64,000 nt of DNA from Candidatus Rifleibacteriota bacterium (GTDB lineage: Bacteria > Muiribacteriota > Ozemobacteria > Ozemobacterales > Ozemobacteraceae), in contig JAAYVD010000103.1 of NCBI GenBank assembly GCA_012517355.1, positions 1 through 64,000 on the forward strand. Direction: 5' to 3'. The notes beneath the pieces are model-generated. The model made no database searches, was not told where the DNA came from, and saw only the letters and a program-made list of their open reading frames with translations. How positions within the stretch are numbered: position 1 is the first letter of the stretch; the number at the start of each line of letters is the position of its first letter. A program made the position numbers and the translations under genes. This document shows positions 1-64,000 of the stretch, one piece after another.

Positions 1-230
1 CTCGCGGCGGCAGCGGCGCGGCCGGTGCCGGCGGTCACGGGAGCCGCGGGAGGGGCGTCGGAGGTGCCCGCGGCGGCGGGAGCGGGGTCGGCGGCAGCGG
101 CAGTGCCGGCAGCCTCGGGAGCGGCAGCCGGGGCGGGGTCGGCGGGCGGGGTCTCTTCCGCCCCGGCCGGGCAGGACAGGCCGAGGGTCAGGAGCAGGGC
201 CACCGCGGCCAACACACGTCCTGTCGCCAT
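1..230 (-). CDS. Secreted Ala/Pro-rich protein, N-terminal part (gene runs off the window)
   Basis: The first 76 codons of a gene that continues beyond the left edge are visible, starting with ATG at 230. The translation begins MATGRVLAAVALLLTLGLSC, a hydrophobic signal peptide that most likely ends at an AGA/EE site. A long Ala/Pro/Gly-rich stretch follows. A cysteine sits near the end of the hydrophobic segment, but the residues before it do not make a good lipobox, so signal peptidase I export is more likely than lipidation. It starts only 6 nt after the stop of the gene at 237-1085, so the two are probably co-transcribed. The upstream protein ends in a secretin-N0-like segment, so this one could belong to a secretion or pilus apparatus. 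No conserved domain lies in the visible part. Confidence 0.6.
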   Translation of the reverse strand, partial: MATGRVLAAVALLLTLGLSCPAGAEETPPADPAPAAAPEAAGTAAAADPAPAAAGTSDAPPAAPVTAGTGRAAAAA

Positions 231-236
231 GGGGGG

Positions 237-1085
237 CTACCGGCTTCCCTTCACGACCACCAGCCCCTCGGGGCCGGGCTGCAGTCCGAGACCGTTGAAC
301 AGCACGATGTTCTCGATGATCTCGTGCCAGGGGCGGTCTTTGAAGGAGCAGTAGAGAGGCATCTTCAGGGGGTGGTCCCACCGGATGGGGACCTTGACCT
401 TCCAGGCGATGAACTCGAGGTTGGAACCCAGGTCGCGGCCGTCGCTGATGACCGTGCCCTTGTCGGCCAGGGCGGGGAACCACTTGACCAGGTTGCGGCT
501 GTTGAACCGCCGCACCTGCTCGTTGAACCAGTTCCAGCCGGTGCCGTCGACGTGCACGGGGGAAACGTAGATGATGCCGTCGCGGCCGTGGGCCCGGTGA
601 TGGGGGCGCACGGCGACCTCGAGCATCTCGCCCTGGCCGGGCACGTGGCGGCGGGGCGACACTTCGGCCCGGGTCTCCGATTGGCAGATGTATTCCTTGC
701 GGTAGGCCAGGGCGATCATGCGGATCGCCTTCCACAGCGGCATCGGGGCGCACCAGATGACGTGGGTGCGGTCCTTGCCGGCCAGGTCGAAGGTCTTGGG
801 CGACAGGGCGTGATACTCCTTCCGGGCGGGCCGGTAGAGGACCACGCTGTCGTGCCGGACGGCCACCACGCGCAGATCCTTGCCGATCAGGTAGCCCGGG
901 CTGACCAGGAACTCCCGGCCGCCCCAGCGCAGCCAGGCCGCGCCTTCCTCGCCGAGGCTGACCAGACCGGTCACCTCGATCTCCGCCGGATCGGGGATCG
1001 CCAGGCCGGCGACCGGGGGGACGGCGACCGTCAGCCACAGGGCCAGGAAGCCCACCACCAATCGGAAAATCCGGGTCATCCGCAT
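237..1085 (-). CDS. Secreted protein with secretin N0/STN-like C-terminal segment
   Basis: A 282-aa protein with a signal peptide (MTRIFRLVVGFLALWLTVAV region, cleavage probably near VAG/LA). The ATG at 1085 is chosen because AAAGGA lies 8 nt before it; an in-frame ATG at 1106 has no such site. The last 45 residues (about 237-282) read like the short N-terminal domain of secretins and TonB-dependent receptors: a strand with alternating hydrophobic residues, a helix with HEIIENIVLFNGLGL, and a final strand pair GLVVVKGS. The middle part has no recognised motif. It probably forms a unit with the secreted protein that starts 6 nt downstream. A periplasmic accessory part of a secretin or pilus complex is possible, but this rests only on the STN-like pattern and context. 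Confidence 0.65.
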   Translation of the reverse strand: MRMTRIFRLVVGFLALWLTVAVPPVAGLAIPDPAEIEVTGLVSLGEEGAAWLRWGGREFLVSPGYLIGKDLRVVAVRHDSVVLYRPARKEYHALSPKTFDLAGKDRTHVIWCAPMPLWKAIRMIALAYRKEYICQSETRAEVSPRRHVPGQGEMLEVAVRPHHRAHGRDGIIYVSPVHVDGTGWNWFNEQVRRFNSRNLVKWFPALADKGTVISDGRDLGSNLEFIAWKVKVPIRWDHPLKMPLYCSFKDRPWHEIIENIVLFNGLGLQPGPEGLVVVKGSR

Positions 1086-1415
1086 GCCGCATGTCCTTTC
1101 ACGCACAAGTTTCCCCGGGGAATGGCCCCCACGCTCACGGTGGCAGCCGGCCGGGCCTGGCCGGGCTTCCCACCCGGCGACCGGTCACCCGGTCGGAAGC
1201 CGGGACCATCCGGACCCGTCGCGCCGCATGATCCAGCCGGCGGCGGGACCAGGGTCGGGAGGAGTCACGACCAGACCTCGCGGGTCGGGCCGGCAGCTCC
1301 CCGGAAGCCCGGAAGACAGGACCGGCCGGTTCGTCCGGGTCGCCGGTTGCCCTTTCCCCGGGCCTAGTTTACCATAAAACCGTCCGCCACCCTCAATCCC
1401 CGACTGGAGAAACCC
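1086..1415. other. Divergent intergenic region
   Basis: A 330-bp gap between divergently transcribed genes. It should hold promoters for both. A plausible one for the right-hand gene lies at its end (see 1348-1375). The rest is GC-rich with short repeats of CCGG, and no small reading frame with a ribosome-binding site was found. Confidence 0.5.
1348..1375 (+). promoter_or_regulatory. Putative sigma70-type promoter
   Basis: TTGCCC (1348-1353) and TACCAT (1370-1375) are separated by 16 nt. They lie about 40 nt before the secreted protein gene that starts at 1416, which has its own GGAG ribosome-binding site. Confidence 0.4.
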
Positions 1416-2075
1416 ATGACCATGCCGCACCGTCCCGGCTCCGCCATCCTGCTGCTGCTGCTGACCGCCCTGTCCGTGGGGACGGCCGCCTTCGCCCAAC
1501 TCGAGGTTCCCGTCGTCTACACGCTCACCTCGGCCAGCAAGCCGGTCGAAGGGGTGTTGACCGGCGGCAGCCTGTGCGACGCCGAAGGCCTCAGCGTGAA
1601 GGATGCCTCCGCCACCAGCACGCGGGTGGTCGCCTGGGAGACGATCGACCGGGTCGAGGAAATCAATCCCATTGGCAGCAACAAGCTCCTGATGAAGGTC
1701 GTCCTCAAGGACGGCCACCGGTTCCAGGCGTATGCCACGATCCCCGAGACCGACCCGTTGCTCATCCTGCGCGACGAGCAACCCGACGGTGCCACCGCCA
1801 CGCCCAAGCTCCGGACCTTCACCAAGGCCAACTTCAAGGGCCTGTACCTGCTCGAGATCGAAGCCGAACCCCCCGCCGAAGTCTCCGACGAGGAGGTCCT
1901 CAAGCAGGTCAACGAACTGGGGAAGGCCATCGGTCAGGGCGACCTCGACAAGGCGATCGATCTGCACAACAAGATCGGCGACTTCATCGAAGCCTGGCAG
2001 GACGAGGAAACCGGCGAGGACGGGGAAAGCGAGAGCAGCACCGGCGAGGAATCCCCCGCCCCCGCCAAGCCCTGA
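1416..2075 (+). CDS. Secreted protein of unknown function
   Basis: A 219-aa protein with a clear signal peptide (hydrophobic core ILLLLLTALSVGTAAFA, cleavage after AFA). GGAG lies 6 nt before the ATG. The mature part starts with a beta-rich region of about 110 residues with turns such as LKDGHRF; it resembles the small beta-domains that begin the DUF3857 proteins of this window, but the similarity is only in pattern. It is followed by a helical region rich in Glu and Asp (AEVSDEEVLKQVNELGKAI) and an acidic Ser/Pro tail. No catalytic motif is seen. The gene may be transcribed with the small membrane protein at 2296. Confidence 0.7.
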   Translation: MTMPHRPGSAILLLLLTALSVGTAAFAQLEVPVVYTLTSASKPVEGVLTGGSLCDAEGLSVKDASATSTRVVAWETIDRVEEINPIGSNKLLMKVVLKDGHRFQAYATIPETDPLLILRDEQPDGATATPKLRTFTKANFKGLYLLEIEAEPPAEVSDEEVLKQVNELGKAIGQGDLDKAIDLHNKIGDFIEAWQDEETGEDGESESSTGEESPAPAKP

Positions 2076-2295
2076 GCCACGATGCAGGGCGGAAGGGGTT
2101 GGCGAGCCTGTCCCGGGAAGGTCCGCCCAACCGGGGGCGACCACCCCGACCGATGATGCCCCGCCCCCGCCTGGTGGAGGCCTCCGCCGCCCGCCATGCC
2201 GCGAAGGCGGGTTCCCACCAGGGAGAGCCCCTGCCCCCCGCCCCCTCACCCGTTTCTCCTGTCGGGACGCCGGCGCCCGCCCGGGCGGCCCGCCC

Positions 2296-2643
2296 GTGAC
2301 GACGGTGCGGCGCTGGTGCCTGGGCGGGTTGGTGGCCGTCGCCCTGCTGGCCATCGCCTACGGTCTCCTGGTGCCCGAAGCGTGGAAGGGGTGGTGCGAA
2401 GCCCAGTATGACATCCGGTGGGGGCGGCCGGTCTATTTCGTCTACGGGTTGGACTCCCCCATCTGGCTGCCCCAGGCCGACCGCCTGGCCCGGGAGTATG
2501 GAATCGTGGTGCAGACGGGGGACTTTTTGGAGCGCCCCACCCGCCAGGAATACCAGGACGCCTACAACGCGGTCGTCCGGGACTGGGTGAAAGGCCGCAT
2601 CAAGAACGCCTTCCTACCCTTCCGGGAACCGTGGCGGAAATGA
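2296..2643 (+). CDS. Small single-pass membrane protein of unknown function
   Basis: A 115-aa protein read from GTG at 2296. No ATG is available in the N-terminal part, and the reading frame upstream only overlaps the previous gene as a shadow. Residues 8-26 form one membrane anchor (CLGGLVAVALLAIAYGLLV). The rest is a soluble domain rich in Tyr and Trp (GRPVYFVYGLDSPIWLPQ, then a charged helix ending in RKNAFL-type sequence). No strong ribosome-binding site is seen, so the exact start is uncertain. The family is not recognised. It ends just before a copy of the 70-bp repeat family and a strong hairpin. Confidence 0.55.
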   Translation: MTTVRRWCLGGLVAVALLAIAYGLLVPEAWKGWCEAQYDIRWGRPVYFVYGLDSPIWLPQADRLAREYGIVVQTGDFLERPTRQEYQDAYNAVVRDWVKGRIKNAFLPFREPWRK

Positions 2644-2665
2644 CCGGATCGGCGCCCGGATGGCC

Positions 2666-2737
2666 CGACCGACACGACGTCGGAAGGGCCCCCTGTCCGC
2701 CACGGATGGCGGCGCGAAACGCCCGTTGCGCAGATCG
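2666..2737 (+). repeat. B-family repeat, copy B1 (intergenic)
   Basis: A copy of a dispersed repeat of about 70 bp: CGACACG, a GTCGGAAGGGCCCCCT block, a CCGCCACGGATGGCGGCG palindrome, then GAAACGCCCGTT. The same order of blocks recurs at about 8283, 25330, 30208, 30291, 31803, 36707, 36789 and 54339. This copy lies between the convergent genes ending at 2643 and 2818. Confidence 0.7.
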
Positions 2738-2747
2738 ACTGGGGGGT

Positions 2748-2776
2748 CCTCCCCGGCCACCGCCCGGCCGGGGAGG
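2748..2776. terminator. Strong hairpin between convergent genes
   Basis: A perfect 11-bp inverted repeat: CCTCCCCGGCC (2748-2758) and GGCCGGGGAGG (2766-2776) with a 7-nt loop. It lies between the 115-aa gene on the + strand and glgE on the - strand. Neither side has a T run, so it is terminator-like rather than a textbook intrinsic terminator. A second weak hairpin (TACTGG/CCAGTA, 2794-2817) follows the glgE stop. Confidence 0.5.
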
Positions 2777-2817
2777 ATAAGTACCAATCAACATACTGGC
2801 ACAGCTTTGTACCAGTA

Positions 2818-4794
2818 TCAGTAGTAGTCGAAGTTCTCTTCCTTGCTGACCCATTTCCGGACGACGAAGACGTTGGCCGGCTCGACGTGGGGGTCGAGCT
2901 CGACGTAGTTGCGTTCGCCCTTCCACAGGTAGGTCCGGTTGGTGATCAGGTCGTGGACCTGGTAGGTGTCGGCCGGCCCGAACCCGTAGTCGGCGATGGG
3001 CACGTAGACCCAGGAGTGGTGCTTCTCGAACGGGTCGAGATTGACCGCCACCAGCAGGTGGTCGGGGCCGAGCGACTTGCCGTAGAACAGGATGTGCTGG
3101 CTGTCGGCCCGGTGGAAGCGCAGGTTCTCGTTCTCCTGCAGGGCGGGGTGGTCGCGGCGGGCGTGGTTCAGGCGGGTGATCAGGTCCTTGATGTTGCCGG
3201 GGGCGTTCCAGTCGCGCACACGGATCTCGTATTTGTCGGAATGCTGGTATTCCTCCTTCCCCGGCACCGGCACGCCTTCGCACAGTTCGAAGCCCTGGAA
3301 GATGCCGTAGACCGGGGACAGGGTCGCGGCCAGCACCGCCCTGATCTTGTAGCCGGGCCGGCCGGCGCGTTGCAGGAAGGTGGGGAAGATGTCGGGCGTG
3401 TTGGCGAACAGGTTGGCCCGCATGTACTCGCAGACCGGCGGCGTGGTCAGCTCGGTGAAGTACTCGATGATCTCGGCCTTGAAGTTGCGCCAGGTGAAGT
3501 AGGAATAGGATTGCGTGAAGCCCAGCTTGGCCAGGGCCTTCATGACGCGGGGCCGGGTGAACGCCTCGGCGAGGAAGATGACGTCGGGGAAGGCCGCCTG
3601 CACCTCGGCGATCAGCCATTCCCAGAAGCCGAACGGCTTGGTGTGGGGGTTGTCGACGCGGAAGATGCGCACCCCCTGCTCCGCCCAGAACAGCAGCACC
3701 CGCTTCATCTCGTTCCACATGCCGGCGCGGTCGGGGGTATCGAAGTTGAGCGGGTAGATGTCCTCGTATTTCTTGGGCGGGTTCTCGGCGAACTTGATGG
3801 TGCCGTCGGGACGGTGGCTGAACCAGTCGGGATGCGCCTTCAGGTAGGGGTGGTCGGGCGAACAGTTGATGGCGAAATCGAGGGCGATCTCGAGGCCCGC
3901 TTCGGCGCCCTTCTTCACCAGCCGCTGGAAGTCCTTCAACGTGCCGAGCGCCGGCTCGATGGCGTCGTGGCCGCCGAACGAACTGCCGATCGAATAGGGG
4001 CACCCGGGATCGTTCTTGCCGGCCACCAGCGAGTTGTTCGGGCCCTTGCGCTTGGTGAACCCGACCGGATGGATGGGCGGGAAGTAGAGGACGTCGAAAC
4101 CCATCTTGCGGATCTCGGGAAGGCGGTCCTCGACGTCGCGGAAGGTGCCGTGCTTCCCCTTCTCCCGGCCGCAGCAGCGCGGGAAGCATTCATACCAGGC
4201 GGCGAACCGGGCCCCCACCCGGTCGACCCGCACGCGGAAGACGGGCGACTGCACGCGCGTGGCCGTGTCGGGGTTCCCCGACAGGGCATCGACCAGCGCG
4301 GGGGCCAGCAGGACCTGGGCCCGGGCCCGCGGGTCCTGGTAGGCCTCGGCGGCTTTCAGCTGGTCCTTCACGAAGGTCTGCACCTTCTTCGGCAGCCACT
4401 CGAGGGCCCGGCGGGCCATGGCCATGCCCTCCAGGACGTCGCTGGCCACGTCGACGTTGGCCTCGACCTTCTTGCGCGTGTCGGAGGCCCATGACCCGAA
4501 CTGGTCGCAAAACGCCTCGATGGCGTATTCCTCGAAGCCCGGGTCGCCCACGGTGAACTCCCCCGCCCACTCGTCGAGGCCTGGATTGGTGCACCGCATC
4601 GGGGACCGGTTCCAGGTCTTCTTGCCGACGGGGCGGGACAGCAGCCAGGCGACCAGCTTGTCGTGCCCGTCCCGGAAGATGGCGGCGGTCACCGTGACCC
4701 GGTCGCCCACCTCCCGCTTGATGGGGTACAGGCCGCCGTCGACGGCGGGCCGGACGTCCTCGATCAGGATCCGCTTTGCATCAAGCCCGGTCAT
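2818..4794 (-). CDS. glgE: Alpha-1,4-glucan:maltose-1-phosphate maltosyltransferase
   Basis: A 658-aa enzyme that transfers maltosyl units from alpha-maltose 1-phosphate to the non-reducing end of an alpha-1,4-glucan, releasing phosphate (GH13 subfamily 3, cytoplasmic). The layout is that of GlgE: an N-terminal beta-sandwich (about 1-110) with the GLYPIKREVGD opening, a helical bundle, a (beta/alpha)8 barrel and a C-terminal beta-domain. The nucleophile is Asp381 in FRVDNPHTKP and the acid/base is Glu410 in FLAEAFTRP; both are offset by 13 from D394 and E423 of Streptomyces GlgE as remembered. FPPIHPVG and KGPNNS are also family signatures. The gene overlaps glgM by 14 bp, so translation is likely coupled. 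Length and motifs are complete, so it should be active. Confidence 0.95.
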   Translation of the reverse strand: MTGLDAKRILIEDVRPAVDGGLYPIKREVGDRVTVTAAIFRDGHDKLVAWLLSRPVGKKTWNRSPMRCTNPGLDEWAGEFTVGDPGFEEYAIEAFCDQFGSWASDTRKKVEANVDVASDVLEGMAMARRALEWLPKKVQTFVKDQLKAAEAYQDPRARAQVLLAPALVDALSGNPDTATRVQSPVFRVRVDRVGARFAAWYECFPRCCGREKGKHGTFRDVEDRLPEIRKMGFDVLYFPPIHPVGFTKRKGPNNSLVAGKNDPGCPYSIGSSFGGHDAIEPALGTLKDFQRLVKKGAEAGLEIALDFAINCSPDHPYLKAHPDWFSHRPDGTIKFAENPPKKYEDIYPLNFDTPDRAGMWNEMKRVLLFWAEQGVRIFRVDNPHTKPFGFWEWLIAEVQAAFPDVIFLAEAFTRPRVMKALAKLGFTQSYSYFTWRNFKAEIIEYFTELTTPPVCEYMRANLFANTPDIFPTFLQRAGRPGYKIRAVLAATLSPVYGIFQGFELCEGVPVPGKEEYQHSDKYEIRVRDWNAPGNIKDLITRLNHARRDHPALQENENLRFHRADSQHILFYGKSLGPDHLLVAVNLDPFEKHHSWVYVPIADYGFGPADTYQVHDLITNRTYLWKGERNYVELDPHVEPANVFVVRKWVSKEENFDYY

Positions 4795-6001
4795 GCTTCT
4801 TCTCCTTGGTCAGTTCCTGGTAATAGGCGAGGGTCTGCGCGGCGATGCTCTTCCAGCTGAAGTGGTCCTCCACCCGTTTGCGTCCTTCCCGTCCCATGGC
4901 CTGGCGGCGGGCGGGGTCGTGCACCAGTTCGTTGATGGCCGTCGCGAGGTCGGCGGCGTAGCGGGCGGGGTCGAGGGCCTCGAAGGGGCTGGCCTTCATC
5001 TGTTCGAGCTTCACCAGCAGGCCGGTCTCCCCGGGCACCACCACCTCCGGAATCCCACCAACCGCGCTGGCCACCACCGGCACCTCGCAGGCCATCGCCT
5101 CGAGGTTGATGATGCCGAAGGGTTCGTAGATCGAGGGGCAGCAGAACACCCCGGCATGGGAATACAGCTGGATCAGGGTGGCCCGGTCGACCATCTCCCG
5201 GATCCAGACGACGTTGCCGCGTTCGGCCGAGACGCGGTCGACGCCTTCCTGCATCTCGCGGGCGATCTCGGGCGTGTCGGGCGCCCCGGCGCACAGCACC
5301 ACCTGCACCGACGGGTCGATGCGGGGAATGGCGTTGACCAGGTGGATGATCCCTTTCTGGCGGGTGATGCGCCCGACGAACAGCACGTAGGGCTGGTCGT
5401 TGAGGCCGAACCGCGACAGCAGGCCGCGGTCGGGGGTCTTTTTGAACGTGTCGACGTCGATGCCGTTGTGGATGATGCGGATCTTCTCGGCCGGCACGCG
5501 GAAGTGGTTCAGCACGTCGGCCTTGGTTTCGCGGCTGACCGCGACGATGCCGTCGGCCATTTCGAGGGCGGTGCGCTCGACCCAGCAGGAGAAGTCGTAG
5601 CCGCCGCCCAGCTGTTCCCGTTTCCAGGGCCGCAAGGGCTCGAGGGAATGGGTGGTCAGCACCAGCGGGATGCCGTAGTTGAGCTTCGCCCAGATGCCCG
5701 CCATGTGCGTGTACCAGGTGTGGCAGTGGACCAGCTGGGCATCGACGCCCGCCCCGACGAAACCGAGATCGCGGTCGAGGGTGGTCCAGACGCCCCGCAG
5801 CTCCTTGGGGGCATGGGCGTAGACCTCGCGGGGCTGGAAGCCCTTCACCCGCAGCCGCCCCTCGTGGGAGTCCTGGTCCCCGTAGCAGCGGACCTCGACG
5901 TCGATCAGCCGGGCCATTTCCTGCGACAAAAACTCGATGTGGACCCCCGCCCCCCCGTAGACCTGCGGGGGATACTCGTTGGTCAGATACAGGACCTTCA
6001 T
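4781..6001 (-). CDS. glgM: Glycogen synthase-like GT4 glycosyltransferase, probable maltose-1-phosphate synthase
   Basis: A 406-aa GT4-type glycosyltransferase. The N-terminus (LTNEYPPQVYGGAGVHIEFLS) carries the GGAGVH substrate loop. The C-terminal half has the GRITRQKG phosphate-binding stretch and the E-x7-E motif in YEPFGIINLEAM. This is the actinobacterial-type glycogen synthase family, whose member GlgM joins ADP-glucose and glucose 1-phosphate to make alpha-maltose 1-phosphate. Direct overlap with glgE, which consumes that product, favours the GlgM assignment over a plain glycogen synthase. AGGAGG stands 6 nt before the ATG. No glgB or glgC is present in the window, so branching and ADP-glucose supply must be encoded elsewhere. 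Confidence 0.85.
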   Translation of the reverse strand: MKVLYLTNEYPPQVYGGAGVHIEFLSQEMARLIDVEVRCYGDQDSHEGRLRVKGFQPREVYAHAPKELRGVWTTLDRDLGFVGAGVDAQLVHCHTWYTHMAGIWAKLNYGIPLVLTTHSLEPLRPWKREQLGGGYDFSCWVERTALEMADGIVAVSRETKADVLNHFRVPAEKIRIIHNGIDVDTFKKTPDRGLLSRFGLNDQPYVLFVGRITRQKGIIHLVNAIPRIDPSVQVVLCAGAPDTPEIAREMQEGVDRVSAERGNVVWIREMVDRATLIQLYSHAGVFCCPSIYEPFGIINLEAMACEVPVVASAVGGIPEVVVPGETGLLVKLEQMKASPFEALDPARYAADLATAINELVHDPARRQAMGREGRKRVEDHFSWKSIAAQTLAYYQELTKEKKHDRA

Positions 6002-6119
6002 GCCTTTCCTCCTGCTACTTTGTACTGTTGCTCAAACTATGTCATTCAGGGGAACCACACGCCCCGCCCTGATCCCGACAGGGGGCGGCCCTCCGGCTTG
6101 CGGACGGGGCCCACCGGCC

Positions 6120-6737
6120 TTACGCATGGTCGACAAACCCGTCGCCGCCGGCGGCGATCACCTGGCCCGGCTGCCACTGCCCGTCGATCCGGGAGAACAG
6201 GATGGCGCCTGCATTCCTCATGGGGAAGGGAAGGCGCTGGTGGGGTTCGAGCCGCAGCCAGCCTCGCCCCAGCGCTTCGAGCACGCCGGAATGCGTCACG
6301 ATGACCCCCAGCCCGGCGGCCGCCTCTTCCCGCGCGACCTCGGCCACCCCGGCATCGGCCCGATGGAACATGTCACGCAGGGTCTCCTCGCCGCCGGGGG
6401 GCGGCCAGTCCCAATGGATCAGCCGCTCGATCGCCCCGGGGTACCGCCCGCGGATCTCGGTCTTGGTCAGACCCTCGAGCTCGCCGAGCCCACGGGCCCG
6501 GAAGGCCGGACGAGGAACGACCGGCACGGGGTATCCCAGGTGATGGGCGGTATCGTGGGCGCGCTTGACCGGGCTGGTATAGATCCGTCGCGGGTGGAGG
6601 CCCGCCGCGCGCAGCCGGTGCCCCAACGCCACCGCCTCGTCCAGCCCGCGCGCCGACAGTTCGATGTCGCGCGCGCCCTGCAGGCGCTCCTCGCGGTTGA
6701 ACACGGTCTCCCCGTGCCGGATCAGGCAGATGATCAT
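6120..6737 (-). CDS. Histidine phosphatase family protein
   Basis: A 205-aa member of the histidine phosphatase (phosphoglycerate mutase-like) superfamily. The phosphohistidine motif LIRHGET is at residues 5-11, an Arg lies in the YTSPVKRAHDTA segment, the acid residue lies in FRARGLGELEG, and the second catalytic His is in VIVTHSG. Members act on cobalamin intermediates, sugar phosphates or phosphoproteins; the substrate cannot be read here. The gene lies 118 bp upstream of glgM on the same strand, so it may be the first gene of a phosphatase-glgM-glgE operon and could act on a sugar phosphate of that pathway, which is inference. GGGAG sits 7 nt before the ATG. Confidence 0.85.
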   Translation of the reverse strand: MIICLIRHGETVFNREERLQGARDIELSARGLDEAVALGHRLRAAGLHPRRIYTSPVKRAHDTAHHLGYPVPVVPRPAFRARGLGELEGLTKTEIRGRYPGAIERLIHWDWPPPGGEETLRDMFHRADAGVAEVAREEAAAGLGVIVTHSGVLEALGRGWLRLEPHQRLPFPMRNAGAILFSRIDGQWQPGQVIAAGGDGFVDHA

Positions 6738-6856
6738 GGCCGCTCCCAGACCCTATCCTACCCGAAGAAAAATGGGAACACCATACTGTTTTTTCCCTGA
6801 GCCAGGGATGCGGGTCTCGGCCGCCAAGGGGGCCCGCTGTTCCGGCCGCGAGAAGG

Positions 6857-6883
6857 AAGGGCGCGTGATGATCACGCGCCCTT
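6857..6883 (-). terminator. Intrinsic-type terminator of the M48 protease gene
   Basis: A perfect 13-bp inverted repeat (AAGGGCGCGTGAT, one central G, ATCACGCGCCCTT) starting 30 nt after the stop of the protease gene at 6914. Read on the - strand, the stem is followed by CCTTCTC, a modest pyrimidine tract. Confidence 0.65.
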
Positions 6884-6913
6884 GTTTGGGTCAGGGAACC
6901 GGGGGGGGAGGGC

Positions 6914-8062
6914 TCAGTTGCCGGCGGCGGCCTTCAGTTCGAGGTAGCGCTTCTTGGCGGCCTGGTATTCGTTGAAGGCCTTCATGACCTCGTCATAGGG
7001 GGCCTGCTGGGAGACCTTGTATTCGTAGACCTGCTTCTTGTAGAGGTAGACCTCGTAGGCGGCCTTCAACTGGTCGCTGGTGGGCTTGCCGGTAGTGCTG
7101 GTGGACCCGGTATTGGAGGAGGTTCCGTAGCTGGAATTGCTGGAGGAGCCGGAGGAGGAGGAAGCGCCCGACCCGGAGGAGCTGACGGGAACGTAGTCGT
7201 GGCCGGAGACCTTCTTGATCTCCTCCTGGACCTTCTTGATGCGGTCGTTGGTCGGCGGGTGGGTCGAGAAATACTTGGTGAACTTGCTGAGGTTGTTGTC
7301 CCGGTTGATGCGTTCGAAGAACCGCACCATGGCGTTGGGGTTGTACCCGGCCTTGTAGGCATACTGCACCGACATCCTGTCGGCCTCGAACTCGTCATTG
7401 CGCGAGAACTTCTGGTTGGCGAAGAAGGCGGCGATGGCGGCGGCGGTCTGGTATTTCTTCGTCTCGTCCTTGAGGCCCATGAGCGCGACCAGGGCGGTCA
7501 TCAGGCCGGCCTTCTCGGCCTGGCGGATGGTGTGTTTCTTGTTGACGTGACCCAGTTCGTGGGCGATGACGCAGGCCAGTTCGTCATCGGAACCGACCGC
7601 GTCGAGCAGGCCCTGGGTCACATAGATGTACCCGCCGGCCGCCGCGAAGGCGTTGACCTCTTTGGTCTTGAGCACGGCGAAGGTGTAGCTGATGTCCTTG
7701 CGCTCGCACTGCGGCACCAGGCGCCGGGCGATGCGGCCGACCCGCTCCAGCTGGGCTTTGTTCGTGCTGAACCCGGGATCCTTGCGGAAAGCGTCATGGG
7801 CGTTCTTGCCCATGCTCTTTTCCATGTTGGTTTCGATGCCACCGAACAAGGCATCGGTCTTGGGAGTCTGCACCGTGGGCTGCGGTTCGGCGTTGGGGTT
7901 GACCCCCGTGCCGAAGACGGTGCCGAGGGAGGAATTCACCCGGTCGAGGGTGGCATTGGCCTCATCGAGCCACTCGGAGAAACCGGCGGAGGCCGGGGCG
8001 ACCGGCAGCAACAGGCTTCCGAGCAACAGGAAAACCAGCAGACAGCGTTGCAAATTCCTCAT
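6914..8062 (-). CDS. Secreted M48-family zinc metalloprotease
   Basis: A 382-aa exported peptidase of the M48B (BepA/LoiP-like) type, probably acting in the periplasm in envelope protein quality control. The ATG at 8062 is preceded by AAAGGAG with 8 nt spacing; an ATG 21 nt further up would place this site inside the gene. A signal peptide (LLVFLLLGSLLLPVAPASA) ends near residue 26. The zinc site HELGH is at 168-172 and the third ligand is Glu224 in the E-x-x-x-D motif. A Ser/Gly/Thr-rich linker (about 296-330) leads to a C-terminal pair of charged helices rich in Tyr and Lys, an unusual tail in place of the TPR domain of BepA. It has its own promoter and terminator, so it is monocistronic. 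Confidence 0.9.
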   Translation of the reverse strand: MRNLQRCLLVFLLLGSLLLPVAPASAGFSEWLDEANATLDRVNSSLGTVFGTGVNPNAEPQPTVQTPKTDALFGGIETNMEKSMGKNAHDAFRKDPGFSTNKAQLERVGRIARRLVPQCERKDISYTFAVLKTKEVNAFAAAGGYIYVTQGLLDAVGSDDELACVIAHELGHVNKKHTIRQAEKAGLMTALVALMGLKDETKKYQTAAAIAAFFANQKFSRNDEFEADRMSVQYAYKAGYNPNAMVRFFERINRDNNLSKFTKYFSTHPPTNDRIKKVQEEIKKVSGHDYVPVSSSGSGASSSSGSSSNSSYGTSSNTGSTSTTGKPTSDQLKAAYEVYLYKKQVYEYKVSQQAPYDEVMKAFNEYQAAKKRYLELKAAAGN

Positions 8063-8101
8063 ATCTCCCGCTCCTTTGGGCAACGGTACCTTAATGAATA
8101 A

Positions 8102-8130
8102 ATCTTAGTGATGAAACGGGGAAGCGTCAA
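8102..8130 (-). promoter_or_regulatory. Sigma70-type promoter of the M48 protease gene
   Basis: On the - strand, TTGACG (8130-8125) and TAAGAT (8107-8102) are separated by exactly 17 nt. This places the transcript start about 35 nt before the AAAGGAG ribosome-binding site and ATG at 8062. Confidence 0.7.
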
Positions 8131-8282
8131 GCCAGGCCTGGGGAGGGTGTTTCGGAGGCTCTTCGGGGAAAGGGGGTCCTTCACCCGACCAGGGGGGGGG
8201 AAGTGGACGACGATGAGGAGTTCCACGCGGGAAAAGGCGACCCTGCCAGGGGGGAATGCGAGGACGGCCCCTTAGCGCTGGG

Positions 8283-8350
8283 GGAAACCGGTGGTTCGCG
8301 CTTCCATCCGTGACGGCAAAGGAGCACTTCCGCCATCGCGTTGGTCAGGG
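8283..8350 (-). repeat. B-family repeat, copy B2 (intergenic)
   Basis: Read on the - strand this stretch gives the block order of copy B1, ending in TGCCGTCACGGATGG and GCGCGAACCACCGGTTTC. It lies between the protease promoter and the 158-bp repeat A1. Confidence 0.55.
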
Positions 8351-8362
8351 CGTGCAATGAAG

Positions 8363-8520
8363 GAGACTTCAGCATCTCGACAGGAACCTCGAGGACGGCA
8401 GGGGAAAGGGAGAACGGGGGGGAAGTGGCGAAGGGAGTCGCCAGCACGATCGGCATTGTCAGAATCGATGGGTTGACGCAGAAAGAGGAACGGATGCGTC
8501 AGTCGAGATGCTGGAGGGTC
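8363..8520 (+). repeat. 158-bp direct repeat, copy A1
   Basis: About 91 percent identical to 13111-13267 by eye (some 13 substitutions and one 1-nt indel). It starts at GAGACTTC and ends at GGAGGGTC directly before the hpdA stop codon. With the second copy it encloses the whole hpdBCA operon in direct orientation. Confidence 0.85.
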
Positions 8521-8521
8521 T

Positions 8522-9796
8522 TCAAAAGGGGGTTTCGTGGCCCAGGTAGACGGTCCGCCCGCCACGCCGCAAGAGCTCTGCAGCCGCATCCATCCCGGCC
8601 TGGTCGGGGGCGCGCAGACCGGTTTGGCAGGAATCGAGGCCGCAATGCTGCCACTTGGTCGTCCCCATGGCGTGGAAAGGCAGAAGGTTGACCTCATCGA
8701 GGCCGGCTTCGGCCATGAACCTGGCCAGCGTCTCGAGATTGCCGGGGTCGTCGTTGACCCCGGCGATCAGGGGAACCCGCACCACAAGGCGGGGACGGGA
8801 GTTCCGGGCGGCGGCCGAGCGCACGTTCTCCAGGATGACCTGGTTGTCAACGCCCGTCCAGTCGCGGTGGCGGGCAGGATCCATCACCTTCAGGTCGAGA
8901 AAGGCAAACTCGACGAGACCGAGGGCCTCCCGGAACACCTCGGGCCGGGCGAAGGCCGAAGTCTCGAGGGCGGCGTGGATGCCGTGCCCCCGGCACCAAC
9001 GCAGCATCTCGAGCAGGAAGGCGGGCTGGCCGAGAGGTTCCCCTCCGCTGAAGGTGACCCCGCCCCCGTTCCCCCAGAACCGCCGGTCACGGTTCAGGAT
9101 CCGTTGCAGGTCGGATGCCCTGACAGACCTTCCGCCGAGCGTCAGGGCTTCGTGTGGGCAGGCATCGACACAAGGGGCGGCGCACCCGGTGCACCCATCG
9201 GTCATGCCACCCTCACCGCCGAATGGTCGGAAACCAACGGCCGTGCTCACTCCGGTTCCCACCGTTTCCGGGGTCGCGCCACCCGTGCCGGCCTCCGGCC
9301 CGGCCTCGAAGGCGGAACCGTCACGGGCCTCTGTACCGGCGGGGGCCACTGGCCAGCGCCCGGTCCCTGCCTGCGGTGCGCCCCCCGGCTGTGTTCCGCC
9401 GGTCCCCGGATCGGTCTCGCGATCGGTGAGGCTGCCCGGTTCCAGGGGTCGGGCGACCGCTGCCGGAGCCGCCGCCGACGGGTGTTCGGGCAGGGGGGAA
9501 GCCAGCGCCCCGGGCAGGGCAGGGCGATCGACCCGGACGGCTCCCGAGCCGGCATCGGCCCGGATCTTCCCGGAAGGGCAAACGTCGAGGCAGGCGGTGC
9601 ACCCCGTCACCGGGCGGGCGCACCGGGCGGGTTTGAACAACAGCCGCGGGCGCGCGAACAGGCCTTCGGGATTGCTGCACCAGCGGCAGCGCAACGGACA
9701 CCCGAGCAGGAAGACGGTGGTGCGGGTGCCCGGGCCGTCGTGCAGCGAAAACCCCTGGACATCGAAGATCCAGCCTGAGGTTTCGCTGGCGGTCAT
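8522..9796 (-). CDS. hpdA: 4-hydroxyphenylacetate decarboxylase activating enzyme (radical SAM)
   Basis: A radical SAM activase of about 424 aa that installs the glycyl radical on HpdB. FSLHDGPGTRTTVF and the cluster motif C-x3-C-x2-C (CPLRCRWC; Cys34, 38, 41 counted from a GTG at 9799) are typical of glycyl-radical activases. Two ferredoxin-type cysteine sets follow (CTACLDVCP and CTGCAAPCVDACP), as in the decarboxylase, benzylsuccinate and choline lyase activases. The GGVTFSGGEP stretch is the usual SAM-binding segment. The protein is about 110 aa longer than usual because a Gly/Ala/Pro/Thr-rich insert (roughly 9215-9545) separates the two ferredoxin sets. The gene is last in the hpdBCA operon, 99 bp after hpdC, and has no strong ribosome-binding site. 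Confidence 0.88.
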   Translation of the reverse strand: MTASETSGWIFDVQGFSLHDGPGTRTTVFLLGCPLRCRWCSNPEGLFARPRLLFKPARCARPVTGCTACLDVCPSGKIRADAGSGAVRVDRPALPGALASPLPEHPSAAAPAAVARPLEPGSLTDRETDPGTGGTQPGGAPQAGTGRWPVAPAGTEARDGSAFEAGPEAGTGGATPETVGTGVSTAVGFRPFGGEGGMTDGCTGCAAPCVDACPHEALTLGGRSVRASDLQRILNRDRRFWGNGGGVTFSGGEPLGQPAFLLEMLRWCRGHGIHAALETSAFARPEVFREALGLVEFAFLDLKVMDPARHRDWTGVDNQVILENVRSAAARNSRPRLVVRVPLIAGVNDDPGNLETLARFMAEAGLDEVNLLPFHAMGTTKWQHCGLDSCQTGLRAPDQAGMDAAAELLRRGGRTVYLGHETPF

Positions 9797-9898
9797 CACG
9801 TCAGGGAATCAGCCAACAGAAGGGCTTTGGGCCCACCGGGGGGGCATCCTCCACCCACGGGAACCGGCCTGGGGGGATGCGCAACGGGACAGCCTCCT

Positions 9899-10198
9899 TC
9901 AGGCAGCGGTTTCCTTTTCGGGCTCCGGTGCCGGGATGGCGGGCTGGTACTGTTCGCAATGGAGGGCACTCAGGTCGGGCCAGGTCCAGGCCTGGTCGGG
10001 GAGCCCCTCGCAACGCCCGAGGCTTCCCTCGGCGGGCGGGCGGAACCGGCTGCAGGTGCCGCAGGACGGCGCCCGCACGAATTCCGCGCAGGGCGGGGTG
10101 TCGATCATGACGGGCCGCTCCGTGAGCAGGCAGATGCCCTTGGCCACGTCGACCGGGGCGAAGTGACGGCAGTGCGAATGACGCAGGGTCACGGACAT
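9899..10198 (-). CDS. hpdC: 4-hydroxyphenylacetate decarboxylase small subunit
   Basis: A 99-aa iron-sulfur subunit of the decarboxylase. Its ligand pattern matches the two [4Fe-4S] sites of the clostridial HpdC as remembered: His7, Cys10, Cys23 and Cys37 for the first, Cys46, Cys49, Cys63 and Cys81 for the second, with nearly identical spacing. The family core KGICLLT, CGTCSRF and LGRCEGL is present, then a Pro/Glu tail. The small subunit is needed for the hetero-octameric form of this enzyme and is what separates it from related arylacetate decarboxylases. It starts 9 nt after hpdB with AGGAGG 5 nt before the ATG, so the two are co-translated. Confidence 0.9.
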   Translation of the reverse strand: MSVTLRHSHCRHFAPVDVAKGICLLTERPVMIDTPPCAEFVRAPSCGTCSRFRPPAEGSLGRCEGLPDQAWTWPDLSALHCEQYQPAIPAPEPEKETAA

Positions 10199-10207
10199 GG
10201 ATGCCTC

Positions 10208-12874
10208 CTAGAGTGTCTGGTATTCGGTGCGGGCGATGACTTCGTCCTGGATGGGCTTGCCGATCTCGACCCAGTACTGGGTGAAGCCGGCGACCCGGAC
10301 GAGGAGGTCCCGATGCCGTTCCGGGTGTTTCTGGGCTTCCCGGAGCACATCGGAATCGATGACGTTGTATTGGATGTGGAACCCGCCCTGCCGCAGGTAG
10401 GCCCGGGTCAGGTCGAGCAGCTTGCGCGACCCGGCCAGGCCGCGGACCGCCCCGGGGTGCAACTTGAGGTTGAGCTGGGAATTCTGGCTGCGGGTGTGGT
10501 CCCAGCAGGTGGCGGAGGTGAACAGGGCGAAGGGCCCATGGCGGTCGGTGCCCGGATAGGCCGACATCGAGCCGTCGGCGTAGGTGGTACCGGCCAGCCG
10601 CCCGTCGGGGGTGGCGAGGGTGGCCGCCCCCTGGGCGCCGTGCGTGGAAACGGAGATCTGGCATGAATAGAGGGGCTTGGCGTAGAGCGACTCGTAGTTC
10701 CGGCACATGGCGCAGAACCAGGTCTCGTACTCCTGCAGGATGCCGTCGGCGGCGGGGTCGTCGTTACCATACTTGGGCGCCCGCAGGCAGTCGGCGTGCA
10801 GGCGCTCGAGGTGCGGGGCGGCGTCGGGGCGGCGCTCCTGGGCGGCCATCGAGAAGTTGCCGGTCTCCTGGGCGGTGCGGTACCCGAAGTTGGCCCGCAG
10901 GGCGTCGCGCACCTGGTCCAGGGTGTAGCGCTTCCCGTCGTAGACCAGGCTCTTGAGGGCGGCCAGGGAGTTGACCAGGTTGACCTGGCCGCAACTCTCG
11001 ACATTGAAGGTGGCGTTGTAGCGGTAGCCGAGGTGGCCGATGTGCCGGCCCCTGGCGAGGCAGTCGGGCTTGAGCAGGGAATGGAAGACCGCCATGTTCT
11101 GCTTCCGCCAGACGTCGTGCTGGATGTTGTTGGCGCGGGTCAGCACGTCCACGACCTGTTCGTAATACCGGCGGTAGGCCTCCCAGAGATCGTCGTAGGT
11201 GGCCAGTGCCCGACCGTGCGGCGGCAGTACCCGGCGGCCGAGGCGGTGGTCGTGGCCGTCGAACAGCACCAGCTCGAGCACCTTGGGGTTGGCGACGAAA
11301 TGCACGCCCACGCTGGTCGGTTGGCCCGCTCCGCCGGGGATCTCGTAGCTCCTCCCGTTCAGGGTCAGGGTGTGCCAGGCGCACGGGGAGGTTTCGAGGC
11401 AGCCCCCGATGGCGATGGCGCGGGCTTCCTCGAGGGTCATGCCCTCGGGGCCGAACTGTTCGCGCAGGAACTCGACGGCGTTGCGGTTGTTGACCCAGGC
11501 CGGGTAGCCGCAGCCCGTCTTGGTGCACTCGACGGCCTTGAGCAGGAACTCCTCGGGCAGCTTCTCCTCGTAGAGCACGGTCAGGGTCGGCTGCGGGGTG
11601 GCGCACCGCATGCCGGCTTCCAGAAAGAGCATCTCGAGCCGGTTGGCGGCGGGCTCGCCGTTCGCGCGCAGGCCGCCCAGGCTGACGTTGTTGAAGGTGT
11701 TGCCCGACAGCACCCCGCCGACCACGCCCATCGAGGCGAAGCAGTCGATGCAGGTCATCTTGACCCGGTAGAGTTCGAGCAGCTCGACGGCCTCGTCCTC
11801 GGTGAGGCGCCCGGCCGCGAGGTCCTGCTCGAACCAGGGGGACAGCACCTGGCCGAGACGGCCCGGCGAGAGGCCCGAGATGGCGTCTTCGTTGAGCACG
11901 GCGATGTGGGCCAGGAAGCACATCTGCAGAGCCTCCCGGAAGGTGCGGGGCGGGTGGCGGGCGATGTGGTCGAGGCGGTCGGCGAGTTCCGTCCGTTCCC
12001 GGTGGCACGCGGGGTCGCGGGTGAAACCGGCCAGCCGGCGGGCCTCGGCGGCGTAGTGGAGATGCCATTCCCGCACCCCCTCGAGCACCAGGATGGCGGC
12101 ATCGTAGAAGTAGAGGCGGTCCATGCCGGTCACCCCGTCGCCATCGGCCCGGCCCGCCACCTCGGCCCGCCGCCGGGTGGCCATCTCGATCAGGCCGTCG
12201 TAGCCGTATTGCAGCGGAAAGAAGTAGTTGGCCACCTCGCGCCCCTGCGGCAGGGTGTAACCCGAGTCGAACATGCAGACCAGGCTGCGCATGATCTCGT
12301 CCTTCACCGCGCCGTCGGGCATCTTCGCCTCGTAACGGCGGGCCACGTCCTCGACCGAGCGGCCCTCCCAGTCGCGGGCGAGCTGCAGAAGGGCGGGAAG
12401 GTCGCCCGCGCGGAGGCCGAACTTCCCGGCGATCGAGACGACCTGCCCGAAGCTGCGCGTGACGTTGCCGCCGCCCGTGCCGAACTGGGCGATCTCGTCC
12501 CCACCGGCCTGCGCGCCGGCCGCGGCGGCGCCGGCCAGTTCGGCGGCCTTGGTGGTGAAATAGCCCTCCGACAGCCAGGGCATGGGGAACGACCCGCGAT
12601 AGTGCAGGGTCTTCCCGCCCACCAGCTTCTCCCCCGGCAGGATGGTGCAGGTCAGATGTGAAAACGCATGCTTGAGGGCGGCCGCCCGCCGCACGATCGG
12701 GATCTCGCCGTCGAGTTCCCGGTATTTGCGGGTGTACCAGTACGGGAACTCGAGTGAGGCCGACGAGAGGGTCTGGAAATACAGGTCCCGCAGGGCGCGG
12801 GCCCGTTCGGACGGGGCAGTGCCGGCTTGGGGGGCCGCGGGGGTCGCGGTGATCTCGGGTCGGGGGTCGGCCAT
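10208..12874 (-). CDS. hpdB: 4-hydroxyphenylacetate decarboxylase, glycyl-radical large subunit
   Basis: An 888-aa glycyl-radical enzyme that decarboxylates 4-hydroxyphenylacetate to p-cresol in anaerobic tyrosine breakdown. The thiyl-radical Cys492 and Glu494 lie in GGCLETS, the C-x-E signature of decarboxylases in this superfamily; His525 and Glu626 also fall where the clostridial enzyme has His536 and Glu637. Gly863 in RVAGFTQYW is the radical site, near the C-terminus as expected. Length is close to the usual 898 aa. AGGAGG stands 6 nt before the ATG. The N-terminus has a short Ala/Pro-rich stretch. Together with hpdC and hpdA it forms a complete operon, so activity is likely; the radical makes it oxygen sensitive. 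Confidence 0.93.
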
Positions 12875-12924
12875 CGGTCGCCTCCTGGAGGGTTGGCTTG
12901 AGGGGGGGGACTACGGTGATCCTG

Positions 12925-12953
12925 ATGATACCGGGAACCCCCCGGGAAAGCAA
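12925..12953 (-). promoter_or_regulatory. Sigma70-type promoter of hpdBCA
   Basis: On the - strand, TTGCTT (12953-12948) and TATCAT (12930-12925) are separated by exactly 17 nt. The spacer itself holds a CCCGG/CCGGG inverted repeat that could bind a regulator. The transcript would begin about 44 nt before the hpdB ATG. Confidence 0.6.
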
Positions 12954-13495
12954 AGGGACGGGCTCGGGCCCAGGAATTCACGTATCGTTCCGAAGCCATC
13001 CGGACGAACAGAGATTGGCGCAGGCATTGAGCCTGTTGCACGAATCGGTTTTTCCCCGGTTGGGGGCGAAAGGGCCGCGATCCGATCGGGTTTTCCGGTT
13101 GCCCGAAACAGAGACTTCCGCATTCCGACAGAAACCTCGAGGACGGCAGGGGAAGGGAGAACGGGGGGGAGGCGGCGAAGGGAGTCGCCAGCACGATCGG
13201 CCTTGCCAGAATCGATGGGTTGATGCAGAAAGCGGAATGGATGCGTCAGTCGAGATACTGGAGTGTCACGAAACAGGAGGATGGGCGGTCGTGGGCATTC
13301 GCGCAACAGGCTCCATGGCGCCCCATCGACATGACAGACCGAAGCCGCCCGGAAAACGCCGGGGCGGGCCAGGCGATGGGGCCGGTTCGGGCATTGGTGC
13401 CATCGCCGCATCAGCCGGACCGCGAGGGAAGTGCTCCCTGTCGAGGCCGTTCGGGGGGGAGGCCGGCCCGTCCATTCCCGGCCTGTCAGCCCGTT
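12954..13495. other. Intergenic region between hpdB and the btpA-like gene
   Basis: About 540 bp without a credible gene. It contains direct repeat A2 (13111-13267) and a possible degenerate B-family copy (about 13292-13355, - strand). The open frames that cross it have no ribosome-binding site and change frame between the two repeat copies. Confidence 0.6.
13111..13267 (+). repeat. 158-bp direct repeat, copy A2
   Basis: The second copy of repeat A (see 8363-8520), 157 bp, same orientation, 237 bp upstream of the hpdB start. Conserved blocks include CCTCGAGGACGGCAGGGGAA, GAAGGGAGTCGCCAGCACGA and GGATGCGTCAGTCGAGAT. Confidence 0.85.
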
Positions 13496-14341
13496 TCAGG
13501 ATTCGCGGAGGAGGCGGGCGGCGGCCACCATGGCCTGGAGACGCCGGGGGTCGGGGGGGTTTTCCCAGAGGCCGTCCTGTTTGATCCAGGAGCCGACAAT
13601 CCAGGCGTCGGCCTCGGCGAAGCGGTGGGCGTTGTCGGGGGTGATGCCGGAGCCGATGGCCACCGGCAGGCGGCAGGCCTGCTTCACTTCGCGCAACTGG
13701 GCCTCGTCGGCGGCGGCGCCGGTGCGGCTGCCGGTGACGATCACCCCGTCGGCCTGGAAGAATTCGGCCCCGTGGGCCCAGTCGGTCATGGTCAGGTCGG
13801 AGGTGACGGCGTGGGCCGAGTGCTTCTTCTGGATGTCGGTCCAGATCTTGATGTGGTCGGCCCCCAACCGGCGCCGCTCGCGCAGCAGGTCGCCGGCGCA
13901 GGCCTCGATCCAGCCTTCGTCGGCGGTGTGGGCGAAGACGAAGCCCTCGGCCCGGATGAACTGCAGGTTGGCGGCCAGGGCGACGGCCAGGGCCTCGCGG
14001 TTGGCCCCGGCCAGGATCTGGACCCCAATGGGGGCCATGGCCCCGAGGGCCTGGCGCACCCCGACGGCCACGGCGGTCATGGCGGCGGTGATCTCGGGGC
14101 CGACGGCGCCCTTCAGGTAGGGGCGGTCGTGCATGTTCTCCAGGATGATGCCGTCGAACCCGCTGCGGATCAGCAGTTCCGCCTCACCCACGGCCATGCC
14201 CACGATGTCGGGGACGGGGAGGTGGGCGCTGGGCGTGCCGGGCAGGGCCTGCACGTGCACCATCCCCAGCAGCAGAGGCCGGGAGGCGGGGGCGGGAAAG
14301 CCGAGAACCGGCCGGGAGCGTGCGGCAGACGTTTTCTTCAT
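13496..14341 (-). CDS. BtpA/SgcQ family TIM-barrel protein
   Basis: A 281-aa protein of the BtpA family. The start (PLLLGMVHVQALPGTPS), the LLIRSGFDGIILENMHD segment and the C-terminal IGSGITPDNAHRFAEADAWIVGSWIK are family hallmarks of a TIM-barrel fold. Cyanobacterial BtpA stabilises photosystem I, while SgcQ-type relatives occur with sugar and nucleoside genes; here the role is unknown and photosynthesis is not implied. The ATG at 14341 is used because its ATGA overlaps the stop of the upstream gene by 4 nt. The longer in-frame opening up to 15145 is a shadow of that upstream gene. Confidence 0.88.
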   Translation of the reverse strand: MKKTSAARSRPVLGFPAPASRPLLLGMVHVQALPGTPSAHLPVPDIVGMAVGEAELLIRSGFDGIILENMHDRPYLKGAVGPEITAAMTAVAVGVRQALGAMAPIGVQILAGANREALAVALAANLQFIRAEGFVFAHTADEGWIEACAGDLLRERRRLGADHIKIWTDIQKKHSAHAVTSDLTMTDWAHGAEFFQADGVIVTGSRTGAAADEAQLREVKQACRLPVAIGSGITPDNAHRFAEADAWIVGSWIKQDGLWENPPDPRRLQAMVAAARLLRES

Positions 14342-15084
14342 GGGCGATACCTCAAGACGGTGATGGGTTCCCCGCGCTGATGAAGGAACTGGTAGTAGAA
14401 CGAGAACAGGTCGTTCAGGCGCGACCGGAAGGCCGACCGCAGGTTGGTTTCCGGATAATCGACGAGCGAGCGGGTCAGGGTCGCCTCGAGGACGGTGCGG
14501 TGCCACATCCACGACAGCTGGTCGGCCAGCTTCATCAGCTGCCGCCCGGTGTCGCGATCGCCGCGGCCGAACGGCCCGTTGGCGATCTGCCAGCCGACGT
14601 AATGGACCTGCCCGATGGACACCCAGACGGAGGTCGCCCGCTTCTGCATCTCCTCGTAGCAATAGTCGATGCCGTTGCGCATTTCCTTGTGGTCGCCATC
14701 GCGGACGCAGGTGCGGTCGAGCCGTGTTTCCTGGCGCCGGAAGCGCACCAGATCGCGGGTGAGATCGTCGAATTGGCGGAAGACGTCCGGGTCCTTCAGC
14801 GTCCAGACGGCCCGGTGCAGCACGCCGAACCAGTAGGGGTCGAGCCTCCTGGCCAGGGTCGGCGAAGGCTGGAGAGCCGAGGCGGCCAGCCAGGGCCAGA
14901 GAAACACGGCCAGGAACAGGGCTGCCCTCCGACCGCCGGTGGCTTCCCGGGCGGGGGCGCAACCGGGGTTCGAGGCCATCCGTGACCGCCTGGCGGCGGT
15001 TCCAGCCTCGTTCCGGTCGACCCGTTCCAGAAGAGGGGAAGGATCTTCCCCGCGCCGGGGTGTGTGCTGTTGTCTGCTGGTCAT
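14338..15084 (-). CDS. Secreted or membrane-anchored protein of unknown function
   Basis: Up to 248 aa. A hydrophobic segment (RAALFLAVFLWPWLAASAL, about residues 53-71) looks like a signal peptide or anchor. The residues before it are Arg-rich, so the real start may be the ATG at 14979, which would give a normal signal peptide. The rest is largely helical with many Arg, Trp and Tyr residues and two cysteines (TCVRDGDHKE, DYCYEEM). No known family is recognised. It overlaps the btpA-like gene by 4 bp and is therefore probably translated with it. Confidence 0.7.
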   Translation of the reverse strand: MTSRQQHTPRRGEDPSPLLERVDRNEAGTAARRSRMASNPGCAPAREATGGRRAALFLAVFLWPWLAASALQPSPTLARRLDPYWFGVLHRAVWTLKDPDVFRQFDDLTRDLVRFRRQETRLDRTCVRDGDHKEMRNGIDYCYEEMQKRATSVWVSIGQVHYVGWQIANGPFGRGDRDTGRQLMKLADQLSWMWHRTVLEATLTRSLVDYPETNLRSAFRSRLNDLFSFYYQFLHQRGEPITVLRYRP

Positions 15085-15149
15085 GTGGTCCTGATGGCCC
15101 TTCCCTGTCCTGGAATTCCCACGCTTCGGCCGGTGGGAGAAGCATGCGT

Positions 15150-15179
15150 ATTCTACCAGAAGCGGAGCCCGGGGGTCAC
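15150..15179 (-). promoter_or_regulatory. Possible promoter of the unknown-btpA operon
   Basis: On the - strand, GTGACC (15179-15174) and TAGAAT (15155-15150) are separated by 18 nt, about 60 nt before the first ATG of the operon at 15084. Confidence 0.4.
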
Positions 15180-15270
15180 TTCGCCCGCATTTTCCGGACG
15201 GTTGCGGGGGGCAGGGGCCGGACCTGGCACCAGTCCCGCGCCGAAAACCCGTTTCTGTCGGGCCTGGGGC

Positions 15271-15299
15271 TTGACAAGCCGGTCGTGGCCGGGTATCCT
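15271..15299 (+). promoter_or_regulatory. Promoter of the TetR/efflux operon
   Basis: TTGACA (15271-15276, perfect) and TATCCT (15294-15299) are separated by 17 nt. Transcription should begin near 15306, 26 nt before the first possible TetR start, inside the palindromic operator that follows. Confidence 0.75.
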
Positions 15300-15306
15300 C
15301 GCGCGG

Positions 15307-15320
15307 ACTGACCAGTCAGT
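15307..15320. promoter_or_regulatory. Palindromic TetR-type operator
   Basis: ACTGAC-CA-GTCAGT, a perfect inverted repeat with 6-bp arms, lies on the expected transcription start. The sequence continues with CATCA, so the TGAC/GTCA core resembles operators of many TetR-family efflux regulators. Binding of the adjacent regulator here would block its own operon; this is inference from position and symmetry. Confidence 0.65.
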
Positions 15321-15331
15321 CATCATCCCGC

Positions 15332-16060
15332 ATGCCGATGAAAAAGACCCGCCCCCCCGAGACGATCCGGCCCCGACGCGCCCAGCCCGGGAAGAACCCC
15401 TCACAGACGGGTCGCCCGGTCCCGGCGGGCCGGGCCCTCCCCACCCGCCGGCCGACGGCGACAGCCCGCCACCCGGCCCGGCCCGACCCGGCCGCCAAGC
15501 CGGACCGCCTGCTGGAGATGGCCCTGGACCTGTTCGCCCGGCAAGGGTTCGACAACACGACGATCGACGAGATCGTCGATGCGGCCGGGTTCGGGAAGGG
15601 CACCTTCTACCGGTATTTTCCGAACAAGGACCGGCTGCTCGACCGGCTGCTCGACGACCATTTCGCCCGCCTGGCGGACGCGGTGGTCGGGGCGGTGACC
15701 GTCGACCGGCCCCTTCCCGCCAACCTCCTGGCCGGCATCCGGGCCTACGTGGCGGTGATGCGGGCGGACCGGCGCCTGTGCCAGATCATCGAGGAACTCA
15801 AGGTCCGGCGGGCGAACGACTTCCTGAAGCGGCTGCATCGCGCCTGCACTCCACCGTATGTCCTGCTCTGCACGGCCATCCAGGGGGAGATCAAAGCCGG
15901 CCGCTTCCGGCCGGTCAAACCCGACCTGTTCCTCACCTCCCTGCTGGGTGCGGTCCAGTTGCTGGTCTTCCGTGAGTTCAAACACGGGGTTCCGGTGCCG
16001 GATGCCGATCTGAAGCAGGTGTTGTCGATCATGCTGAATGGAGCGACCCGCCACCCATGA
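15332..16060 (+). CDS. TetR/AcrR family transcriptional regulator
   Basis: A 242-aa repressor. The helix-turn-helix is at about residues 55-105 (RLLEMALDLFARQGFDNTTIDEIVDAAGFGKGTFYRYFPNKDRLL), a textbook TetR pattern. It follows a long basic Arg/Pro/Thr-rich leader of about 50 residues that is unusual for the family. The C-terminal ligand domain ends with TSLLGAVQLLVFREF, common in AcrR-like regulators. ATG at 15332 or 15338 is possible; neither has a clear ribosome-binding site. It is the first gene of the efflux operon, overlaps the TolC gene by 4 bp (ATGA), and has a palindromic operator at its promoter. Autorepression relieved by a pump substrate is the likely scheme. Confidence 0.9.
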   Translation: MPMKKTRPPETIRPRRAQPGKNPSQTGRPVPAGRALPTRRPTATARHPARPDPAAKPDRLLEMALDLFARQGFDNTTIDEIVDAAGFGKGTFYRYFPNKDRLLDRLLDDHFARLADAVVGAVTVDRPLPANLLAGIRAYVAVMRADRRLCQIIEELKVRRANDFLKRLHRACTPPYVLLCTAIQGEIKAGRFRPVKPDLFLTSLLGAVQLLVFREFKHGVPVPDADLKQVLSIMLNGATRHP

Positions 16061-18018
16061 AACGCCTGTTGCCGTCCCTGGTCCATGCGGCCGCCCTCGC
16101 GGCCGCCCTCCTGGCCACCCCGGCGGCCGGGCTCGACCTGGCGGGGCTGGCCGCCCTGGCGAAGGCGCGCAACCTTTCGCTGCAGGTCGCCCGCCTCGAC
16201 ATCGAAGAGAGCTGGATCGACCAACGGATCGCCGAGAACTCCTTCATCCCCAATGCCGACCTCGATTTCACCAACGGCCAGAAGCGGTCGCTGGACGACG
16301 GGCAGCAGGCGGTGTACGGGGCGGTCAGCAAGACCTCGTTGTTCAGCCTGAAGATCAAGCAGGAGTTCAAGGCCCTGGGCAAGTACAACGAGTGGCAGCG
16401 CGACGTGGCCCGGCTCAAGACCCAGGCGAAGGAACGGCTGCAGGAGCGGGCCGAACTGGAGGTCATGCGGCGGCTGCTGACGATCTTCTTCCAGATGGCG
16501 AAGCAGGAGGAACTGGCCCGCATCCACGAGTTCAACCTGGGACTGATCGGGCAGCTTCTGGAGATCGGCCGGCTCAACATGCGGGTGGGGCTCGCCCTGG
16601 AGAAGGACGTGCTGCGCATCGAGGTGCAGCAGGCCAACACCCAGGCGGCCCTGGTGCGGGCCCGCCACGACTTCGACAACCACCGGCTCGACCTGGCCAA
16701 CCTCCTCAACCTGCGCGACACCGCCTCGCCCACGGTCGACCTGCCGCCGTCGCTGCGGTTTCCGCTGGCCGCCCCGGACGCCTCGGCGACGCGCGCCCTG
16801 CTTCTCGAGCGGGACCTCGACCTGGCCCTGGCGCGCAACGACCGGACCATCCTGGTCAAGACGGTGACCGCCGCCCGGGCGGCCGGCAAACCGACCCTCA
16901 ACCTCAACGCCGCCTACAACCACGGCCTCGAAAGCGGTCCCCTGAAGAACACCCGCGACTACTCGGTCTCGGTCTCTCTGTCGGCGCCGGTCTACGACAG
17001 CCGCGACCGGCTGAACGAGGTGCGCCGCGCCGAGAAGCTGCTGGCCCGGGCGGAGCTGACCCTGCAGGAGCTCGAGGGGGCCCGCCTGCTGGCCCTGGAG
17101 AAGGCGTTTTCCGACTACGACGAGGCCCGGCAACGGATCGCCTTCGCCGAGAAAGCCCTGGAACAGAGCCGCGAGAACATGCGGGTGGTGGGCATCCGGT
17201 TCAAGGCCGGCGACGCCCCCATCACCGACCTCGTCGACGCCCAGATCACCTTTTCCGGGGCGGCCGAGACCGCGGTCAACGCGCGGTATGACGAACGCAT
17301 CCGGCTGGCCACGATCCTGCTGCTGACCCGCCAGTTCCCGGAAGCCCTCGCCCTCGACCGCGGGGCCGGCCCGGCCACCACGCAGGCCATCGACCTCTCC
17401 GGAGAAGCGCCCGAGCTGTCGCCCGACATCCCCGCCATGGATGGGGAGCCCGAGGGGGCCAGGGAAAGCGACGCCACGCCCGCGGCGGTCCCCGGCGCCC
17501 CCGCCGGCGAAGGAACCGCCCCCGCGCGTCCGGCCGGGGAACCGGACGAGGCCGCGACGCCCGGACCGGTGCTCCCCCCGCTGCCCGGCCTCGAACCAGC
17601 CAACCCGGTGCCCACGCGCTACCTGACCCCCGCCGACGTCCAGCCCGGGCCCGCCCTCACCCCGCTCGCCAGCCCACACGAGCCGCCCGGGCCACCGGCT
17701 GCCGGAAAGGTCATTTCCGGGACCGACCAGGGCGATCCGGGAACGGCCAGGCCGGAAGGGGCAGAGAACCCCGTCCTGCCCAGGCCACCCGCCTCATCGA
17801 CCACCGGCGAACGGCCGGGGGCAGCTCTCCCCGCCGCCCCTCAAACCGGCTCCTTCCCCTCCGCCCAACCCGCCCCGGCCACCGCTGGCGCCCCCCTGCC
17901 CCGCGAAGTTCCGACCTCGGCGCCACCGTTCCCCCACCCCGCCACTGGATCCGCCGTCCCCCCGGCCGGAACGACCCGCACCCCGGTCAGTCCCCTTCTC
18001 CCGGAGGTCACCCCATGA
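16057..18018 (+). CDS. TolC-family outer membrane efflux protein with long Pro-rich tail
   Basis: A 653-aa outer membrane factor. A signal peptide (residues 1-24, ending AAG/LD) precedes two coiled-coil/beta-barrel OEP repeats, roughly 25-210 and 220-430. FKAGDAPITDLVDAQITFSGA is the typical second-repeat signature. Residues from about 432 to 653 are a Pro/Ala/Gly/Thr-rich tail not found in TolC itself; it could cross peptidoglycan or be surface exposed. It overlaps the regulator gene by 4 bp and the adaptor gene by 4 bp, so the operon is tightly coupled. Role: the outer membrane duct for the RND pump encoded downstream. Confidence 0.88.
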   Translation: MKRLLPSLVHAAALAAALLATPAAGLDLAGLAALAKARNLSLQVARLDIEESWIDQRIAENSFIPNADLDFTNGQKRSLDDGQQAVYGAVSKTSLFSLKIKQEFKALGKYNEWQRDVARLKTQAKERLQERAELEVMRRLLTIFFQMAKQEELARIHEFNLGLIGQLLEIGRLNMRVGLALEKDVLRIEVQQANTQAALVRARHDFDNHRLDLANLLNLRDTASPTVDLPPSLRFPLAAPDASATRALLLERDLDLALARNDRTILVKTVTAARAAGKPTLNLNAAYNHGLESGPLKNTRDYSVSVSLSAPVYDSRDRLNEVRRAEKLLARAELTLQELEGARLLALEKAFSDYDEARQRIAFAEKALEQSRENMRVVGIRFKAGDAPITDLVDAQITFSGAAETAVNARYDERIRLATILLLTRQFPEALALDRGAGPATTQAIDLSGEAPELSPDIPAMDGEPEGARESDATPAAVPGAPAGEGTAPARPAGEPDEAATPGPVLPPLPGLEPANPVPTRYLTPADVQPGPALTPLASPHEPPGPPAAGKVISGTDQGDPGTARPEGAENPVLPRPPASSTTGERPGAALPAAPQTGSFPSAQPAPATAGAPLPREVPTSAPPFPHPATGSAVPPAGTTRTPVSPLLPEVTP

Positions 18019-19049
18019 CCCCCCCCCTTCCCTGGCGCGTCTTCATCCTCCTCGGCGGCGCCCTCCTTCTGGCGGCCGGAACGGCCGCGGCGGCCGTCAA
18101 CGTGACGGTCGAGACGATCCGCACCGGGCGGCTGCGCGAGATGCTGGCCTTCACCGGGGAGACGAAACCCCTGGTGGAGACCTATGCCACCGCCGACCTG
18201 TCGGGCCGCATCGAGCGCATCCTGGTCGAGAACGGCGACCCGGTGACCGCGGGGCAGGCGGTGGTGACCATCGAATCCGAGCGGTACAAGATCGCCCTCG
18301 ACCAGGCCTCGGCCACCCTGCGCATGGCGCAGCAGCGGGCGAAGGAGGCAGGGCGCGACTTCGAGCGCACGCGCACGTTGTTCCAGCAGAAGGCGGTCAA
18401 CGACAAGACCTACGACGCGGCCGAGACAGCGATGGTCAACGCGGTCAGCCAGGTCGAGCAGGCCCGCGCGGCCTTCGACCTGGCGAAGCTGAACCTGGAA
18501 CGGTGCGTGATCCGGGCCCCCATCAACGGGTTCTTCGTCAACCGCACCGGGTTCATCGGCCAGGGGGTCAACCCGGGCACCATCCTGGGCCGGATCGTCG
18601 AACTGAAGCGGGTGTTCGTCGAGGCCCGCATCCCCGAGCACCAGATCGGCGCCATCCGGGTGGGGCAGGAATGCCTGATCGACAGCCGCACCGGCAGGGT
18701 CGCCCACATCGACCTCTACGCCGACGCCGGGCGCTCCTTCCTGGTCAAGATCCAGGTGCCCAACGAGGACCTGCGGTTCAAGGCCAACATGTTCGTCAAG
18801 GGCAACCTCGTGGTCAACGAGTATCCTGAGGTTCCGTTGGTGCCGCTGGCGGCCATCGTGACCGAGGGCGACCGGTCGTCGGTCTTCGTCGTCGAGAACG
18901 GCCGGGCCCGCCGCCTGCCGGTGGAGCTGGTCGCCCGCGAGGGGGAACGGGCCTACGTCCGCCCCCTCGAGCCAGGACAGGCCGTGGTGACGGTCGGGCA
19001 GCACACCCTGAAGGACGGCGACGAGGTCGTCCTGGCCGGGCAACCCTGA
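18015..19049 (+). CDS. RND efflux periplasmic adaptor (HlyD/AcrA family)
   Basis: A 344-aa membrane fusion protein. The signal peptide ends near AAAAV (about 27) with no lipobox. The first lipoyl half is DLSGRIERILVENGDPVTAGQAVVTIES, followed by a helical hairpin (about 90-155) and the second lipoyl half with RAPINGFFVNR. The beta-barrel (KRVFVEARIPEHQIGAIRVGQ) and a membrane-proximal domain (PLAAIVTEGDRSSVFVVENGRA) complete the usual order. It links the RND protein to the TolC-like channel. The order regulator, outer membrane factor, adaptor, pump in one overlapping operon is typical, although the channel gene usually comes last. Confidence 0.93.
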   Translation: MTPPLPWRVFILLGGALLLAAGTAAAAVNVTVETIRTGRLREMLAFTGETKPLVETYATADLSGRIERILVENGDPVTAGQAVVTIESERYKIALDQASATLRMAQQRAKEAGRDFERTRTLFQQKAVNDKTYDAAETAMVNAVSQVEQARAAFDLAKLNLERCVIRAPINGFFVNRTGFIGQGVNPGTILGRIVELKRVFVEARIPEHQIGAIRVGQECLIDSRTGRVAHIDLYADAGRSFLVKIQVPNEDLRFKANMFVKGNLVVNEYPEVPLVPLAAIVTEGDRSSVFVVENGRARRLPVELVAREGERAYVRPLEPGQAVVTVGQHTLKDGDEVVLAGQP

Positions 19050-19071
19050 CCGCGCCGGCCGGGGGTCACCC

Positions 19072-22000
19072 ATGAACATCTTCGCCTTCGCGGTCCGGCG
19101 CCCCATCGCCACGCTGATGCTGATGATCGGCCTGACGGCCATCGGCATCGGGGCGCTGTTCTCGTTCAGCATCGACCTGTTCCCGAACATCGATTTCCCG
19201 TTGGCGTTCATCCAGACGCCGTATCCGGGCGTCGACCCGGCCCAGATGGAGAACATCGTCACCCGCAAGATCGAGGAGGAGGTGAACACGGTCGAGAACA
19301 TCAAGACCATGACCTCGACCTCGTTCGAAGGGTTCTCCTGGATCATGGTCGAGTTCCAGTGGGGCACCAACATCGACCTGGCCGCGGTCGACCTGCGCGA
19401 AAAGGTCGACATCGCCAAGCGCACGCTGCCCCGCGACATCGAACAGGTGACGGTGGCCAAGCTCGACATCAACTCGCAGCCGATCCTCGACGTGTCGCTG
19501 GGCGGGACCTACGACCTGAAGGAGCTGCGGCGGATCGCCGACAAGGAGATCAAGCCGGCCTTCGAGCGGGTGGGCGGGGTGGCCAACGTCGAGGTGTTCG
19601 GAGGGCTGCAGCGCGAGATCCGGGTCAAGGTGGTGCCCGAGCGGCTGCGGGCCCTGAAACTGACGATCAACGACGTCATCAACGGCATCACCGCCGACAA
19701 CCAGAACACCTCGGTGGGCAACATCGTCGAAGGGAACTTCAAGTATCTGATCCGCTCCGAGGGCGAAATGGCGACCCCGGAGCGGCTGGGCAACATCATT
19801 GTCAAGGACGTGGAAGGGCGGCCCGTCTACCTGTCGGAACTGGCCACCATCCACGACTCGTTCAAGGACATCGAATCGGTCTCGCGGCTGAACCAGCAGC
19901 CGTCGGTCTCGCTCTCGGTCAAGAAGGAGGCCGGGGCCAACCCGGTCGAGATCTCGGCGGCCGTGCGCAAGCTGCTGCCCAGACTGGAAGCCCGCTACGG
20001 CGGCCGGATGAAGATCACCATCGGCAACGACCGGTCCGAATTCATCAACAACTCGATCCAGATGGTCAAGGAGAACGCCACCTCGGGGGCCTACCTGGCC
20101 GTCATCATCCTGTTCCTGTTCCTGAAGAACTACCGGTCGACCCTGATCATCGGCCTGAGCATCCCGCTCGCCGTGGTCATGACCTTCCCCTTCATGTTTT
20201 TGCACCGCACCATGACCCTCAACCTGATGACCCTGGGCGGCCTGGCCCTGGGCATCGGCATGATCGTCGACAACTCGATCGTCGTGCTGGAGAACATCTA
20301 CCGGCTCGTCAGCGAGGCTCCGGACGGCGAGTCCCGGCGCGAGGAACTGGCGATCAAGGCCGCCGACGAGGTGTTCCTGCCCATCACCGCCTCGACCCTG
20401 ACCACCATCGTGGTCTTCCTGCCGATCGGCTTCGTCCCCGGGTTCATCGGCGAGATCTTCATCAACATGTCGCTGACCATCGTCTACTCCCTGACCGCCT
20501 CGCTGCTCGTCTCGATGACGCTGGTGCCGATGATGTCCTCGAAGATCCTGAAGCTCGACAGCGAGTATGCGGAACTGCTGTTCCTGCGGGCCCTGGGCCG
20601 GCTGGCCCACCGCCTGTCGCCGCCACTCACCGGCGAGTGGGGGAAGGCCTTCGGGGCCGTGCTGCTGGTGATCGGCACGGGGCTGCTGACGGCGGTGGCC
20701 GTCTTCCCCGGCTGGCCGCTCTGGGTCCGGGCCCTGGCCGCCGCGCCGGTGGTGCCCCTGGCCGGCGGCGCCGCCCTGTCGCTGGTGCTGCGGGTGTTCC
20801 ACCTGCTCTGCGAGCTGGTGGTGTTCCCGTTGTGGGAAACGACCATCATGGTGGTTTTTCTCGGCTTGTACAAGAGACTGTTGGGGTTGCTGCTGCCCCG
20901 CTGGTATCTCCGGCTGCCCTACCTGGCGGCGATGGTGGGCCTGTTCGCCTTCAGCCTCACCCAGCTGCCCCCGCTCGGCTTCTTCCCCAAGATGGACCGC
21001 GGCATCTTCGTCATCCACTTCGAGACGCCGGAAGGCACCTCGGTCGAGAAGACCGACGAGATCACCCGGCGCATCGAGGCGTTGGTGCGGCCGTACGGGG
21101 AGGTCGACAAGATCATCTCCAACACCAAGCTCGGCGAGGCCGACATCACGGTGGTGCTGACGCCCAAGGCGACCCGGAAACGGACGACGAACGAGGTCAT
21201 CCAGGACCTGCGGCCGAAGGTGGAGGGCATTCCCGGCTACACGACGATCGCCTACCAGGAGCCCAAGATGGGCGGCCCGCACGGCGGGAAAGCGGTGCAG
21301 ATCGAGGTGATGGGCGACGATTACGAGGTCATCAAGCAGCTCTGCCGGCAGGTCGCCTCGCGCGTGGCCGACGTGCCGGGCCTGAAGGACCTGGACGACG
21401 GGGTCAAGCCCGGCCGGCCCGAGATCAAGGTGGAGTTCGACCGGGAGCGGATCCGCGACCTTGGGGTGGGGCTGACCACGGTAGCCAACATGGCCCGCAG
21501 CCTGGTGTTCGGCACCCTGGCCGGCAAGTACAAGGAGCTGAACGAGGAGTTCGACATCCGGGTGGAGGCGGCCGACCGCTACAAGGACGAGCTGGACAAG
21601 TTCAGCCGGCTGGAGATCCCGCTGGAGAAGAACAAGGCGGCGGTGCTCGGGCAGGTGGCGAAGATCTGGCAGGGACGCGGGTTCACCAAGGTGGAGCGCA
21701 AGAACCTGAAGCGGATCATCAAGGTGCAGGCCGACATCGCCGGGCGGTCGATGGGCGAGGTGATGGCCGACGTCCAGAAGCGGCTGGAGGGGTTCCCGCT
21801 GCCCAACGGCTACCAGATCAACTTCGGCGGCGAGAACGAGGAGATGATGGAGGGGTTCCGCAACCTCGGCATCGCGCTGCTGGCCTCGATCGCCCTCGTC
21901 TACATGATCATGGCCGCCCAGTACGAGTCGCTCAGCTACCCGTTCGTCATCATGTTCACCATCCCCCTGTCGTTCATCGGGGTGGTGGCCGGCCTCCGGC

Positions 22001-22383
22001 TGGGCGGGTTCGACTTCTCGATCACGGCGATGATCGGCGTCATCATGCTGGCCGGGATCGTCGTCAACAACGGCATCATCCTCATCGAGTACATCAACCA
22101 GCGCCGCGGGGAACTGAAGGAGGACAAGATCACGGCCGCCATCCAGTCGGGGCTCATCCGCTTCCGGCCGATCTGGATGACCGTCAGCACCACGGTGCTG
22201 GGCATGCTGCCGCTTGCCCTGGGCATCGGGGCCGGCTCCGACTTCTACCAGCCTCTGGCCATCACGGTCATCGGGGGCCTGACGATGTCGACCGTCCTGA
22301 CCCTGACCTTCATCCCGGCGCTCTACATCCTCATCGACGACATCGTCGAACGGGTCATGGGGGTCGTGCGGAAGTACGTGTGA
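19072..22383 (+). CDS. RND efflux permease (AcrB/HAE1 family)
   Basis: A 1103-aa proton-driven inner membrane pump. N-terminal FAVRRPIATLMLMIG and the porter-domain pattern PGVDPAQMENIVT are typical. In TM4 the proton-relay motif reads GIGMIVDNSIVVLEN, so the first Asp (D400) is kept and the second is Asn401, a variant common outside the AcrB subgroup. Between TM6 and TM7 lies an insert of about 100 residues with extra hydrophobic segments (20590-20900), beyond the usual 12-TM plan. PLGFFPKMDRGIF starts the second repeat and the C-terminal half has LAGIVVNNGIILIEYINQ. The substrate cannot be read; solvents, bile-like compounds or drugs are common. It follows the adaptor gene by 22 bp. Confidence 0.93.
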   Translation: MNIFAFAVRRPIATLMLMIGLTAIGIGALFSFSIDLFPNIDFPLAFIQTPYPGVDPAQMENIVTRKIEEEVNTVENIKTMTSTSFEGFSWIMVEFQWGTNIDLAAVDLREKVDIAKRTLPRDIEQVTVAKLDINSQPILDVSLGGTYDLKELRRIADKEIKPAFERVGGVANVEVFGGLQREIRVKVVPERLRALKLTINDVINGITADNQNTSVGNIVEGNFKYLIRSEGEMATPERLGNIIVKDVEGRPVYLSELATIHDSFKDIESVSRLNQQPSVSLSVKKEAGANPVEISAAVRKLLPRLEARYGGRMKITIGNDRSEFINNSIQMVKENATSGAYLAVIILFLFLKNYRSTLIIGLSIPLAVVMTFPFMFLHRTMTLNLMTLGGLALGIGMIVDNSIVVLENIYRLVSEAPDGESRREELAIKAADEVFLPITASTLTTIVVFLPIGFVPGFIGEIFINMSLTIVYSLTASLLVSMTLVPMMSSKILKLDSEYAELLFLRALGRLAHRLSPPLTGEWGKAFGAVLLVIGTGLLTAVAVFPGWPLWVRALAAAPVVPLAGGAALSLVLRVFHLLCELVVFPLWETTIMVVFLGLYKRLLGLLLPRWYLRLPYLAAMVGLFAFSLTQLPPLGFFPKMDRGIFVIHFETPEGTSVEKTDEITRRIEALVRPYGEVDKIISNTKLGEADITVVLTPKATRKRTTNEVIQDLRPKVEGIPGYTTIAYQEPKMGGPHGGKAVQIEVMGDDYEVIKQLCRQVASRVADVPGLKDLDDGVKPGRPEIKVEFDRERIRDLGVGLTTVANMARSLVFGTLAGKYKELNEEFDIRVEAADRYKDELDKFSRLEIPLEKNKAAVLGQVAKIWQGRGFTKVERKNLKRIIKVQADIAGRSMGEVMADVQKRLEGFPLPNGYQINFGGENEEMMEGFRNLGIALLASIALVYMIMAAQYESLSYPFVIMFTIPLSFIGVVAGLRLGGFDFSITAMIGVIMLAGIVVNNGIILIEYINQRRGELKEDKITAAIQSGLIRFRPIWMTVSTTVLGMLPLALGIGAGSDFYQPLAITVIGGLTMSTVLTLTFIPALYILIDDIVERVMGVVRKYV

Positions 22384-22413
22384 CCCCGCTCGTGACCCGG
22401 CCGGATTTTCCGC

Positions 22414-22442
22414 TTGCGGGTGGCGGCGGGTTGGGATATCAT
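22414..22442 (+). promoter_or_regulatory. Promoter of the ketoacyl synthase-like gene
   Basis: TTGCGG (22414-22419) and TATCAT (22437-22442) are separated by 17 nt. The leader would be about 53 nt and contains AGGAGG just before the ATG at 22502. Confidence 0.6.
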
Positions 22443-22501
22443 GGGTTTTGTGCATCGCACAATTCCGCCCCATCCCGGGGCGCACCCGCCAGGAGGAACC
22501 C

Positions 22502-23512
22502 ATGAACCGGTATGCCACCATCCGCGGCAGCGGCATCTACATCCCGACCGAAGAGCACCCCAACGAGGAGTTCCGGCGGCGTTTCGACCCCGAGGCCATC
22601 GACAAGATGGAGGCGGCGACCGGCATCAAGACCCGCTTCTACGCCCCCGCCGACTGGGCGGCCTCCGACCTGGCCGTCGAGGCGGGGCGCGCGGCCCTGG
22701 CCAGCGCCCGGGTGGCGCCCGAGGAGATCGACCTGGTCATCCTCGGCACCGACACGCCCGACTACCTGACCCCGGCCACCTCGGTCGTGGTGCAGCACAA
22801 AATGGGGTTGAAACGGGCCGGCACCTTCGACATCGGGTGCGCCTGCGCCAGCTTCCCCACCGGCCTGACGGTGGCCGCGGGCATCATCGCCACCCAACCC
22901 CAGATCAGGAACATCCTGGTGGTGGGCGTCTACCTGATGCACAAGCTGGCCGATCTGTACAAGGATCCCGTCAGCTTCTACTATGGCGACGGCGCGGGCG
23001 CGGTCGTGGTCACGGCGGGCTCCGAACCCGGCTTCGTGTCGGGGGTCTACCAGGCCGACGGGTCGTATGCGAAGTGCTGGGGCATCTACGCGGGCGGGAC
23101 GGCCGAGCCGGCCACCCATGAGGCGGTCGAGGCGGGCCGCACCCAGGTGCGGTTCATCGAGAAATTCCCCTCCTCGGTCAACCGCGAGGGCTGGCCCCGC
23201 ATGGTGCGCGAGGCGGCGAAGAACGGCGGGTTCCGGCTGGAGGAGATCGACCACCTGATCTTCACGCAGGTGCGCAGCAAGACGATCGACGAGGTCATGG
23301 AAGACCTGGGCCTGCCCGGGGGGAAGGCGCACAAGATCATGGACAAGTGGGGCTACATGGGTTCCGCCTGCCTGCCGATCGCGTTCCACGACGCGGTGGC
23401 GCAGAAGAAGATCAAGGGCGGCGACCTCGTCCTGTTCGTCGGGTCGGGCGTCGGCTACAACCAATGCACCGCCGCGATGCGCCTGCCAAAGGAATACGGC
23501 CGATCTCGTTGA
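22502..23512 (+). CDS. Ketoacyl-ACP synthase III-like protein with altered active site
   Basis: A 336-aa thiolase-fold protein of the FabH type. ATG at 22502 follows AGGAGG; an upstream in-frame ATG (22448) lies within the leader. The nucleophile region TFDIGCACASFPTGL places Cys115 at the FabH Cys112 position. The other two members of the triad are missing: FabH HQAN is TQVR here (Thr255 for His244) and HGNTSAAS is WGYMGSAC (Tyr285 for Asn274). The rest aligns well, including the FGGGF-like end (VGSGVGYN). It cannot be a normal decarboxylating condensing enzyme if these residues are needed; acyl transfer, hydrolysis or a scaffold role is possible. It is monocistronic with its own promoter. 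Confidence 0.85.
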   Translation: MNRYATIRGSGIYIPTEEHPNEEFRRRFDPEAIDKMEAATGIKTRFYAPADWAASDLAVEAGRAALASARVAPEEIDLVILGTDTPDYLTPATSVVVQHKMGLKRAGTFDIGCACASFPTGLTVAAGIIATQPQIRNILVVGVYLMHKLADLYKDPVSFYYGDGAGAVVVTAGSEPGFVSGVYQADGSYAKCWGIYAGGTAEPATHEAVEAGRTQVRFIEKFPSSVNREGWPRMVREAAKNGGFRLEEIDHLIFTQVRSKTIDEVMEDLGLPGGKAHKIMDKWGYMGSACLPIAFHDAVAQKKIKGGDLVLFVGSGVGYNQCTAAMRLPKEYGRSR

Positions 23513-23728
23513 GGGGGGTTCCAGCCATCCCGGAACCGTGGTATCATGGACCCGTCAGTGGACATCCCTCTGGAATCGGCAGGAAGACGGGCCGGAATGG
23601 TCGGCCGAGACCACCCGCCCGCCCATGGCACCGGCCTTCCCGGGCTCTTCGAGAACCCGATACCGCCCCCGACTCCCTCCGCGGACGCCCTGCTTGACAT
23701 GCCACATCCCACATCCAAGGAGAACGTC

Positions 23729-23890
23729 ATGGAAGGAAAAACCGGCGACCGCGTCGTCATCCCCGGCATCTACAAGTGCAAGGAACACCCCGAATCCACC
23801 AAGACCTACACCAAGGGGTCGGTCTTCCTGCCCTGCGGCCGCGCGGGCAGCCACGGCACCATCTGGATCCTGGTCCGCAAGACGGGCTGA
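23729..23890 (+). CDS. Small conserved-looking 53-aa protein
   Basis: A 53-aa cytoplasmic protein. AAGGAG stands 6 nt before the ATG at 23729, the best ribosome-binding site in the neighbourhood. The sequence has two motifs, GIYKCKEHPE near the N-terminus and FLPCGRAGSHGTIWILV near the end. Cys and His in both halves, with the order Y-x-C...F-x-P-C...H-x3-W, resemble a family of small YjzC-like or zinc-binding proteins, but that is pattern only. A possible -10 box (TATCAT, 23542-23547) lies 180 nt upstream, and a strong hairpin follows at 23907, so it looks like an independent short transcript. Confidence 0.7.
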   Translation: MEGKTGDRVVIPGIYKCKEHPESTKTYTKGSVFLPCGRAGSHGTIWILVRKTG

Positions 23891-23906
23891 GGTCCGTTCC
23901 CGGAAA

Positions 23907-23931
23907 CCCCGGTCCGGGCGTCGGACCGGGG
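23907..23931 (+). terminator. Hairpin after the 53-aa gene
   Basis: A perfect 10-bp stem, CCCCGGTCCG and CGGACCGGGG with loop GGCGT, starting 16 nt after the stop codon at 23890. No T run follows. Confidence 0.5.
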
Positions 23932-24012
23932 AGGCGTGGGGGAAGGCCCCCCCAGGCTCTGGCGACACCTCCCGGCCTGTCCCGTGAGACGGAGGCGTGC
24001 GAGCATCCAGGC

Positions 24013-24582
24013 ATGGCCATCACCGACCTGTTCCGCAATTTCTTCCGCCGCAACAGCGGCGTGTCGAGATCCGCCGCGATCCCGCCGCGCCTGCCCGACG
24101 ACGGGCGCACGTTCGAGGAATTCCGGGTCGACGACGCCTTCCTCAAGGTCTGGCTTCCCGACCGGCTGCTGCGCGCCATCGACGAACTGTGCGAGTATCA
24201 CAACGAGATGCGGTCGGTCATGCTTCGCGGCTTCCTGTTCGTCCACGCCTACGGCAACCACACCTTCGAGATGATGCGGTGCCGACACCTGGGTTTCTAT
24301 GCCCCCCGCCCTGCCGGGATCCCCAAGTATGCCGTCCACGGCTCCGATTCGACAGCCCACCTGGGCAAGAGCCGGAACAACCTGAAACTGCACCTTCCCG
24401 CCCGGTTGCGGGCCGATCTGCAGACCCTGGCCGGCCAGGCCGGCGTACCGCTTTCGCAGTATGTCCGGGAGGTCCTGGTCTCGAGGATTCTCGGCCACAT
24501 GCAGTTTCCCGGGCGGCAGGAGATGCTTCGCGACGTCCCCCCCGAACAGGGGGAAGAGGACCCTGACGACGGACAGCCCTGA
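24013..24582 (+). CDS. Double ribbon-helix-helix protein, copy 1
   Basis: A 189-aa protein with two ribbon-helix-helix-like modules. The first (about residues 42-82) is the strand FLKVWLPDRLL followed by two helices RAIDELCEYHNEMRSVMLRGFL. The second (about 124-164) is NLKLHLPARLRADLQTLAGQ and GVPLSQYVREVLVSRILG. Both show the CopG/Arc order of polar strand, LP turn, and helix-turn-helix with R/S-x-x-x-R. Between them lies the conserved stretch MRCRHLGFYAP and a segment ending TAHLGKSRNN. A paralogue with the same plan follows 83 bp downstream. Likely a DNA-binding regulator in which both halves of the RHH dimer are in one chain. No toxin-like partner is adjacent. The start is inferred; no strong ribosome-binding site is seen. 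Confidence 0.75.
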   Translation: MAITDLFRNFFRRNSGVSRSAAIPPRLPDDGRTFEEFRVDDAFLKVWLPDRLLRAIDELCEYHNEMRSVMLRGFLFVHAYGNHTFEMMRCRHLGFYAPRPAGIPKYAVHGSDSTAHLGKSRNNLKLHLPARLRADLQTLAGQAGVPLSQYVREVLVSRILGHMQFPGRQEMLRDVPPEQGEEDPDDGQP

Positions 24583-24653
24583 CGGCTGAGGGGCGCGGCC
24601 CCTGGTTCGGAGAACCCTCCCCGGGCGGGTTTTCCCGCCGTCGTCGCGGGTGG

Positions 24654-24659
24654 TATGAT
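24654..24659 (+). promoter_or_regulatory. -10 box six nt before the second RHH gene
   Basis: TATGAT ends 6 nt before the ATG at 24666. Transcription would begin at or next to the A of the start codon, giving a leaderless mRNA. No convincing -35 is visible. Confidence 0.5.
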
Positions 24660-24665
24660 GCCGTC

Positions 24666-25253
24666 ATGCGACGATTGAACCTGTTCCGGAATTTCTTCCA
24701 CAACCAGGCCTGGAGCGACAGCGAGTCCCCGTATCAACCCACGTTGCCGGGAGCGGATCGGGATTTTTCGGAGTTCGCGAGAGACGACACCTTCATCAAG
24801 GTCTGGCTGCCCGACAAGCTGTTGACGGCGGTCGACGAGTTGGCCGAGTATTTCGACAACACCCGGTCGCGCCTGTTGCGGGGCCTGTTGTTCGTGCACG
24901 TCTACGGCATGGTCGATTTCGAGGCGATGCGTTGCCGGCACCTGGGGTTGTTCGCCCCGCAGCCCGGAATCGATGACGGCGAGGGGATCAAGTTTTCGAG
25001 AACCGGTTCCGCCACGACGGCCCACCTGGGCAAGAGCCGCAACAATCTCAAGCTGCATCTGCCCTCGCGGTTGCTGGAGGACCTGCAGAAGCTCGCGGCC
25101 CGCGCGGGGGTGCCCCGTTCCCAGTATCTGCGCGAGGTGCTGGTCTCGGTGTTTCTCGGATACGGCCAGCTTCCCGCCCGCCGCGACCTGGTCGAAGCAC
25201 CCGCCGAGGCAGAAGACGATGATGGCCCGGGGGCTACTGCTCCCGAGGACTGA
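24666..25253 (+). CDS. Double ribbon-helix-helix protein, copy 2
   Basis: A 195-aa paralogue of the protein at 24013. Shared blocks include LFRNFF near the N-terminus, IKVWLPDKLL with ELAEYFDNTRSRLLRGLLFVH in the first module, MRCRHLGLFAPQPG, TAHLGKSRNNLKLHLPSRL, and QYLREVLVSVFLG in the second module. The two differ mainly in the first 45 residues, the linker and the acidic C-terminus (EDDDGPG). Its promoter -10 box sits 6 nt before the ATG, with no ribosome-binding site, so the mRNA may be leaderless. Probable DNA-binding regulator; target unknown. Tandem duplication with divergence suggests two related operators or a heterodimer. Confidence 0.8.
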   Translation: MRRLNLFRNFFHNQAWSDSESPYQPTLPGADRDFSEFARDDTFIKVWLPDKLLTAVDELAEYFDNTRSRLLRGLLFVHVYGMVDFEAMRCRHLGLFAPQPGIDDGEGIKFSRTGSATTAHLGKSRNNLKLHLPSRLLEDLQKLAARAGVPRSQYLREVLVSVFLGYGQLPARRDLVEAPAEAEDDDGPGATAPED

Positions 25254-25679
25254 ACGAAGGGGCGGCGGATCCGCCAACGGCTTCACCCTCCAGTCACCCG
25301 GCCTCGACCCGCCGGACGCCCCCTGGCGGTGCGCGAAACGGGGGTTTCCCGCCGCCATCCGTGGCGGCAATGGGGTATGGCCGACTTCGTGTCGGTCGGT
25401 TCCCCGATTGAGGGGAATTTTCCCCTTCGGGGCTTTCCCTGGGTACGTTCTTCCTGAGGCGGCCACCCGATCGACCTGATGCCGGAAAGCCCCCCGTGCG
25501 GCCAAGGCGGGTGGCACCACAGGTCCGTCTCGCGCACCGGGCAGGGAGCCGGCCGACCCGTGGCGGGCCCGCACCACCCTGCCGCCACGGTGGGCGGCGC
25601 AGAATGCCCATTCCGCCTGAAGCGGTCGGGCGGCAGGCGGGCCGGCCATCAACGCAACGGAAAGGCGGGAGGAAGAACG
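25254..25679. other. Intergenic region with a B-family repeat
   Basis: 426 bp between the RHH gene and the ankyrin gene. It begins with the 12-bp palindrome GGCGGATCCGCC (25264-25275), holds B-family copy B4 (25330-25400), and ends with a GGGAGG ribosome-binding site. The in-frame extension of the next gene into this region reads through the repeat and is not considered coding. Confidence 0.55.
25330..25400 (-). repeat. B-family repeat, copy B4 (intergenic)
   Basis: On the - strand it reads CCGACACGAAGTCGG, then GCCGCCACGGATGGCGGCGG, then GAAACCCCCGTTTCGCGC, matching B1 block by block. Confidence 0.7.
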
Positions 25680-28600
25680 ATGTTGTGTTTCCGGGCCTAC
25701 TCGAAGGCCGATCTCGACCTGGTCCGGCGCGTGCGGGAGACCCGCCGCGCCCTGGGGAAACCCGACGATCGCGGAGACTACGGCACCCATCACCTGGTGG
25801 CCACCCCGCTCCTGGAGGTCGCGACCGAGTCCTGGTCGGGCCCCCGGGTGACGGGCGGGGGCAGGTTCTCCATCATGGCCAAAACCGCGCGGTTCGCCTA
25901 TGCAGAGCTGCTCCAACGGCTGGCTGGCCAGGAGACCCTGACCCGCTACCCCTATCATCTCCACGTGCAATGGACGCGGCTCCCGGGAGGCGAGCCGCGA
26001 TTGGTCCTCCTTTCCCAGAGACGAGACGAGGCAGCCGACTATTTCGAGGCATGTCTCGCCCGCCTGGCTGCCGATCCGGCGGTGACGGTGGCCGAATGCT
26101 GCCGGGTGATGCCGGTGCCCGATCAGGAGGCTGCCGCCCCGCAGCCGGTCACCTTGGTGGAGATCGTCCTGGACCGGGAAAGCGCCCGCCACCAGATCAT
26201 CCCGATGGCCCAGGAACTGCTGACGGGAAGGGCAGGGGCGGCAGGAATCCAGTGGGCAGGGGCGGGCATCCGGAACAGCGAAGCCTGGCCGGGGAACCGG
26301 CGAACCTCCACGCCGCCGCTGGGAGCCGCGAACGCAACGCTCCCCGGGCCCCGGTTTTCCACGCGCGCCGGCGACTGCGAACCGGTGCGGGCACCCGACC
26401 ATCGGGAGCCGGGTCCTGGCGGATGTTTCACCCTGCGTCTCGGGGAAGGGGTTGGAAGGGGCAACGGAACCACCCGTGGCTGCCGTTTTCCGCTGGCTGC
26501 CGTCCGGGAGTTCATGGTCAGGCCGTCTGCCGACGCCCTGGCCCTGCTGAACGGCCGGGACAGCCTGCCCCCGCCCGGGCCTCTCGACCAGGCCCTCCAC
26601 GAGGCGCTCACCCGGCAGGACCTGGAGCAGGCGATCCGGTTGATCGGAGAGGGGGCGGACGTGAACGGTCTCGACGCCCGCGGGCGGTCGCCCCTGGCGG
26701 CGGCGGTGAACTCGTCCACTCCCCCATCCCTGCCGGAACCTGTTCCCGCCCGCGTCGGGCTTCTCCCCGGCCTGCCGGAAGGCGGCGACTTGCCCCCGGC
26801 CGATGGCCGTGATCATGCCGAGATCCGGGCCGAGGCGGCCATCCGGCTTCTGCTCGGGCGGGGGGCCGACCCCAACCGGTTCGGGTTCGGCGGACACCCG
26901 CCCCTCGTCCATGCCGCGCGCCAGGCACAACCAGACCTGGTGCGGGTGCTGCTGGCGGCCGGCGCGGAGCCCAACCTCAACTCCGACGCCGAGGACCACC
27001 CCTGGGACTCGTCCACCGCCCTGGCCAACGTCGTGCGCGACCCCCTCTACCCGAATCCGCCGTCCGCGCCCGCTCCTGGCGAGGGAGGAACTGACCCGGT
27101 CCGGACCGCGCGCCGGGACAGGCTCCGCCAGGTGGCGGCGATCCTGGAAGAGGCCGGGGCGCGTTTGAACTCCCTTCCGGGCCCCGACCATCCGTTGGTG
27201 GATCCCGGCTTGCCCGCCTGGAACCTGACTTTGGCCGAGGAGGCATGGGCCGACTCGACCGGAGACCCCGCTGCCGGCAGGGCGGCGGTCCGTTTCGCGG
27301 CCGCCCTCAACACGCTGGATGTCCGTTCGCTGTGGGGGGGGCTGGCCCCGGACGCCCGGATGGACATTTTCGGGTGGCCGGAACCCCCGGTGCATGGCCG
27401 GCCCGCGGTCATCCGCAAGCTGGAGACGGCCCTGGCCAAGGCCGGCGAGGATCTTCTGCGGTGGCGTGGTTGGCGGGAGCCAGGCCTGGTGAAGGGGTCC
27501 GCCATTCCCTGCATCTTCCTCCACATGCGGTCGCCCGAGCATCCCACGGGCCTGGGCCGCATCGTCACCTGGTACAAGATTCTCGAGGTCGGGCCGGACG
27601 GGATCCGGCGGCTCCTTTCCTTCCAGGGGCCACCCTCTTGCGAAACCGCCATCCCCAGCGGATTGTTCCCGGGGTATTCCCCCGGTGAGATCGAGGAGGA
27701 CAGGGCCTACACCCCGGATGTGATCCGCAGTCCGGAAGAACTGAGCATCTTCGTCCACCTGGCACCGGGAGGGTTCGATACGCCATTCCTGCAGAAGCAG
27801 GCCAGGGCTTTCCACGAGGGACTGCCGGAGTCCACCCTGGTGGAGGTGCCGGCCGATCACCCGGCTCCCTCGAGGGCATGGGCGGCCGTCCCCAGGCCCG
27901 CCCTCGAACTGCGGTTGCGCGGCCGGACGGTGGCGTTGTTCATCCGTCTGCCACCCACTGCCAGGAAGCTCCAGGCGTGGGCCACCCGCCACGGGTTCGG
28001 CCCCGTGGCCTCCCCGGACCACATTCCGGGGGTTTTCCCCGGCACGGGGAACCTGCCAGGAAGCGGCTTTCCCTCCATACCCGCCGTGCAAGCCACCCTG
28101 CGGACGGGAGAACGGCTCCACCAGACCCTCATCGGGGAGAGCCAGGCCCCAGGCCAACCCCGCGCCGGCACGATGCTGGTGACGAAAGCGTCTCCCGGCA
28201 CCCCCCTGGCCATCCATACGGTGACCCGGGAAAACGGCCCCGGCTCGCCTTCCCGGTTTCTGGCCGCCTTTCCGGCGGCCAGGGTCGGAACCCGGGTGTT
28301 CATCGAGATCACCGAGGTGATACCCGGCCAGGCCCCCTGGCACGGCCTGCTGCGCGGAACCGTCGCGGCCGATCAGGGAACCGGGGTGGTCTTCCGGGAA
28401 GGGCACCGGTTGGAGTTCTCCCTGGTCCATTTTGCCCGGGACCGCGTTCGTCTCCAGCCAGGCCGCCGTCTCCCATTCCATCTTGCGGGGCTGGTCTGCA
28501 AGGCCGAGACCATCGATCCCTTGGAACAGGCCCTCTTCTCCCTGCCGCGGGTTTCACTCTCACGCCGCGGGCCGGACGAGCCCTGGCGGGCGGTCCGGTT

Positions 28601-28994
28601 GCGGAACCTCGCGACTCTGCAGGCGGGCGCGGGGGAAACCTGGCTGTCCCAGGCGGGCGACGGCAAAACCGCCCACTGCGGGTTCCGCTGCCGGGTCGAA
28701 GCCGTCACCGGGTTCCGCCTCCAGACGGTCCCGTTTCTCCAGGTCCGGGGGCGGATGTTCCCGCTCCCCGTCAGCGATCTGGCCGTCCTGTTCGTTCCGG
28801 TCACGGCCCTGGAAGGCCGTCCCTGCCGTCGGGGCGACCTGCTGGAGGGGGTCCTCTGGTTGCATGGCTGGCTGGCCGCGGAAGAGGAGGAGGGAAAAAC
28901 AGGAACGGGTCCGTTCAACCCGTTCCTGGCCCCGCCGCGGGAGAGCCTGATGAACCCCGAATGCAGTTTCTTCCTGCCGGACCGGTGGCCGTGA
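25680..28994 (+). CDS. Large ankyrin-repeat protein with NTF2-like segment, function unknown
   Basis: A 1104-aa protein without signal peptide or membrane segment, so cytoplasmic. GGGAGG stands 8 nt before the ATG. Residues 1-190 are an unrecognised alpha/beta region. Residues about 195-260 are low complexity. Two or three ankyrin repeats follow: one at 302-345 (LIGEGADVNGLDARGRSPLAAA) and a pair at about 383-435 (LLLGRGADPNRFGFGGHPPLVHAA, LLAAGAEPNLNSD). Residues about 530-650 resemble an NTF2/SnoaL-like fold (RFAAALNTLDVRSLWGGLAPDA, then GRPAVIRKLE). The C-terminal 450 residues have several beta-rich stretches but no motif I know. Ankyrin repeats suggest protein binding. There are no close neighbours on the same strand, so it is probably monocistronic. 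Confidence 0.75.
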   Translation: MLCFRAYSKADLDLVRRVRETRRALGKPDDRGDYGTHHLVATPLLEVATESWSGPRVTGGGRFSIMAKTARFAYAELLQRLAGQETLTRYPYHLHVQWTRLPGGEPRLVLLSQRRDEAADYFEACLARLAADPAVTVAECCRVMPVPDQEAAAPQPVTLVEIVLDRESARHQIIPMAQELLTGRAGAAGIQWAGAGIRNSEAWPGNRRTSTPPLGAANATLPGPRFSTRAGDCEPVRAPDHREPGPGGCFTLRLGEGVGRGNGTTRGCRFPLAAVREFMVRPSADALALLNGRDSLPPPGPLDQALHEALTRQDLEQAIRLIGEGADVNGLDARGRSPLAAAVNSSTPPSLPEPVPARVGLLPGLPEGGDLPPADGRDHAEIRAEAAIRLLLGRGADPNRFGFGGHPPLVHAARQAQPDLVRVLLAAGAEPNLNSDAEDHPWDSSTALANVVRDPLYPNPPSAPAPGEGGTDPVRTARRDRLRQVAAILEEAGARLNSLPGPDHPLVDPGLPAWNLTLAEEAWADSTGDPAAGRAAVRFAAALNTLDVRSLWGGLAPDARMDIFGWPEPPVHGRPAVIRKLETALAKAGEDLLRWRGWREPGLVKGSAIPCIFLHMRSPEHPTGLGRIVTWYKILEVGPDGIRRLLSFQGPPSCETAIPSGLFPGYSPGEIEEDRAYTPDVIRSPEELSIFVHLAPGGFDTPFLQKQARAFHEGLPESTLVEVPADHPAPSRAWAAVPRPALELRLRGRTVALFIRLPPTARKLQAWATRHGFGPVASPDHIPGVFPGTGNLPGSGFPSIPAVQATLRTGERLHQTLIGESQAPGQPRAGTMLVTKASPGTPLAIHTVTRENGPGSPSRFLAAFPAARVGTRVFIEITEVIPGQAPWHGLLRGTVAADQGTGVVFREGHRLEFSLVHFARDRVRLQPGRRLPFHLAGLVCKAETIDPLEQALFSLPRVSLSRRGPDEPWRAVRLRNLATLQAGAGETWLSQAGDGKTAHCGFRCRVEAVTGFRLQTVPFLQVRGRMFPLPVSDLAVLFVPVTALEGRPCRRGDLLEGVLWLHGWLAAEEEEGKTGTGPFNPFLAPPRESLMNPECSFFLPDRWP

Positions 28995-29374
28995 CGGCCC
29001 CTGGCGGCAGACCGCCCCCGGCGCGCCGCGACACGGGCGTTCCACGCTTCCGCGAAGACCCTCCAGGTTGCCTGTCCCGATTTCCAGAGAATCTTGTGTG
29101 ACCGGCCCGGGAAGGCCATTCATTTCCACGATCCGGTCGAAGGTCACCGACGGCCGGGTCGCGGTTCTGTCGCTATGAGAAACGCAGAAGCGCTCCCCAT
29201 GCGGAAGAAAAGCGCCAATCGGATCCAGGGCTGACGGACGGCGCAGCGAAGCTCCCGCGAGGGGAACGCGCCAGCGTTCACCTCGCCAGGAGAAAGGTCC
29301 AGGGCCATCGGCCCTGGTGGGGTGCAGGGGGCGGAGCCCCCTCGGACAGCCGTGAAGCGAATCACCGCTTCCCT
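28995..29374. other. Convergent intergenic region with structured element
   Basis: 380 bp between the ends of the ankyrin gene (+) and the flavoprotein gene (-). Apart from the three hairpins at 29257-29342 no gene or promoter is seen. Confidence 0.5.
29257..29342. other. Cluster of three strong hairpins (terminator or structured RNA)
   Basis: Three stems follow one another. 29257-29286: GCGAGG-G-GAACGC, loop GCCA, GCGTTC-A-CCTCGC, with one internal mismatch. 29299-29317: CCAGGGCC, loop ATC, GGCCCTGG, perfect. 29326-29342: AGGGGGC, loop GGA, GCCCCCT, perfect. The GGTGGGGTGC spacer between stems two and three looks like a fixed linker. The location between convergent genes fits a bidirectional terminator, but three ordered stems are more than a terminator needs. 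Confidence 0.5.
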
Positions 29375-30820
29375 TCAAGGGCGGGCGCGGGTTTGCGGTG
29401 TGGCCCGGGGGGGAGGCGCCCCCAGGTGGCCGGCCAGGAAGCCGCTGGAGAAGGCCCACTGGAGGTTGAAGCCGCCGCAGGGGCCATCGAGGTCGACGAG
29501 TTCGCCGGCGAAGAACAGGCCGGGCAGCAGCCGGCTCTCGAGGGTCTCGGGGCGGATCTCCTTCCGCGACACGCCGCCGCGGGTGATCATGGCGGCGGGG
29601 AAGCCGTCGTGCCCGACGACGGTGAGGGGGGTGGCGACCAGCAGTTTGAGCAGCCGGTCGCGGGCCTCGCCGGGAACGCGGGGGACGGGGGCGCCGGGCT
29701 CGCAGCCGGCGAGCCGGCACAGTTCCAGCGCCAGCGGGGCGGGCACCAGCGCGTTCAGCAGGTCGGCCAGCGGGGCCTGGGGGGCGCGGCGGCGGGCGGC
29801 ATCCAGCGCGGCCCGGGCCTCCTCCTCGTCGCGGCCCTGCACGAGGTTGACCCGCAGGGGCACCTCGCCGTGGGCGGCCAGCAGCGGTGTCACCTCACGG
29901 GCGAGGTCGAGGACGACGGGGCCGCGGATGCCGTCGGCGGTGAAGATCAGGTCGCCGGTCGCCTGCAGCGGGGCCCCGCGCGGGCGGACGATCCGCACCA
30001 CGGCCTTGCCGATGGTGTCGGCGCGGCAGTTCCGCACCCAGGTCTCGCGGACCCGCAGAGGGAGCATGGCGGGAAACAGGTCGGTCACGGTGTGGCCGGC
30101 CTGCCTCGCCAGGGCGTAGCCGTCGCCTTCCGCGCCGAGGGCGGGGTAGCCGAGGCCGCCGGTGGCCAGGACGACGTGGGGGGCCAGGAACACGCGCCCG
30201 GGGTGGCCGTCCGTCATGCCGTCGGAAGGGCCTTCCGGCCGCCGGGGAAGGCCGCGCGCCACCGCCTCTTCGCGCGACGGGAGAGGGCCGGCCGACACGC
30301 CGTCGAAAGGGCCCCCAGGCCGCCATGGATGGGGGCGCGAAGCCGCCGTTTCCCGCACCGCCACGGGGCCGTCCGCCAGGACGCCGGTCACCCGCCGGTC
30401 GTCGCGCCGCAGCCCGGTCACGCGGCGACCGCGGGTCACGGTGATTCCCAGCCGGGCCATCTCGGCGGTGAGGGCTTCGACGACGGTGCCGGCGCGGTGG
30501 GTGACGGGGAACACGTGGAACCCGTCGGGGGCGTGGCAGGCGACGCCGAGCCCGGCGAAGAAGGCGAGCAGGTCGTGGTGGTCGAAGGCGGCCAGGGCGG
30601 GAATGAGGAAGCCGGCGGCGCGGCCGAAGCGGGCCCGGAAGGCCTCGTCGTCGAGGGTGTTGGTGAGGTTGCAGCGGCCGCCGCCCGAGGCCTCCAGCTT
30701 GGCGCCGGGGCGGGGCAGCTTCTCCAGGAGCAGGACGGCGCGTCCCTGGCGCGCGGCGGTGATGGCGGCCATCATCCCGGCCGGCCCGCCGCCGACGACG
30801 ATCACGTCATGGCTCTGCAT
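29375..30820 (-). CDS. NAD(P)/FAD-dependent oxidoreductase, HI0933/BaiN family, with repeat-derived insert
   Basis: A 481-aa flavoprotein. FAD binding is shown by the N-terminal VIVVGGGPAGMMAAI dinucleotide fold, the family motif EASGGGRCNLTNT and VVLATGGLGYPALGAEGDGY. The C-terminus has MITRGGVSRKEI and FFAGELVDLDGPCGGFNLQWA, which is specific to the HI0933/YhiN/BaiN group of reductases. An extra stretch of about 47 residues rich in Arg, Pro and Gly sits between the VAVRE strand and VFLAPHVVLATGG; its DNA (about 30195-30357) is a tandem pair of the 70-bp repeat family, in frame. The -10 box TAGAAT ends 6 nt before the ATG, so the mRNA may be leaderless. The substrate of the family in such organisms is unknown. 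Confidence 0.88.
   Translation of the reverse strand: MQSHDVIVVGGGPAGMMAAITAARQGRAVLLLEKLPRPGAKLEASGGGRCNLTNTLDDEAFRARFGRAAGFLIPALAAFDHHDLLAFFAGLGVACHAPDGFHVFPVTHRAGTVVEALTAEMARLGITVTRGRRVTGLRRDDRRVTGVLADGPVAVRETAASRPHPWRPGGPFDGVSAGPLPSREEAVARGLPRRPEGPSDGMTDGHPGRVFLAPHVVLATGGLGYPALGAEGDGYALARQAGHTVTDLFPAMLPLRVRETWVRNCRADTIGKAVVRIVRPRGAPLQATGDLIFTADGIRGPVVLDLAREVTPLLAAHGEVPLRVNLVQGRDEEEARAALDAARRRAPQAPLADLLNALVPAPLALELCRLAGCEPGAPVPRVPGEARDRLLKLLVATPLTVVGHDGFPAAMITRGGVSRKEIRPETLESRLLPGLFFAGELVDLDGPCGGFNLQWAFSSGFLAGHLGAPPPRATPQTRARP
30208..30354 (+). repeat. B-family repeats B6 and B5, in tandem inside a coding sequence
   Basis: Copy B6 (30208-30280) starts GTCCGTCATGCCGTCGGAAG and copy B5 (30291-30354) starts GCCGACACGCCGTCG and holds GAAAGGGCCCCC and CCGCCATGGATGGGGGCGCG. 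Both lie within the flavoprotein gene, on the opposite strand, without breaking its frame. Confidence 0.7.
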
Positions 30821-30826
30821 GGCGAC

Positions 30827-30832
30827 ATTCTA
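30827..30832 (-). promoter_or_regulatory. -10 box of the flavoprotein gene
   Basis: TAGAAT on the - strand, ending 6 nt before the ATG at 30820; the start site would coincide with the start codon. No clear -35 and no ribosome-binding site. Confidence 0.45.
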
Positions 30833-30996
30833 CCGCACCCGGCGCGGCGGCGTCCTGGCCGCGCCCAGCCCAGCCAGGCCCAGCCCAGGCCCTGCCTCCC
30901 GTCGAACCGGCACCCTCGCCGGGAAGGATGCCGCATGGCCCGGGAGGCCGCTGCCGATGGGTTCGAGCCCCCCCGCCCGAAACGGCACCCGCGTGG

Positions 30997-31002
30997 TAGA
31001 AT
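30997..31002 (+). promoter_or_regulatory. -10 box of the double cyclase gene
   Basis: TAGAAT, ending 8 nt before the ATG at 31011. The predicted transcript start is at or within 2 nt of the start codon. No ribosome-binding site precedes the ATG. Confidence 0.45.
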
Positions 31003-31010
31003 CGTTCCGC

Positions 31011-34000
31011 ATGCGATCCGCGCCCTCCCCGTCACCCCGATCGACCGTGGCCTGGCTCGTCCCGTTGCTGGCCGCGCTCTTTCCCGCCTTCGGGTTCTTC
31101 TGGTGCGCCCGGCTGATGGGCGACGACCCGCGGGCCGACCGGGAGGAGGCCTGGATGCGCCGCACCGACGGGGTGGCCCGCCGCCTCGAGCCCCTGTCGC
31201 GGCCGGAATTCTGGTTCGAGGAGAGCCTGCGGCGGCTGCGGCACCGCATCGCCCGCCAGGTGGCCCGGGGAAGGGACGTTCCGACGGCGGTGACCGCCTC
31301 GCTGCGCCGGCCGCTCCTGCGGCGCCCGCTTCCCCTGAGCGTCTGGGCGTTTGCCTTCCCCGGCGGCGACCTCGACGCCGCTCCCGTCATGATCACCGGC
31401 ACGGCCCCGGGCGAGGTCCGCCTCGAGAGCACCAACCGGAGCGTTTTCGGGCGCCTGCTGGTGCAGACCGCCCGCCGCCACGCCGGGTTGCCGTCCGAGC
31501 TCGGCGGGAAGGAGTGGAACCGCCGCCTCGACGGGATCTTCGGCCATGCCATCACCACCGCCACATTCCGGCCAAGCCGCATGGGGAAGGCATTTCCCAC
31601 CATCTTCGGCCGGGAGTTCCAGTTCGCCGCCTGGACCATCCTCGAGGCGGACGGACGGCCGGTCGGGGCCCTGCTGGCCGTCACCCCGAACCGCCCCGAC
31701 CGGGACGTCCTGGCGGCCCGCCAGATCCTGGCCAACTGGGATCGCCGGGACGTGCGGCCCTTCTTCCTCGAGTACCCTGTGACCCCAACCGCCACAGGGG
31801 CCAACCGACACGAGGCCGGAAGTGCCCATGAGCCGCCTCGGACGGCGGCGCGAGTCCCCCGTTCCACGCATCGCCAGAGGGCCGCCCGGGTTCCCGGCGC
31901 CCGCCATGCCGCTCGTCCGGTGGCCCGCCTCCTGCGCCGCGTGCAGGACCGCCTCTGGCTCCGCCCCCCCGACGGCGTGGTGGACTGCCTCGGCCGCCTG
32001 CGTCTCCCGGTCGAATGGATGGGGGCGGCCATCCGGGAAGGGGACTGGCTGGGCCGGGTCTGCCCGCTCGATCCCTCCAGCCGGCACCTCGCCCTCCTCG
32101 TGGGTCGCAGCCCTCCCCGGCCGCCGAACGCCGCGGGCCTGCCCGCCTGGGCCGCCGGAACCGCGTGGGTGCTGGGGTGGCTGCTGCTGCTCTCCCACCG
32201 CCTGCTGTTCGGGGCGTTCCCCTCGCTGGGCGTGCGGGGGAACCTGCTGGCCGCGCTCATGGCCCTGATCGCCCTGCCCCTGGGATTCGCCCTGTCCGGC
32301 GGCGTCCGTTCCCTGGCCGACCGCCGCGAAAACCTGCGGTTTGCCTGGCAGAGCGGGGTTCAGGAGTCGCTCTGGAGAATCGACCAGGAAAGCGGTCGGC
32401 TGCTCCTGCACCAGCGTCAGGTGATCCGCTCCATCTGCGAGGACCCGGCGGTGGTCCACCGACTGCAGGAGATCCAGCGGGCCGGCGGTTCCCCCGCCGC
32501 CTTCCTCGGTGAGATGCTGGAATGGGTGCGGCAGCGGGGCGTCCCCGCCGAGGGGGTCGTCGTGTTCGGCCATCGGGGATTCTCTGGCAGCTGCCAGAAA
32601 GGCACCTTCCCGCCGGAACTCTGGGACTTCGGCACCTACGTCGTCGACGAGGCGATCGGCCGCCAGATGGGCGGCCTTCCCCTGCCACCGGGCGCGGAAG
32701 ACCTGCCCCTGGCCAAGCCCGTCCCCCGGAAAGGCGAGACGGTGCGGAAGGTCATCCGGGCCGCCATGGCCCCGCTGCGGCCCGGCCGGATCACCCGCCT
32801 GTGGCTGGGCGGCAAACACCTGCTGACCTCCGATTTCGGCATCCTGCGGGCGAACGGGGAACCCTGGTACCTCCTCGCTTTCGTGTGGGACCAGCGGGTG
32901 GCCTTCCGGGATTTTCTGCGCGACACCCTGGCCCGTCGCCCCCTGCCCCCGGGCTGGCTGCATCGGGCGGCCTTCGCCGTCGAGGGCGACCCGGAAGCCG
33001 CCCCCGGGGGGGGTCCGGGCAGCGGTCCCGCGCCCCTGGACGACGCCGGAGAGGGGCCGGAGTTGCTGGCCTGTACCTCCGAGACCCGGGACCGCACCCG
33101 CCCCCCGCCCGCCTTCCTGGCCGGCCTGGCGGCCAACGGGCGGAACGGGATCTGGTGGGCCACCTCGCGCGAAGGCGGGGAAGAGTGCCTCGATCTGGCC
33201 GTTCCCTGCGTGGCCATGCCCGGCATGGTCCTGGCGGCCCGCACGTCCCTGGCCAGCATCAACCGCCAGATCCGGCGCGAGGGGGCGTTCCTCGCCGGGG
33301 TCCTCGGCCTGGCCCTGTCGCTGCCGGTATTCGTGGCCTGGATCCTTTCGCGGCAGATGGCCGACCCGGTGCGCCGCCTGGCGGCCGCGCTCCAGGAGGT
33401 GACCGCCGGCAACCTGGGGATCCGGATCGCCGAGGACCGCCCCGACGAGCTCGGCCAGGCCGGGGCGGAACTCGACCGGATGGTCGGGCACCTGCGCGAA
33501 CGTCACGTCCTGGGCCGCTTCGTCGCGCCGGAGGTCCGCGACCTGGTGGGTGGCGGGAACTGGCAGGCGGCGCTCCAGGGTTCGGTCCGGCATGCCGCGG
33601 TGCTCACCGCCGACATCCGTTCCTTCACCACGATCACCGAGTCGCGGCCTCCGGAGGAGGTGTTCCAGGCGCTCGAGGACCACTTCACCGTCCTTGCCCC
33701 GGTCGTCCGCGCCCACGGCGGAACGATCGACCGGTTCAGCGGGGACGCCCTCACCGCGGTGTTCTACGGCCCACCCGCCACCGCCGCCCGGCGGGCCATG
33801 CAGGCCGGGGTCGGCCTGATGCGGGCCCACCACGACCACCAGGGGGCCCGGGCGCGCGCCGGATCCTGGCCGTTCGCCATCGGAGTGGGCATCGACGCCG
33901 GCCCGGTGGTGACGGGCATCGTGGGGGATGCCCAGGTCAGGCTCGACCACACCGTCATGGGCGAGCCGGTGGCCCGGGCCGCCGCCCTCGAAGCGGCTTC

Positions 34001-37000
34001 CAAGGCGGGGTCCGCCACCCGGGTGGTGGTGTCCAACCGGGTGCGCCAGGATGCCTCGGCGCACGGAGAGGTGGTTCCCGTGGCCGGCCCGGTCGACGCC
34101 TGGGAAGTGGTCTCGCTGGCCGATTCTCCCGGGTCCCTGCCACCCTCCTCCTCCCAGACCGGCCCCGCCACCCTATCGGCCGACGGCCCGACCCCGCCCG
34201 CCGTTTCCCCCGACTCCGCCTTGCCGTCGATGGCCCATCGGCTTGCAACGCCCTCGCCGACCATGCCACCGGCGCCGCCAGCGGTGCCGCCCGCCGGGGA
34301 CCCACCCGGGTCGGCGCACGCCCCCACAGCGGGCGGGGACACGGGCACTCCTCTTTCCACCCTTCTGCTCATCGGCTGGTTGACGGGAGCGTTCCTTCTC
34401 GCGGCCTCGTGGTGGATCCTGGAAAACGGGGTGACGGAACGGGCCACGGCCAGGACCCGCCTCCTCCTGGACCAGGATCTCACCCTGATGGAAACCCTGC
34501 TGACGCCGGAACTCGCCATCCGGGCGCACCTGAACGACCACCTCGCCTCCGCCACCCGGGCCGGGGCCGACGGGCTCGCCGCCCTGCCCGGGTTGCTGGC
34601 CGGCCTCGAGCCCGACCTGCCGGGCTCGAGCTGGGCCGTCCTCCGGTTCCGGCCCCTCGCCACCACCTCGCGGGCGGTCTTCGACAACCTCTCGGCCAGC
34701 CACGCCGGGCCCGACGGGGCCTCCCATCCCATCGACCCGGCGACCGTCCGCGCCCTCGACATCGGCGGCCACACCCCCCCCGGCAGCTGGACGATCAGCG
34801 GCCCGAACCTGCTGATGGACACAGCCGGCCAGGGGTTCGGCGGGACCGACGATTCGGTGTTCCTGCTGGCCGTGCCCGGGGAGACCGGCACCGAAGTGAC
34901 CGTCCGGGTGCGGGAGGTCGGCGAGTCGAACCTGCGGGCGGCGGCGGGGCTCATGGTCCGGCAGGGGCTGGCGGCCGACTCGCCGATGGTCTTCTTCGGG
35001 TGCCAGCCCCGCCAGCGGCTGACGACGTGGTACCGGGCGCCCGACTGGCCGATTCCGGTGGTCCTACGGGCCGACGACCTTCCGGGCCCGCTCTGGCTCA
35101 AGGCCCGCCTCCACCCGGGCGCGGTGGAGACGGCCTTCTCGTCCGACGGCCACACCTGGAACGGGGCGGAGGTCCTGCCCCTTCCCGCCAGCGGGCCGCG
35201 CTGGATCGGCCTGGCCGGAACCGCCCAGGCCACCGGGGTCGACAACCGGGCCGAGATGGCCGTGGTGGTCGCCAGCGGCGGCCTTCCCCTTCCCTGCTCG
35301 ACCGCTGCCCTGCCGCGGCTGGGCATCGCCACCCGGATGATCTTCCTGCGGTCGCTGACCGAGGCGGCGGACACGCGGGGCCATCTCGAGCTCGAAAACG
35401 CCTGGGATGCCGAGAAACCGGGCTTCTCCCTGAGCCGGGAGGATGAAATCCTGCGCGCCACCACCCTGTCGTCGCGCATCCCGATGTTCGGGGGCGAACG
35501 CGACTGGTTCGTGCTCCCCGTGCTGACTCCTGGCCACGCCCCAGCCGAGGGCGGGGTCCGGCTCCCCGTGGAGGTGGCCACAGCGGAAGCCCAACGCCCT
35601 TCCCGGCTGGGCAGGAACCTGGACGTCCGCTACCTGGCGGATGGATTGACCGGCCTGGCCATGCTCTGGCTGCCCCCGGGAACGACCACCGCGTCCACCG
35701 CCGCGGCGCTGCTGCCACGCCTTCTCCACCGCCGGGGCATCCGGGGCGGGGCGCTGCCCCTGCAGGCCGACTGCCCTTTCCCGGCCTTTTTCACGCCAGG
35801 CCTGTCCCTGACCAGCCTGTTGACGGGGGCGACGGGGGAGGACGGCACCGGCGAGGGTCTCCTGGAAGGGAGCCGGATCCTGCCGGGGGGGGATTCGCGC
35901 CTGGTGGCCTTCCGGCCCCTGGACTCGGCCGGCGCCGGGGCGGGCCGGGCCCGGTTGGCCCTGGCCTTCTTCCTCGTCTGGCTGGCGGTGGGTCTAGGAT
36001 CCCTGGTCACCGGCCCGTCGGGCGTGGGAATCCTCCGTCGGTCGCTGGGCCTCCAGCTCGTGGCCGGCTTCGCCGCGGCGGTGGTCCCGATCCTCGTGCT
36101 GACCGTCGCCCTGCTCGGACGGATGGGCGAGGAATACTCCACCCTCCTGGAAACGGAGAGCCGGAGGGGCCTGGAGCAGCGCCTCCGGCAGATCGACGAG
36201 AGCGCCCGCCTGTTCGCCGTCTGGCTGCCACAGGCGACCAGGAGGGCGGCCCGGGAGACGGCCCGCTGGCTCTCCCACGCCGCCGACCTCGGCCCGGCGG
36301 CCGTCCGCCGCCATCTCGAGGGCATCTATTCCCGCCTGTACCGGTGCGCGGCGCCCATCAAGTCGGTCAACTTCCTCGATCCCGCCTCGCACCAGGGGTC
36401 CTTTCCGCCACGCGAATCGATCGCCAAGCACGATATCACCGATGCCCTCCAGGTGAACGCGCTCCGGCAGAACATCCGGCGGCTGGAGGGGAAGGCCTTC
36501 TTCGGCGCCGCCGAAGGGAACGACCGGCCGGAAGACCTGCTGATCGGCAGCGAACTGGAAGACGGAAGGGTGATCATCGCCCAGACCATCGGCGAAGAGG
36601 CCAATCTCCGGTTGGGCCTCGATCTCGAGTGCATCGTCACCATCAAGATCGGCACCAACCGCCAGGAGACCTACCATTCGCGCTACCTCCGCGCGGCAGA
36701 CCGGCTCGAGGTCGGAAGGGCCCCCTTGTCACCACGGGGGGTGGAGCAAAACGCGGGTTTCGCGCCTCGCCAGGGGGCCGACCGGCCGGCCGCCGGTAGG
36801 GCCCCTTCAGCGCCGCGGTTGGCGGGGCCAACCGCCCGTCACGCGTCCGGCCAGGAGGCGGACCGCCGCATGGCACTCCTCCAGTTCCGCTGTTCGTATC
36901 CCTTCCGCACCCATCTGCTCGGGTGCTGGGAACAAGCCCTCGCCGGGTCTGCGGACGAGCCTTTGGCGTTGGCGTTCTCCGACGGTTCCCTGACCGGACT

Positions 37001-38195
37001 CCGGTTCCTCCCGGCGGGGGACCGGTTCCCTCCGAAAATGGGACTGCGCTACAACGTCACCCAGGACAGTCCCCAGCGGTGGCTCCTGCCACCCGGCCCC
37101 GCCTGGCTCGCCCTGCGGGCGGCCTACACGAACCAGCCCCTGTGGGAACTGGCGGGAGAAGGGCCGGGCGAGGCCCTCCGCATGGCCTATCCCTCCCGGC
37201 AGGGAACCGACCTGCTGCTCCTGGGCGAGATCGGCCTGGGCGCGCAGCGGGGGACACGGCAGACGGCCATCCGGAGCCAGGAGGGGCTGCTGCTCGCCAT
37301 CCTGGTCCTGACCCTGATCCTGGCCGGCTTGGCGGCCCGGGGGTTCATCGAGCCTTTGCGGACGCTCCGGGCCATGGCCGCCCGCATCGGCGAGGGCGAC
37401 TTCTCCGCCCGCTTCCCTCCGGGGTACCGCGACGAGTTCGCCGTCCTGGCCGGGGCGTTCGACCACATGGCCGAGGCCGGCGAAGAAGGGCGCCTGCTGG
37501 GCCGGTTCGTCTCGGCCGACGTCCGGGAGGTGGCCCGGACCGCCGGGGAAAGGCCCGACGGCCCGCGCGCCGAGCGCCGCGAGGCGGTCATCCTGTTCGC
37601 CGGCCTGGGGGGATTCAAGGAACGACTGGCCACCCGCGACCCCCGGAACCTGGTCGCCATGCTGAACCGGCACCTGGAGACCATGTCACGGATCATCCGC
37701 ACCCACGGCGGGGAGATCGACAAGTTCGTCGGCGACCGGATCCTGGCCGTCTTCCGGCCACCCCCCGGGCAGGAGGCCGTCCTGGCTCTCCCCGGCCCCG
37801 CCCGCTGCGCCCGGGAGATGCGGGCGGCCATGACCGAAACGGGCCTTTCGCGCGACCACACGGGGCGACAGGGGGGCGGTTCCGACCTCCCCTCGGTCGG
37901 AACCGGGTGCCGGCTCGGCGTGGGACTGGTCGCCGGCCAGGTCCTGGCCGGCATCCTGGGGTCGGCCGAGGTGCGACAGGAGTTCACGGTGATCGGCGAT
38001 CCGGTGAACCTGGCCTCGCGCCTCGCCGACCTGGCGGCGGCCCGGCCCGACGGCGGCGTGGTGCTCGACGGCGCGCTCGCCGCCCGGGTGGCCGCCCACG
38101 CGACCGCCTGGGACCTTCCGGTGCCGCGCCTCCTGGAAACGCGCACCGTCAAAGGCAAGACCCGGGCCGTCGAGATCCACCTCCTGCCCGACTGA
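31011..38195 (+). CDS. Double-module transmembrane class III adenylate/guanylate cyclase
   Basis: A 2394-aa membrane protein made of two similar modules, each with four TM segments, a HAMP domain and a class III cyclase domain. Module 1: TMs near 8-30, 380-403, 409-430 and 757-778, HAMP about 779-835, cyclase about 850-1040. A Pro-rich linker (1043-1113) follows. Module 2: TMs near 1114-1137, 1649-1669, 1677-1703 and 2093-2112, HAMP about 2113-2165, cyclase about 2185-2394. Cyclase 1 keeps both metal-binding Asp (D868 in TADIRSF, D912 in FSGDAL) but has Ala at the transition-state Asn and Arg positions (A988, A992) and Arg for the purine-selecting Lys. Cyclase 2 has Gly2198 for the first Asp but keeps Lys2238, Asp2242, Asn2333 and Arg2337. 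One composite site is expected. Two B-family repeats lie in module 2 and one in module 1. ATG at 31011 is chosen by the TM start and the -10 box. Confidence 0.85.
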   Translation: MRSAPSPSPRSTVAWLVPLLAALFPAFGFFWCARLMGDDPRADREEAWMRRTDGVARRLEPLSRPEFWFEESLRRLRHRIARQVARGRDVPTAVTASLRRPLLRRPLPLSVWAFAFPGGDLDAAPVMITGTAPGEVRLESTNRSVFGRLLVQTARRHAGLPSELGGKEWNRRLDGIFGHAITTATFRPSRMGKAFPTIFGREFQFAAWTILEADGRPVGALLAVTPNRPDRDVLAARQILANWDRRDVRPFFLEYPVTPTATGANRHEAGSAHEPPRTAARVPRSTHRQRAARVPGARHAARPVARLLRRVQDRLWLRPPDGVVDCLGRLRLPVEWMGAAIREGDWLGRVCPLDPSSRHLALLVGRSPPRPPNAAGLPAWAAGTAWVLGWLLLLSHRLLFGAFPSLGVRGNLLAALMALIALPLGFALSGGVRSLADRRENLRFAWQSGVQESLWRIDQESGRLLLHQRQVIRSICEDPAVVHRLQEIQRAGGSPAAFLGEMLEWVRQRGVPAEGVVVFGHRGFSGSCQKGTFPPELWDFGTYVVDEAIGRQMGGLPLPPGAEDLPLAKPVPRKGETVRKVIRAAMAPLRPGRITRLWLGGKHLLTSDFGILRANGEPWYLLAFVWDQRVAFRDFLRDTLARRPLPPGWLHRAAFAVEGDPEAAPGGGPGSGPAPLDDAGEGPELLACTSETRDRTRPPPAFLAGLAANGRNGIWWATSREGGEECLDLAVPCVAMPGMVLAARTSLASINRQIRREGAFLAGVLGLALSLPVFVAWILSRQMADPVRRLAAALQEVTAGNLGIRIAEDRPDELGQAGAELDRMVGHLRERHVLGRFVAPEVRDLVGGGNWQAALQGSVRHAAVLTADIRSFTTITESRPPEEVFQALEDHFTVLAPVVRAHGGTIDRFSGDALTAVFYGPPATAARRAMQAGVGLMRAHHDHQGARARAGSWPFAIGVGIDAGPVVTGIVGDAQVRLDHTVMGEPVARAAALEAASKAGSATRVVVSNRVRQDASAHGEVVPVAGPVDAWEVVSLADSPGSLPPSSSQTGPATLSADGPTPPAVSPDSALPSMAHRLATPSPTMPPAPPAVPPAGDPPGSAHAPTAGGDTGTPLSTLLLIGWLTGAFLLAASWWILENGVTERATARTRLLLDQDLTLMETLLTPELAIRAHLNDHLASATRAGADGLAALPGLLAGLEPDLPGSSWAVLRFRPLATTSRAVFDNLSASHAGPDGASHPIDPATVRALDIGGHTPPGSWTISGPNLLMDTAGQGFGGTDDSVFLLAVPGETGTEVTVRVREVGESNLRAAAGLMVRQGLAADSPMVFFGCQPRQRLTTWYRAPDWPIPVVLRADDLPGPLWLKARLHPGAVETAFSSDGHTWNGAEVLPLPASGPRWIGLAGTAQATGVDNRAEMAVVVASGGLPLPCSTAALPRLGIATRMIFLRSLTEAADTRGHLELENAWDAEKPGFSLSREDEILRATTLSSRIPMFGGERDWFVLPVLTPGHAPAEGGVRLPVEVATAEAQRPSRLGRNLDVRYLADGLTGLAMLWLPPGTTTASTAAALLPRLLHRRGIRGGALPLQADCPFPAFFTPGLSLTSLLTGATGEDGTGEGLLEGSRILPGGDSRLVAFRPLDSAGAGAGRARLALAFFLVWLAVGLGSLVTGPSGVGILRRSLGLQLVAGFAAAVVPILVLTVALLGRMGEEYSTLLETESRRGLEQRLRQIDESARLFAVWLPQATRRAARETARWLSHAADLGPAAVRRHLEGIYSRLYRCAAPIKSVNFLDPASHQGSFPPRESIAKHDITDALQVNALRQNIRRLEGKAFFGAAEGNDRPEDLLIGSELEDGRVIIAQTIGEEANLRLGLDLECIVTIKIGTNRQETYHSRYLRAADRLEVGRAPLSPRGVEQNAGFAPRQGADRPAAGRAPSAPRLAGPTARHASGQEADRRMALLQFRCSYPFRTHLLGCWEQALAGSADEPLALAFSDGSLTGLRFLPAGDRFPPKMGLRYNVTQDSPQRWLLPPGPAWLALRAAYTNQPLWELAGEGPGEALRMAYPSRQGTDLLLLGEIGLGAQRGTRQTAIRSQEGLLLAILVLTLILAGLAARGFIEPLRTLRAMAARIGEGDFSARFPPGYRDEFAVLAGAFDHMAEAGEEGRLLGRFVSADVREVARTAGERPDGPRAERREAVILFAGLGGFKERLATRDPRNLVAMLNRHLETMSRIIRTHGGEIDKFVGDRILAVFRPPPGQEAVLALPGPARCAREMRAAMTETGLSRDHTGRQGGGSDLPSVGTGCRLGVGLVAGQVLAGILGSAEVRQEFTVIGDPVNLASRLADLAAARPDGGVVLDGALAARVAAHATAWDLPVPRLLETRTVKGKTRAVEIHLLPD
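31803..31870 (+). repeat. B-family repeat, copy B7, inside the double cyclase gene
   Basis: CCGACACGAGGCCGGAAGTG followed by GCCGCCTCGGACGGCGGCGC and GAGTCCCCCGTTCCACGC. It encodes residues about 265-287 (Arg/Pro/Ala-rich) of the first extracytoplasmic region, in frame. Confidence 0.65.
36707..36850 (+). repeat. B-family repeats B8 and B9, in tandem inside the double cyclase gene
   Basis: B8 (36707-36770) contains GTCGGAAGGGCCCCCT, identical over 16 nt to intergenic copy B1, then CACCACGG and AAAACGCGGGTTTCGCGC. B9 (36789-36850) contains GGTAGGGCCCCTTCAGCG and the palindrome TTGGCGGGGCCAACCGCC. They encode residues about 1900-1947 in frame. Confidence 0.65.
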
Positions 38196-38213
38196 TGGCG
38201 CCGGCAGGGCCGG

Positions 38214-40214
38214 TCAGTCCACCTCGGCCCGCGCGGCCAGTTCCGCCCAGCGCGCCATCGACCGCTCCAGGCGGACGAGCAGGTTCTGCAGCTCGGTGGT
38301 CAGCGGGGCCACGGCCTGGAAATCCCCGGAGGGAACCGACAACAACGCCTCCAGTTCGGCCTGGCGGGCCTCGTCGACCGCGATGGCCCGTTCCAGGTCT
38401 TCCAGTTCGCGCCGCTCCTTGAAGGTCAGCTTCCGGAGCCCGGCGGCAACCGATCCCGACCCGGGCTTCGCCCCGGGCTCCGGCCCCGGCGCCGTGGCGT
38501 CGCCGCCCGGGCCAGCCGCCCCGCCCCCCCGCCCGGAAGAGCCGGCCGGGCCGCCTTTCCCGTGGGGACGGGCGGCGGCGGCCGCCGCTTCCGCCTCGGC
38601 CAGGGCGGCCTCTTCCCGGGCCTGGATCTCCAGGAACGTCGTGTAGTTCCCCGGATACCCGCGCAGCGTCCCGCCTTCCTCGAAGCGGAACAGGGAATCC
38701 ACCGCCCGGTCGAGGAAGGACCGGTCGTGGGAGGCGACGATCAGGCAGCCGGCGAAGGATTCCAGGTAGGCCTCGAGCGCCAGCAGGGTGGCGATGTCGA
38801 AATCGTTCGTGGGTTCGTCGAGCAGCAGCACGTTGGGGGAGCCCATCAACAGGCGCAGCAGGGCCAGCCGGCGGCGTTCCCCGCCCGACAGCTTCCCGAT
38901 CGGGCTGTAGGCCTGGGCGGAGGTGAAGAGGAACCGCTCGAGCATCCGCGAGGCCGAGATGACGGTGCCGTCGGCGGTCTCGACATGGTCGGCGACCTGC
39001 GAGAGATGGTCGATGACCCGCCGGTCGTCCTCGAGGACCCGGCTCTCCTGGTCGAAATACCCGATCACCACGGTCTGACCGACGGTGACGGTGCCGGCAT
39101 CCGGCGGCACCCGGCCGGCGATGATCTCGAGGAGGGTGGTCTTCCCGGAGCCGTTGGGGCCGATCAGGCCAATGCGGTCGCCACGCTTCAGGCGGAGGGT
39201 GAAGTCCCGGATGAGGGTGCGGCCCCCGAAGGCCTTGGTGAGACCCTCCAGTTCGAGGATCTGGTTGCCGAGGCGGGAAATCCGCGCCGACAGCTCGAGG
39301 GTCCGCGCCGTCTCCTCCTTGGGGGCGGCCAGGAGGGCCCGGGCCCGTTCGACATGGGCTTTCTGCTTGGTGCTCCGGGCCTTGGCGCCCTGCCGGAGCC
39401 AGGCGAGTTCGCGCCGGATCAGGCCTTCGCGGCTGACGGCCTCGGCCTCCCGCTGGGCGGCCTGTTCCTCCTTCTTTTCCAGAAAGGCGGCGTAATTCCC
39501 CTCGTAGCGCTGCACCCTGCCCTTCTCGATTTCGAGCATGCGGGTGGCGACGCGGTCGAGGAAGGTGCGGTCGTGGGTGACCAGCAGGAGGGCGCCGGTG
39601 TATCTGGCAAGGTAGCTTTCCAGCCAACCGATGGTCTCGACGTCGAGGTGGTTGGTCGGCTCGTCGAGGATCAGCAGGTCGGGACGCAGGATCAGGCCCC
39701 GGGCCAGGGCGAGCCGCTTGCGCTGGCCTCCCGACAGGGTGGCGACCCGGTCGGTGGTGACGGTCAGCCCCAGCCGGTGGAGGACCGCCTTGGCGTTGTT
39801 TTCCAGGTCCCAGCCTCCGTGGATCTCGAGCTGGTGGCCCAGTTCGGTGACGCGCGCCAACCGCCGTTCGTCGTGCCCCCCGGCGGCCTCGAGGTCGCGG
39901 CAGGCCTGTTCGTAGTCGTGCAGGCGCCGGATCCGCTCGTGGCCCTGGTCGAAGACGGCATCGAGGACGGTCTGCCCCCCGTCGAACTCCGGGTTCTGGG
40001 GAACGTAGGCCACCAGACGATCGGCGGCCAGGACGACCCGCCCGCCGTCGGGGGGTTCCCACCCGGCGATGATCCGCAGGAGGGTGGTCTTTCCCGAACC
40101 GTTGCGGCCGATGATGCCCATGCGCTCGTCCTGGGCGAGGCCGAAGGTGACGTCCTCGAGGACGGGACCCGCGCCAAACCGCTTGCGGACGGACTCCAGG
40201 GACAGGATGTTCAC
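38214..40214 (-). CDS. uup: ABC-F family ATPase, Uup type
   Basis: A 666-aa soluble protein with two ABC ATPase domains and no membrane segment, acting on ribosomes or, for Uup, on branched DNA and ribosome assembly. Domain 1 has GRNGSGKTT, signature [13 protein letters not shown] and [12 protein letters not shown]. Domain 2 has [22 protein letters not shown] and [13 protein letters not shown] charged linker separates them. An Ala/Gly/Pro-rich stretch precedes a C-terminal coiled coil ([16 protein letters not shown] onward), the Uup DNA-binding hallmark. The GTG at 40214 (VNILSLESV) follows GGAG with 8 nt spacing; the ATG at 40367 adds 51 residues that do not fit the family. It ends 19 bp from the cyclase gene, tail to tail. 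Confidence 0.88.
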
Positions 40215-40252
40215 GATCTGCGCTCCGTTGGGGAAGATGCCTGTGGCCTGCC

Positions 40253-40258
40253 ATTGTA
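40253..40258 (-). promoter_or_regulatory. Possible -10 box of the uup-like gene
   Basis: TACAAT on the - strand, about 39 nt before the GTG start at 40214. No convincing -35 was found. Confidence 0.3.
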
Positions 40259-40491
40259 GCATTCCTTTGTGCCAGGCATCCTTCCCGCTGCCTCCATCCC
40301 AGCAATGATCCATTTTCGGCCCAGTACGGTTCTGGTGGGTTCTGGCCCCCGAATTCTCTTCGTCCAAAGACCTGGGTTCCTCCGGATTGTGGCATCAAAT
40401 CATAAAAACTGTCATTGGCGGTACACGGATTTGGGAGTAAAGAAAGACGAAAAGATCCTGAAAACCCGCATGTAATCACAAATGAATCATT

Positions 40492-40545
40492 GCTGCCTCC
40501 ATCCCGCTGCCTCCTCCCGCTGCCTCCTCCCGCTGCCTCCTCCCC
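40492..40545 (+). repeat. Tandem repeat of a 13-bp unit
   Basis: Four adjacent units of GCTGCCTCCTCCC (the first with an extra A and the last with an extra C). A single unit with the same variant GCTGCCTCCATCCC also occurs at about 40288. Confidence 0.75.
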
Positions 40546-41056
40546 GCCGCGACAAGGGCCATTCCCCTGTCCCGCCCCCCTGGAGGCGGAGGCCCCCGCC
40601 GGGCTGTGCTATTTTCCCGGCATCTTGTACACCTTGCCAAAACATGTTCTTCTGCTCCGCCTTCCCGAGGGGCAGGACGGCCGCCTCGTCCGCGGCGTCA
40701 CCCTCCAGCTCCGGCTCGGGGAATGGGCCGCGCAGGCCCTGCGGTGGGAAGCGGCCGCCGGCCCCAACCGGATCCACGCCTGTTTTCCCACGACCCGCGA
40801 CCACGTGAAAGCCTAGTTCGAGGGGTTCGAGATCAGTGGGAAAGGCGGCGGACGCCGGCCTTTCGAGCCGGAACGGCTCGGGTTCCCCTTCGGCGAAAAG
40901 ACGGGGACGGGGGATGTCCCCGGAATTCGCCTGGCGCTCATCCGGCCGGCATTTTCCAGCCCGGCACGACCCCAACGGAGGCTCCGCCATCCGGTGCGCG
41001 CCCGTCCAGCGTCCCACCGGACGACGCCCACGCGACGGCCACGACGGGGTCCGACT

Positions 41057-41364
41057 GATACACTCCCGCGGAAGGGGCCATCACCATCACCGTGGAACCC
41101 CGCCCCGACGGCAAGCTGGCCTGGGTCTTCACCGACACGGGCATCGGGCTGACCGCCCAGGACAAGGACCGCCTGTTCAACAAGTTCTTCCGGGCCGACT
41201 CGGATTTCGTGCGCGCCGCGGGCGGAACCGGGCTGGGCCTGAACCTGGTGAAGAACATCGTCGATCTCCACCAGGGGGAGATCCTTGTCGACAGCTCGTT
41301 CGGCCAGGGATCGACGTTCACCGTGATCCTGCCCTCGGGCCGGCTGACCGACCCGGCCAGCTGA
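41057..41364 (+). pseudogene. Histidine kinase remnant (C-terminal ATPase part only)
   Basis: About 100 codons that read as the end of a sensor kinase HATPase_c domain. YTPAEGAITITVEP is the part just after the N box, TDTGIGLTAQDKDRLFNKFF gives the G1 and F boxes, and AGGTGLGLNLVKNIVDLHQG gives the G2 box; the usual ending FTVILPSG is present. Directly before YTP the frame meets a TGA stop, and no dimerisation domain, phospho-His or N-box Asn is found upstream in any frame. A GTG at 41092 could start a 90-aa peptide but it would lack the ATP lid parts needed for function. Most likely a 5-prime deleted kinase gene. Confidence 0.75.
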
Positions 41365-41457
41365 CCACGCCCGCCCGACCCCGGACGCCTGACCCCGGCC
41401 AGCTGACCCCGGCCAGCTGGCCCCAGACGCCCGACACCGGCCAGCGGACCCCGGGCC
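41355..41457 (+). repeat. Imperfect short tandem repeats
   Basis: Repeated units of GACCCCGGCCAGCT and close variants directly after the kinase remnant. They look like slippage-derived DNA with no coding potential. Confidence 0.6.
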
Positions 41458-41550
41458 ACCCTGCCAGGCCAGGTGATCGGCGATGGCCCACCCAAGCCGG
41501 AGTCCCTTGCAGAATGCCGTGGACACCTTCCGAAAGTCGGGGCCGAGAAG

Positions 41551-41664
41551 CGCAGAAACGGAATGAACCGGGAGGAGGTCAAGGAGGTCAAGGCGTTGCC
41601 TCGGCTACTGCGCTGTCGGACCACACTGGGCGCAGGAATGGGATGAACCGCGAGGAGGTCAAGG
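41551..41664 (+). repeat. Pair of 34-bp direct repeats
   Basis: 41551-41584 and 41631-41664 differ at 4 of 34 positions; both end in GAGGAGGTCAAGG. The first copy is followed by an extra AGGTCAAGG unit. Confidence 0.7.
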
Positions 41665-41680
41665 CAGGGCCGGTCAGTGA

Positions 41681-41974
<294 letters not shown>

Positions 41975-42032
41975 CCCCTTCGACCGATTCCCCGCCTGTC
42001 CACACCGCCGGCGGGGCGAGAGGAGAACGACC

Positions 42033-43265
42033 ATGGAATGGATCAAGGACAAGCGAAGCATCTCCCCCGACGCGCGGGTTCCCATCAAGTCGTGGTGCCC
42101 CGACCCGGAGGCCGAGGCCCTGGCCCAGGCCGCCAACCTGGCCGCCCACCCCGCCGTCGAGAGCCACGTGGCCCTGATGCCCGACTGCCACGTCGGCTAC
42201 GGCATGCCCATCGGCGGCGTCATCGCCTGCCGCGAGGCGGTCATCCCCAACGCGGTCGGGGTCGATATCGGCTGCGGCATGGGCGCGGTGCGCACCACGG
42301 CACGGGTCGAGAGCCTGGCCGACCGGCAGAAGGTGCGCGCCATCCTCGAAGCGGTCAAGCGCCGGGTGCCGGTGGGCGAGGGGCACAGCCACCAGACCCG
42401 CCAGGAATGGAAGGGGTTCGGGGAATGGGAGGACTCGCTCGGCGGCGAGGAACCCGGCTGGCTGGGCCCGCACGGCCTCGGCCACGACCGCCAGAACCTC
42501 GGCACGCTGGGGGGCGGCAACCATTTCATCGAGATCCAGGCCGGCGCCGACGGCACCGTCTGGCTGATGCTCCATTCCGGCTCGCGCAACCTGGGATACC
42601 GTGTGGCGGCCCATTACCACAAACTCGCCCAGGCCCTCAACGTGCGCTGGAAGACCGGGCTTCCCGCCGCCGACCTCGCCTTCCTGCCCCTCGACACCGA
42701 GGAGGGGCGGGCCTACGTGCGCGACATGCGGTTCGCCCTGGCCTACGCCGCCGAGAACCGCCGCCGCATGATGGCGGTGGTCAAGGAAGCGATGGCCGAC
42801 CACCTGCCGGGCATCGGGTTCCCCGAGGAGATCAACATCCACCACAACTACGCCGCCACCGAGACCCACTTCGGGCGCCCCCTGTGGGTGCACCGGAAAG
42901 GCGCCACCTCGGCCCGCCTGGGCGAACTGGGCATCATTCCCGGCAGCATGGGCACCCCGTCGTACATCGTGCGCGGCCTGGGCAACCCCGAGTCGTTCAC
43001 CTCCTGCTCGCACGGCGCCGGGCGAACCATGGGCCGCGCCGAGGCCAGCCGCCGGCTCACTCTCGAGGAGTGCGACCGCGCCATGGAGGGCATCGTCTAC
43101 GACCGCTGGCACAAGGGCGGCGGCGGCCGCCGCAAGAAGGGCGTCGGGTTCGACTTCGGCGAAGCCCCGCAGGCCTACAAGGACATCGACCGGGTCATCG
43201 CCAACCAGCTCGACCTGATCGAGCCGCTGGTCAAGCTCCGCCCCCTCGGCGTCATCAAGGGCTGA
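42033..43265 (+). CDS. rtcB: RNA-splicing ligase RtcB
   Basis: A 410-aa GTP- and Mn-dependent RNA ligase that joins 2-prime,3-prime-cyclic phosphate or 3-prime phosphate ends to 5-prime OH ends (tRNA and rRNA repair). Metal ligands are Cys81 in VDIGCGMGA, His164 in GGGNHF and His181 in LHSGSRNLG. The guanylylated His is His327 in CSHGAGRTMGR. Length equals that of E. coli RtcB (408 aa). GAGAGGAGAACGACC precedes the ATG. It sits directly after the broken rtcA, so end-repair by cyclisation has been lost while ligation remains. No archease or RtcR gene is in the window. It ends 3 bp before the convergent operon. Confidence 0.95.
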   Translation: MEWIKDKRSISPDARVPIKSWCPDPEAEALAQAANLAAHPAVESHVALMPDCHVGYGMPIGGVIACREAVIPNAVGVDIGCGMGAVRTTARVESLADRQKVRAILEAVKRRVPVGEGHSHQTRQEWKGFGEWEDSLGGEEPGWLGPHGLGHDRQNLGTLGGGNHFIEIQAGADGTVWLMLHSGSRNLGYRVAAHYHKLAQALNVRWKTGLPAADLAFLPLDTEEGRAYVRDMRFALAYAAENRRRMMAVVKEAMADHLPGIGFPEEINIHHNYAATETHFGRPLWVHRKGATSARLGELGIIPGSMGTPSYIVRGLGNPESFTSCSHGAGRTMGRAEASRRLTLEECDRAMEGIVYDRWHKGGGGRRKKGVGFDFGEAPQAYKDIDRVIANQLDLIEPLVKLRPLGVIKG

Positions 43266-43268
43266 AAG

Positions 43269-44624
43269 TCAGGAGGCCACGCCGCAGGCCTTGAGCACCA
43301 TCTGGAAGTAGGGGTCGCTGACGAACCGCGGCTTCTCCCGCATCCCACGCCGGTCGAACTCGGCCAGGATGGCGGGGCCCAGACCCCGCTCCTCAGCCAG
43401 GTATTTCAACAGCCAGCCGGCCCCCTTGCGGGCGTCGGGCCCCTTGGTAAACAGGCCGGCCACGACCGGGAGGGCGGGAACCAAGTCGTAGCCCCGCCTG
43501 GCAGCCACCTCCTCGAGGGCCTTGGCGACCTCCTCGTAGGCCCGGTGCCGTTTCCTCAGGAGGACGATGAGCGTCGGCACCACCGGGGTCAGGTCGTTCT
43601 TCGGCTGCCCAGCCAGGGTTCGCAGCACCTCACAGACGGAGCGGATGAGGAGGGGTTCGCGACGCAGGATGTCCTCGAGGTCGCCCAGCCGCGCCGCCAG
43701 GGCCGCTCCCTTCCCACCAAGAACCCGAAGATAGTACAAGGCAATGTCGCGCACGTCCCACTCGACATAGCGGGAGGTGCCATACCCATGGTCGAAACGG
43801 AGGAACGCCCTCCGCTCCCCCCCCGCCACTTCCAGCAGGACATCGAACAGTTCGCCTCGCCGCGAGGCCTTCCGCACCTGGGCCGCCAGGAATTCCCGCA
43901 CGCCCGCCCCGACGTGGACGAGGTCGGTCACCGGCGCGTCGCCGGTGCCGATCCCGATCACCAACCCGGCGGCGGTGACCCGCACCACCGGGTCGCCATG
44001 CCCGAGCAGTTCCCGGCGCAGGCCTTCCCAGTCCTGCCGGCGCACGGACTCGTCGAACCGGGCCTCGACGGCATACCGCTGGATGTGCCCGTTGGGTGCC
44101 CCCATCCGAAGGACCCGGGAAAGATCGTCGAGAACCGCGTCATAGCCCGCCCGCAACCCCGCGACGGCCCGGGTCGCCTTGGCCACCAGGGCGTCCCGGC
44201 CAGCTTGGGCGACCCGGGTGGCCGGCGGCCCGCTCCCCTCGACGAACGCCTTGACCATCTGGCCCAGGGGGCGGGGCAGAGCGTCCCGCGGGTCACCGGC
44301 CAGGCGCTCGAGGAACCCGATGGCGGCCAGCGGGGTGTACCGCCGCAGCGAGGCCTGGTGGCACTTGGGGTCGTCCCAGCGCTCCCCCTCTTCGCGGTAG
44401 TGGGTGAAGAGATAGCAGGTCCCGCAGTCGGGACATTGCAACAGCCGGGTGGTGCTGTCCGCCGAGGAAGAACCCTCGTCGCGGGCCTCCACCACCGTGA
44501 CCAGTCCGTCCAGTTCGGGAAAGGCGATCTCCTCCCGGATCTGGGGATCGTCGCGGTCCACCTGCTGCGGGATCGCGCAGCACCTGGCGCAGTCGGCGAC
44601 CGACCGGCTCGCCGCCGGGGTCAC
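43269..44624 (-). CDS. HEAT-like helical repeat protein with N-terminal Cys motifs
   Basis: A 451-aa soluble protein. The N-terminal 80 residues have two Cys motifs (CARCCAIP and CPDCGTCY) that may bind zinc; the latter with LFTHYREEGERWDD resembles a small zinc-ribbon. The rest is an array of helical repeats of 35-40 residues, such as GRDALVAKATRAVAGLRAGYDAVLDDLSRVL and VVPTLIVLLRKRHRAYEEVAKALEEVA, similar to HEAT/ARM folds. No enzyme motif is seen. It is the last gene of an operon with two DUF3857-type proteins, overlapping the preceding one by 4 bp. Confidence 0.75.
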   Translation of the reverse strand: MTPAASRSVADCARCCAIPQQVDRDDPQIREEIAFPELDGLVTVVEARDEGSSSADSTTRLLQCPDCGTCYLFTHYREEGERWDDPKCHQASLRRYTPLAAIGFLERLAGDPRDALPRPLGQMVKAFVEGSGPPATRVAQAGRDALVAKATRAVAGLRAGYDAVLDDLSRVLRMGAPNGHIQRYAVEARFDESVRRQDWEGLRRELLGHGDPVVRVTAAGLVIGIGTGDAPVTDLVHVGAGVREFLAAQVRKASRRGELFDVLLEVAGGERRAFLRFDHGYGTSRYVEWDVRDIALYYLRVLGGKGAALAARLGDLEDILRREPLLIRSVCEVLRTLAGQPKNDLTPVVPTLIVLLRKRHRAYEEVAKALEEVAARRGYDLVPALPVVAGLFTKGPDARKGAGWLLKYLAEERGLGPAILAEFDRRGMREKPRFVSDPYFQMVLKACGVAS

Positions 44625-46936
44625 TTGCGGATGACGACCAGCTGGTCGGTGGTCTCGGCCCGGGCTTCGATCAGCCTCTTGTAGAGGGGATAATCGGCTG
44701 GGGTCAGCCGGTCACGCTCCCGCACCAGCAGGTCGCGGAAGGTGAGGGTGCCCGCGGCATACCCATAGGTCGAGCCGTAGACCATCCCCGGGCCGACGGC
44801 GGTCACGCCCTCGGGCAGGGCGTGCAGGGTGAACCCCGGCGGCAGCCTGATGGAGAACCGCTGTTCGAGGCGGCCGAGCGTGCCCCAGGCCAGGTCGGTG
44901 AGCCGGCGCGGGGCGCCCACCAGGTTGGCGGAATAGGCATCCCGATCGAGGGGCATCGGGAACACCAGCAGGTCACTGCCGCTGCGCAGGGCGAAGTCGG
45001 GCACCTCGAACTCGAAGGTATAGACCAGGGGTTTGCTGACGTTGTCGAGGTTCTCGAACGAGACGTCCAGCAGCCGCGCCCCGGGGAACCGGGCATGCAC
45101 GATGCGTTCGAACAACACCCGGATCTCGTCGCGGCTCTGGTTCTTCAGGGTCCGCGTTCCCGCCTGGCCGTTGCCGGTGGGCCGGGAAACCAGTTGCATG
45201 CGCAAAGAGCCGTCGGGCCGGAGTTCCCCTTCCCCCGTCACCACCTCCCCCTCGCCCTCCGGCGGGCAGAAGGGAACGCGCAGCGGAGCCCCGTCCGGCA
45301 GGTAGACGCCGGCCGCCCCTTGCAGGAAGGGGAGACGGACGTCGGGCCCGACGTGGTCGCCGATCGGCAGGGCGAGGTTGAAGGGCGCGGTGGCGCCTGG
45401 CAGCTCGACGACCAGGAAATCGGCCTGCCCCAGGGAGGGAACCTCGGGCAGGAAGGCCCCGCGATCCTTGTCACGGGCCAGCGCCAGCCGATGATCGACA
45501 CCCGCGATGGTCAGCAGGGTGTGGTACAGGAAGGCGAGGTCGAGCAGACTCCCCTGTTTCTTCTGAAAGGTGAGGAGGGGTGGATGGGGCCGATAGGAAA
45601 AAGCCTGCGGATGGACGCCGACGTGGGTGAACTCCTTGCCCAGGAAGAGGAACAGCCACCGGGCCTTGGTGAGGGGGTCGGGGCCGTCCCGGGTCAGGCG
45701 GCCCACGATGGCGCGCAGGGCGGCGTCCTGCGCGGCCTCATCGACCATCTTCTGCAGTTCGGCGGCGTAGCCCGCCGCGACCGCCTTCCAGTCGTCGGCC
45801 AGGGCACAGACGACCCGCGGGGCCAGCCGGGCCAGCGAAGGCTGCTGCGGCTCCTCCAGCACCGGGGGCACCTCGCGCGCCTCGAAGGTGAGGATCTGGC
45901 GGCCGCCCTCCTCGGCGGTCCGGACCTCGACGGGAATACCATTTTCTTCAACCTTGTACGAAACCTTCTTCCCCGCGGGCAGGCTCACGACGAGCCGGGA
46001 GACCTGGCACGGTTCGTTCCCCCGCAGCAGCTTCTCGGCGTAGAACGGCAGCATGGGATCGGCCTTGGTGCGTTGCACGCGGTATTTCCACTCGACGATG
46101 GTGCCGATGCCGACTTCGGGGATGGCGAACTTGACGGTGTGGCGGCGCTGGTAAAGCGGAACCGTGGCGAAGTCGGACTCGTCGGCGATGGTGCGGTCGG
46201 AGACATACCGCACGGTGCCCGGGGAACCGCCGACCAGGCCGAGGAAGCCGGCCTTGCCGGGCGAGATGGCCCGACCGTATTCCAGGTCGAAGGTCTCCAG
46301 GTCGGGGAAGTAGGGGAACGAGGTGTTGGCGGTATCGCGGCCCGCCTCCTTGAGGACGACGAAGACGCGATGGACGGCATGGGTCCAGGTGCCGTCCTCG
46401 GCCAGGTCGTACCGCTCCTCGTCCAGCACGTCGACCCGCGTGGCTTCGGGAAACTCGGCGGCGGTGGGCATCTTGAGGATAGTGCGCTGCACAATGGAGT
46501 CCTTGATCCCGTCGATGGTGTCCTCACCCGGAGGCATCCGCAGGACCTCGAGTTCGAGCTTGAGGACCTCGGTGGCGGTGAAGGTGCGCACCTTGCCGTC
46601 GACCTCGAAAGCCACCCGCTCGGGGGTGGCCGAGGCGACCGTCCCGAACAGTTCGTCGCCGTTGTTGAGTGTCAACACGTCTCCGGTGGCGGTGGCGGGG
46701 ACCAGGCCGCACAGCAGGACGAGCAGCAGGAGGACGGCCGCCCGCCGGTTGCCGGTGCCGAGGCCTGTGACCGACGGGGCGGCCCGACCGGCACGCGGTC
46801 CGGGTTTCCCTCTTGCGGCACTGGTGGACGACGCGGACCCAGTGTTTTGCCCTGCACAAAGAGGCCACGCCCGGGAAGGCGCGGCGGGGATGGAGGAACG
46901 GGCGTTGGTGATGGCGGGATGGGCGTTCATGGTCAT
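44621..46936 (-). CDS. DUF3857/transglutaminase-like exported protein, catalytic Cys missing
   Basis: A 771-aa exported protein of the DUF3857 plus transglutaminase-like family. The export signal (AAVLLLLVLLCGLVPATATG) lies at residues 65-85 behind an odd Ser/Ala/Gly/Arg-rich leader. A small beta-domain (LTLNNGDELFGTV) comes next, then DUF3857 (about 150-390). The transglutaminase-like core reads QGSLLDLAFLYHTLLTIAG where the active paralogue next door has FGCCVDKAMVFSAMLNAVG; the nucleophile position is Leu and the preceding Cys is Ser. It therefore looks like a binding or structural protein. A C-terminal beta-rich domain follows (PGFTLHALPEGVTAVG). It overlaps both neighbours by 4 bp. Confidence 0.85.
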   Translation of the reverse strand: MTMNAHPAITNARSSIPAAPSRAWPLCAGQNTGSASSTSAARGKPGPRAGRAAPSVTGLGTGNRRAAVLLLLVLLCGLVPATATGDVLTLNNGDELFGTVASATPERVAFEVDGKVRTFTATEVLKLELEVLRMPPGEDTIDGIKDSIVQRTILKMPTAAEFPEATRVDVLDEERYDLAEDGTWTHAVHRVFVVLKEAGRDTANTSFPYFPDLETFDLEYGRAISPGKAGFLGLVGGSPGTVRYVSDRTIADESDFATVPLYQRRHTVKFAIPEVGIGTIVEWKYRVQRTKADPMLPFYAEKLLRGNEPCQVSRLVVSLPAGKKVSYKVEENGIPVEVRTAEEGGRQILTFEAREVPPVLEEPQQPSLARLAPRVVCALADDWKAVAAGYAAELQKMVDEAAQDAALRAIVGRLTRDGPDPLTKARWLFLFLGKEFTHVGVHPQAFSYRPHPPLLTFQKKQGSLLDLAFLYHTLLTIAGVDHRLALARDKDRGAFLPEVPSLGQADFLVVELPGATAPFNLALPIGDHVGPDVRLPFLQGAAGVYLPDGAPLRVPFCPPEGEGEVVTGEGELRPDGSLRMQLVSRPTGNGQAGTRTLKNQSRDEIRVLFERIVHARFPGARLLDVSFENLDNVSKPLVYTFEFEVPDFALRSGSDLLVFPMPLDRDAYSANLVGAPRRLTDLAWGTLGRLEQRFSIRLPPGFTLHALPEGVTAVGPGMVYGSTYGYAAGTLTFRDLLVRERDRLTPADYPLYKRLIEARAETTDQLVVIRK

Positions 46937-49053
46937 TCCCCTTTCTTCCCGGACTCCTGGCGCACCAGGAAGATCCGATCCTTCTTGAACCGCTCGACCC
47001 GCTGCACGTCGGCGCGGAAGGCGGCCAGGGCGGCCAGGGGCACCCGCTTGGCGAGGCGGTCGAACCGGCCACGGTAGGCGATGGTGCGGTCGCCGGTGGC
47101 GGTGAACGCGCCGCTGAACGAAAAGAACTCGGTCTTGATATCGAGCGGCTCAGGCAGGCTGCGCACGCGCCACCCTGGAGGAAGGGTGATCGTCCCCTCG
47201 TCGAAGTGGCTTTCGGTCGAGTCATACTCGATCGGGTAGGAACGGGAGGCGAGGGCGAGTTCTGGGAACTCGAGGGCCTCGAGGAAGCCCGGCACCGGCA
47301 TGATCGCCAGGTCGGCGATCTGGCGCGCATACGCCGGCAGCCGATAGACCAGGCCGACGGTCAGCGGCTTCTCCACTTCCTCCAGGTTGCGGATCTCGAA
47401 CGACTCGAGGGCGGCTCCCTTGCCGAAGCTGTTGACGCGGCTCTGCCAGAACTTCTCGCGCTCGGCCGGCTTCAGCGACTTGAGGTATCCGCGGGTGCCG
47501 GCCTCGCGGTCGCCGGTGAAGAACCGCTCGGTTCGCACCTGGAGCGTCCCGTCGAGGTCGAGGGTCATGGTGGAGACGATGCGCCGCTGGTTCTCCTCGG
47601 GAGCCTGCATGGGAATGAGGTCGAAGGACCGGTCGAAGGGGTCGAGGCACGACCGGCCCTGGTTGAACGAGCCGAAGGTGGGATAGCGGGAATCGTAGCC
47701 GGTCGAGTCGAGGTAGTATTTCCGGCCGTCGGCCCGGGTGATGCGGGAGATCGAGTGGGTGATGCCCAGGTTGGGGATGCGGGGGGACATCTCGTGGGAA
47801 CCGGCGTTGATCAGCAGGGGCCCGTTGGGGATACCGACCGCGTTCAGCATCGCCGAGAAGACCATCGCCTTGTCGACGCAGCACCCGAACTGCTTGGCCA
47901 CCGTCTCGTGGGCGGGGTAGCTGCCGTAGAGGGTGGCGGCGTCGCCCTTGATGATGATGTAGCGGATGTTCTTCTGGATCCAGTGGTAGAGGCGCGCCAC
48001 CTTCTCGTCGTCGGTGGCCGCGCCCTCGACCAGCTGCCGGGCCTGACTGGCCAGTTCGGGCGAGGGCGTGGTGTTGGCCTTCCAGTAGACGTTGATCCAG
48101 TCGAACACCTTGTCCCAGCCTTCGAACAGCGAGGCCTGCACGTAGGGCATGGCGTCGGCACCCCGTGGCATCAGCGGTTCCTCGACCAACGGCGGCACCT
48201 CGTTCAATTCCCAGGTGTAGGTCCGGGCCCCATCCTTCTCGCTTTCGGCCGGTTTGGCGCGTTCGGCGGGGAAATTGCGGGTTTCCCAGAACAACGGCTT
48301 GTCGGCGGGAGTGGTGATGGCCAGGCGGCTGCGGAAGACGGGATCGCCGGTCTGGAAGTAGCTGATGGGAAAGAAGAATTCGCGATGGTAGGGGTTGAAG
48401 GTCTCGGTCTCCATGACCACCTCGACCAGGCTGCCGATCTCGACCCCGGGAATGCGCACCGTCGCGTAGTGGTATTTCAGGAACATGCCGGGGCTCATCT
48501 GCGGCTTGGTGATCTTGACCTCCTCGAGGTTCGCCGCGAACACCTCCCCGTCGGGCCGGATGCACCGCGCCACAAGGATGTGGGCCCGTTCGCGCCCCTC
48601 CGTGAAAGCCATCGCCTGGTCGGCCAGGGACTTGTGGTCCTCCTTCATCACCTTGTACACCCCGCGCGAACGCAGCACCCAGGTGCCGTCAGGGCGGTAC
48701 CGGTAGTCCATGTCGTCGAGCAGGACCAGCCCGCCGGCATCGGGATGCCGTGCCTCGAAGTCCGCCGCCTCGCTGGCCAGCCGCAGCACCTCCTGCACGT
48801 CGGCGGCCGGACCGGCCGCCTGGGAGGCCACCGTCCCGCCCACCCCGTACAGGATCTGCCGGACCTGGTCCCGGGCCAGCTCCCGGCCGTCATCGAGACG
48901 GACCGGACCGGTTCCCACCTCGAACGCCTGCGGCAGGCGCTCGCCGGTCTTCAGCTCGACGAGCGTCCCCGGGCAGGCCGCGGGAGGGAACCCGGCCTGC
49001 AACACCAGGCAAAGAAGGACGGACAGGATGAAAGATCCGCGGTGGCCGATCAT
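46933..49053 (-). CDS. DUF3857/transglutaminase-like exported protein, catalytic residues present
   Basis: A 706-aa exported protein starting at ATG 49053 after AGGAGG (5 nt spacing); an ATG 18 nt upstream is less likely. A signal peptide (FILSVLLCLVLQAGFPPAA) is followed by a short beta-domain (LVELKTGERLPQAF), DUF3857 (about 120-340) and a transglutaminase-like core. The likely triad is Cys392 in FGCCVDKA, a His in LGITHSISR and Asp in YYLDSTGYD. The family is periplasmic in many Gram-negatives and of uncertain role; some members are thought to modify surface proteins. It heads the operon with a paralogue that lost the Cys, so an active/inactive pair is formed. Confidence 0.87.
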   Translation of the reverse strand: MIGHRGSFILSVLLCLVLQAGFPPAACPGTLVELKTGERLPQAFEVGTGPVRLDDGRELARDQVRQILYGVGGTVASQAAGPAADVQEVLRLASEAADFEARHPDAGGLVLLDDMDYRYRPDGTWVLRSRGVYKVMKEDHKSLADQAMAFTEGRERAHILVARCIRPDGEVFAANLEEVKITKPQMSPGMFLKYHYATVRIPGVEIGSLVEVVMETETFNPYHREFFFPISYFQTGDPVFRSRLAITTPADKPLFWETRNFPAERAKPAESEKDGARTYTWELNEVPPLVEEPLMPRGADAMPYVQASLFEGWDKVFDWINVYWKANTTPSPELASQARQLVEGAATDDEKVARLYHWIQKNIRYIIIKGDAATLYGSYPAHETVAKQFGCCVDKAMVFSAMLNAVGIPNGPLLINAGSHEMSPRIPNLGITHSISRITRADGRKYYLDSTGYDSRYPTFGSFNQGRSCLDPFDRSFDLIPMQAPEENQRRIVSTMTLDLDGTLQVRTERFFTGDREAGTRGYLKSLKPAEREKFWQSRVNSFGKGAALESFEIRNLEEVEKPLTVGLVYRLPAYARQIADLAIMPVPGFLEALEFPELALASRSYPIEYDSTESHFDEGTITLPPGWRVRSLPEPLDIKTEFFSFSGAFTATGDRTIAYRGRFDRLAKRVPLAALAAFRADVQRVERFKKDRIFLVRQESGKKGE

Positions 49054-49112
49054 GGGCGCCTCCTGGCACAACGACGTTCGGCCGCATTATGCGCGAAAGA
49101 CCCCAGGGAAAG

Positions 49113-49212
49113 CAACCGGTCAGGTTCGCCCGAGGTCCGCGACGCGTGCCACCCATCTCGTGACCCCGCGATCGCGGGGATCAACCGGCCAGGTTCCCCC
49201 GAGGTCCACGAG
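49113..49212 (+). repeat. 31-bp direct repeats around a 16-bp palindrome
   Basis: 49113-49143 and 49182-49212 match at 27 of 31 positions (core CAACCGG, CAGGTT, CCCGAGGTCC). Between them lies the perfect palindrome CCCCGCGATCGCGGGG (49164-49179). The unit has a period of 69 bp and occupies the space between divergent genes, so it may hold operator sites or be a partial tandem element. Confidence 0.65.
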
Positions 49213-49303
49213 ACAGCCGGCCGGAGGCCGCTCGACACCGGCTCCGGCCACCTCGGGTGGACGGTGATCTGGAGAACGCCTGGCATGCGCCGGATGATTC
49301 CCC

Positions 49304-49309
49304 TATAAT
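49304..49309 (+). promoter_or_regulatory. -10 box of the HEAT-repeat membrane protein gene
   Basis: Perfect TATAAT ending 7 nt before the ATG at 49317. The expected transcript start falls on that ATG, so a leaderless mRNA is likely. The in-frame ATG at 49308 overlaps the box itself and would not be transcribed. The -35 region is weak (TGGCAT at 49281). Confidence 0.6.
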
Positions 49310-49316
49310 GGAAACC

Positions 49317-51968
49317 ATGGCCCACCCTCCCCTTCCGGTCGCCGGCAACCCCGGGGCTCCTCCCGAATTCCTCCAGCTCCTGTTCTTCGACCTCGAGGCA
49401 TCGTCCCGCGGGGTACGGCTCGCCGCCATCGTCCAGCTGATGCGGTTCGCCGCCGATCCGGCCGTCCAGGCGACCCTGCAGGAGAGGCTGCAGGCGGAGG
49501 ACGACGAGGAATGCCGCCAGCACCTCCAGCACGTGCTCAGGATGGGGGCCTTCCGCCAGGGTCGTCTCGTCACGGGAATGCCCCCCGGCGGCAACGCAGG
49601 CCCGACCGCGCCCTCCCCGGGAACCCGGCCCCCCGAGCGGGCCGCGGCGGGGGCCGTCACCGCCCCCGTCCCGCCCGGTCCCCCCGGGGCCTCCGTCACC
49701 GGCGCCGGGGTCGGCCCCGCCCCCGACCACGGTCCAAGGCGGGTCGCCCCCCCCGGCCCGGCTCCCCACGACACCAGCCGCGGCGAAGGGCCTCCTCCGC
49801 GGCACCAGCCCGACCCCGCCCCGACCCCGGGGGATGCCGACCTGGTCGCCGCCCTCCGGATGGCCGGTCCCGAAACTCTCCCCGAACTTGTCTCCCGCCT
49901 CGAGCGGCTCCCCGAAGCCGATCGGGCCGGCCGGATCGCCGTCCTGCTGGCGCCCGACACCCCCGTCGGCGTCCTCCTGCCGGTCCTGGAACTCCCCGAA
50001 CGCACCTTCCGCGAGCCCGCCCTGCTGCGGGTCCTGCCGGCCCTCCTCGACCATCCGCACACGCTGGTGATCCTGCGCGCCCTCCATATCCTGTCAGGGG
50101 TGGCCCCTGACCGCACCCTCGACCGGCTCCCCGCCCTCCTCCAGCATGCCTCGCTCCAGGTGCGGGTGGCCGCCATCCGCCTCCTGTCGCGCCTGGCCCC
50201 GGCCGAGGCCCTCCGGCTCCTCGACGAACTCCTCGACAGCCCCGATCCGGAGCTCGTCTCCACCGGCCTGGGGCTGATGTTCGTCTTCCCGTTCGAGGAG
50301 GTCACCCCGCTGGTGATCCGCCTGGTCGAGGAGAACCGCATCGGCCCCGCCGCCATGCCCCTTCTCGAGGGCCTGGTCCGCAGCAACCCCGACCGGGCCT
50401 TCCTGGCGCGGCTGGTCAACCTGGCCCTCCGCCGCCCCCAGGAGGCCGCCGTCGCCACCCGCCTCGCCCCCCTGGCTTCGGAAGCACTCTCCATCAGCGG
50501 CCTGGAACCCGGCAACCCCGCCGCGATCCTGGCCCGCTTCACCGACCGCGAACGCCTCCGCCTCAGCCGCCTGGTCGCGCCGGTCCTCGGTCCCGCCGCT
50601 CCTCCCCCGGCCGCCCCCATCCCGGCCCCGACCGCGCCACGGACAGACCACGCCCAGGCTCCCGTCTCTCCCCCGGCGGCCATCCCCGGCGGGACGGCCG
50701 CTGCGCAGTCCGCACCGACCGCCCCGACCGCCGTCCCCCCGCCCGTGACGGCCGCCGATCCCCCGGACCTGGAAGCCCGACTGCATGGCTGGGGAGCCCT
50801 GTCCACCCTGGCCGGCCGCGACACCGCCGATCTCCTTTCCCTCCTGCCCCGGATCGTCAGCTCCGACGGGATAGGACGGACGATCGCCATTCTCCACCAG
50901 CACCGGGTCAAGGACCCGCCGGCCGTGGCCTGGCTCGAGGGCCTCCTCGAACACCCCCAGGATTCCGTCCGCCTGGCGGCGATGGACGCCCTGGGCGACC
51001 TCGCCCCCCGGGTCCTGCTCCGACACCTCCCCGTCCTGGCCTTCCTGCCGGCGCCAGCGGTCGCCACCCAGGCCGTCCGGCACCTCCGCCGCCTCGAGGG
51101 CGGGGCCTTCCTCAAGCGGATCCAGGCCTGGATCGCGGACCCCCATCCCCGGGGCCGCGAGGCCGCCCTGATCGGCCTGCTGCAACTGGATTTCGGGGCG
51201 GCCCGGGCCATCGTCCTGCGGGCCATCCGACAGGCGCGCGACCCCGCCGTCGTGGAGAGCCTGGGCAATGTCCTGCTCATGAACCCGGAACCAAGATCCC
51301 TGGCCGAACTCCAGGCCCTCCGGCCGGCCGCCACCGGGCGGCGCCGCGACGTCATCGTCACCCTCATCTCCCATCTGGAGTCCGCCCTCCAGGAGATGCG
51401 CGGCCCGGACGGCGGCGGGGGATTGACCGCGATGGCCAGGGAGTTCGTCGCCTCGCTGGAGTTGGAGGGAAAGCTCGACCAGGCCCTCGAGCAGATCCGG
51501 GCCATCCATTACCGCACCAGTGCCCCCGACGGGGAACCCCTGATCGATTCCGCGTGGCTGCTCTGGGGGGGCGCGGGCCTGACCTTCCTGCTGTCGATCT
51601 GGATCGGCGTGGGCTGGCTCTGGCCGGCCGGCGATTCCCTCGACACGCGCAAGAACGCCGAGCCCGTCACCACGCGGATCCCTCTCCCCGCCATCCCCGC
51701 CGGCGAGATCCAGCCCGGCAAGCGCCTGACCGGAGCCCTGCAAGGCTTCGATCCCCTCAACCGCAGCTGGCGGTTCCTCCCCGACGGGGGACCGCCGTGC
51801 AAGCTCCTCGCCCCGGCCTCCGCCTGGAAGCCCGGTGACCGCCTGACCGTCGAGGTGGCAGCCGTCGAGCGCTCACCCCTCGGGTTCCCCGTCATCACCC
51901 CCCGCGCCATGATGCGCCTGGGGGGCAAACCGGCGACCCCCACGGGCCGGCCCCCCGGCTCCCGCTGA
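49317..51968 (+). CDS. HEAT-repeat protein with C-terminal membrane anchor
   Basis: An 883-aa protein from the ATG at 49317, chosen because the TATAAT box lies 7 nt upstream. Residues about 10-80 and 180-420 and 490-700 are helical repeats of the HEAT type (for example FLQLLFFDLEASSRGVRLAAIVQLMRFAADP; LQVRVAAIRLLSRLAP; DSVRLAAMDALGDLAP). Pro/Ala/Gly-rich linkers separate them (about 90-175 and 425-485). One TM segment (LLWGGAGLTFLLSIWIGVGWLW) lies near residue 745-767, followed by a small beta-domain of about 100 residues. It resembles no named family. It precedes a second membrane protein and the pseudopilin genes, so it may be a structural part of that system. Confidence 0.72.
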   Translation: MAHPPLPVAGNPGAPPEFLQLLFFDLEASSRGVRLAAIVQLMRFAADPAVQATLQERLQAEDDEECRQHLQHVLRMGAFRQGRLVTGMPPGGNAGPTAPSPGTRPPERAAAGAVTAPVPPGPPGASVTGAGVGPAPDHGPRRVAPPGPAPHDTSRGEGPPPRHQPDPAPTPGDADLVAALRMAGPETLPELVSRLERLPEADRAGRIAVLLAPDTPVGVLLPVLELPERTFREPALLRVLPALLDHPHTLVILRALHILSGVAPDRTLDRLPALLQHASLQVRVAAIRLLSRLAPAEALRLLDELLDSPDPELVSTGLGLMFVFPFEEVTPLVIRLVEENRIGPAAMPLLEGLVRSNPDRAFLARLVNLALRRPQEAAVATRLAPLASEALSISGLEPGNPAAILARFTDRERLRLSRLVAPVLGPAAPPPAAPIPAPTAPRTDHAQAPVSPPAAIPGGTAAAQSAPTAPTAVPPPVTAADPPDLEARLHGWGALSTLAGRDTADLLSLLPRIVSSDGIGRTIAILHQHRVKDPPAVAWLEGLLEHPQDSVRLAAMDALGDLAPRVLLRHLPVLAFLPAPAVATQAVRHLRRLEGGAFLKRIQAWIADPHPRGREAALIGLLQLDFGAARAIVLRAIRQARDPAVVESLGNVLLMNPEPRSLAELQALRPAATGRRRDVIVTLISHLESALQEMRGPDGGGGLTAMAREFVASLELEGKLDQALEQIRAIHYRTSAPDGEPLIDSAWLLWGGAGLTFLLSIWIGVGWLWPAGDSLDTRKNAEPVTTRIPLPAIPAGEIQPGKRLTGALQGFDPLNRSWRFLPDGGPPCKLLAPASAWKPGDRLTVEVAAVERSPLGFPVITPRAMMRLGGKPATPTGRPPGSR

Positions 51969-52271
51969 CCGCCACCGCCGCGCCCCCCCCCTTCCTCCTG
52001 CCGGAGGCCTGGTCCGGGGTGGCCCGGCAATGTGGCGAGGAATCTGAGAACCCGATTGTCAAAGCCCAGCGGGACGGTCACGGGTCCGCCGCCTCAGCGA
52101 TCCGCCGCCCCTCCGTGGTCTCCCCCGGCGGGCGGACACGAAGGCCCGCTTCTCCCGCTGGGGGAAGGTGCGGGGACGGCCCCGGGGAACACCGTCCGGC
52201 TTCATCGCAGGGCTTGGGTGTCAGCCCCGGTTGCCGAGGCCCAACAGGCTGAAGTATAGTGGGAAGAGACC
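51969..52271. other. Intergenic region with promoter at its end
   Basis: 303 bp. The only clear signal is the promoter at 52231-52260. The remaining GC-rich sequence shows no gene. Confidence 0.5.
52231..52260 (+). promoter_or_regulatory. Promoter before the TPR/pseudopilin cluster
   Basis: TTGCCG (52231-52236) and TATAGT (52255-52260) with 18 nt between them. The -10 box ends 11 nt before the ATG at 52272, so the leader would be about 5 nt, too short for a ribosome-binding site. Confidence 0.55.
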
Positions 52272-53861
52272 ATGGAACTCGCCTTTCCCGCCCTCGCCAT
52301 CCGCCTCGACGCCTGGCTGCACGAACCGGGTCCGCCGGCCGGGCGGCCATCCCTGCCGGAGATCAGGCGGCTGCTCGACGCAGAGCAGGAGGCCCTCGCC
52401 GCCCGATGGCTCGAAACCGCCCCCGGCTGGCCCACGGCCACCCGAACAGGGTTCGGGCTGGCCTGCCTGGTGACCGGCCACCCGCTGGCCGGGGCCGTTC
52501 CCTTCGGCCGGATCCTCGACACCCTTCCCCCGGATCGCTTGTCCGAGGTCGCTTCCACTCTCGAAGGCTTCGACACCTCCTTTGTCGCCCAGGCCCTCAC
52601 CCTCGCCCTCACCCACCCCGGGCCGGGCGCCGAGGCCGCCGCCTGGCTGCTGGCCGAGGCCAGTTACTCGATCCCCCTGGCCGATCTTCCCGCCCTCCTG
52701 CGGGCCCGCCTCTGGAGCCCCGTCGGCCGCCGGAACCTGTTGTGCCTGGTTCCGATGGTGATCCGCGGCGAAGCCGGGAACCTGCTGCGCGACCTCCTGC
52801 CCACCCTGGCCGGTGAGCAGGAGGCGCAGGTCCAGGCCCTGCTCGACCTCCTGCGGGATCCCCCGACCATCCAACCGACCCCGCCCGGAACCCCGCCGGC
52901 GCCGGCCGCCACACCAATCCTGACGCCGGTTTCCGCCCCCCCGCCCGCCGACGTCGAGGCGGCCGCCTATGGCGGACCTCCCAACCCCCCGGGCGACGGG
53001 GAACCGGCCCTGCCGCTGCCTGGGGACACGATCGGCCCCGTCACCGTCCCGGTGCGCGGGTCATCGACCCCCGCTGCCCTCCGGCCATCCCCGGCCCCCC
53101 TCCCTGACCAGCCCACCCCCGTGCGCCCCTCCGTTCTTCCGGCCCACAAGCCCCCACCGCGGACAAGCCGACCGGCCGCCCCCGGCACCAGCGGGCCGGT
53201 CACCCGGGCGGAACGGCTGACGGGCTGGTTCACGAACCTCTACGTCCTGGCGGGCGGGGCTCTGGCCCTGGTGCTGGCCGCCTTTCTCACGGTGGCCCGC
53301 TGGGAGGCCCGGCCGGCCGGGGCCCCGGATTCCAGGCCCAAGGCCGGCGAGAAGGTCTGGATCGACGCCGTCACCCGCCGCCCGATCACCGAATCGTTCC
53401 TCGCCGCCGACAAGGAATACCGGATGGGGGAGATCTTCCGCATCCAGGACCGGTTCGCCGATGCCACATCCTTCTACCGGGCGGCCACCGCCCTCGACCC
53501 CACCCATGTCGAGGCCCAGGACCGGCTCGGCTACTGTCTCTACAAGATGAAGGACTTTCCCGCCGCCGAGGAGCAGTTCAAGGCCGCCCTCCGGATCGAC
53601 GCCGGATTCTACCGCAGCCACTTCTACCTCGGCCGCCTCCACCGGCGAGCCCAGCGCTGGGAGGAAGCCCTGGCCGAGTTCCGGCTGGCCTTCGCCGGCA
53701 AGAAGGATCTCGCCCAGATCGGCATCGAGTATCTCGACCTGCTGATCAGGCTCGGACTGTTCGAGGAGGCCCGACCGGTCGCCGGGGAACTGGTGACGCG
53801 CTTCCCCAGCAACCGCCAGATCGCCGACCTCCAGGCCCGGGTCCTGCAGGAGGGCTCCTGA
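52272..53861 (+). CDS. Membrane protein with C-terminal TPR repeats
   Basis: A 529-aa protein. Residues 1-195 are helical repeats similar in style to the neighbouring HEAT protein (WLLAEASYSIPLADLPALLRARLW). Residues about 200-315 are Pro-rich. One TM segment (LYVLAGGALALVLAAFLTVARW, about 321-342) divides the protein. The C-terminal part (about 385-529) has three or four TPR units (YRMGEIFRIQDRFADATSFYRAATALDP, AEEQFKAALRIDAGFY, LFEEARPVAGELVTRFP). The stop overlaps the start of the first pseudopilin gene by 1 nt (TGATG), so they are translationally coupled. A scaffold role in the pseudopilus assembly, as for PilF-like TPR proteins, is possible but not shown. Confidence 0.75.
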   Translation: MELAFPALAIRLDAWLHEPGPPAGRPSLPEIRRLLDAEQEALAARWLETAPGWPTATRTGFGLACLVTGHPLAGAVPFGRILDTLPPDRLSEVASTLEGFDTSFVAQALTLALTHPGPGAEAAAWLLAEASYSIPLADLPALLRARLWSPVGRRNLLCLVPMVIRGEAGNLLRDLLPTLAGEQEAQVQALLDLLRDPPTIQPTPPGTPPAPAATPILTPVSAPPPADVEAAAYGGPPNPPGDGEPALPLPGDTIGPVTVPVRGSSTPAALRPSPAPLPDQPTPVRPSVLPAHKPPPRTSRPAAPGTSGPVTRAERLTGWFTNLYVLAGGALALVLAAFLTVARWEARPAGAPDSRPKAGEKVWIDAVTRRPITESFLAADKEYRMGEIFRIQDRFADATSFYRAATALDPTHVEAQDRLGYCLYKMKDFPAAEEQFKAALRIDAGFYRSHFYLGRLHRRAQRWEEALAEFRLAFAGKKDLAQIGIEYLDLLIRLGLFEEARPVAGELVTRFPSNRQIADLQARVLQEGS

Positions 53862-54328
53862 TGAGGCTTCCCTCCCGCCGGGGGGTCACCCTGCTCGAAG
53901 TCATCATGGCCATGGTGATCCTGACCATCGCCATCGTCCCGATGCTCGACGTCTTCGGGGTCACCGGGCGCACGGTCGCCAAGAGCCAGAACCTGTCGCT
54001 GGCCGTCGGCCTCTCCCACAAGATCGCCCAGCACCTGCTCACCATGCCGTACGACGCCATCGTCGACAAGGCCGAAACCCCTCTGGCCGACGGGGCCGAC
54101 GACCAGGTCTTCAACCCCCTCGAAAACCCTGGCACCAGCCAGACGACGAACCGGCGGATCACCGCCGCCCAGCTCCCCGAGCTGCATGCCTTTCTGAAGA
54201 AATACTCGGTCCGTTATGCGCTCGACGTCGTCGGCGACGCGCCGAAGGACGTGAAGATCATCATCACCTGGATCGAACAGGGCCGGAACATGTTGTACAG
54301 CCTGAGGGTCTATGTCAGTCGCCGCTGA
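53861..54328 (+). CDS. Type IV pilin-like minor pseudopilin 1
   Basis: A 155-aa prepilin. The short leader RLPSRRG is followed by the cleavage and methylation site G/VTLLEVIMAMVIL with Glu at +5, then one hydrophobic helix. The rest is a small globular domain that is typical of GspI/PilV-like minor pseudopilins. It would be processed by a PilD-type prepilin peptidase, which is not in this window. It overlaps the preceding TPR gene by 1 nt and the next pseudopilin gene by 17 nt. Confidence 0.9.
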   Translation: MRLPSRRGVTLLEVIMAMVILTIAIVPMLDVFGVTGRTVAKSQNLSLAVGLSHKIAQHLLTMPYDAIVDKAETPLADGADDQVFNPLENPGTSQTTNRRITAAQLPELHAFLKKYSVRYALDVVGDAPKDVKIIITWIEQGRNMLYSLRVYVSRR

Positions 54329-54935
54329 ACACGCCCGCCCGGCACGAGGTCGGCCGTATCCCCTTGCCGCCAGGGAGAGGGGGAGGCCGCGACCGCTTCC
54401 CGCGTGGCCTGGGCGACGCCCGCCGGCCCGCGTCCCGTTCGGTTCGTGCCCGGCGCGGGGCTTTTCCTTCGTCGAACTGCTGGTGGCGGCGGGGCTGCTG
54501 ACCGTGATCGTCGGGATCGTCACCCAGTGGTTCTTCTCGCAGCGCCAGTATCAGGACCGCATCACGCGGCTCAGCGACATCCAGGAGAACCTCCGCCAGG
54601 CCACCTTCGCCATGGCCAGGGAACTCAAGACCGGCCGCCAGGTGATCTGGCCCCGCGTGAACCCCGACCAGTCCCCTCGCACCGACTCGGTGCTGGTCTT
54701 CAAGAACTTCCGGGGCGCCATCGTCGCCTTCTTCCACCGCCCCGCCGAGCGGAAGATCCGCCGGGTGGTCATCCCCAACGGCCCCGGAATGCCGGTCGAG
54801 GATACCGCCCCCCTCGGCGACGGCATCGCCTCCCTGACCTTCACCACCATGGGCCCCGACAACAAGCTGGTCTCCCTGCACCTCTCGACGGAAGGAGTGC
54901 ATCACCTCGATGCCGTCCGCCTCGTCAACGAATAA
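54312..54935 (+). CDS. Type IV pilin-like minor pseudopilin 2, with repeat-derived N-terminal extension
   Basis: A 207-aa prepilin of the GspJ/PilW type. The processing site is G/FSFVELLVAAGLLTVIVG (Glu at +5) at about residue 50, and the globular part is beta-rich (KNFRGAIVAFFHRPAERKIRRVVIPNG). The leader is unusually long, about 50 residues of Arg/Pro/Ala; its DNA is B-family copy B10 (54339-54408). Such a long basic leader is not normal for a prepilin, so either it is removed whole or the true start is missing from normal signals. It overlaps the neighbours on both sides. Confidence 0.85.
   Translation: MSVAAEHARPARGRPYPLAARERGRPRPLPAWPGRRPPARVPFGSCPARGFSFVELLVAAGLLTVIVGIVTQWFFSQRQYQDRITRLSDIQENLRQATFAMARELKTGRQVIWPRVNPDQSPRTDSVLVFKNFRGAIVAFFHRPAERKIRRVVIPNGPGMPVEDTAPLGDGIASLTFTTMGPDNKLVSLHLSTEGVHHLDAVRLVNE
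54339..54408 (+). repeat. B-family repeat, copy B10, inside a prepilin leader
   Basis: GGCACGAGGTCGGCCGTATC, then CCTTGCCGCCAGGGAG and GCGACCGCTTCCCGCG. It matches copy B4 in the order and spacing of blocks, and encodes residues about 10-33 of the prepilin precursor. Confidence 0.65.
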
Positions 54936-55599
54936 CCCACCCCCGAGCGGCCCCCGCCGACCGCGCGGGGTGGCCATGTTCTTCGTCCTCGGCATCGTGG
55001 CGGTCATGGTTCCGCTCCTGCTGCTGTTCTCGATGATCGGCAGTTCGCAGGCGAAACAGGCCATGCATTTCCACGACCGCATCACCACCGAGGCCATCGC
55101 CTGGTCGGCCCTCGAGGCCGGCATCGCGCGGTTGCAGGCCAGCGGCGGGGCCGACCTCGTCTCGGGGAGCCTGTCGGAGGTCGACTACCAGTTCAGTCTC
55201 AACCCCACCGGCACCGGCATGGCCTCCCAGGCCCTGTTCAACGTGTTCGCCCGCAGCCAGAAGGGCCCCTTCACCTACATCTACCTGACGGTGTGCGAGC
55301 AGATCCCCCGCTCCCCCCTCGCCCCGGCCGACCCCAACCCCGTGATCACCCACGACTTCTGGGGTACCGTCCAGAACTACGACATCACCCAGGCCTTCGA
55401 CTGCGTGGCCATCGCCAACGCCCGCGGCGCCGACTACCTGGAATGGGAGCGCACCGTGACCTACGAACAGGACCGGACCGACGCCGAGTACCGGGCGGCC
55501 CTGCTGGGCAAGGCCTCCGGCCTGCCTCCGGAGGTGGCCGCGAACTGGAGCGCGATCGTCGATGAACTGGCCCGGCAGAAGGCGGTCCTTACCCCCTGA
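54910..55599 (+). CDS. Pseudopilin-like membrane protein (GspK/PilX-like)
   Basis: A 229-aa protein. After a basic Pro-rich leader the sequence RGVAMFFVLGIVAVMVPLLLLFSMIGSSQAKQ looks like the N-terminal helix of GspK/PilX-type pseudopilins, which often lack Glu at +5, as here. The helix is followed by AMHFHDRITTEAIAWSALEAGIARLQ, a pattern common in this group. The C-terminal domain has one Cys pair (TVCEQIP and FDCVAI). It overlaps the previous pseudopilin gene by 26 nt and closes the first part of the cluster. Confidence 0.78.
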   Translation: MPSASSTNNPPPSGPRRPRGVAMFFVLGIVAVMVPLLLLFSMIGSSQAKQAMHFHDRITTEAIAWSALEAGIARLQASGGADLVSGSLSEVDYQFSLNPTGTGMASQALFNVFARSQKGPFTYIYLTVCEQIPRSPLAPADPNPVITHDFWGTVQNYDITQAFDCVAIANARGADYLEWERTVTYEQDRTDAEYRAALLGKASGLPPEVAANWSAIVDELARQKAVLTP

Positions 55600-55601
55600 G
55601 G

Positions 55602-55630
55602 TTGCTCCCGGCCGGAACGGGACGTATAAT
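55602..55630 (+). promoter_or_regulatory. Promoter of the Gly/Thr-rich secreted protein gene
   Basis: TTGCTC (55602-55607) and perfect TATAAT (55625-55630) with 17 nt between them. The leader of about 90 nt ends in an AAGGAG ribosome-binding site before the ATG at 55726. Confidence 0.7.
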
Positions 55631-55725
55631 GTAAGCAGAGACACAGGCAGGCATTCGGCGTCCGGCCCCGGGGTGGCCTCCCCCGAGAATGCCATGATTT
55701 TGTAAAATGTACAAGGAGAGCTCGT

Positions 55726-56541
55726 ATGTTCCGTCTCCGTCCGATGCTGGTCCTGACCGCACTGATCGGGTGTGCCGCCCTGGCCTGGGCGCTGGAGAGT
55801 CCCGACTTCTACAAGACCAAGACGCAGCGGTATCTCGATGCCTACCGCGCCTACATCCAGGCCAAGGGAAACAACGATCCCACCACTCCGGCCAGGCTGA
55901 AGGCCTACGTCGATGCCTACACCGACTACCTACGCTCCCTCAAACAGGCGGGCCTCGACCGGTCCGACCCCGAGGGGTCCTACCGGCGCCTCACCCTTCC
56001 CCCCGGTGGCACGGGAACCGGTACCGGCTCGGGAACCGGGTCTGGAAACGGCTCAGGGACCGGCACGGGCACGGGTGGGGGGAAGGAGATCCACACCCCC
56101 ACCCCACCCCCCGTCGGCGGCACTGGGACGGGTGGGGGGACCGAACCCGGCGGTGGAGGCAGCAGCTCGGGCACCGGCAAGGATCCCACTACGCCGACCG
56201 GCTCAGGCTCCGGCACGGGCGACGACGGCGGTGAACCCCTCCCCGGCGACTCGGGAGACAAGGGAGGCCTGGGTACCGGTCTGGATGAACCCACCGGAAC
56301 CGGCTCGGCCAGTGATTTCAGCACGGGCAGCGGCGCCGGGAAGACCGGGACGGGCTCCGGGTCGGGAAGCGGTTCCGGCACGGGCGGCGGCCTGGATCCC
56401 GGGATCCAAACCGGAACCGAAACTGGAACCGGAACCGAGACAGGAAGCGGGACAGGGAGCGGCACCGGCGGGGACGACGAGACCGGGACGGGAACCGGTG
56501 GGGGCAAAGACCCTGGCAATCAAGGCGAAAAAGATCTTTGA
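55726..56541 (+). CDS. Secreted Gly/Thr/Ser-rich low-complexity protein
   Basis: A 271-aa exported protein. Signal peptide MFRLRPMLVLTALIGCAALAWA, then about 80 residues of mostly helical sequence (DFYKTKTQRYLDAYRAYIQAKG, with TPARLKAYVDAYTDYLRSLKQAG). From residue 85 to the end the chain is made of GTG, GSG and GTGTG units with a few acidic breaks. Such regions are flexible and possibly surface exposed or able to bind metal or glycans. AAGGAG stands before the ATG and a strong promoter is present. The role is unknown; the position between pseudopilin and cyclase genes suggests a cell-surface part of that system. Confidence 0.75.
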   Translation: MFRLRPMLVLTALIGCAALAWALESPDFYKTKTQRYLDAYRAYIQAKGNNDPTTPARLKAYVDAYTDYLRSLKQAGLDRSDPEGSYRRLTLPPGGTGTGTGSGTGSGNGSGTGTGTGGGKEIHTPTPPPVGGTGTGGGTEPGGGGSSSGTGKDPTTPTGSGSGTGDDGGEPLPGDSGDKGGLGTGLDEPTGTGSASDFSTGSGAGKTGTGSGSGSGSGTGGGLDPGIQTGTETGTGTETGSGTGSGTGGDDETGTGTGGGKDPGNQGEKDL

Positions 56542-56574
56542 TGGCTCCTACCCCCCGCTCCCCCTGACCTGATC

Positions 56575-58656
56575 ATGCCAGCCTTCCTGCGGCGGCCCAG
56601 CCTCTGGTTCCTGGTCGTCACCCTGGCCATCCTCGCCCTCGGCCGCGGGGTCTTCCGGTTCGCCGACACCCGCCTCCGCGACCTCTGGGTACGGTGGCGG
56701 GTGGCGGCCCACCAGCCGGCCGAACACCCCTGGCTGGCCGCCACGGCCCGGTTCTTCCCCCTCGACCGGCACGGGGCCGAACTGATCCTGGCCATGTACG
56801 ACGACAAGGCCTACCTCGGCATCCCCGGCCCGCCACCGCCCTGGAACCGCCGCGTCTACGCCACCGCCCTCCGCGAGATCGCCCGCGGCCGGCCCCGGGT
56901 GACCGGCATCGACCTGTTCTTCCGCGCCAGATCGGCCTTCGATCAGGAACAGGACGATGACCTGATCGCCGCCATCCGCGAGGCGAGCCCCACCGTGCTG
57001 ATGTCCTACCGGCGCGACCGGTTCGAGGCCCTCCCCTTTCCCGAACTGGCCGAGGCCAGTGTCTGCGCGCCCCCCTACTTCTACCCGTATGTCGACGAAT
57101 CGGTGCGCAAGGCCAGCCTCGTCTTCCGGCCGGTCGATGGCCCCCCCCGCCTGTCCTTCGTCGGCGAGATGGCCCGCCTCTATTGGGGCCTGGCCCCTGA
57201 CCAGGTCGTGATCCGCGACGACGAGGTGGTCTTCCGGCGGCCCGAAGGCGACCACGTCGTTCCCCTCGCCGAGGGCGAGAACCTCTACATCAACTACAAC
57301 TCACTCGTGCGGCAGGTGCCGGTGGTCTCGATCTTCGACCTGTTCCACCGCCGCGTCGATCCGGGCCTGTTCAAGGACCGCATCGTCATGCTCGGCCTGA
57401 GCAACTCGCTGCTGCAGGACCGCTTCCTGACCCCCACGGGCCAGCCCGAATTCGGCACCCTGATCCACGCCCTCACCCTGCAGAACATCCTGACCGGCAC
57501 CTGGCTGCGCCACCCCGACGACTGGCAGGGGCCGATCCTCGGGGCGCTCCTGCTCCTGGTCTCCTTCCTGGTCATCGGGGCCCGCCTGTCGCCGGTTCCC
57601 TACCTCGCCGCCACCTTCGCCGGCTGCCTCGCCCTCCTGGCTGTTTCCTGGCACGGCATGATCTTCGATCTCCGGATGGTGGACGTCGCGCCCGGCCTGT
57701 TCGGCCTGGTCGCCGCCGCCGCCTTCTCGATCGGCCTGCGCTACTACACCGAGCTGAGCGAGAAGCTGCGCATCAAGCACGCGTTCCAGCATTACGTCAC
57801 CGCCTCGGTCGTCAACGAGATCCTGCGCGACCCCTCGAAACTCAACCTGCACGGCGAAGAGCGCATCCTGACCGTCTTCTTCTCGGACATCGCCGGGTTC
57901 ACCGCCCTGTCGGAAGGACGCACCCCCATCGAGGTGGTGGAACAGCTGAACGAGTATCTGACCGAGATGACCGAGATCGTCTTCCAGTATGAAGGGCTGC
58001 TCGACAAGTACGAGGGGGATGCCATCATGGCCGTGTTCGGCGCGCCCATCGGGCAGGTCGATCACGCCGTGCGCGCCTGCCGCTGCGCCCTCGCCAACCA
58101 GCAGGCCCTCGCCCCCCTGCGGGCGAAGTGGCGCGCCGAGGGCAAACCCGAACTCCACGCCAGGATCGGCATCAACACCGGGGTCGTCGTGGTGGGGAAC
58201 ATGGGTTCCCGCATGCGGTTCGACTACACCGTCATCGGCGACAACGTGAACCTCGCCGCCCGTCTCGAGGGGGCCAACAAGCTGTTCCAGAGCAGCATCA
58301 TGGTCGGCCCCACCACCGCCAGCCTGGTCGCGGAGGCGATCCTGACCCGCTCCCTCGGCCGGCTGCAGGTGCTGGGCCGCCAGCAGACCGTCGAGGTCTT
58401 CGAAGTGCTGGCCGCCCTCGACGACCCCGACGGCGGCCGCCTGGAAGCCGCCCGGCACGCCAAAACCGCTTGGGAGGAAGCCTTCGCCCTGGCCCTCGCC
58501 GGCCGCTACGCCGACGGCATGATCCGCCTGGAGACCTACCTGAAGGGCCGGCCCGACGACCGGCCCGCCACCATCTTCTACGAGAAGCTGTCCCAGTTCG
58601 CCGCGTATCCTCCCGCCGACGGCTGGCAGGGGGTCTGGCTCCAGGAGGCCAAATAG
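56575..58656 (+). CDS. CHASE2-domain adenylate/guanylate cyclase
   Basis: A 693-aa membrane cyclase. An N-terminal TM (about 9-26), a large extracytoplasmic CHASE2 sensor domain (about 30-315), three TM segments (about 317-390), and a cytoplasmic class III cyclase domain (about 425-600), followed by about 90 residues of helical tail. All catalytic positions are kept: metal-binding D438 (FFSDIAGFT) and D482 (YEGDAIMAVF), Lys478, Asn559 and Arg563 (TVIGDNVNLAARLE). It should therefore be active as a homodimer, making cAMP or cGMP; Lys478 favours ATP. It stands in the pseudopilin cluster upstream of a STAS protein, so signal-dependent control of that system is plausible. Confidence 0.92.
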   Translation: MPAFLRRPSLWFLVVTLAILALGRGVFRFADTRLRDLWVRWRVAAHQPAEHPWLAATARFFPLDRHGAELILAMYDDKAYLGIPGPPPPWNRRVYATALREIARGRPRVTGIDLFFRARSAFDQEQDDDLIAAIREASPTVLMSYRRDRFEALPFPELAEASVCAPPYFYPYVDESVRKASLVFRPVDGPPRLSFVGEMARLYWGLAPDQVVIRDDEVVFRRPEGDHVVPLAEGENLYINYNSLVRQVPVVSIFDLFHRRVDPGLFKDRIVMLGLSNSLLQDRFLTPTGQPEFGTLIHALTLQNILTGTWLRHPDDWQGPILGALLLLVSFLVIGARLSPVPYLAATFAGCLALLAVSWHGMIFDLRMVDVAPGLFGLVAAAAFSIGLRYYTELSEKLRIKHAFQHYVTASVVNEILRDPSKLNLHGEERILTVFFSDIAGFTALSEGRTPIEVVEQLNEYLTEMTEIVFQYEGLLDKYEGDAIMAVFGAPIGQVDHAVRACRCALANQQALAPLRAKWRAEGKPELHARIGINTGVVVVGNMGSRMRFDYTVIGDNVNLAARLEGANKLFQSSIMVGPTTASLVAEAILTRSLGRLQVLGRQQTVEVFEVLAALDDPDGGRLEAARHAKTAWEEAFALALAGRYADGMIRLETYLKGRPDDRPATIFYEKLSQFAAYPPADGWQGVWLQEAK

Positions 58657-58681
58657 CAGGAGAGCCCCTGGCTTCCCATGC

Positions 58682-58687
58682 TATACT
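58682..58687 (+). promoter_or_regulatory. Possible -10 box of the STAS gene
   Basis: TATACT, 32 nt before the GTG at 58720 with GGGAGG between them. No good -35 is visible. Confidence 0.35.
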
Positions 58688-58719
58688 GTCGGTGAATCCT
58701 CAACCCGGGAGGTCCGCCC

Positions 58720-59070
58720 GTGGCATTCACTCTGCACCTGGAAAAGATCGACGGCATTCCCGTCTTCGCCCTCAACGGCTATATCGACAAGGAGGCCGCC
58801 CGCCAGATCCTCGAGGCCGTCGCCGCCCAGCAGAAGGCCGGCCTGAAGCGGTTCGTCCTCGACTTCGCCGCAGCACCCCTGGTCAACTCCTCGGCCCTGG
58901 CCGAGCTGATCGACCTGGTCTCGCAGGGCATCAGCGACACCACCCTGCGGTTCGTCTTCTGCGGCCTGTCCCCAACCTGCCGGTTCAGCTTCAACACCAT
59001 CGGCATCTTCCATTACGCCCGCCCCGCCGAAACCCGCGCCGAAGCTGTTCAGGCCGCAGCCGCCGATTGA
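58720..59070 (+). CDS. STAS-domain protein (anti-sigma factor antagonist type)
   Basis: A 116-aa single-domain STAS protein from GTG at 58720, with GGGAGG 7 nt upstream. The pattern is typical: IPVFALNGYIDKEAARQILEAV, then RFVLDFAAAPLVNSSALAELIDLV, where a Ser in VNSSALAE is the expected phosphorylation site of SpoIIAA/RsbV-like proteins. FCGLSPTCRFSF follows, close to the family end. Such proteins switch partners with a GHKL-type kinase. No such kinase or PP2C phosphatase is encoded in the window apart from a Hanks-type kinase at 62029. It lies between the cyclase and two more pseudopilin genes. Confidence 0.85.
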   Translation: MAFTLHLEKIDGIPVFALNGYIDKEAARQILEAVAAQQKAGLKRFVLDFAAAPLVNSSALAELIDLVSQGISDTTLRFVFCGLSPTCRFSFNTIGIFHYARPAETRAEAVQAAAAD

Positions 59071-59075
59071 CCGCG

Positions 59076-59540
59076 ATGGGAGGCATACCCCCTCGCCGGC
59101 GTCCGGCCGGGGTGTCGGTGGTCGAGGTCCTGCTGGCCATCGTGTTGTTCATGGTCCTGTTCCTGGGCGCGCTGCGCCTGTACACCGAGGCGAACCTACC
59201 CCAGCAGGGCATGATCCGGGATTTCGCCATCGCCATGAACATCTGCGAACGGTTCATCAACAGCCTGAAGAACGATTTCCTCGAAGGCGACCCGCCCCCC
59301 GTCACCGGCACCGAGCAGGATGTCACCGAGGCGGTCCTCGACAACCCCGCGGTGCAGGACTACCTCGCCATCTTCGCGGGAGGCGTCGGCAAGCAGTCGA
59401 CCGAACTGGTCTCCAACTTCAAGACCTTCCTCACGATCCGCGAGGAGGAGCCCAACCTCTTCCGGATCAAGGTCCGCTTCCATTGGGGGTCCCGCATCCA
59501 GCACACGTTCACGATGCAGACCCTGGTCTTCCGCCGATGA
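59076..59540 (+). CDS. Type IV pilin-like minor pseudopilin 3
   Basis: A 154-aa prepilin (ATG at 59076, 5 nt after the STAS stop). Leader MGGIPPRRRPAG, cleavage G/VSVVEVLLAIVLFMVLFLG with Glu at +5, then a hydrophobic helix and a globular domain that contains one Cys (AMNICERFINSLKND). It resembles GspI-type pseudopilins. It overlaps the following pseudopilin gene by 4 nt (ATGA). Confidence 0.87.
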   Translation: MGGIPPRRRPAGVSVVEVLLAIVLFMVLFLGALRLYTEANLPQQGMIRDFAIAMNICERFINSLKNDFLEGDPPPVTGTEQDVTEAVLDNPAVQDYLAIFAGGVGKQSTELVSNFKTFLTIREEEPNLFRIKVRFHWGSRIQHTFTMQTLVFRR

Positions 59541-60037
59541 ACCGCCGCGGCCTCACCTTCACCGAGATGCTGGTCTACGTCATCCTGTTCGCCATCTTCC
59601 TCGGCCTGATCTCCGGCATCTTCACCTGGATGCGGCATTCCCAGGGTTCGGTCCGGCGGCTCGACATCTTCCACCAGCTCCGCGTCTCCTCCTTCCAGAT
59701 CTCCGACCAGCTGGCCTACGCCCCCGCCATCATCTTTCCGCGGGCCGACCCCGGCGGCCGGGCCTGGAACCAGATCGTCTTCCGCAACCAGGCCAACGAG
59801 GTGGTCGCCCTGTTCCTCAACCAGAAAAACCAGTTGGTACAACTCAACTGGACCAACCACTGCCTGCAGCGGGAACCGGTCTTCACCGTCCTCACCGAGG
59901 ACACCATCCGGTTCCGGGTCAAGCGCCCCGCCGAGTCCTACGTCGAGTTCGACCTGCGGATGAAGGAAGGAAAGGACGCGAAGGCCCGCGAGTTCTCGCT
60001 GACCAACAGCGTCCGTCTCCGCAACGTCATCCGGTGA
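59537..60037 (+). CDS. Type IV pilin-like minor pseudopilin 4
   Basis: A 166-aa prepilin. The ATG at 59537 overlaps the previous stop. Leader MNRRG is short and basic, cleavage G/LTFTEMLVYVILFAIFLG with Glu at +5. A beta-rich domain follows (WNQIVFRNQANEVVALFLNQ; TIRFRVKRPAESYVEFDLRM), similar to GspJ/PilW. Together with the gene before it and the large protein after it, it repeats the I-J-K order of minor pseudopilins found earlier in the cluster. Confidence 0.87.
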   Translation: MNRRGLTFTEMLVYVILFAIFLGLISGIFTWMRHSQGSVRRLDIFHQLRVSSFQISDQLAYAPAIIFPRADPGGRAWNQIVFRNQANEVVALFLNQKNQLVQLNWTNHCLQREPVFTVLTEDTIRFRVKRPAESYVEFDLRMKEGKDAKAREFSLTNSVRLRNVIR

Positions 60038-60068
60038 TCCCGTGATCAACCGCCGAGGAGGTCGTGCC

Positions 60069-61934
60069 ATGCCGTCCGCTTCCCCGTTCGCCCCCGTCCG
60101 TGGCCGAAGGGGCCTGTCGATCCCGATCGCCATCATCGCCGGCGGGCTGCTGGTCGTCATGATCAATGCCCTGTCTTTCTACTCCTTCCAGGAAATGGGC
60201 GCGGTCAAGTCCATCCTGGCCCGCAAGAAGGCTGAGTATCTCGCCCACTCGGGGTTGATGTGGGCCTATGCGCGGCTCTGCCGCGGCCGCTGGTACCAAC
60301 CCCCGGGCAACTCCTTCGGAAACCGCGGTGCCACCTGGAAATGGTGCCACCTCGAGGAACCCGACCTGTCGAATGGCGAACCCAACGGCTCGCTCAAGGT
60401 CTGGTTCGACGAGATCCCTTCCAAGCACACCCTGAAACTGCCGCAGGGACGCGGTTTCCTCAAGCAGCTCGACCACATCAAGGTGCTCGCCCTCGCCACC
60501 CAGGGCGGCGAAAAGGCCCTCGTCTACGGCAAGTTCATCGTCTCGCCCGAACCCATCCTCAACAGCGACAGTACCGAGGGCCAGGCCGCCGACACCCCCC
60601 TCGAGGCCGAGCAGGGCGAGGAGTTCGGCCTCGAAATCCCGAAGGTGCTGATCAACGCCGGCGAAGAGGGCGGGGCCGACGAATCGAAGATGCAGGTCAT
60701 CGAGGTGCGCAAAGCCGCGGGGTCGAAGGTCAAGAAGGGGGAGATCATCGCCGTGCTGGGCTCGTATTTCATCAAGCCCTACCGTGGCCTGTCCACCCAG
60801 CGGTACATGCTGAAGGCCCCCTACGACGGCGTCCTGAAGGGGCTCACCCTCGTCCCCGGCACCGACGTGGCGGTCGGTTCGAGATACGCCGACTTCAAAC
60901 GCGACCCGTTGCAGAGCAACACCGACGTCACCCTGAAGAAGATGGTGCGCATCACCCGCATCCCGCTCGCCATCCACCAGGGAATGGACCTGAAGGTCAT
61001 CAAGAACCGGTATGCCATCTTCACCTACGTCAACGGCCTGACCGAGGAATACGTGCGGAACTACGCCTCGGTTCGCGACGCCGCCTCATCTCTCGAAAAC
61101 GTGTTCGAGGATGCCCCGGCCAACCTCTCCGAGGAGGAGGCCCTCCGCCGCCTGGGCGCGGGGCGGGTCGATCAGTCGGCCGATCTGGAGGGGGCCGGCA
61201 AGACGTTCGTCAACGACCTCATGTACGGGTTCTCCCCCCCGGGCGGGCTCGGTTCCACCACCCGGCGGGAGTTTCCGGCGAAATCGGAATACGTCCTGGG
61301 GGTGCAGCCCAGCGAGATCTCGGGGGAATTGAAGGAACTGCTGGGCCTGATCGGCCCTCTGCACGGCAAGAACTACCTCGACATGCTCGAAACCAAACCA
61401 CGCAAGAATCCTGATTTGTACAAGATCGCCTCGACCACCGTCTACGACAAGTCCATGGACGGCGACGGCATCTCGCGGAAGGACAAGAAGAAAGGCACCG
61501 ACGACTACATCGACGACATGACCTGGCTGCAGGACGGCGCCAAGGCCATCAGCGTCACCCTCAACGAGGGCACCCCGTGGGAGCCGGGCCCGTTCGAGGA
61601 CCTGGTCGCCGCCGGCACCATCAAGCGCGAGGATTACTTCTTCTGGCCCAGCAAGAACGGCTACTACCACATCCCCAGCCCCGACCGGGTGCAGATCAAG
61701 TCGGTGGCCGTCCCCTACACCTACGAGAATTCGACGCCCGGCGGCACCGAAACCGGCGAGAAGTTCCGCATGCGGGTCGACTACCTGATGGGGTATTTCA
61801 AGAAGCACTACGACGAGGGCGTCATCAACCCGCCCGCCGATGAGCTCCGGGCCGAGGACGACATCTCCGACACCCCGCAGGCCCCCGGCCCACCCGACGT
61901 GACCGGGGCCCGCATGAACGGCATCTCGAGCTGA
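60069..61934 (+). CDS. Large pseudopilin-like protein with lipoyl-like domain
   Basis: A 621-aa protein. GAGGAGG stands 7 nt before the ATG at 60069; a GTG at 60042 is less likely. The basic leader ends RRG and is followed by LSIPIAIIAGGLLVVMINALSF, a GspK/PilX-like helix without Glu at +5. After about 200 residues comes a region (about 205-275) that reads like a barrel-sandwich hybrid: KVKKGEIIAVLGS in the first half and YMLKAPYDGVLKGLTLVPGTDVAVGS in the second, as in biotinyl/lipoyl and HlyD-type domains but without the modified Lys. The last 350 residues are unrecognised and rich in charged residues. It probably forms the tip partner of the two preceding pseudopilins. Confidence 0.75.
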   Translation: MPSASPFAPVRGRRGLSIPIAIIAGGLLVVMINALSFYSFQEMGAVKSILARKKAEYLAHSGLMWAYARLCRGRWYQPPGNSFGNRGATWKWCHLEEPDLSNGEPNGSLKVWFDEIPSKHTLKLPQGRGFLKQLDHIKVLALATQGGEKALVYGKFIVSPEPILNSDSTEGQAADTPLEAEQGEEFGLEIPKVLINAGEEGGADESKMQVIEVRKAAGSKVKKGEIIAVLGSYFIKPYRGLSTQRYMLKAPYDGVLKGLTLVPGTDVAVGSRYADFKRDPLQSNTDVTLKKMVRITRIPLAIHQGMDLKVIKNRYAIFTYVNGLTEEYVRNYASVRDAASSLENVFEDAPANLSEEEALRRLGAGRVDQSADLEGAGKTFVNDLMYGFSPPGGLGSTTRREFPAKSEYVLGVQPSEISGELKELLGLIGPLHGKNYLDMLETKPRKNPDLYKIASTTVYDKSMDGDGISRKDKKKGTDDYIDDMTWLQDGAKAISVTLNEGTPWEPGPFEDLVAAGTIKREDYFFWPSKNGYYHIPSPDRVQIKSVAVPYTYENSTPGGTETGEKFRMRVDYLMGYFKKHYDEGVINPPADELRAEDDISDTPQAPGPPDVTGARMNGISS

Positions 61935-61943
61935 TCCCGACGG

Positions 61944-61957
61944 GCGGGGCCCCGCCG
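61944..61957. terminator. Palindrome between convergent genes
   Basis: GGCGGGGCCCCGCC, a perfect 14-bp palindrome 10 bp after the stop of the large pseudopilin gene. The loopless centre and missing T run make it a weak terminator call. Confidence 0.3.
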
Positions 61958-62028
61958 CCCCCCTGCCCGGTCCCGGCCCTGCCGGCCGCCCACCCGGGAC
62001 GGCCCGCGCATCCGTGTTCCCCGGTTTC

Positions 62029-62868
62029 TCAGGGCTGGGCCAGGATCTTCGGCACCTCTGCCTGGAGCACGGCCAGGATGCGCGGAATGGGCGGCCGCAT
62101 CCGGGGCTCCTTCTCCAGCATGCCGAAGACGGTGTCGCGCAGGCCGGCGAACTTCGGCAGGGCATCGAACTGGGCGGCCGGCAGCGGCTCGGTGACGTGC
62201 CGCAGGATCTGGTTGATGTTGAACCCCTTCCCCTCTTCGAACTGGAAGGGGACCGTGCCGGTCAAAAACTCCCAGAAGATGATGCCGAGCGAGTAGATGT
62301 CGGTGGCCTCGGTGAGCGGCTTCCCCTGGCACTGTTCGGGGGACATGTAGGTCGGGGTCCCGAGAATGGTACCAGGCTTGGTCAGCTTCTCGCGGGTCTT
62401 GGCCAGCCCGAAGTCGATGATCTTGAGCTGCCCGTCCTTGCCGATGAGGAGGTTGCTGGGCTTGAGATCCCGGTGGAGGACCTGCCGGTTGTGGCACTCC
62501 TGCACCCCCTCGAGCACCTGTTGGAAGCAACGGAAGAGGGTCGGCAGATCACCCCGCAGTTCCTCTTTCCTCGCCGCCATCGATTGGCCATCGACGAACT
62601 CGGTGACCAGGTAGGGGATGTTCCCCTCCTTTTCGAGGGCGTAGATCCGGGCGATCGCCGGATGCCGAAGCGACGAGAGGACCTCCCCTTCCTTGATGAA
62701 CCGTTTGAGGATGTCGATGTCGCTGCTGCCCGGCCCGTCGAGGATCTTCACCGTGACGTCCCGGTTGCCCTCCCGGTCGCGGGCCTTGTAGATGGTTCCG
62801 TTGCGGCCTTCGCCGATGTACTGGATGATTTCGTACCGGTCGCGGATCAGATCGCCTGGCTTGCGCAT
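62029..62868 (-). CDS. Serine/threonine protein kinase (Hanks type)
   Basis: A 279-aa soluble kinase. ATG at 62868 follows GAGAGG; the 30 residues upstream do not look like part of a kinase. The glycine loop is IGEGRNGTIYKA, the catalytic Lys is in VTVKIL, the HRD loop reads HRDLKPSNLL, the metal Asp is in IIDFGLAKT (DFG), and the activation loop has GTPTYMSPEQ with TDIYSLGIIFWEFLTG after it. There is no C-terminal TM or PASTA region and the usual domain is only just complete, so the protein is a minimal cytoplasmic kinase. Substrates are unknown; the STAS protein 3 kb away is a candidate only by proximity. Confidence 0.92.
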   Translation of the reverse strand: MRKPGDLIRDRYEIIQYIGEGRNGTIYKARDREGNRDVTVKILDGPGSSDIDILKRFIKEGEVLSSLRHPAIARIYALEKEGNIPYLVTEFVDGQSMAARKEELRGDLPTLFRCFQQVLEGVQECHNRQVLHRDLKPSNLLIGKDGQLKIIDFGLAKTREKLTKPGTILGTPTYMSPEQCQGKPLTEATDIYSLGIIFWEFLTGTVPFQFEEGKGFNINQILRHVTEPLPAAQFDALPKFAGLRDTVFGMLEKEPRMRPPIPRILAVLQAEVPKILAQP

Positions 62869-63097
62869 GCGTTCCTCTCTTGTCGTGGATTGCGGCAGGA
62901 CCGGGAACCCGCCCGGAGCCGACCGGCCCATTGTAGGGAATCGGCCGCGCGGGGTCAAGACAGGTGCGGGTCAGGCCGGGCACCCGGTGGAAATTTCCCG
63001 GCGATTCGTGTATATGCCAGGGATCACCGCCCCCGGCCCGCCGGATCGCCCCGGCGGAATCCTGACGGGACGGCGGCCGGAAAGGGGGCAGACCACG

Positions 63098-63541
63098 ATG
63101 GACAACGGCATCAGGTTCCGCGACATGACGATGGACGACTACCCCGCCGTGCGGGCGCTCTGGGAAGCCGAGCCCGGCATCAAGGTGAGCGCGGTGGACT
63201 CCCCCGTGGCGGTGCGCACCCTGTTGGCGCGTTCCCCCGGCATCAGCCTGGTGGCCGAGCGCGACGGCCGGATCCTCGGCTCGGTCCTCGGCAGCCAGGA
63301 CACCCGGCGGGGGTATGTCCACCACCTCGTGGTGGCGCCGGAATGCCGCGGGAAGGGCCTCGGCCGGCGCCTGATGGAGGCGGTGCTGCAGCGGTTCGCC
63401 GCCGCGGGCATCCCGAAGGTCCACCTGTTCGTGATGCGGAACAACCGATCCGTCGAGGATTTCTACCGCCACCTCGGCTGGACCGAACGGACCGACCTCA
63501 CGATGTTCAGCTACGACCTCCCCGCTCCCCCGCAGCCCTGA
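63098..63541 (+). CDS. GNAT family N-acetyltransferase
   Basis: A 147-aa acetyltransferase using acetyl-CoA; substrate not readable. IRFRDMTMDDYPAVRALW is the opening motif C, LVAERDGRILGSVLGSQD gives motif D, VHHLVVAPECRGKGLGRRLMEAVLQ is motif A with the CoA-binding R-x-x-G-x-G/A pattern, and LFVMRNNRSVEDFYRHLGW gives motif B. A GGGGG-containing site stands before the ATG at 63098. It converges with the AAA+ gene downstream and diverges from the kinase gene. Confidence 0.88.
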   Translation: MDNGIRFRDMTMDDYPAVRALWEAEPGIKVSAVDSPVAVRTLLARSPGISLVAERDGRILGSVLGSQDTRRGYVHHLVVAPECRGKGLGRRLMEAVLQRFAAAGIPKVHLFVMRNNRSVEDFYRHLGWTERTDLTMFSYDLPAPPQP

Positions 63542-63587
63542 CCGGGCGGCGCGGCCGGCCAGGCGCGGCCGGCCCCCGGGCCGGTCA
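63539..63587. terminator. Nested inverted repeat between convergent genes
   Basis: The arms TGACCGG (63539-63545) and CCGGTCA (63581-63587) enclose two direct GCGCGGCCGGCC units (about 63549 and 63564), each self-complementary in GGCCGGCC. It lies between the GNAT gene and the AAA+ gene, so it may end both transcripts. Confidence 0.4.
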
Positions 63588-63608
63588 CGATCGCCCCGGC
63601 AACCGGTC

Positions 63609-64000
63609 CTACCGTATCTTGACCAACGTCCGCCCGGTCTCCGGGTCGTAGTCGACCGCGACCTCGACGGCCTTTTCCCAGTCGTCCTGGCAGGCGGCCT
63701 CCGACAGGGGCTGGCAGAAGGCACGTTCCAGGTTGCGGACCAGGTGCCGGGCCCCGAGGTCGGGATTGTAGCCCTTCTCCACGATGTGGGTGAGCAGGGC
63801 CTCGCCACAGGTCACCGCCTTGCCGCGCCCCTTCCACCGCCCGATCTCGTCTTCGAGGAGCCGGTTGCCGATGGCCCGGAGATCGGCCGGACGCAGGGGC
63901 CGGAACAGGATGATCTCGTCGATGCGGTTCACGAACTCGCTGGGCAGGATCTTCAGCAGATACCCGAGAACCGGCCGGGGTTGCGCCTCCGCCCGGTCGA
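63609..64000 (-). CDS. ClpB/ClpC-like AAA+ ATPase, C-terminal end (gene runs off the window)
   Basis: The last 130 codons of an AAA+ chaperone. LPSEFVNRIDEIILFRPL is the conserved end of the second AAA+ module of ClpA/B/C proteins (sensor region with the Arg finger in NRID). The small C-terminal domain follows: LLEDEIGRWKG, LLTHIVEKGYNPDLGARHLVRNLERAF with the sensor-2 GAR motif. The gene continues beyond the right edge, so the N-terminal and first AAA+ domain cannot be seen and ClpB (disaggregase) cannot be told from ClpA/ClpC (protease partner). The listed start is only the window edge. Confidence 0.85.
   Translation of the reverse strand, partial: DRAEAQPRPVLGYLLKILPSEFVNRIDEIILFRPLRPADLRAIGNRLLEDEIGRWKGRGKAVTCGEALLTHIVEKGYNPDLGARHLVRNLERAFCQPLSEAACQDDWEKAVEVAVDYDPETGRTLVKIR

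Follow-up and report, generated by a model that had tools for sequence, protein, structure and literature searches.

Known cyclases with split catalytic sites

In mammalian transmembrane adenylyl cyclases the catalytic site is split between two domains, C1 and C2, of a single M1-C1-M2-C2 chain, and a KGK motif in C2 carries the lysine that binds phosphate. In the bacterial adenylyl cyclase CyaC, the purine is read by a Lys/Thr pattern. Soluble adenylyl cyclase, sAC (ADCY10), is a tandem C1-C2 protein with one active site (PMC4506562), and NO-sensitive soluble guanylyl cyclase, sGC, is an alpha/beta heterodimer (PMC3591389). For bacteria, a fused dimeric class III cyclase was described as unknown and the enzymes as homodimerizing (Schultz 2022, PMC9552081), and in the literature searched here, with subscription journals thinly covered, no bacterial heterodimeric class III cyclase was found. 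The fold and the chemistry are already known, as is the split site itself from the mammalian membrane enzymes, sAC and sGC; what is new is a bacterial split-site family, fused and unfused, of which one genome alone has about 28 loci.

What is gained by a duplicated and fused cyclase over a homodimer? Bacteria now allow a direct test of that long-standing question: the pairs occur naturally both fused and unfused, intact solo relatives can serve as controls, and two sensor modules go with each active site. The family also gives many cases, its unfused, reversed and fused forms occurring together in one phylum.

The fused gene and its parts

The window, i.e., the whole stretch of 64,000 nucleotides analysed, carries at 31011..38195 on the plus strand a gene whose 2394-aa product is very probably a membrane-bound class IIIb adenylyl cyclase, an obligate pseudoheterodimer that has two sensor inputs and a single site between C1 and C2, and that probably evolved convergently with the mammalian enzymes. 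This fused C1/C2 class III cyclase gene was delimited by translation, Pfam and hydropathy; its frame is open throughout, as the initial annotation had it, and Pfam finds in it two Guanylate_cyc (PF00211) stretches over cut-off and two HAMP domains. The plan of the chain is TM-sensor-TM-TM-sensor-TM-HAMP-C1-linker-TM-sensor-TM-TM-sensor-TM-HAMP-C2, with all parts on the plus strand. By hydropathy, the membrane and sensor part of module 1 (31044..33347) has TMs at aa 12-30, 412-430 and 761-779 and a weak one at about 378-400, and the N-terminal 450 aa of this module gave 37 matches among the fetched relatives. It is followed by HAMP domain 1 (approximately 33348..33506; Pfam PF00672 and AF2 helices), by cyclase domain 1, of C1 type (33576..34121; signature, AF2 pLDDT 89, Foldseek to Cya2/CyaC and to AC5 C1), and by a Pro-rich linker between the modules (34122..34352, from the translation) for which no match was found in any fetched relative. 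The membrane and sensor part of module 2 (34353..37343) has TMs, again by hydropathy, at aa 1115-1133, 1650-1668, 1683-1701 and 2093-2111; then come HAMP domain 2 (37332..37478, aa 2108-2156; Pfam PF00672) and cyclase domain 2, of C2 type (37566..38192; signature, AF2 pLDDT 89, Foldseek to CyaB/CyaC). C1 through C2, with everything in between, spans 1557 aa. Four TMs per module, as first proposed, holds for module 2, but module 1 has three clear ones and one weak. As to the identity of the sensors, Pfam gives HAMP and cyclase domains only in 15 fused relatives, and the NCBIfam matches are below cut-off and driven by HAMP.

A dispersed repeat of ~82 bp lies in-frame within the cyclase gene (window 31798-31890, aa ~263-293), with weaker window copies near 2662, 8345 and 25399. 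Across the genome the repeat has 53 matches or more, which frequently form tandem arrays with ~81 bp from copy to copy and also occur within coding sequences. Odd composition had raised the suspicion of a double frameshift at aa ~260-345; this was rejected, as the segment is an in-frame copy of the repeat and relatives align on both sides of it.

Could so long an ORF be an assembly artefact, or a misjoin of separate genes? The assembly is a draft of 184 contigs and there is a dispersed repeat within the gene, but fused ORFs of 1797-2631 codons turn up in about ten genomes, on different contigs, and group in supported clades, and with such recurrence an artefact becomes exceedingly improbable for the window ORF.

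Catalytic residues

Read in the order Me1, Lys, Me2, purine, Asn, Arg from an HMM alignment to CyaB/Cya2, the signature of domain 1 is DRDTAA and that of domain 2 is GKDTNR. Domain 1 has both metal aspartates, Asp868 and Asp912, with Asn replaced by Ala988, Arg by Ala992 and Lys by Arg908; domain 2 has Gly2198 in place of the first metal Asp, and Lys2238, Thr2326, Asn2333 and Arg2337 are present. Every position in the initial annotation's list (D868, R908, D912, A988, A992, G2198, K2238, N2333, R2337) is correct, and the complementary loss that it read from them stands. Absent from it were the second metal Asp that domain 2 retains, D2242, and the C-terminal KGK of domain 2 (V-Lys2381-Gly-Lys2383), which domain 1 is without. 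The full catalytic set (two metal Asp, purine pair, Asn, Arg) is reached only by C1 and C2 combined, and in a symmetric homodimer neither window domain completes a site with itself. CyaB, CyaC, Cya2, OaPAC and Rv1625c, to which the solo relatives in the same genome correspond in type, share fold and motifs with the window protein but differ in having all residues in each chain and two equivalent homodimer sites.

AlphaFold models of HAMP-C1 and of HAMP-C2, each made separately, have a mean pLDDT of 89, and in Foldseek both domains match class III cyclases; for C1, the sole mammalian membrane cyclase chain in the best 50 is the C1 chain of 1azs. In profile searches the family's C1 type agrees best with sGC alpha and with the C1 half of sAC, AC8 and AC5, and its C2 type with sGC beta and with the C2 half of the same three adenylyl cyclases. 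This correspondence is imperfect, since with AC9 the C2 profile points to the C1 half.

Judged by K2238 and T2326, the window family is class IIIb (CyaB/CyaC/sAC-like), an assignment made because of the Lys and Thr purine residues and the best structural relatives, which makes sAC a functional parallel no more distant than the mammalian membrane enzymes. The likeness to the latter originally drawn thus survives for the complementary split, and has to be shared with sAC. Like ADCY1-9, the window protein has its two membrane modules and its two class III domains on one chain in the order M1-C1-M2-C2, and, as far as the window's sequence tells, the metal Asp pair in C1, the Lys, Asn, Arg and phosphate Lys in C2, and one active and one dead site. 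The adenine reader of the window family is Thr (69/69 pairs), whereas the mammalian enzymes are class IIIa with Lys/Asp; the window protein has 3-4 TMs per module, extracytoplasmic sensor parts and HAMP instead of 6-TM bundles; and the family is bacterial, with no G-protein input expected, and has further members that are unfused operons or have the two halves in the opposite order. With ADCY10 it shares tandem catalytic domains in one chain and a single competent site, but there C1 and C2 are adjacent at the N-terminus, without membrane modules. The unfused operon pairs resemble sGC in being two-gene heterodimers of homologous subunits, though sGC is eukaryotic, GTP-specific and has a heme sensor.

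The closest fold match of C1 in Foldseek is the guanylyl cyclase Cya2, and the enzyme could be a guanylyl cyclase or make another cyclic nucleotide. That is unlikely, as the purine readers in C2 are Lys and Thr in 69/69 pairs, as in CyaB, and those of Cya2 are Glu/Gly; because of the Lys/Thr pair, ATP is favoured over GTP.

A family within one genome

The genome that holds the window (Riflebacteria lineage; 7.1 Mb in 184 contigs) was surveyed with the neutral Pfam query PF00211, which gave 87 cyclase domains. Of these, 57 make up 28 tandem loci, 27 of which are pairs and the other a triple. All 57 have an incomplete site, and in all 28 loci the losses are complementary: one partner has both metal Asp and is without Asn/Arg and KGK, and the other has Lys, Thr, Asn, Arg and KGK and is without a metal Asp. 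An intact catalytic set is present in 27 of the 30 stand-alone domains, and the Fisher p of 1.7e-19 for tandem versus stand-alone intactness is descriptive only, because the domains are kin. One stand-alone protein, a CHASE2-cyclase with all six residues intact by signature (DKDTNR), is in the window itself (56542..58653, plus strand) and serves as an internal control. Chance loss in a single protein is ruled out by this survey, and the split site first proposed for one protein turns out to belong to a large family. A single open frame, of about 1630-2680 codons, is found in 12 of the 28 loci, one reaching a contig end; the remaining loci are two neighbouring genes, a few of them ordered C2-C1. 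The same genome has 24 cNMP-binding domains.

Two loci break a strict one-to-one C1:C2 rule. On contig C20 (L044/L069) a triple locus consists of two C1-type genes with a single C2-type gene after them, and on contig C112 (L068:5830-8256) there is an orphan C2-type cyclase, GKDTNR, with an sCache sensor, HAMP and C-terminal HEAT repeats, for which no C1 partner was found in the 17 kb fetched around the gene.

Pairs across the phylum

Sampling was extended to 40 genomes of the phylum in 8 families, and 60 further regions were read, giving 69 pairs in total. The other genomes were searched with a C1 profile, so that the choice of C1 is biased, but the partner was unselected and the own-genome survey neutral. 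Candidatus Riflebacteria relatives among the matches listed include JADFXM010000008.1, PGYB01000002.1 and JAHISQ010000062.1. Both metal Asp are present in 69/69 C1 domains, and Asn and Arg together in 0/69; Lys, Thr, Asn and Arg are present in 69/69 C2 domains, and in every pair C2 has lost a metal Asp, Me1 in 67 (two read by eye in the alignment) and Me2 in the other two. Some C2 domains are without the second metal Asp as well, which is neutral for the split-site model. Every C2 that can be aligned in this region has KGK (K/R-G-K), and no C1 has it. The same complementary losses, non-randomly distributed, had been the thing to look for in homologues, and all 69 pairs have them. The positions released from constraint drift, the Asn site of C1 showing 14 residue types and its Arg site 13, and the retained positions are invariant, a pattern expected under purifying selection on a site that both domains share, but not under general decay.

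In genome G023, contig C9 (L222) has three successive C2-C1 pairs whose C2 signature is GKKTNR, with Gly and Lys at the metal positions and both ligands lost.

Are both cyclase domains simply dead, retained as non-catalytic signalling or nucleotide-binding modules? Each domain alone is without essential residues, and 87 cyclase domains are many for one genome, but decay would strike the catalytic positions at random, and what is found is exactly one half-site retained per partner, invariant in 69/69 pairs, with KGK in C2 only. Such pseudo-cyclases are a very improbable explanation, and a catalytic pair is strongly preferred.

About 38 of the 69 pairs are single chains; the two-gene pairs have C1 first in 22 cases and C2 first in 9. 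Stop and start overlap by 4 nt in the majority of two-gene pairs, and by about 13 nt in several others; the 4-nt overlap favours 1:1 translation of C1 and C2. C1 and C2 distances correlate across loci with r = 0.80 (maximum 0.26 in 2000 shuffles), matching the expectation for co-inherited partners, though this mirror-tree signal, like that of conservation, stems in part from shared descent of the tandem loci. Catalysis by C1 with the C2 of another copy or paralog, or mixing among the 28 loci, has to be weighed at this point. The two-gene versions necessarily pair between chains, and the orphan C2 of C112 and the extra C1 of the C20 triple are in the genome; against that, partners are always co-encoded, either with the 4-nt overlap or fused, and their distances correlate by locus. 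Co-encoding and correlation favour the local partner, and pairing in trans, while having some chance of being right, is the less probable arrangement.

Proposed mechanism

With local pairing, C1 and C2 of the window protein would be in physical contact and form a single ATP site at their interface within one chain, the mirror-image site being dead. C1 would supply the two metal-binding aspartates, and C2 the adenine-reading Lys and Thr together with the transition-state Asn and Arg, its KGK motif being expected to hold the ATP phosphates. The two different sensor and membrane modules, each via its own HAMP, would set the position of C1 relative to C2, and because each acts on that position the output would depend on two inputs. 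The cAMP produced would then presumably act through cyclic-nucleotide-binding proteins of CRP type, for which the 24 cNMP-binding domains of the genome are candidates.

Descent and a second origin

On balance, it seems probable that adenylyl cyclases with a split site and two inputs arose in bacteria separately from those of eukaryotes, and on more than one occasion, in Riflebacteria and in a cyanobacterial lineage (L145/G040, G058), with family f5 perhaps still at an early stage. Riflebacteria would then record the whole path from an intact solo enzyme to a two-gene operon in either order, then through one or two fusions to M1-C1-M2-C2, and on to about 28 copies in one genome that maybe are coincidence detectors. 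In a tree of 308 domains, none of them eukaryotic, the 82 C1 domains of tandem loci form one clade (support 0.97) and those of C2 type also form one clade (support 0.85). Both clades adjoin solo cyclases of this phylum that are intact, and the majority of the solos sampled from Treponema, Proteobacteria and others fall outside. With one C1 clade and one C2 clade, the pair is taken to have arisen once in this Riflebacteria-type phylum, by duplication, the candidate ancestor being an intact solo cyclase. The independent bacterial case argued for at the outset agrees with this, as the tree places the origin inside the phylum, apart from solos sampled from other phyla.

A tree of concatenated pairs, rooted on family f3, has reversed unfused pairs near its base and fused chains in two separate clades, and fusion may therefore have occurred twice, or once been undone. 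The order of steps suggested is that the two-gene heterodimer operon came first, followed by expansion and fusion into one chain.

In an uncultured cyanobacterium (L145:4171-7795; CALGDE010000152.1), found among the matches listed in a collection-wide scan, adjacent HAMP-cyclase genes have the signatures DKTTNR and DKDTQY, and a relative of that genome (G058, contig C312) retains the pair as DKTTNR and DQDTQH. In the tree the two L145 domains are neighbours and lie apart from the Riflebacteria pairs, and on these signatures and positions the cyanobacterial split-site pair looks like an independent origin. In family f5 (L220, L221) a tandem pair joins an intact domain, DKDTNR, to one without the second metal Asp only, DKGTNR, and is possibly an early or intermediate stage.
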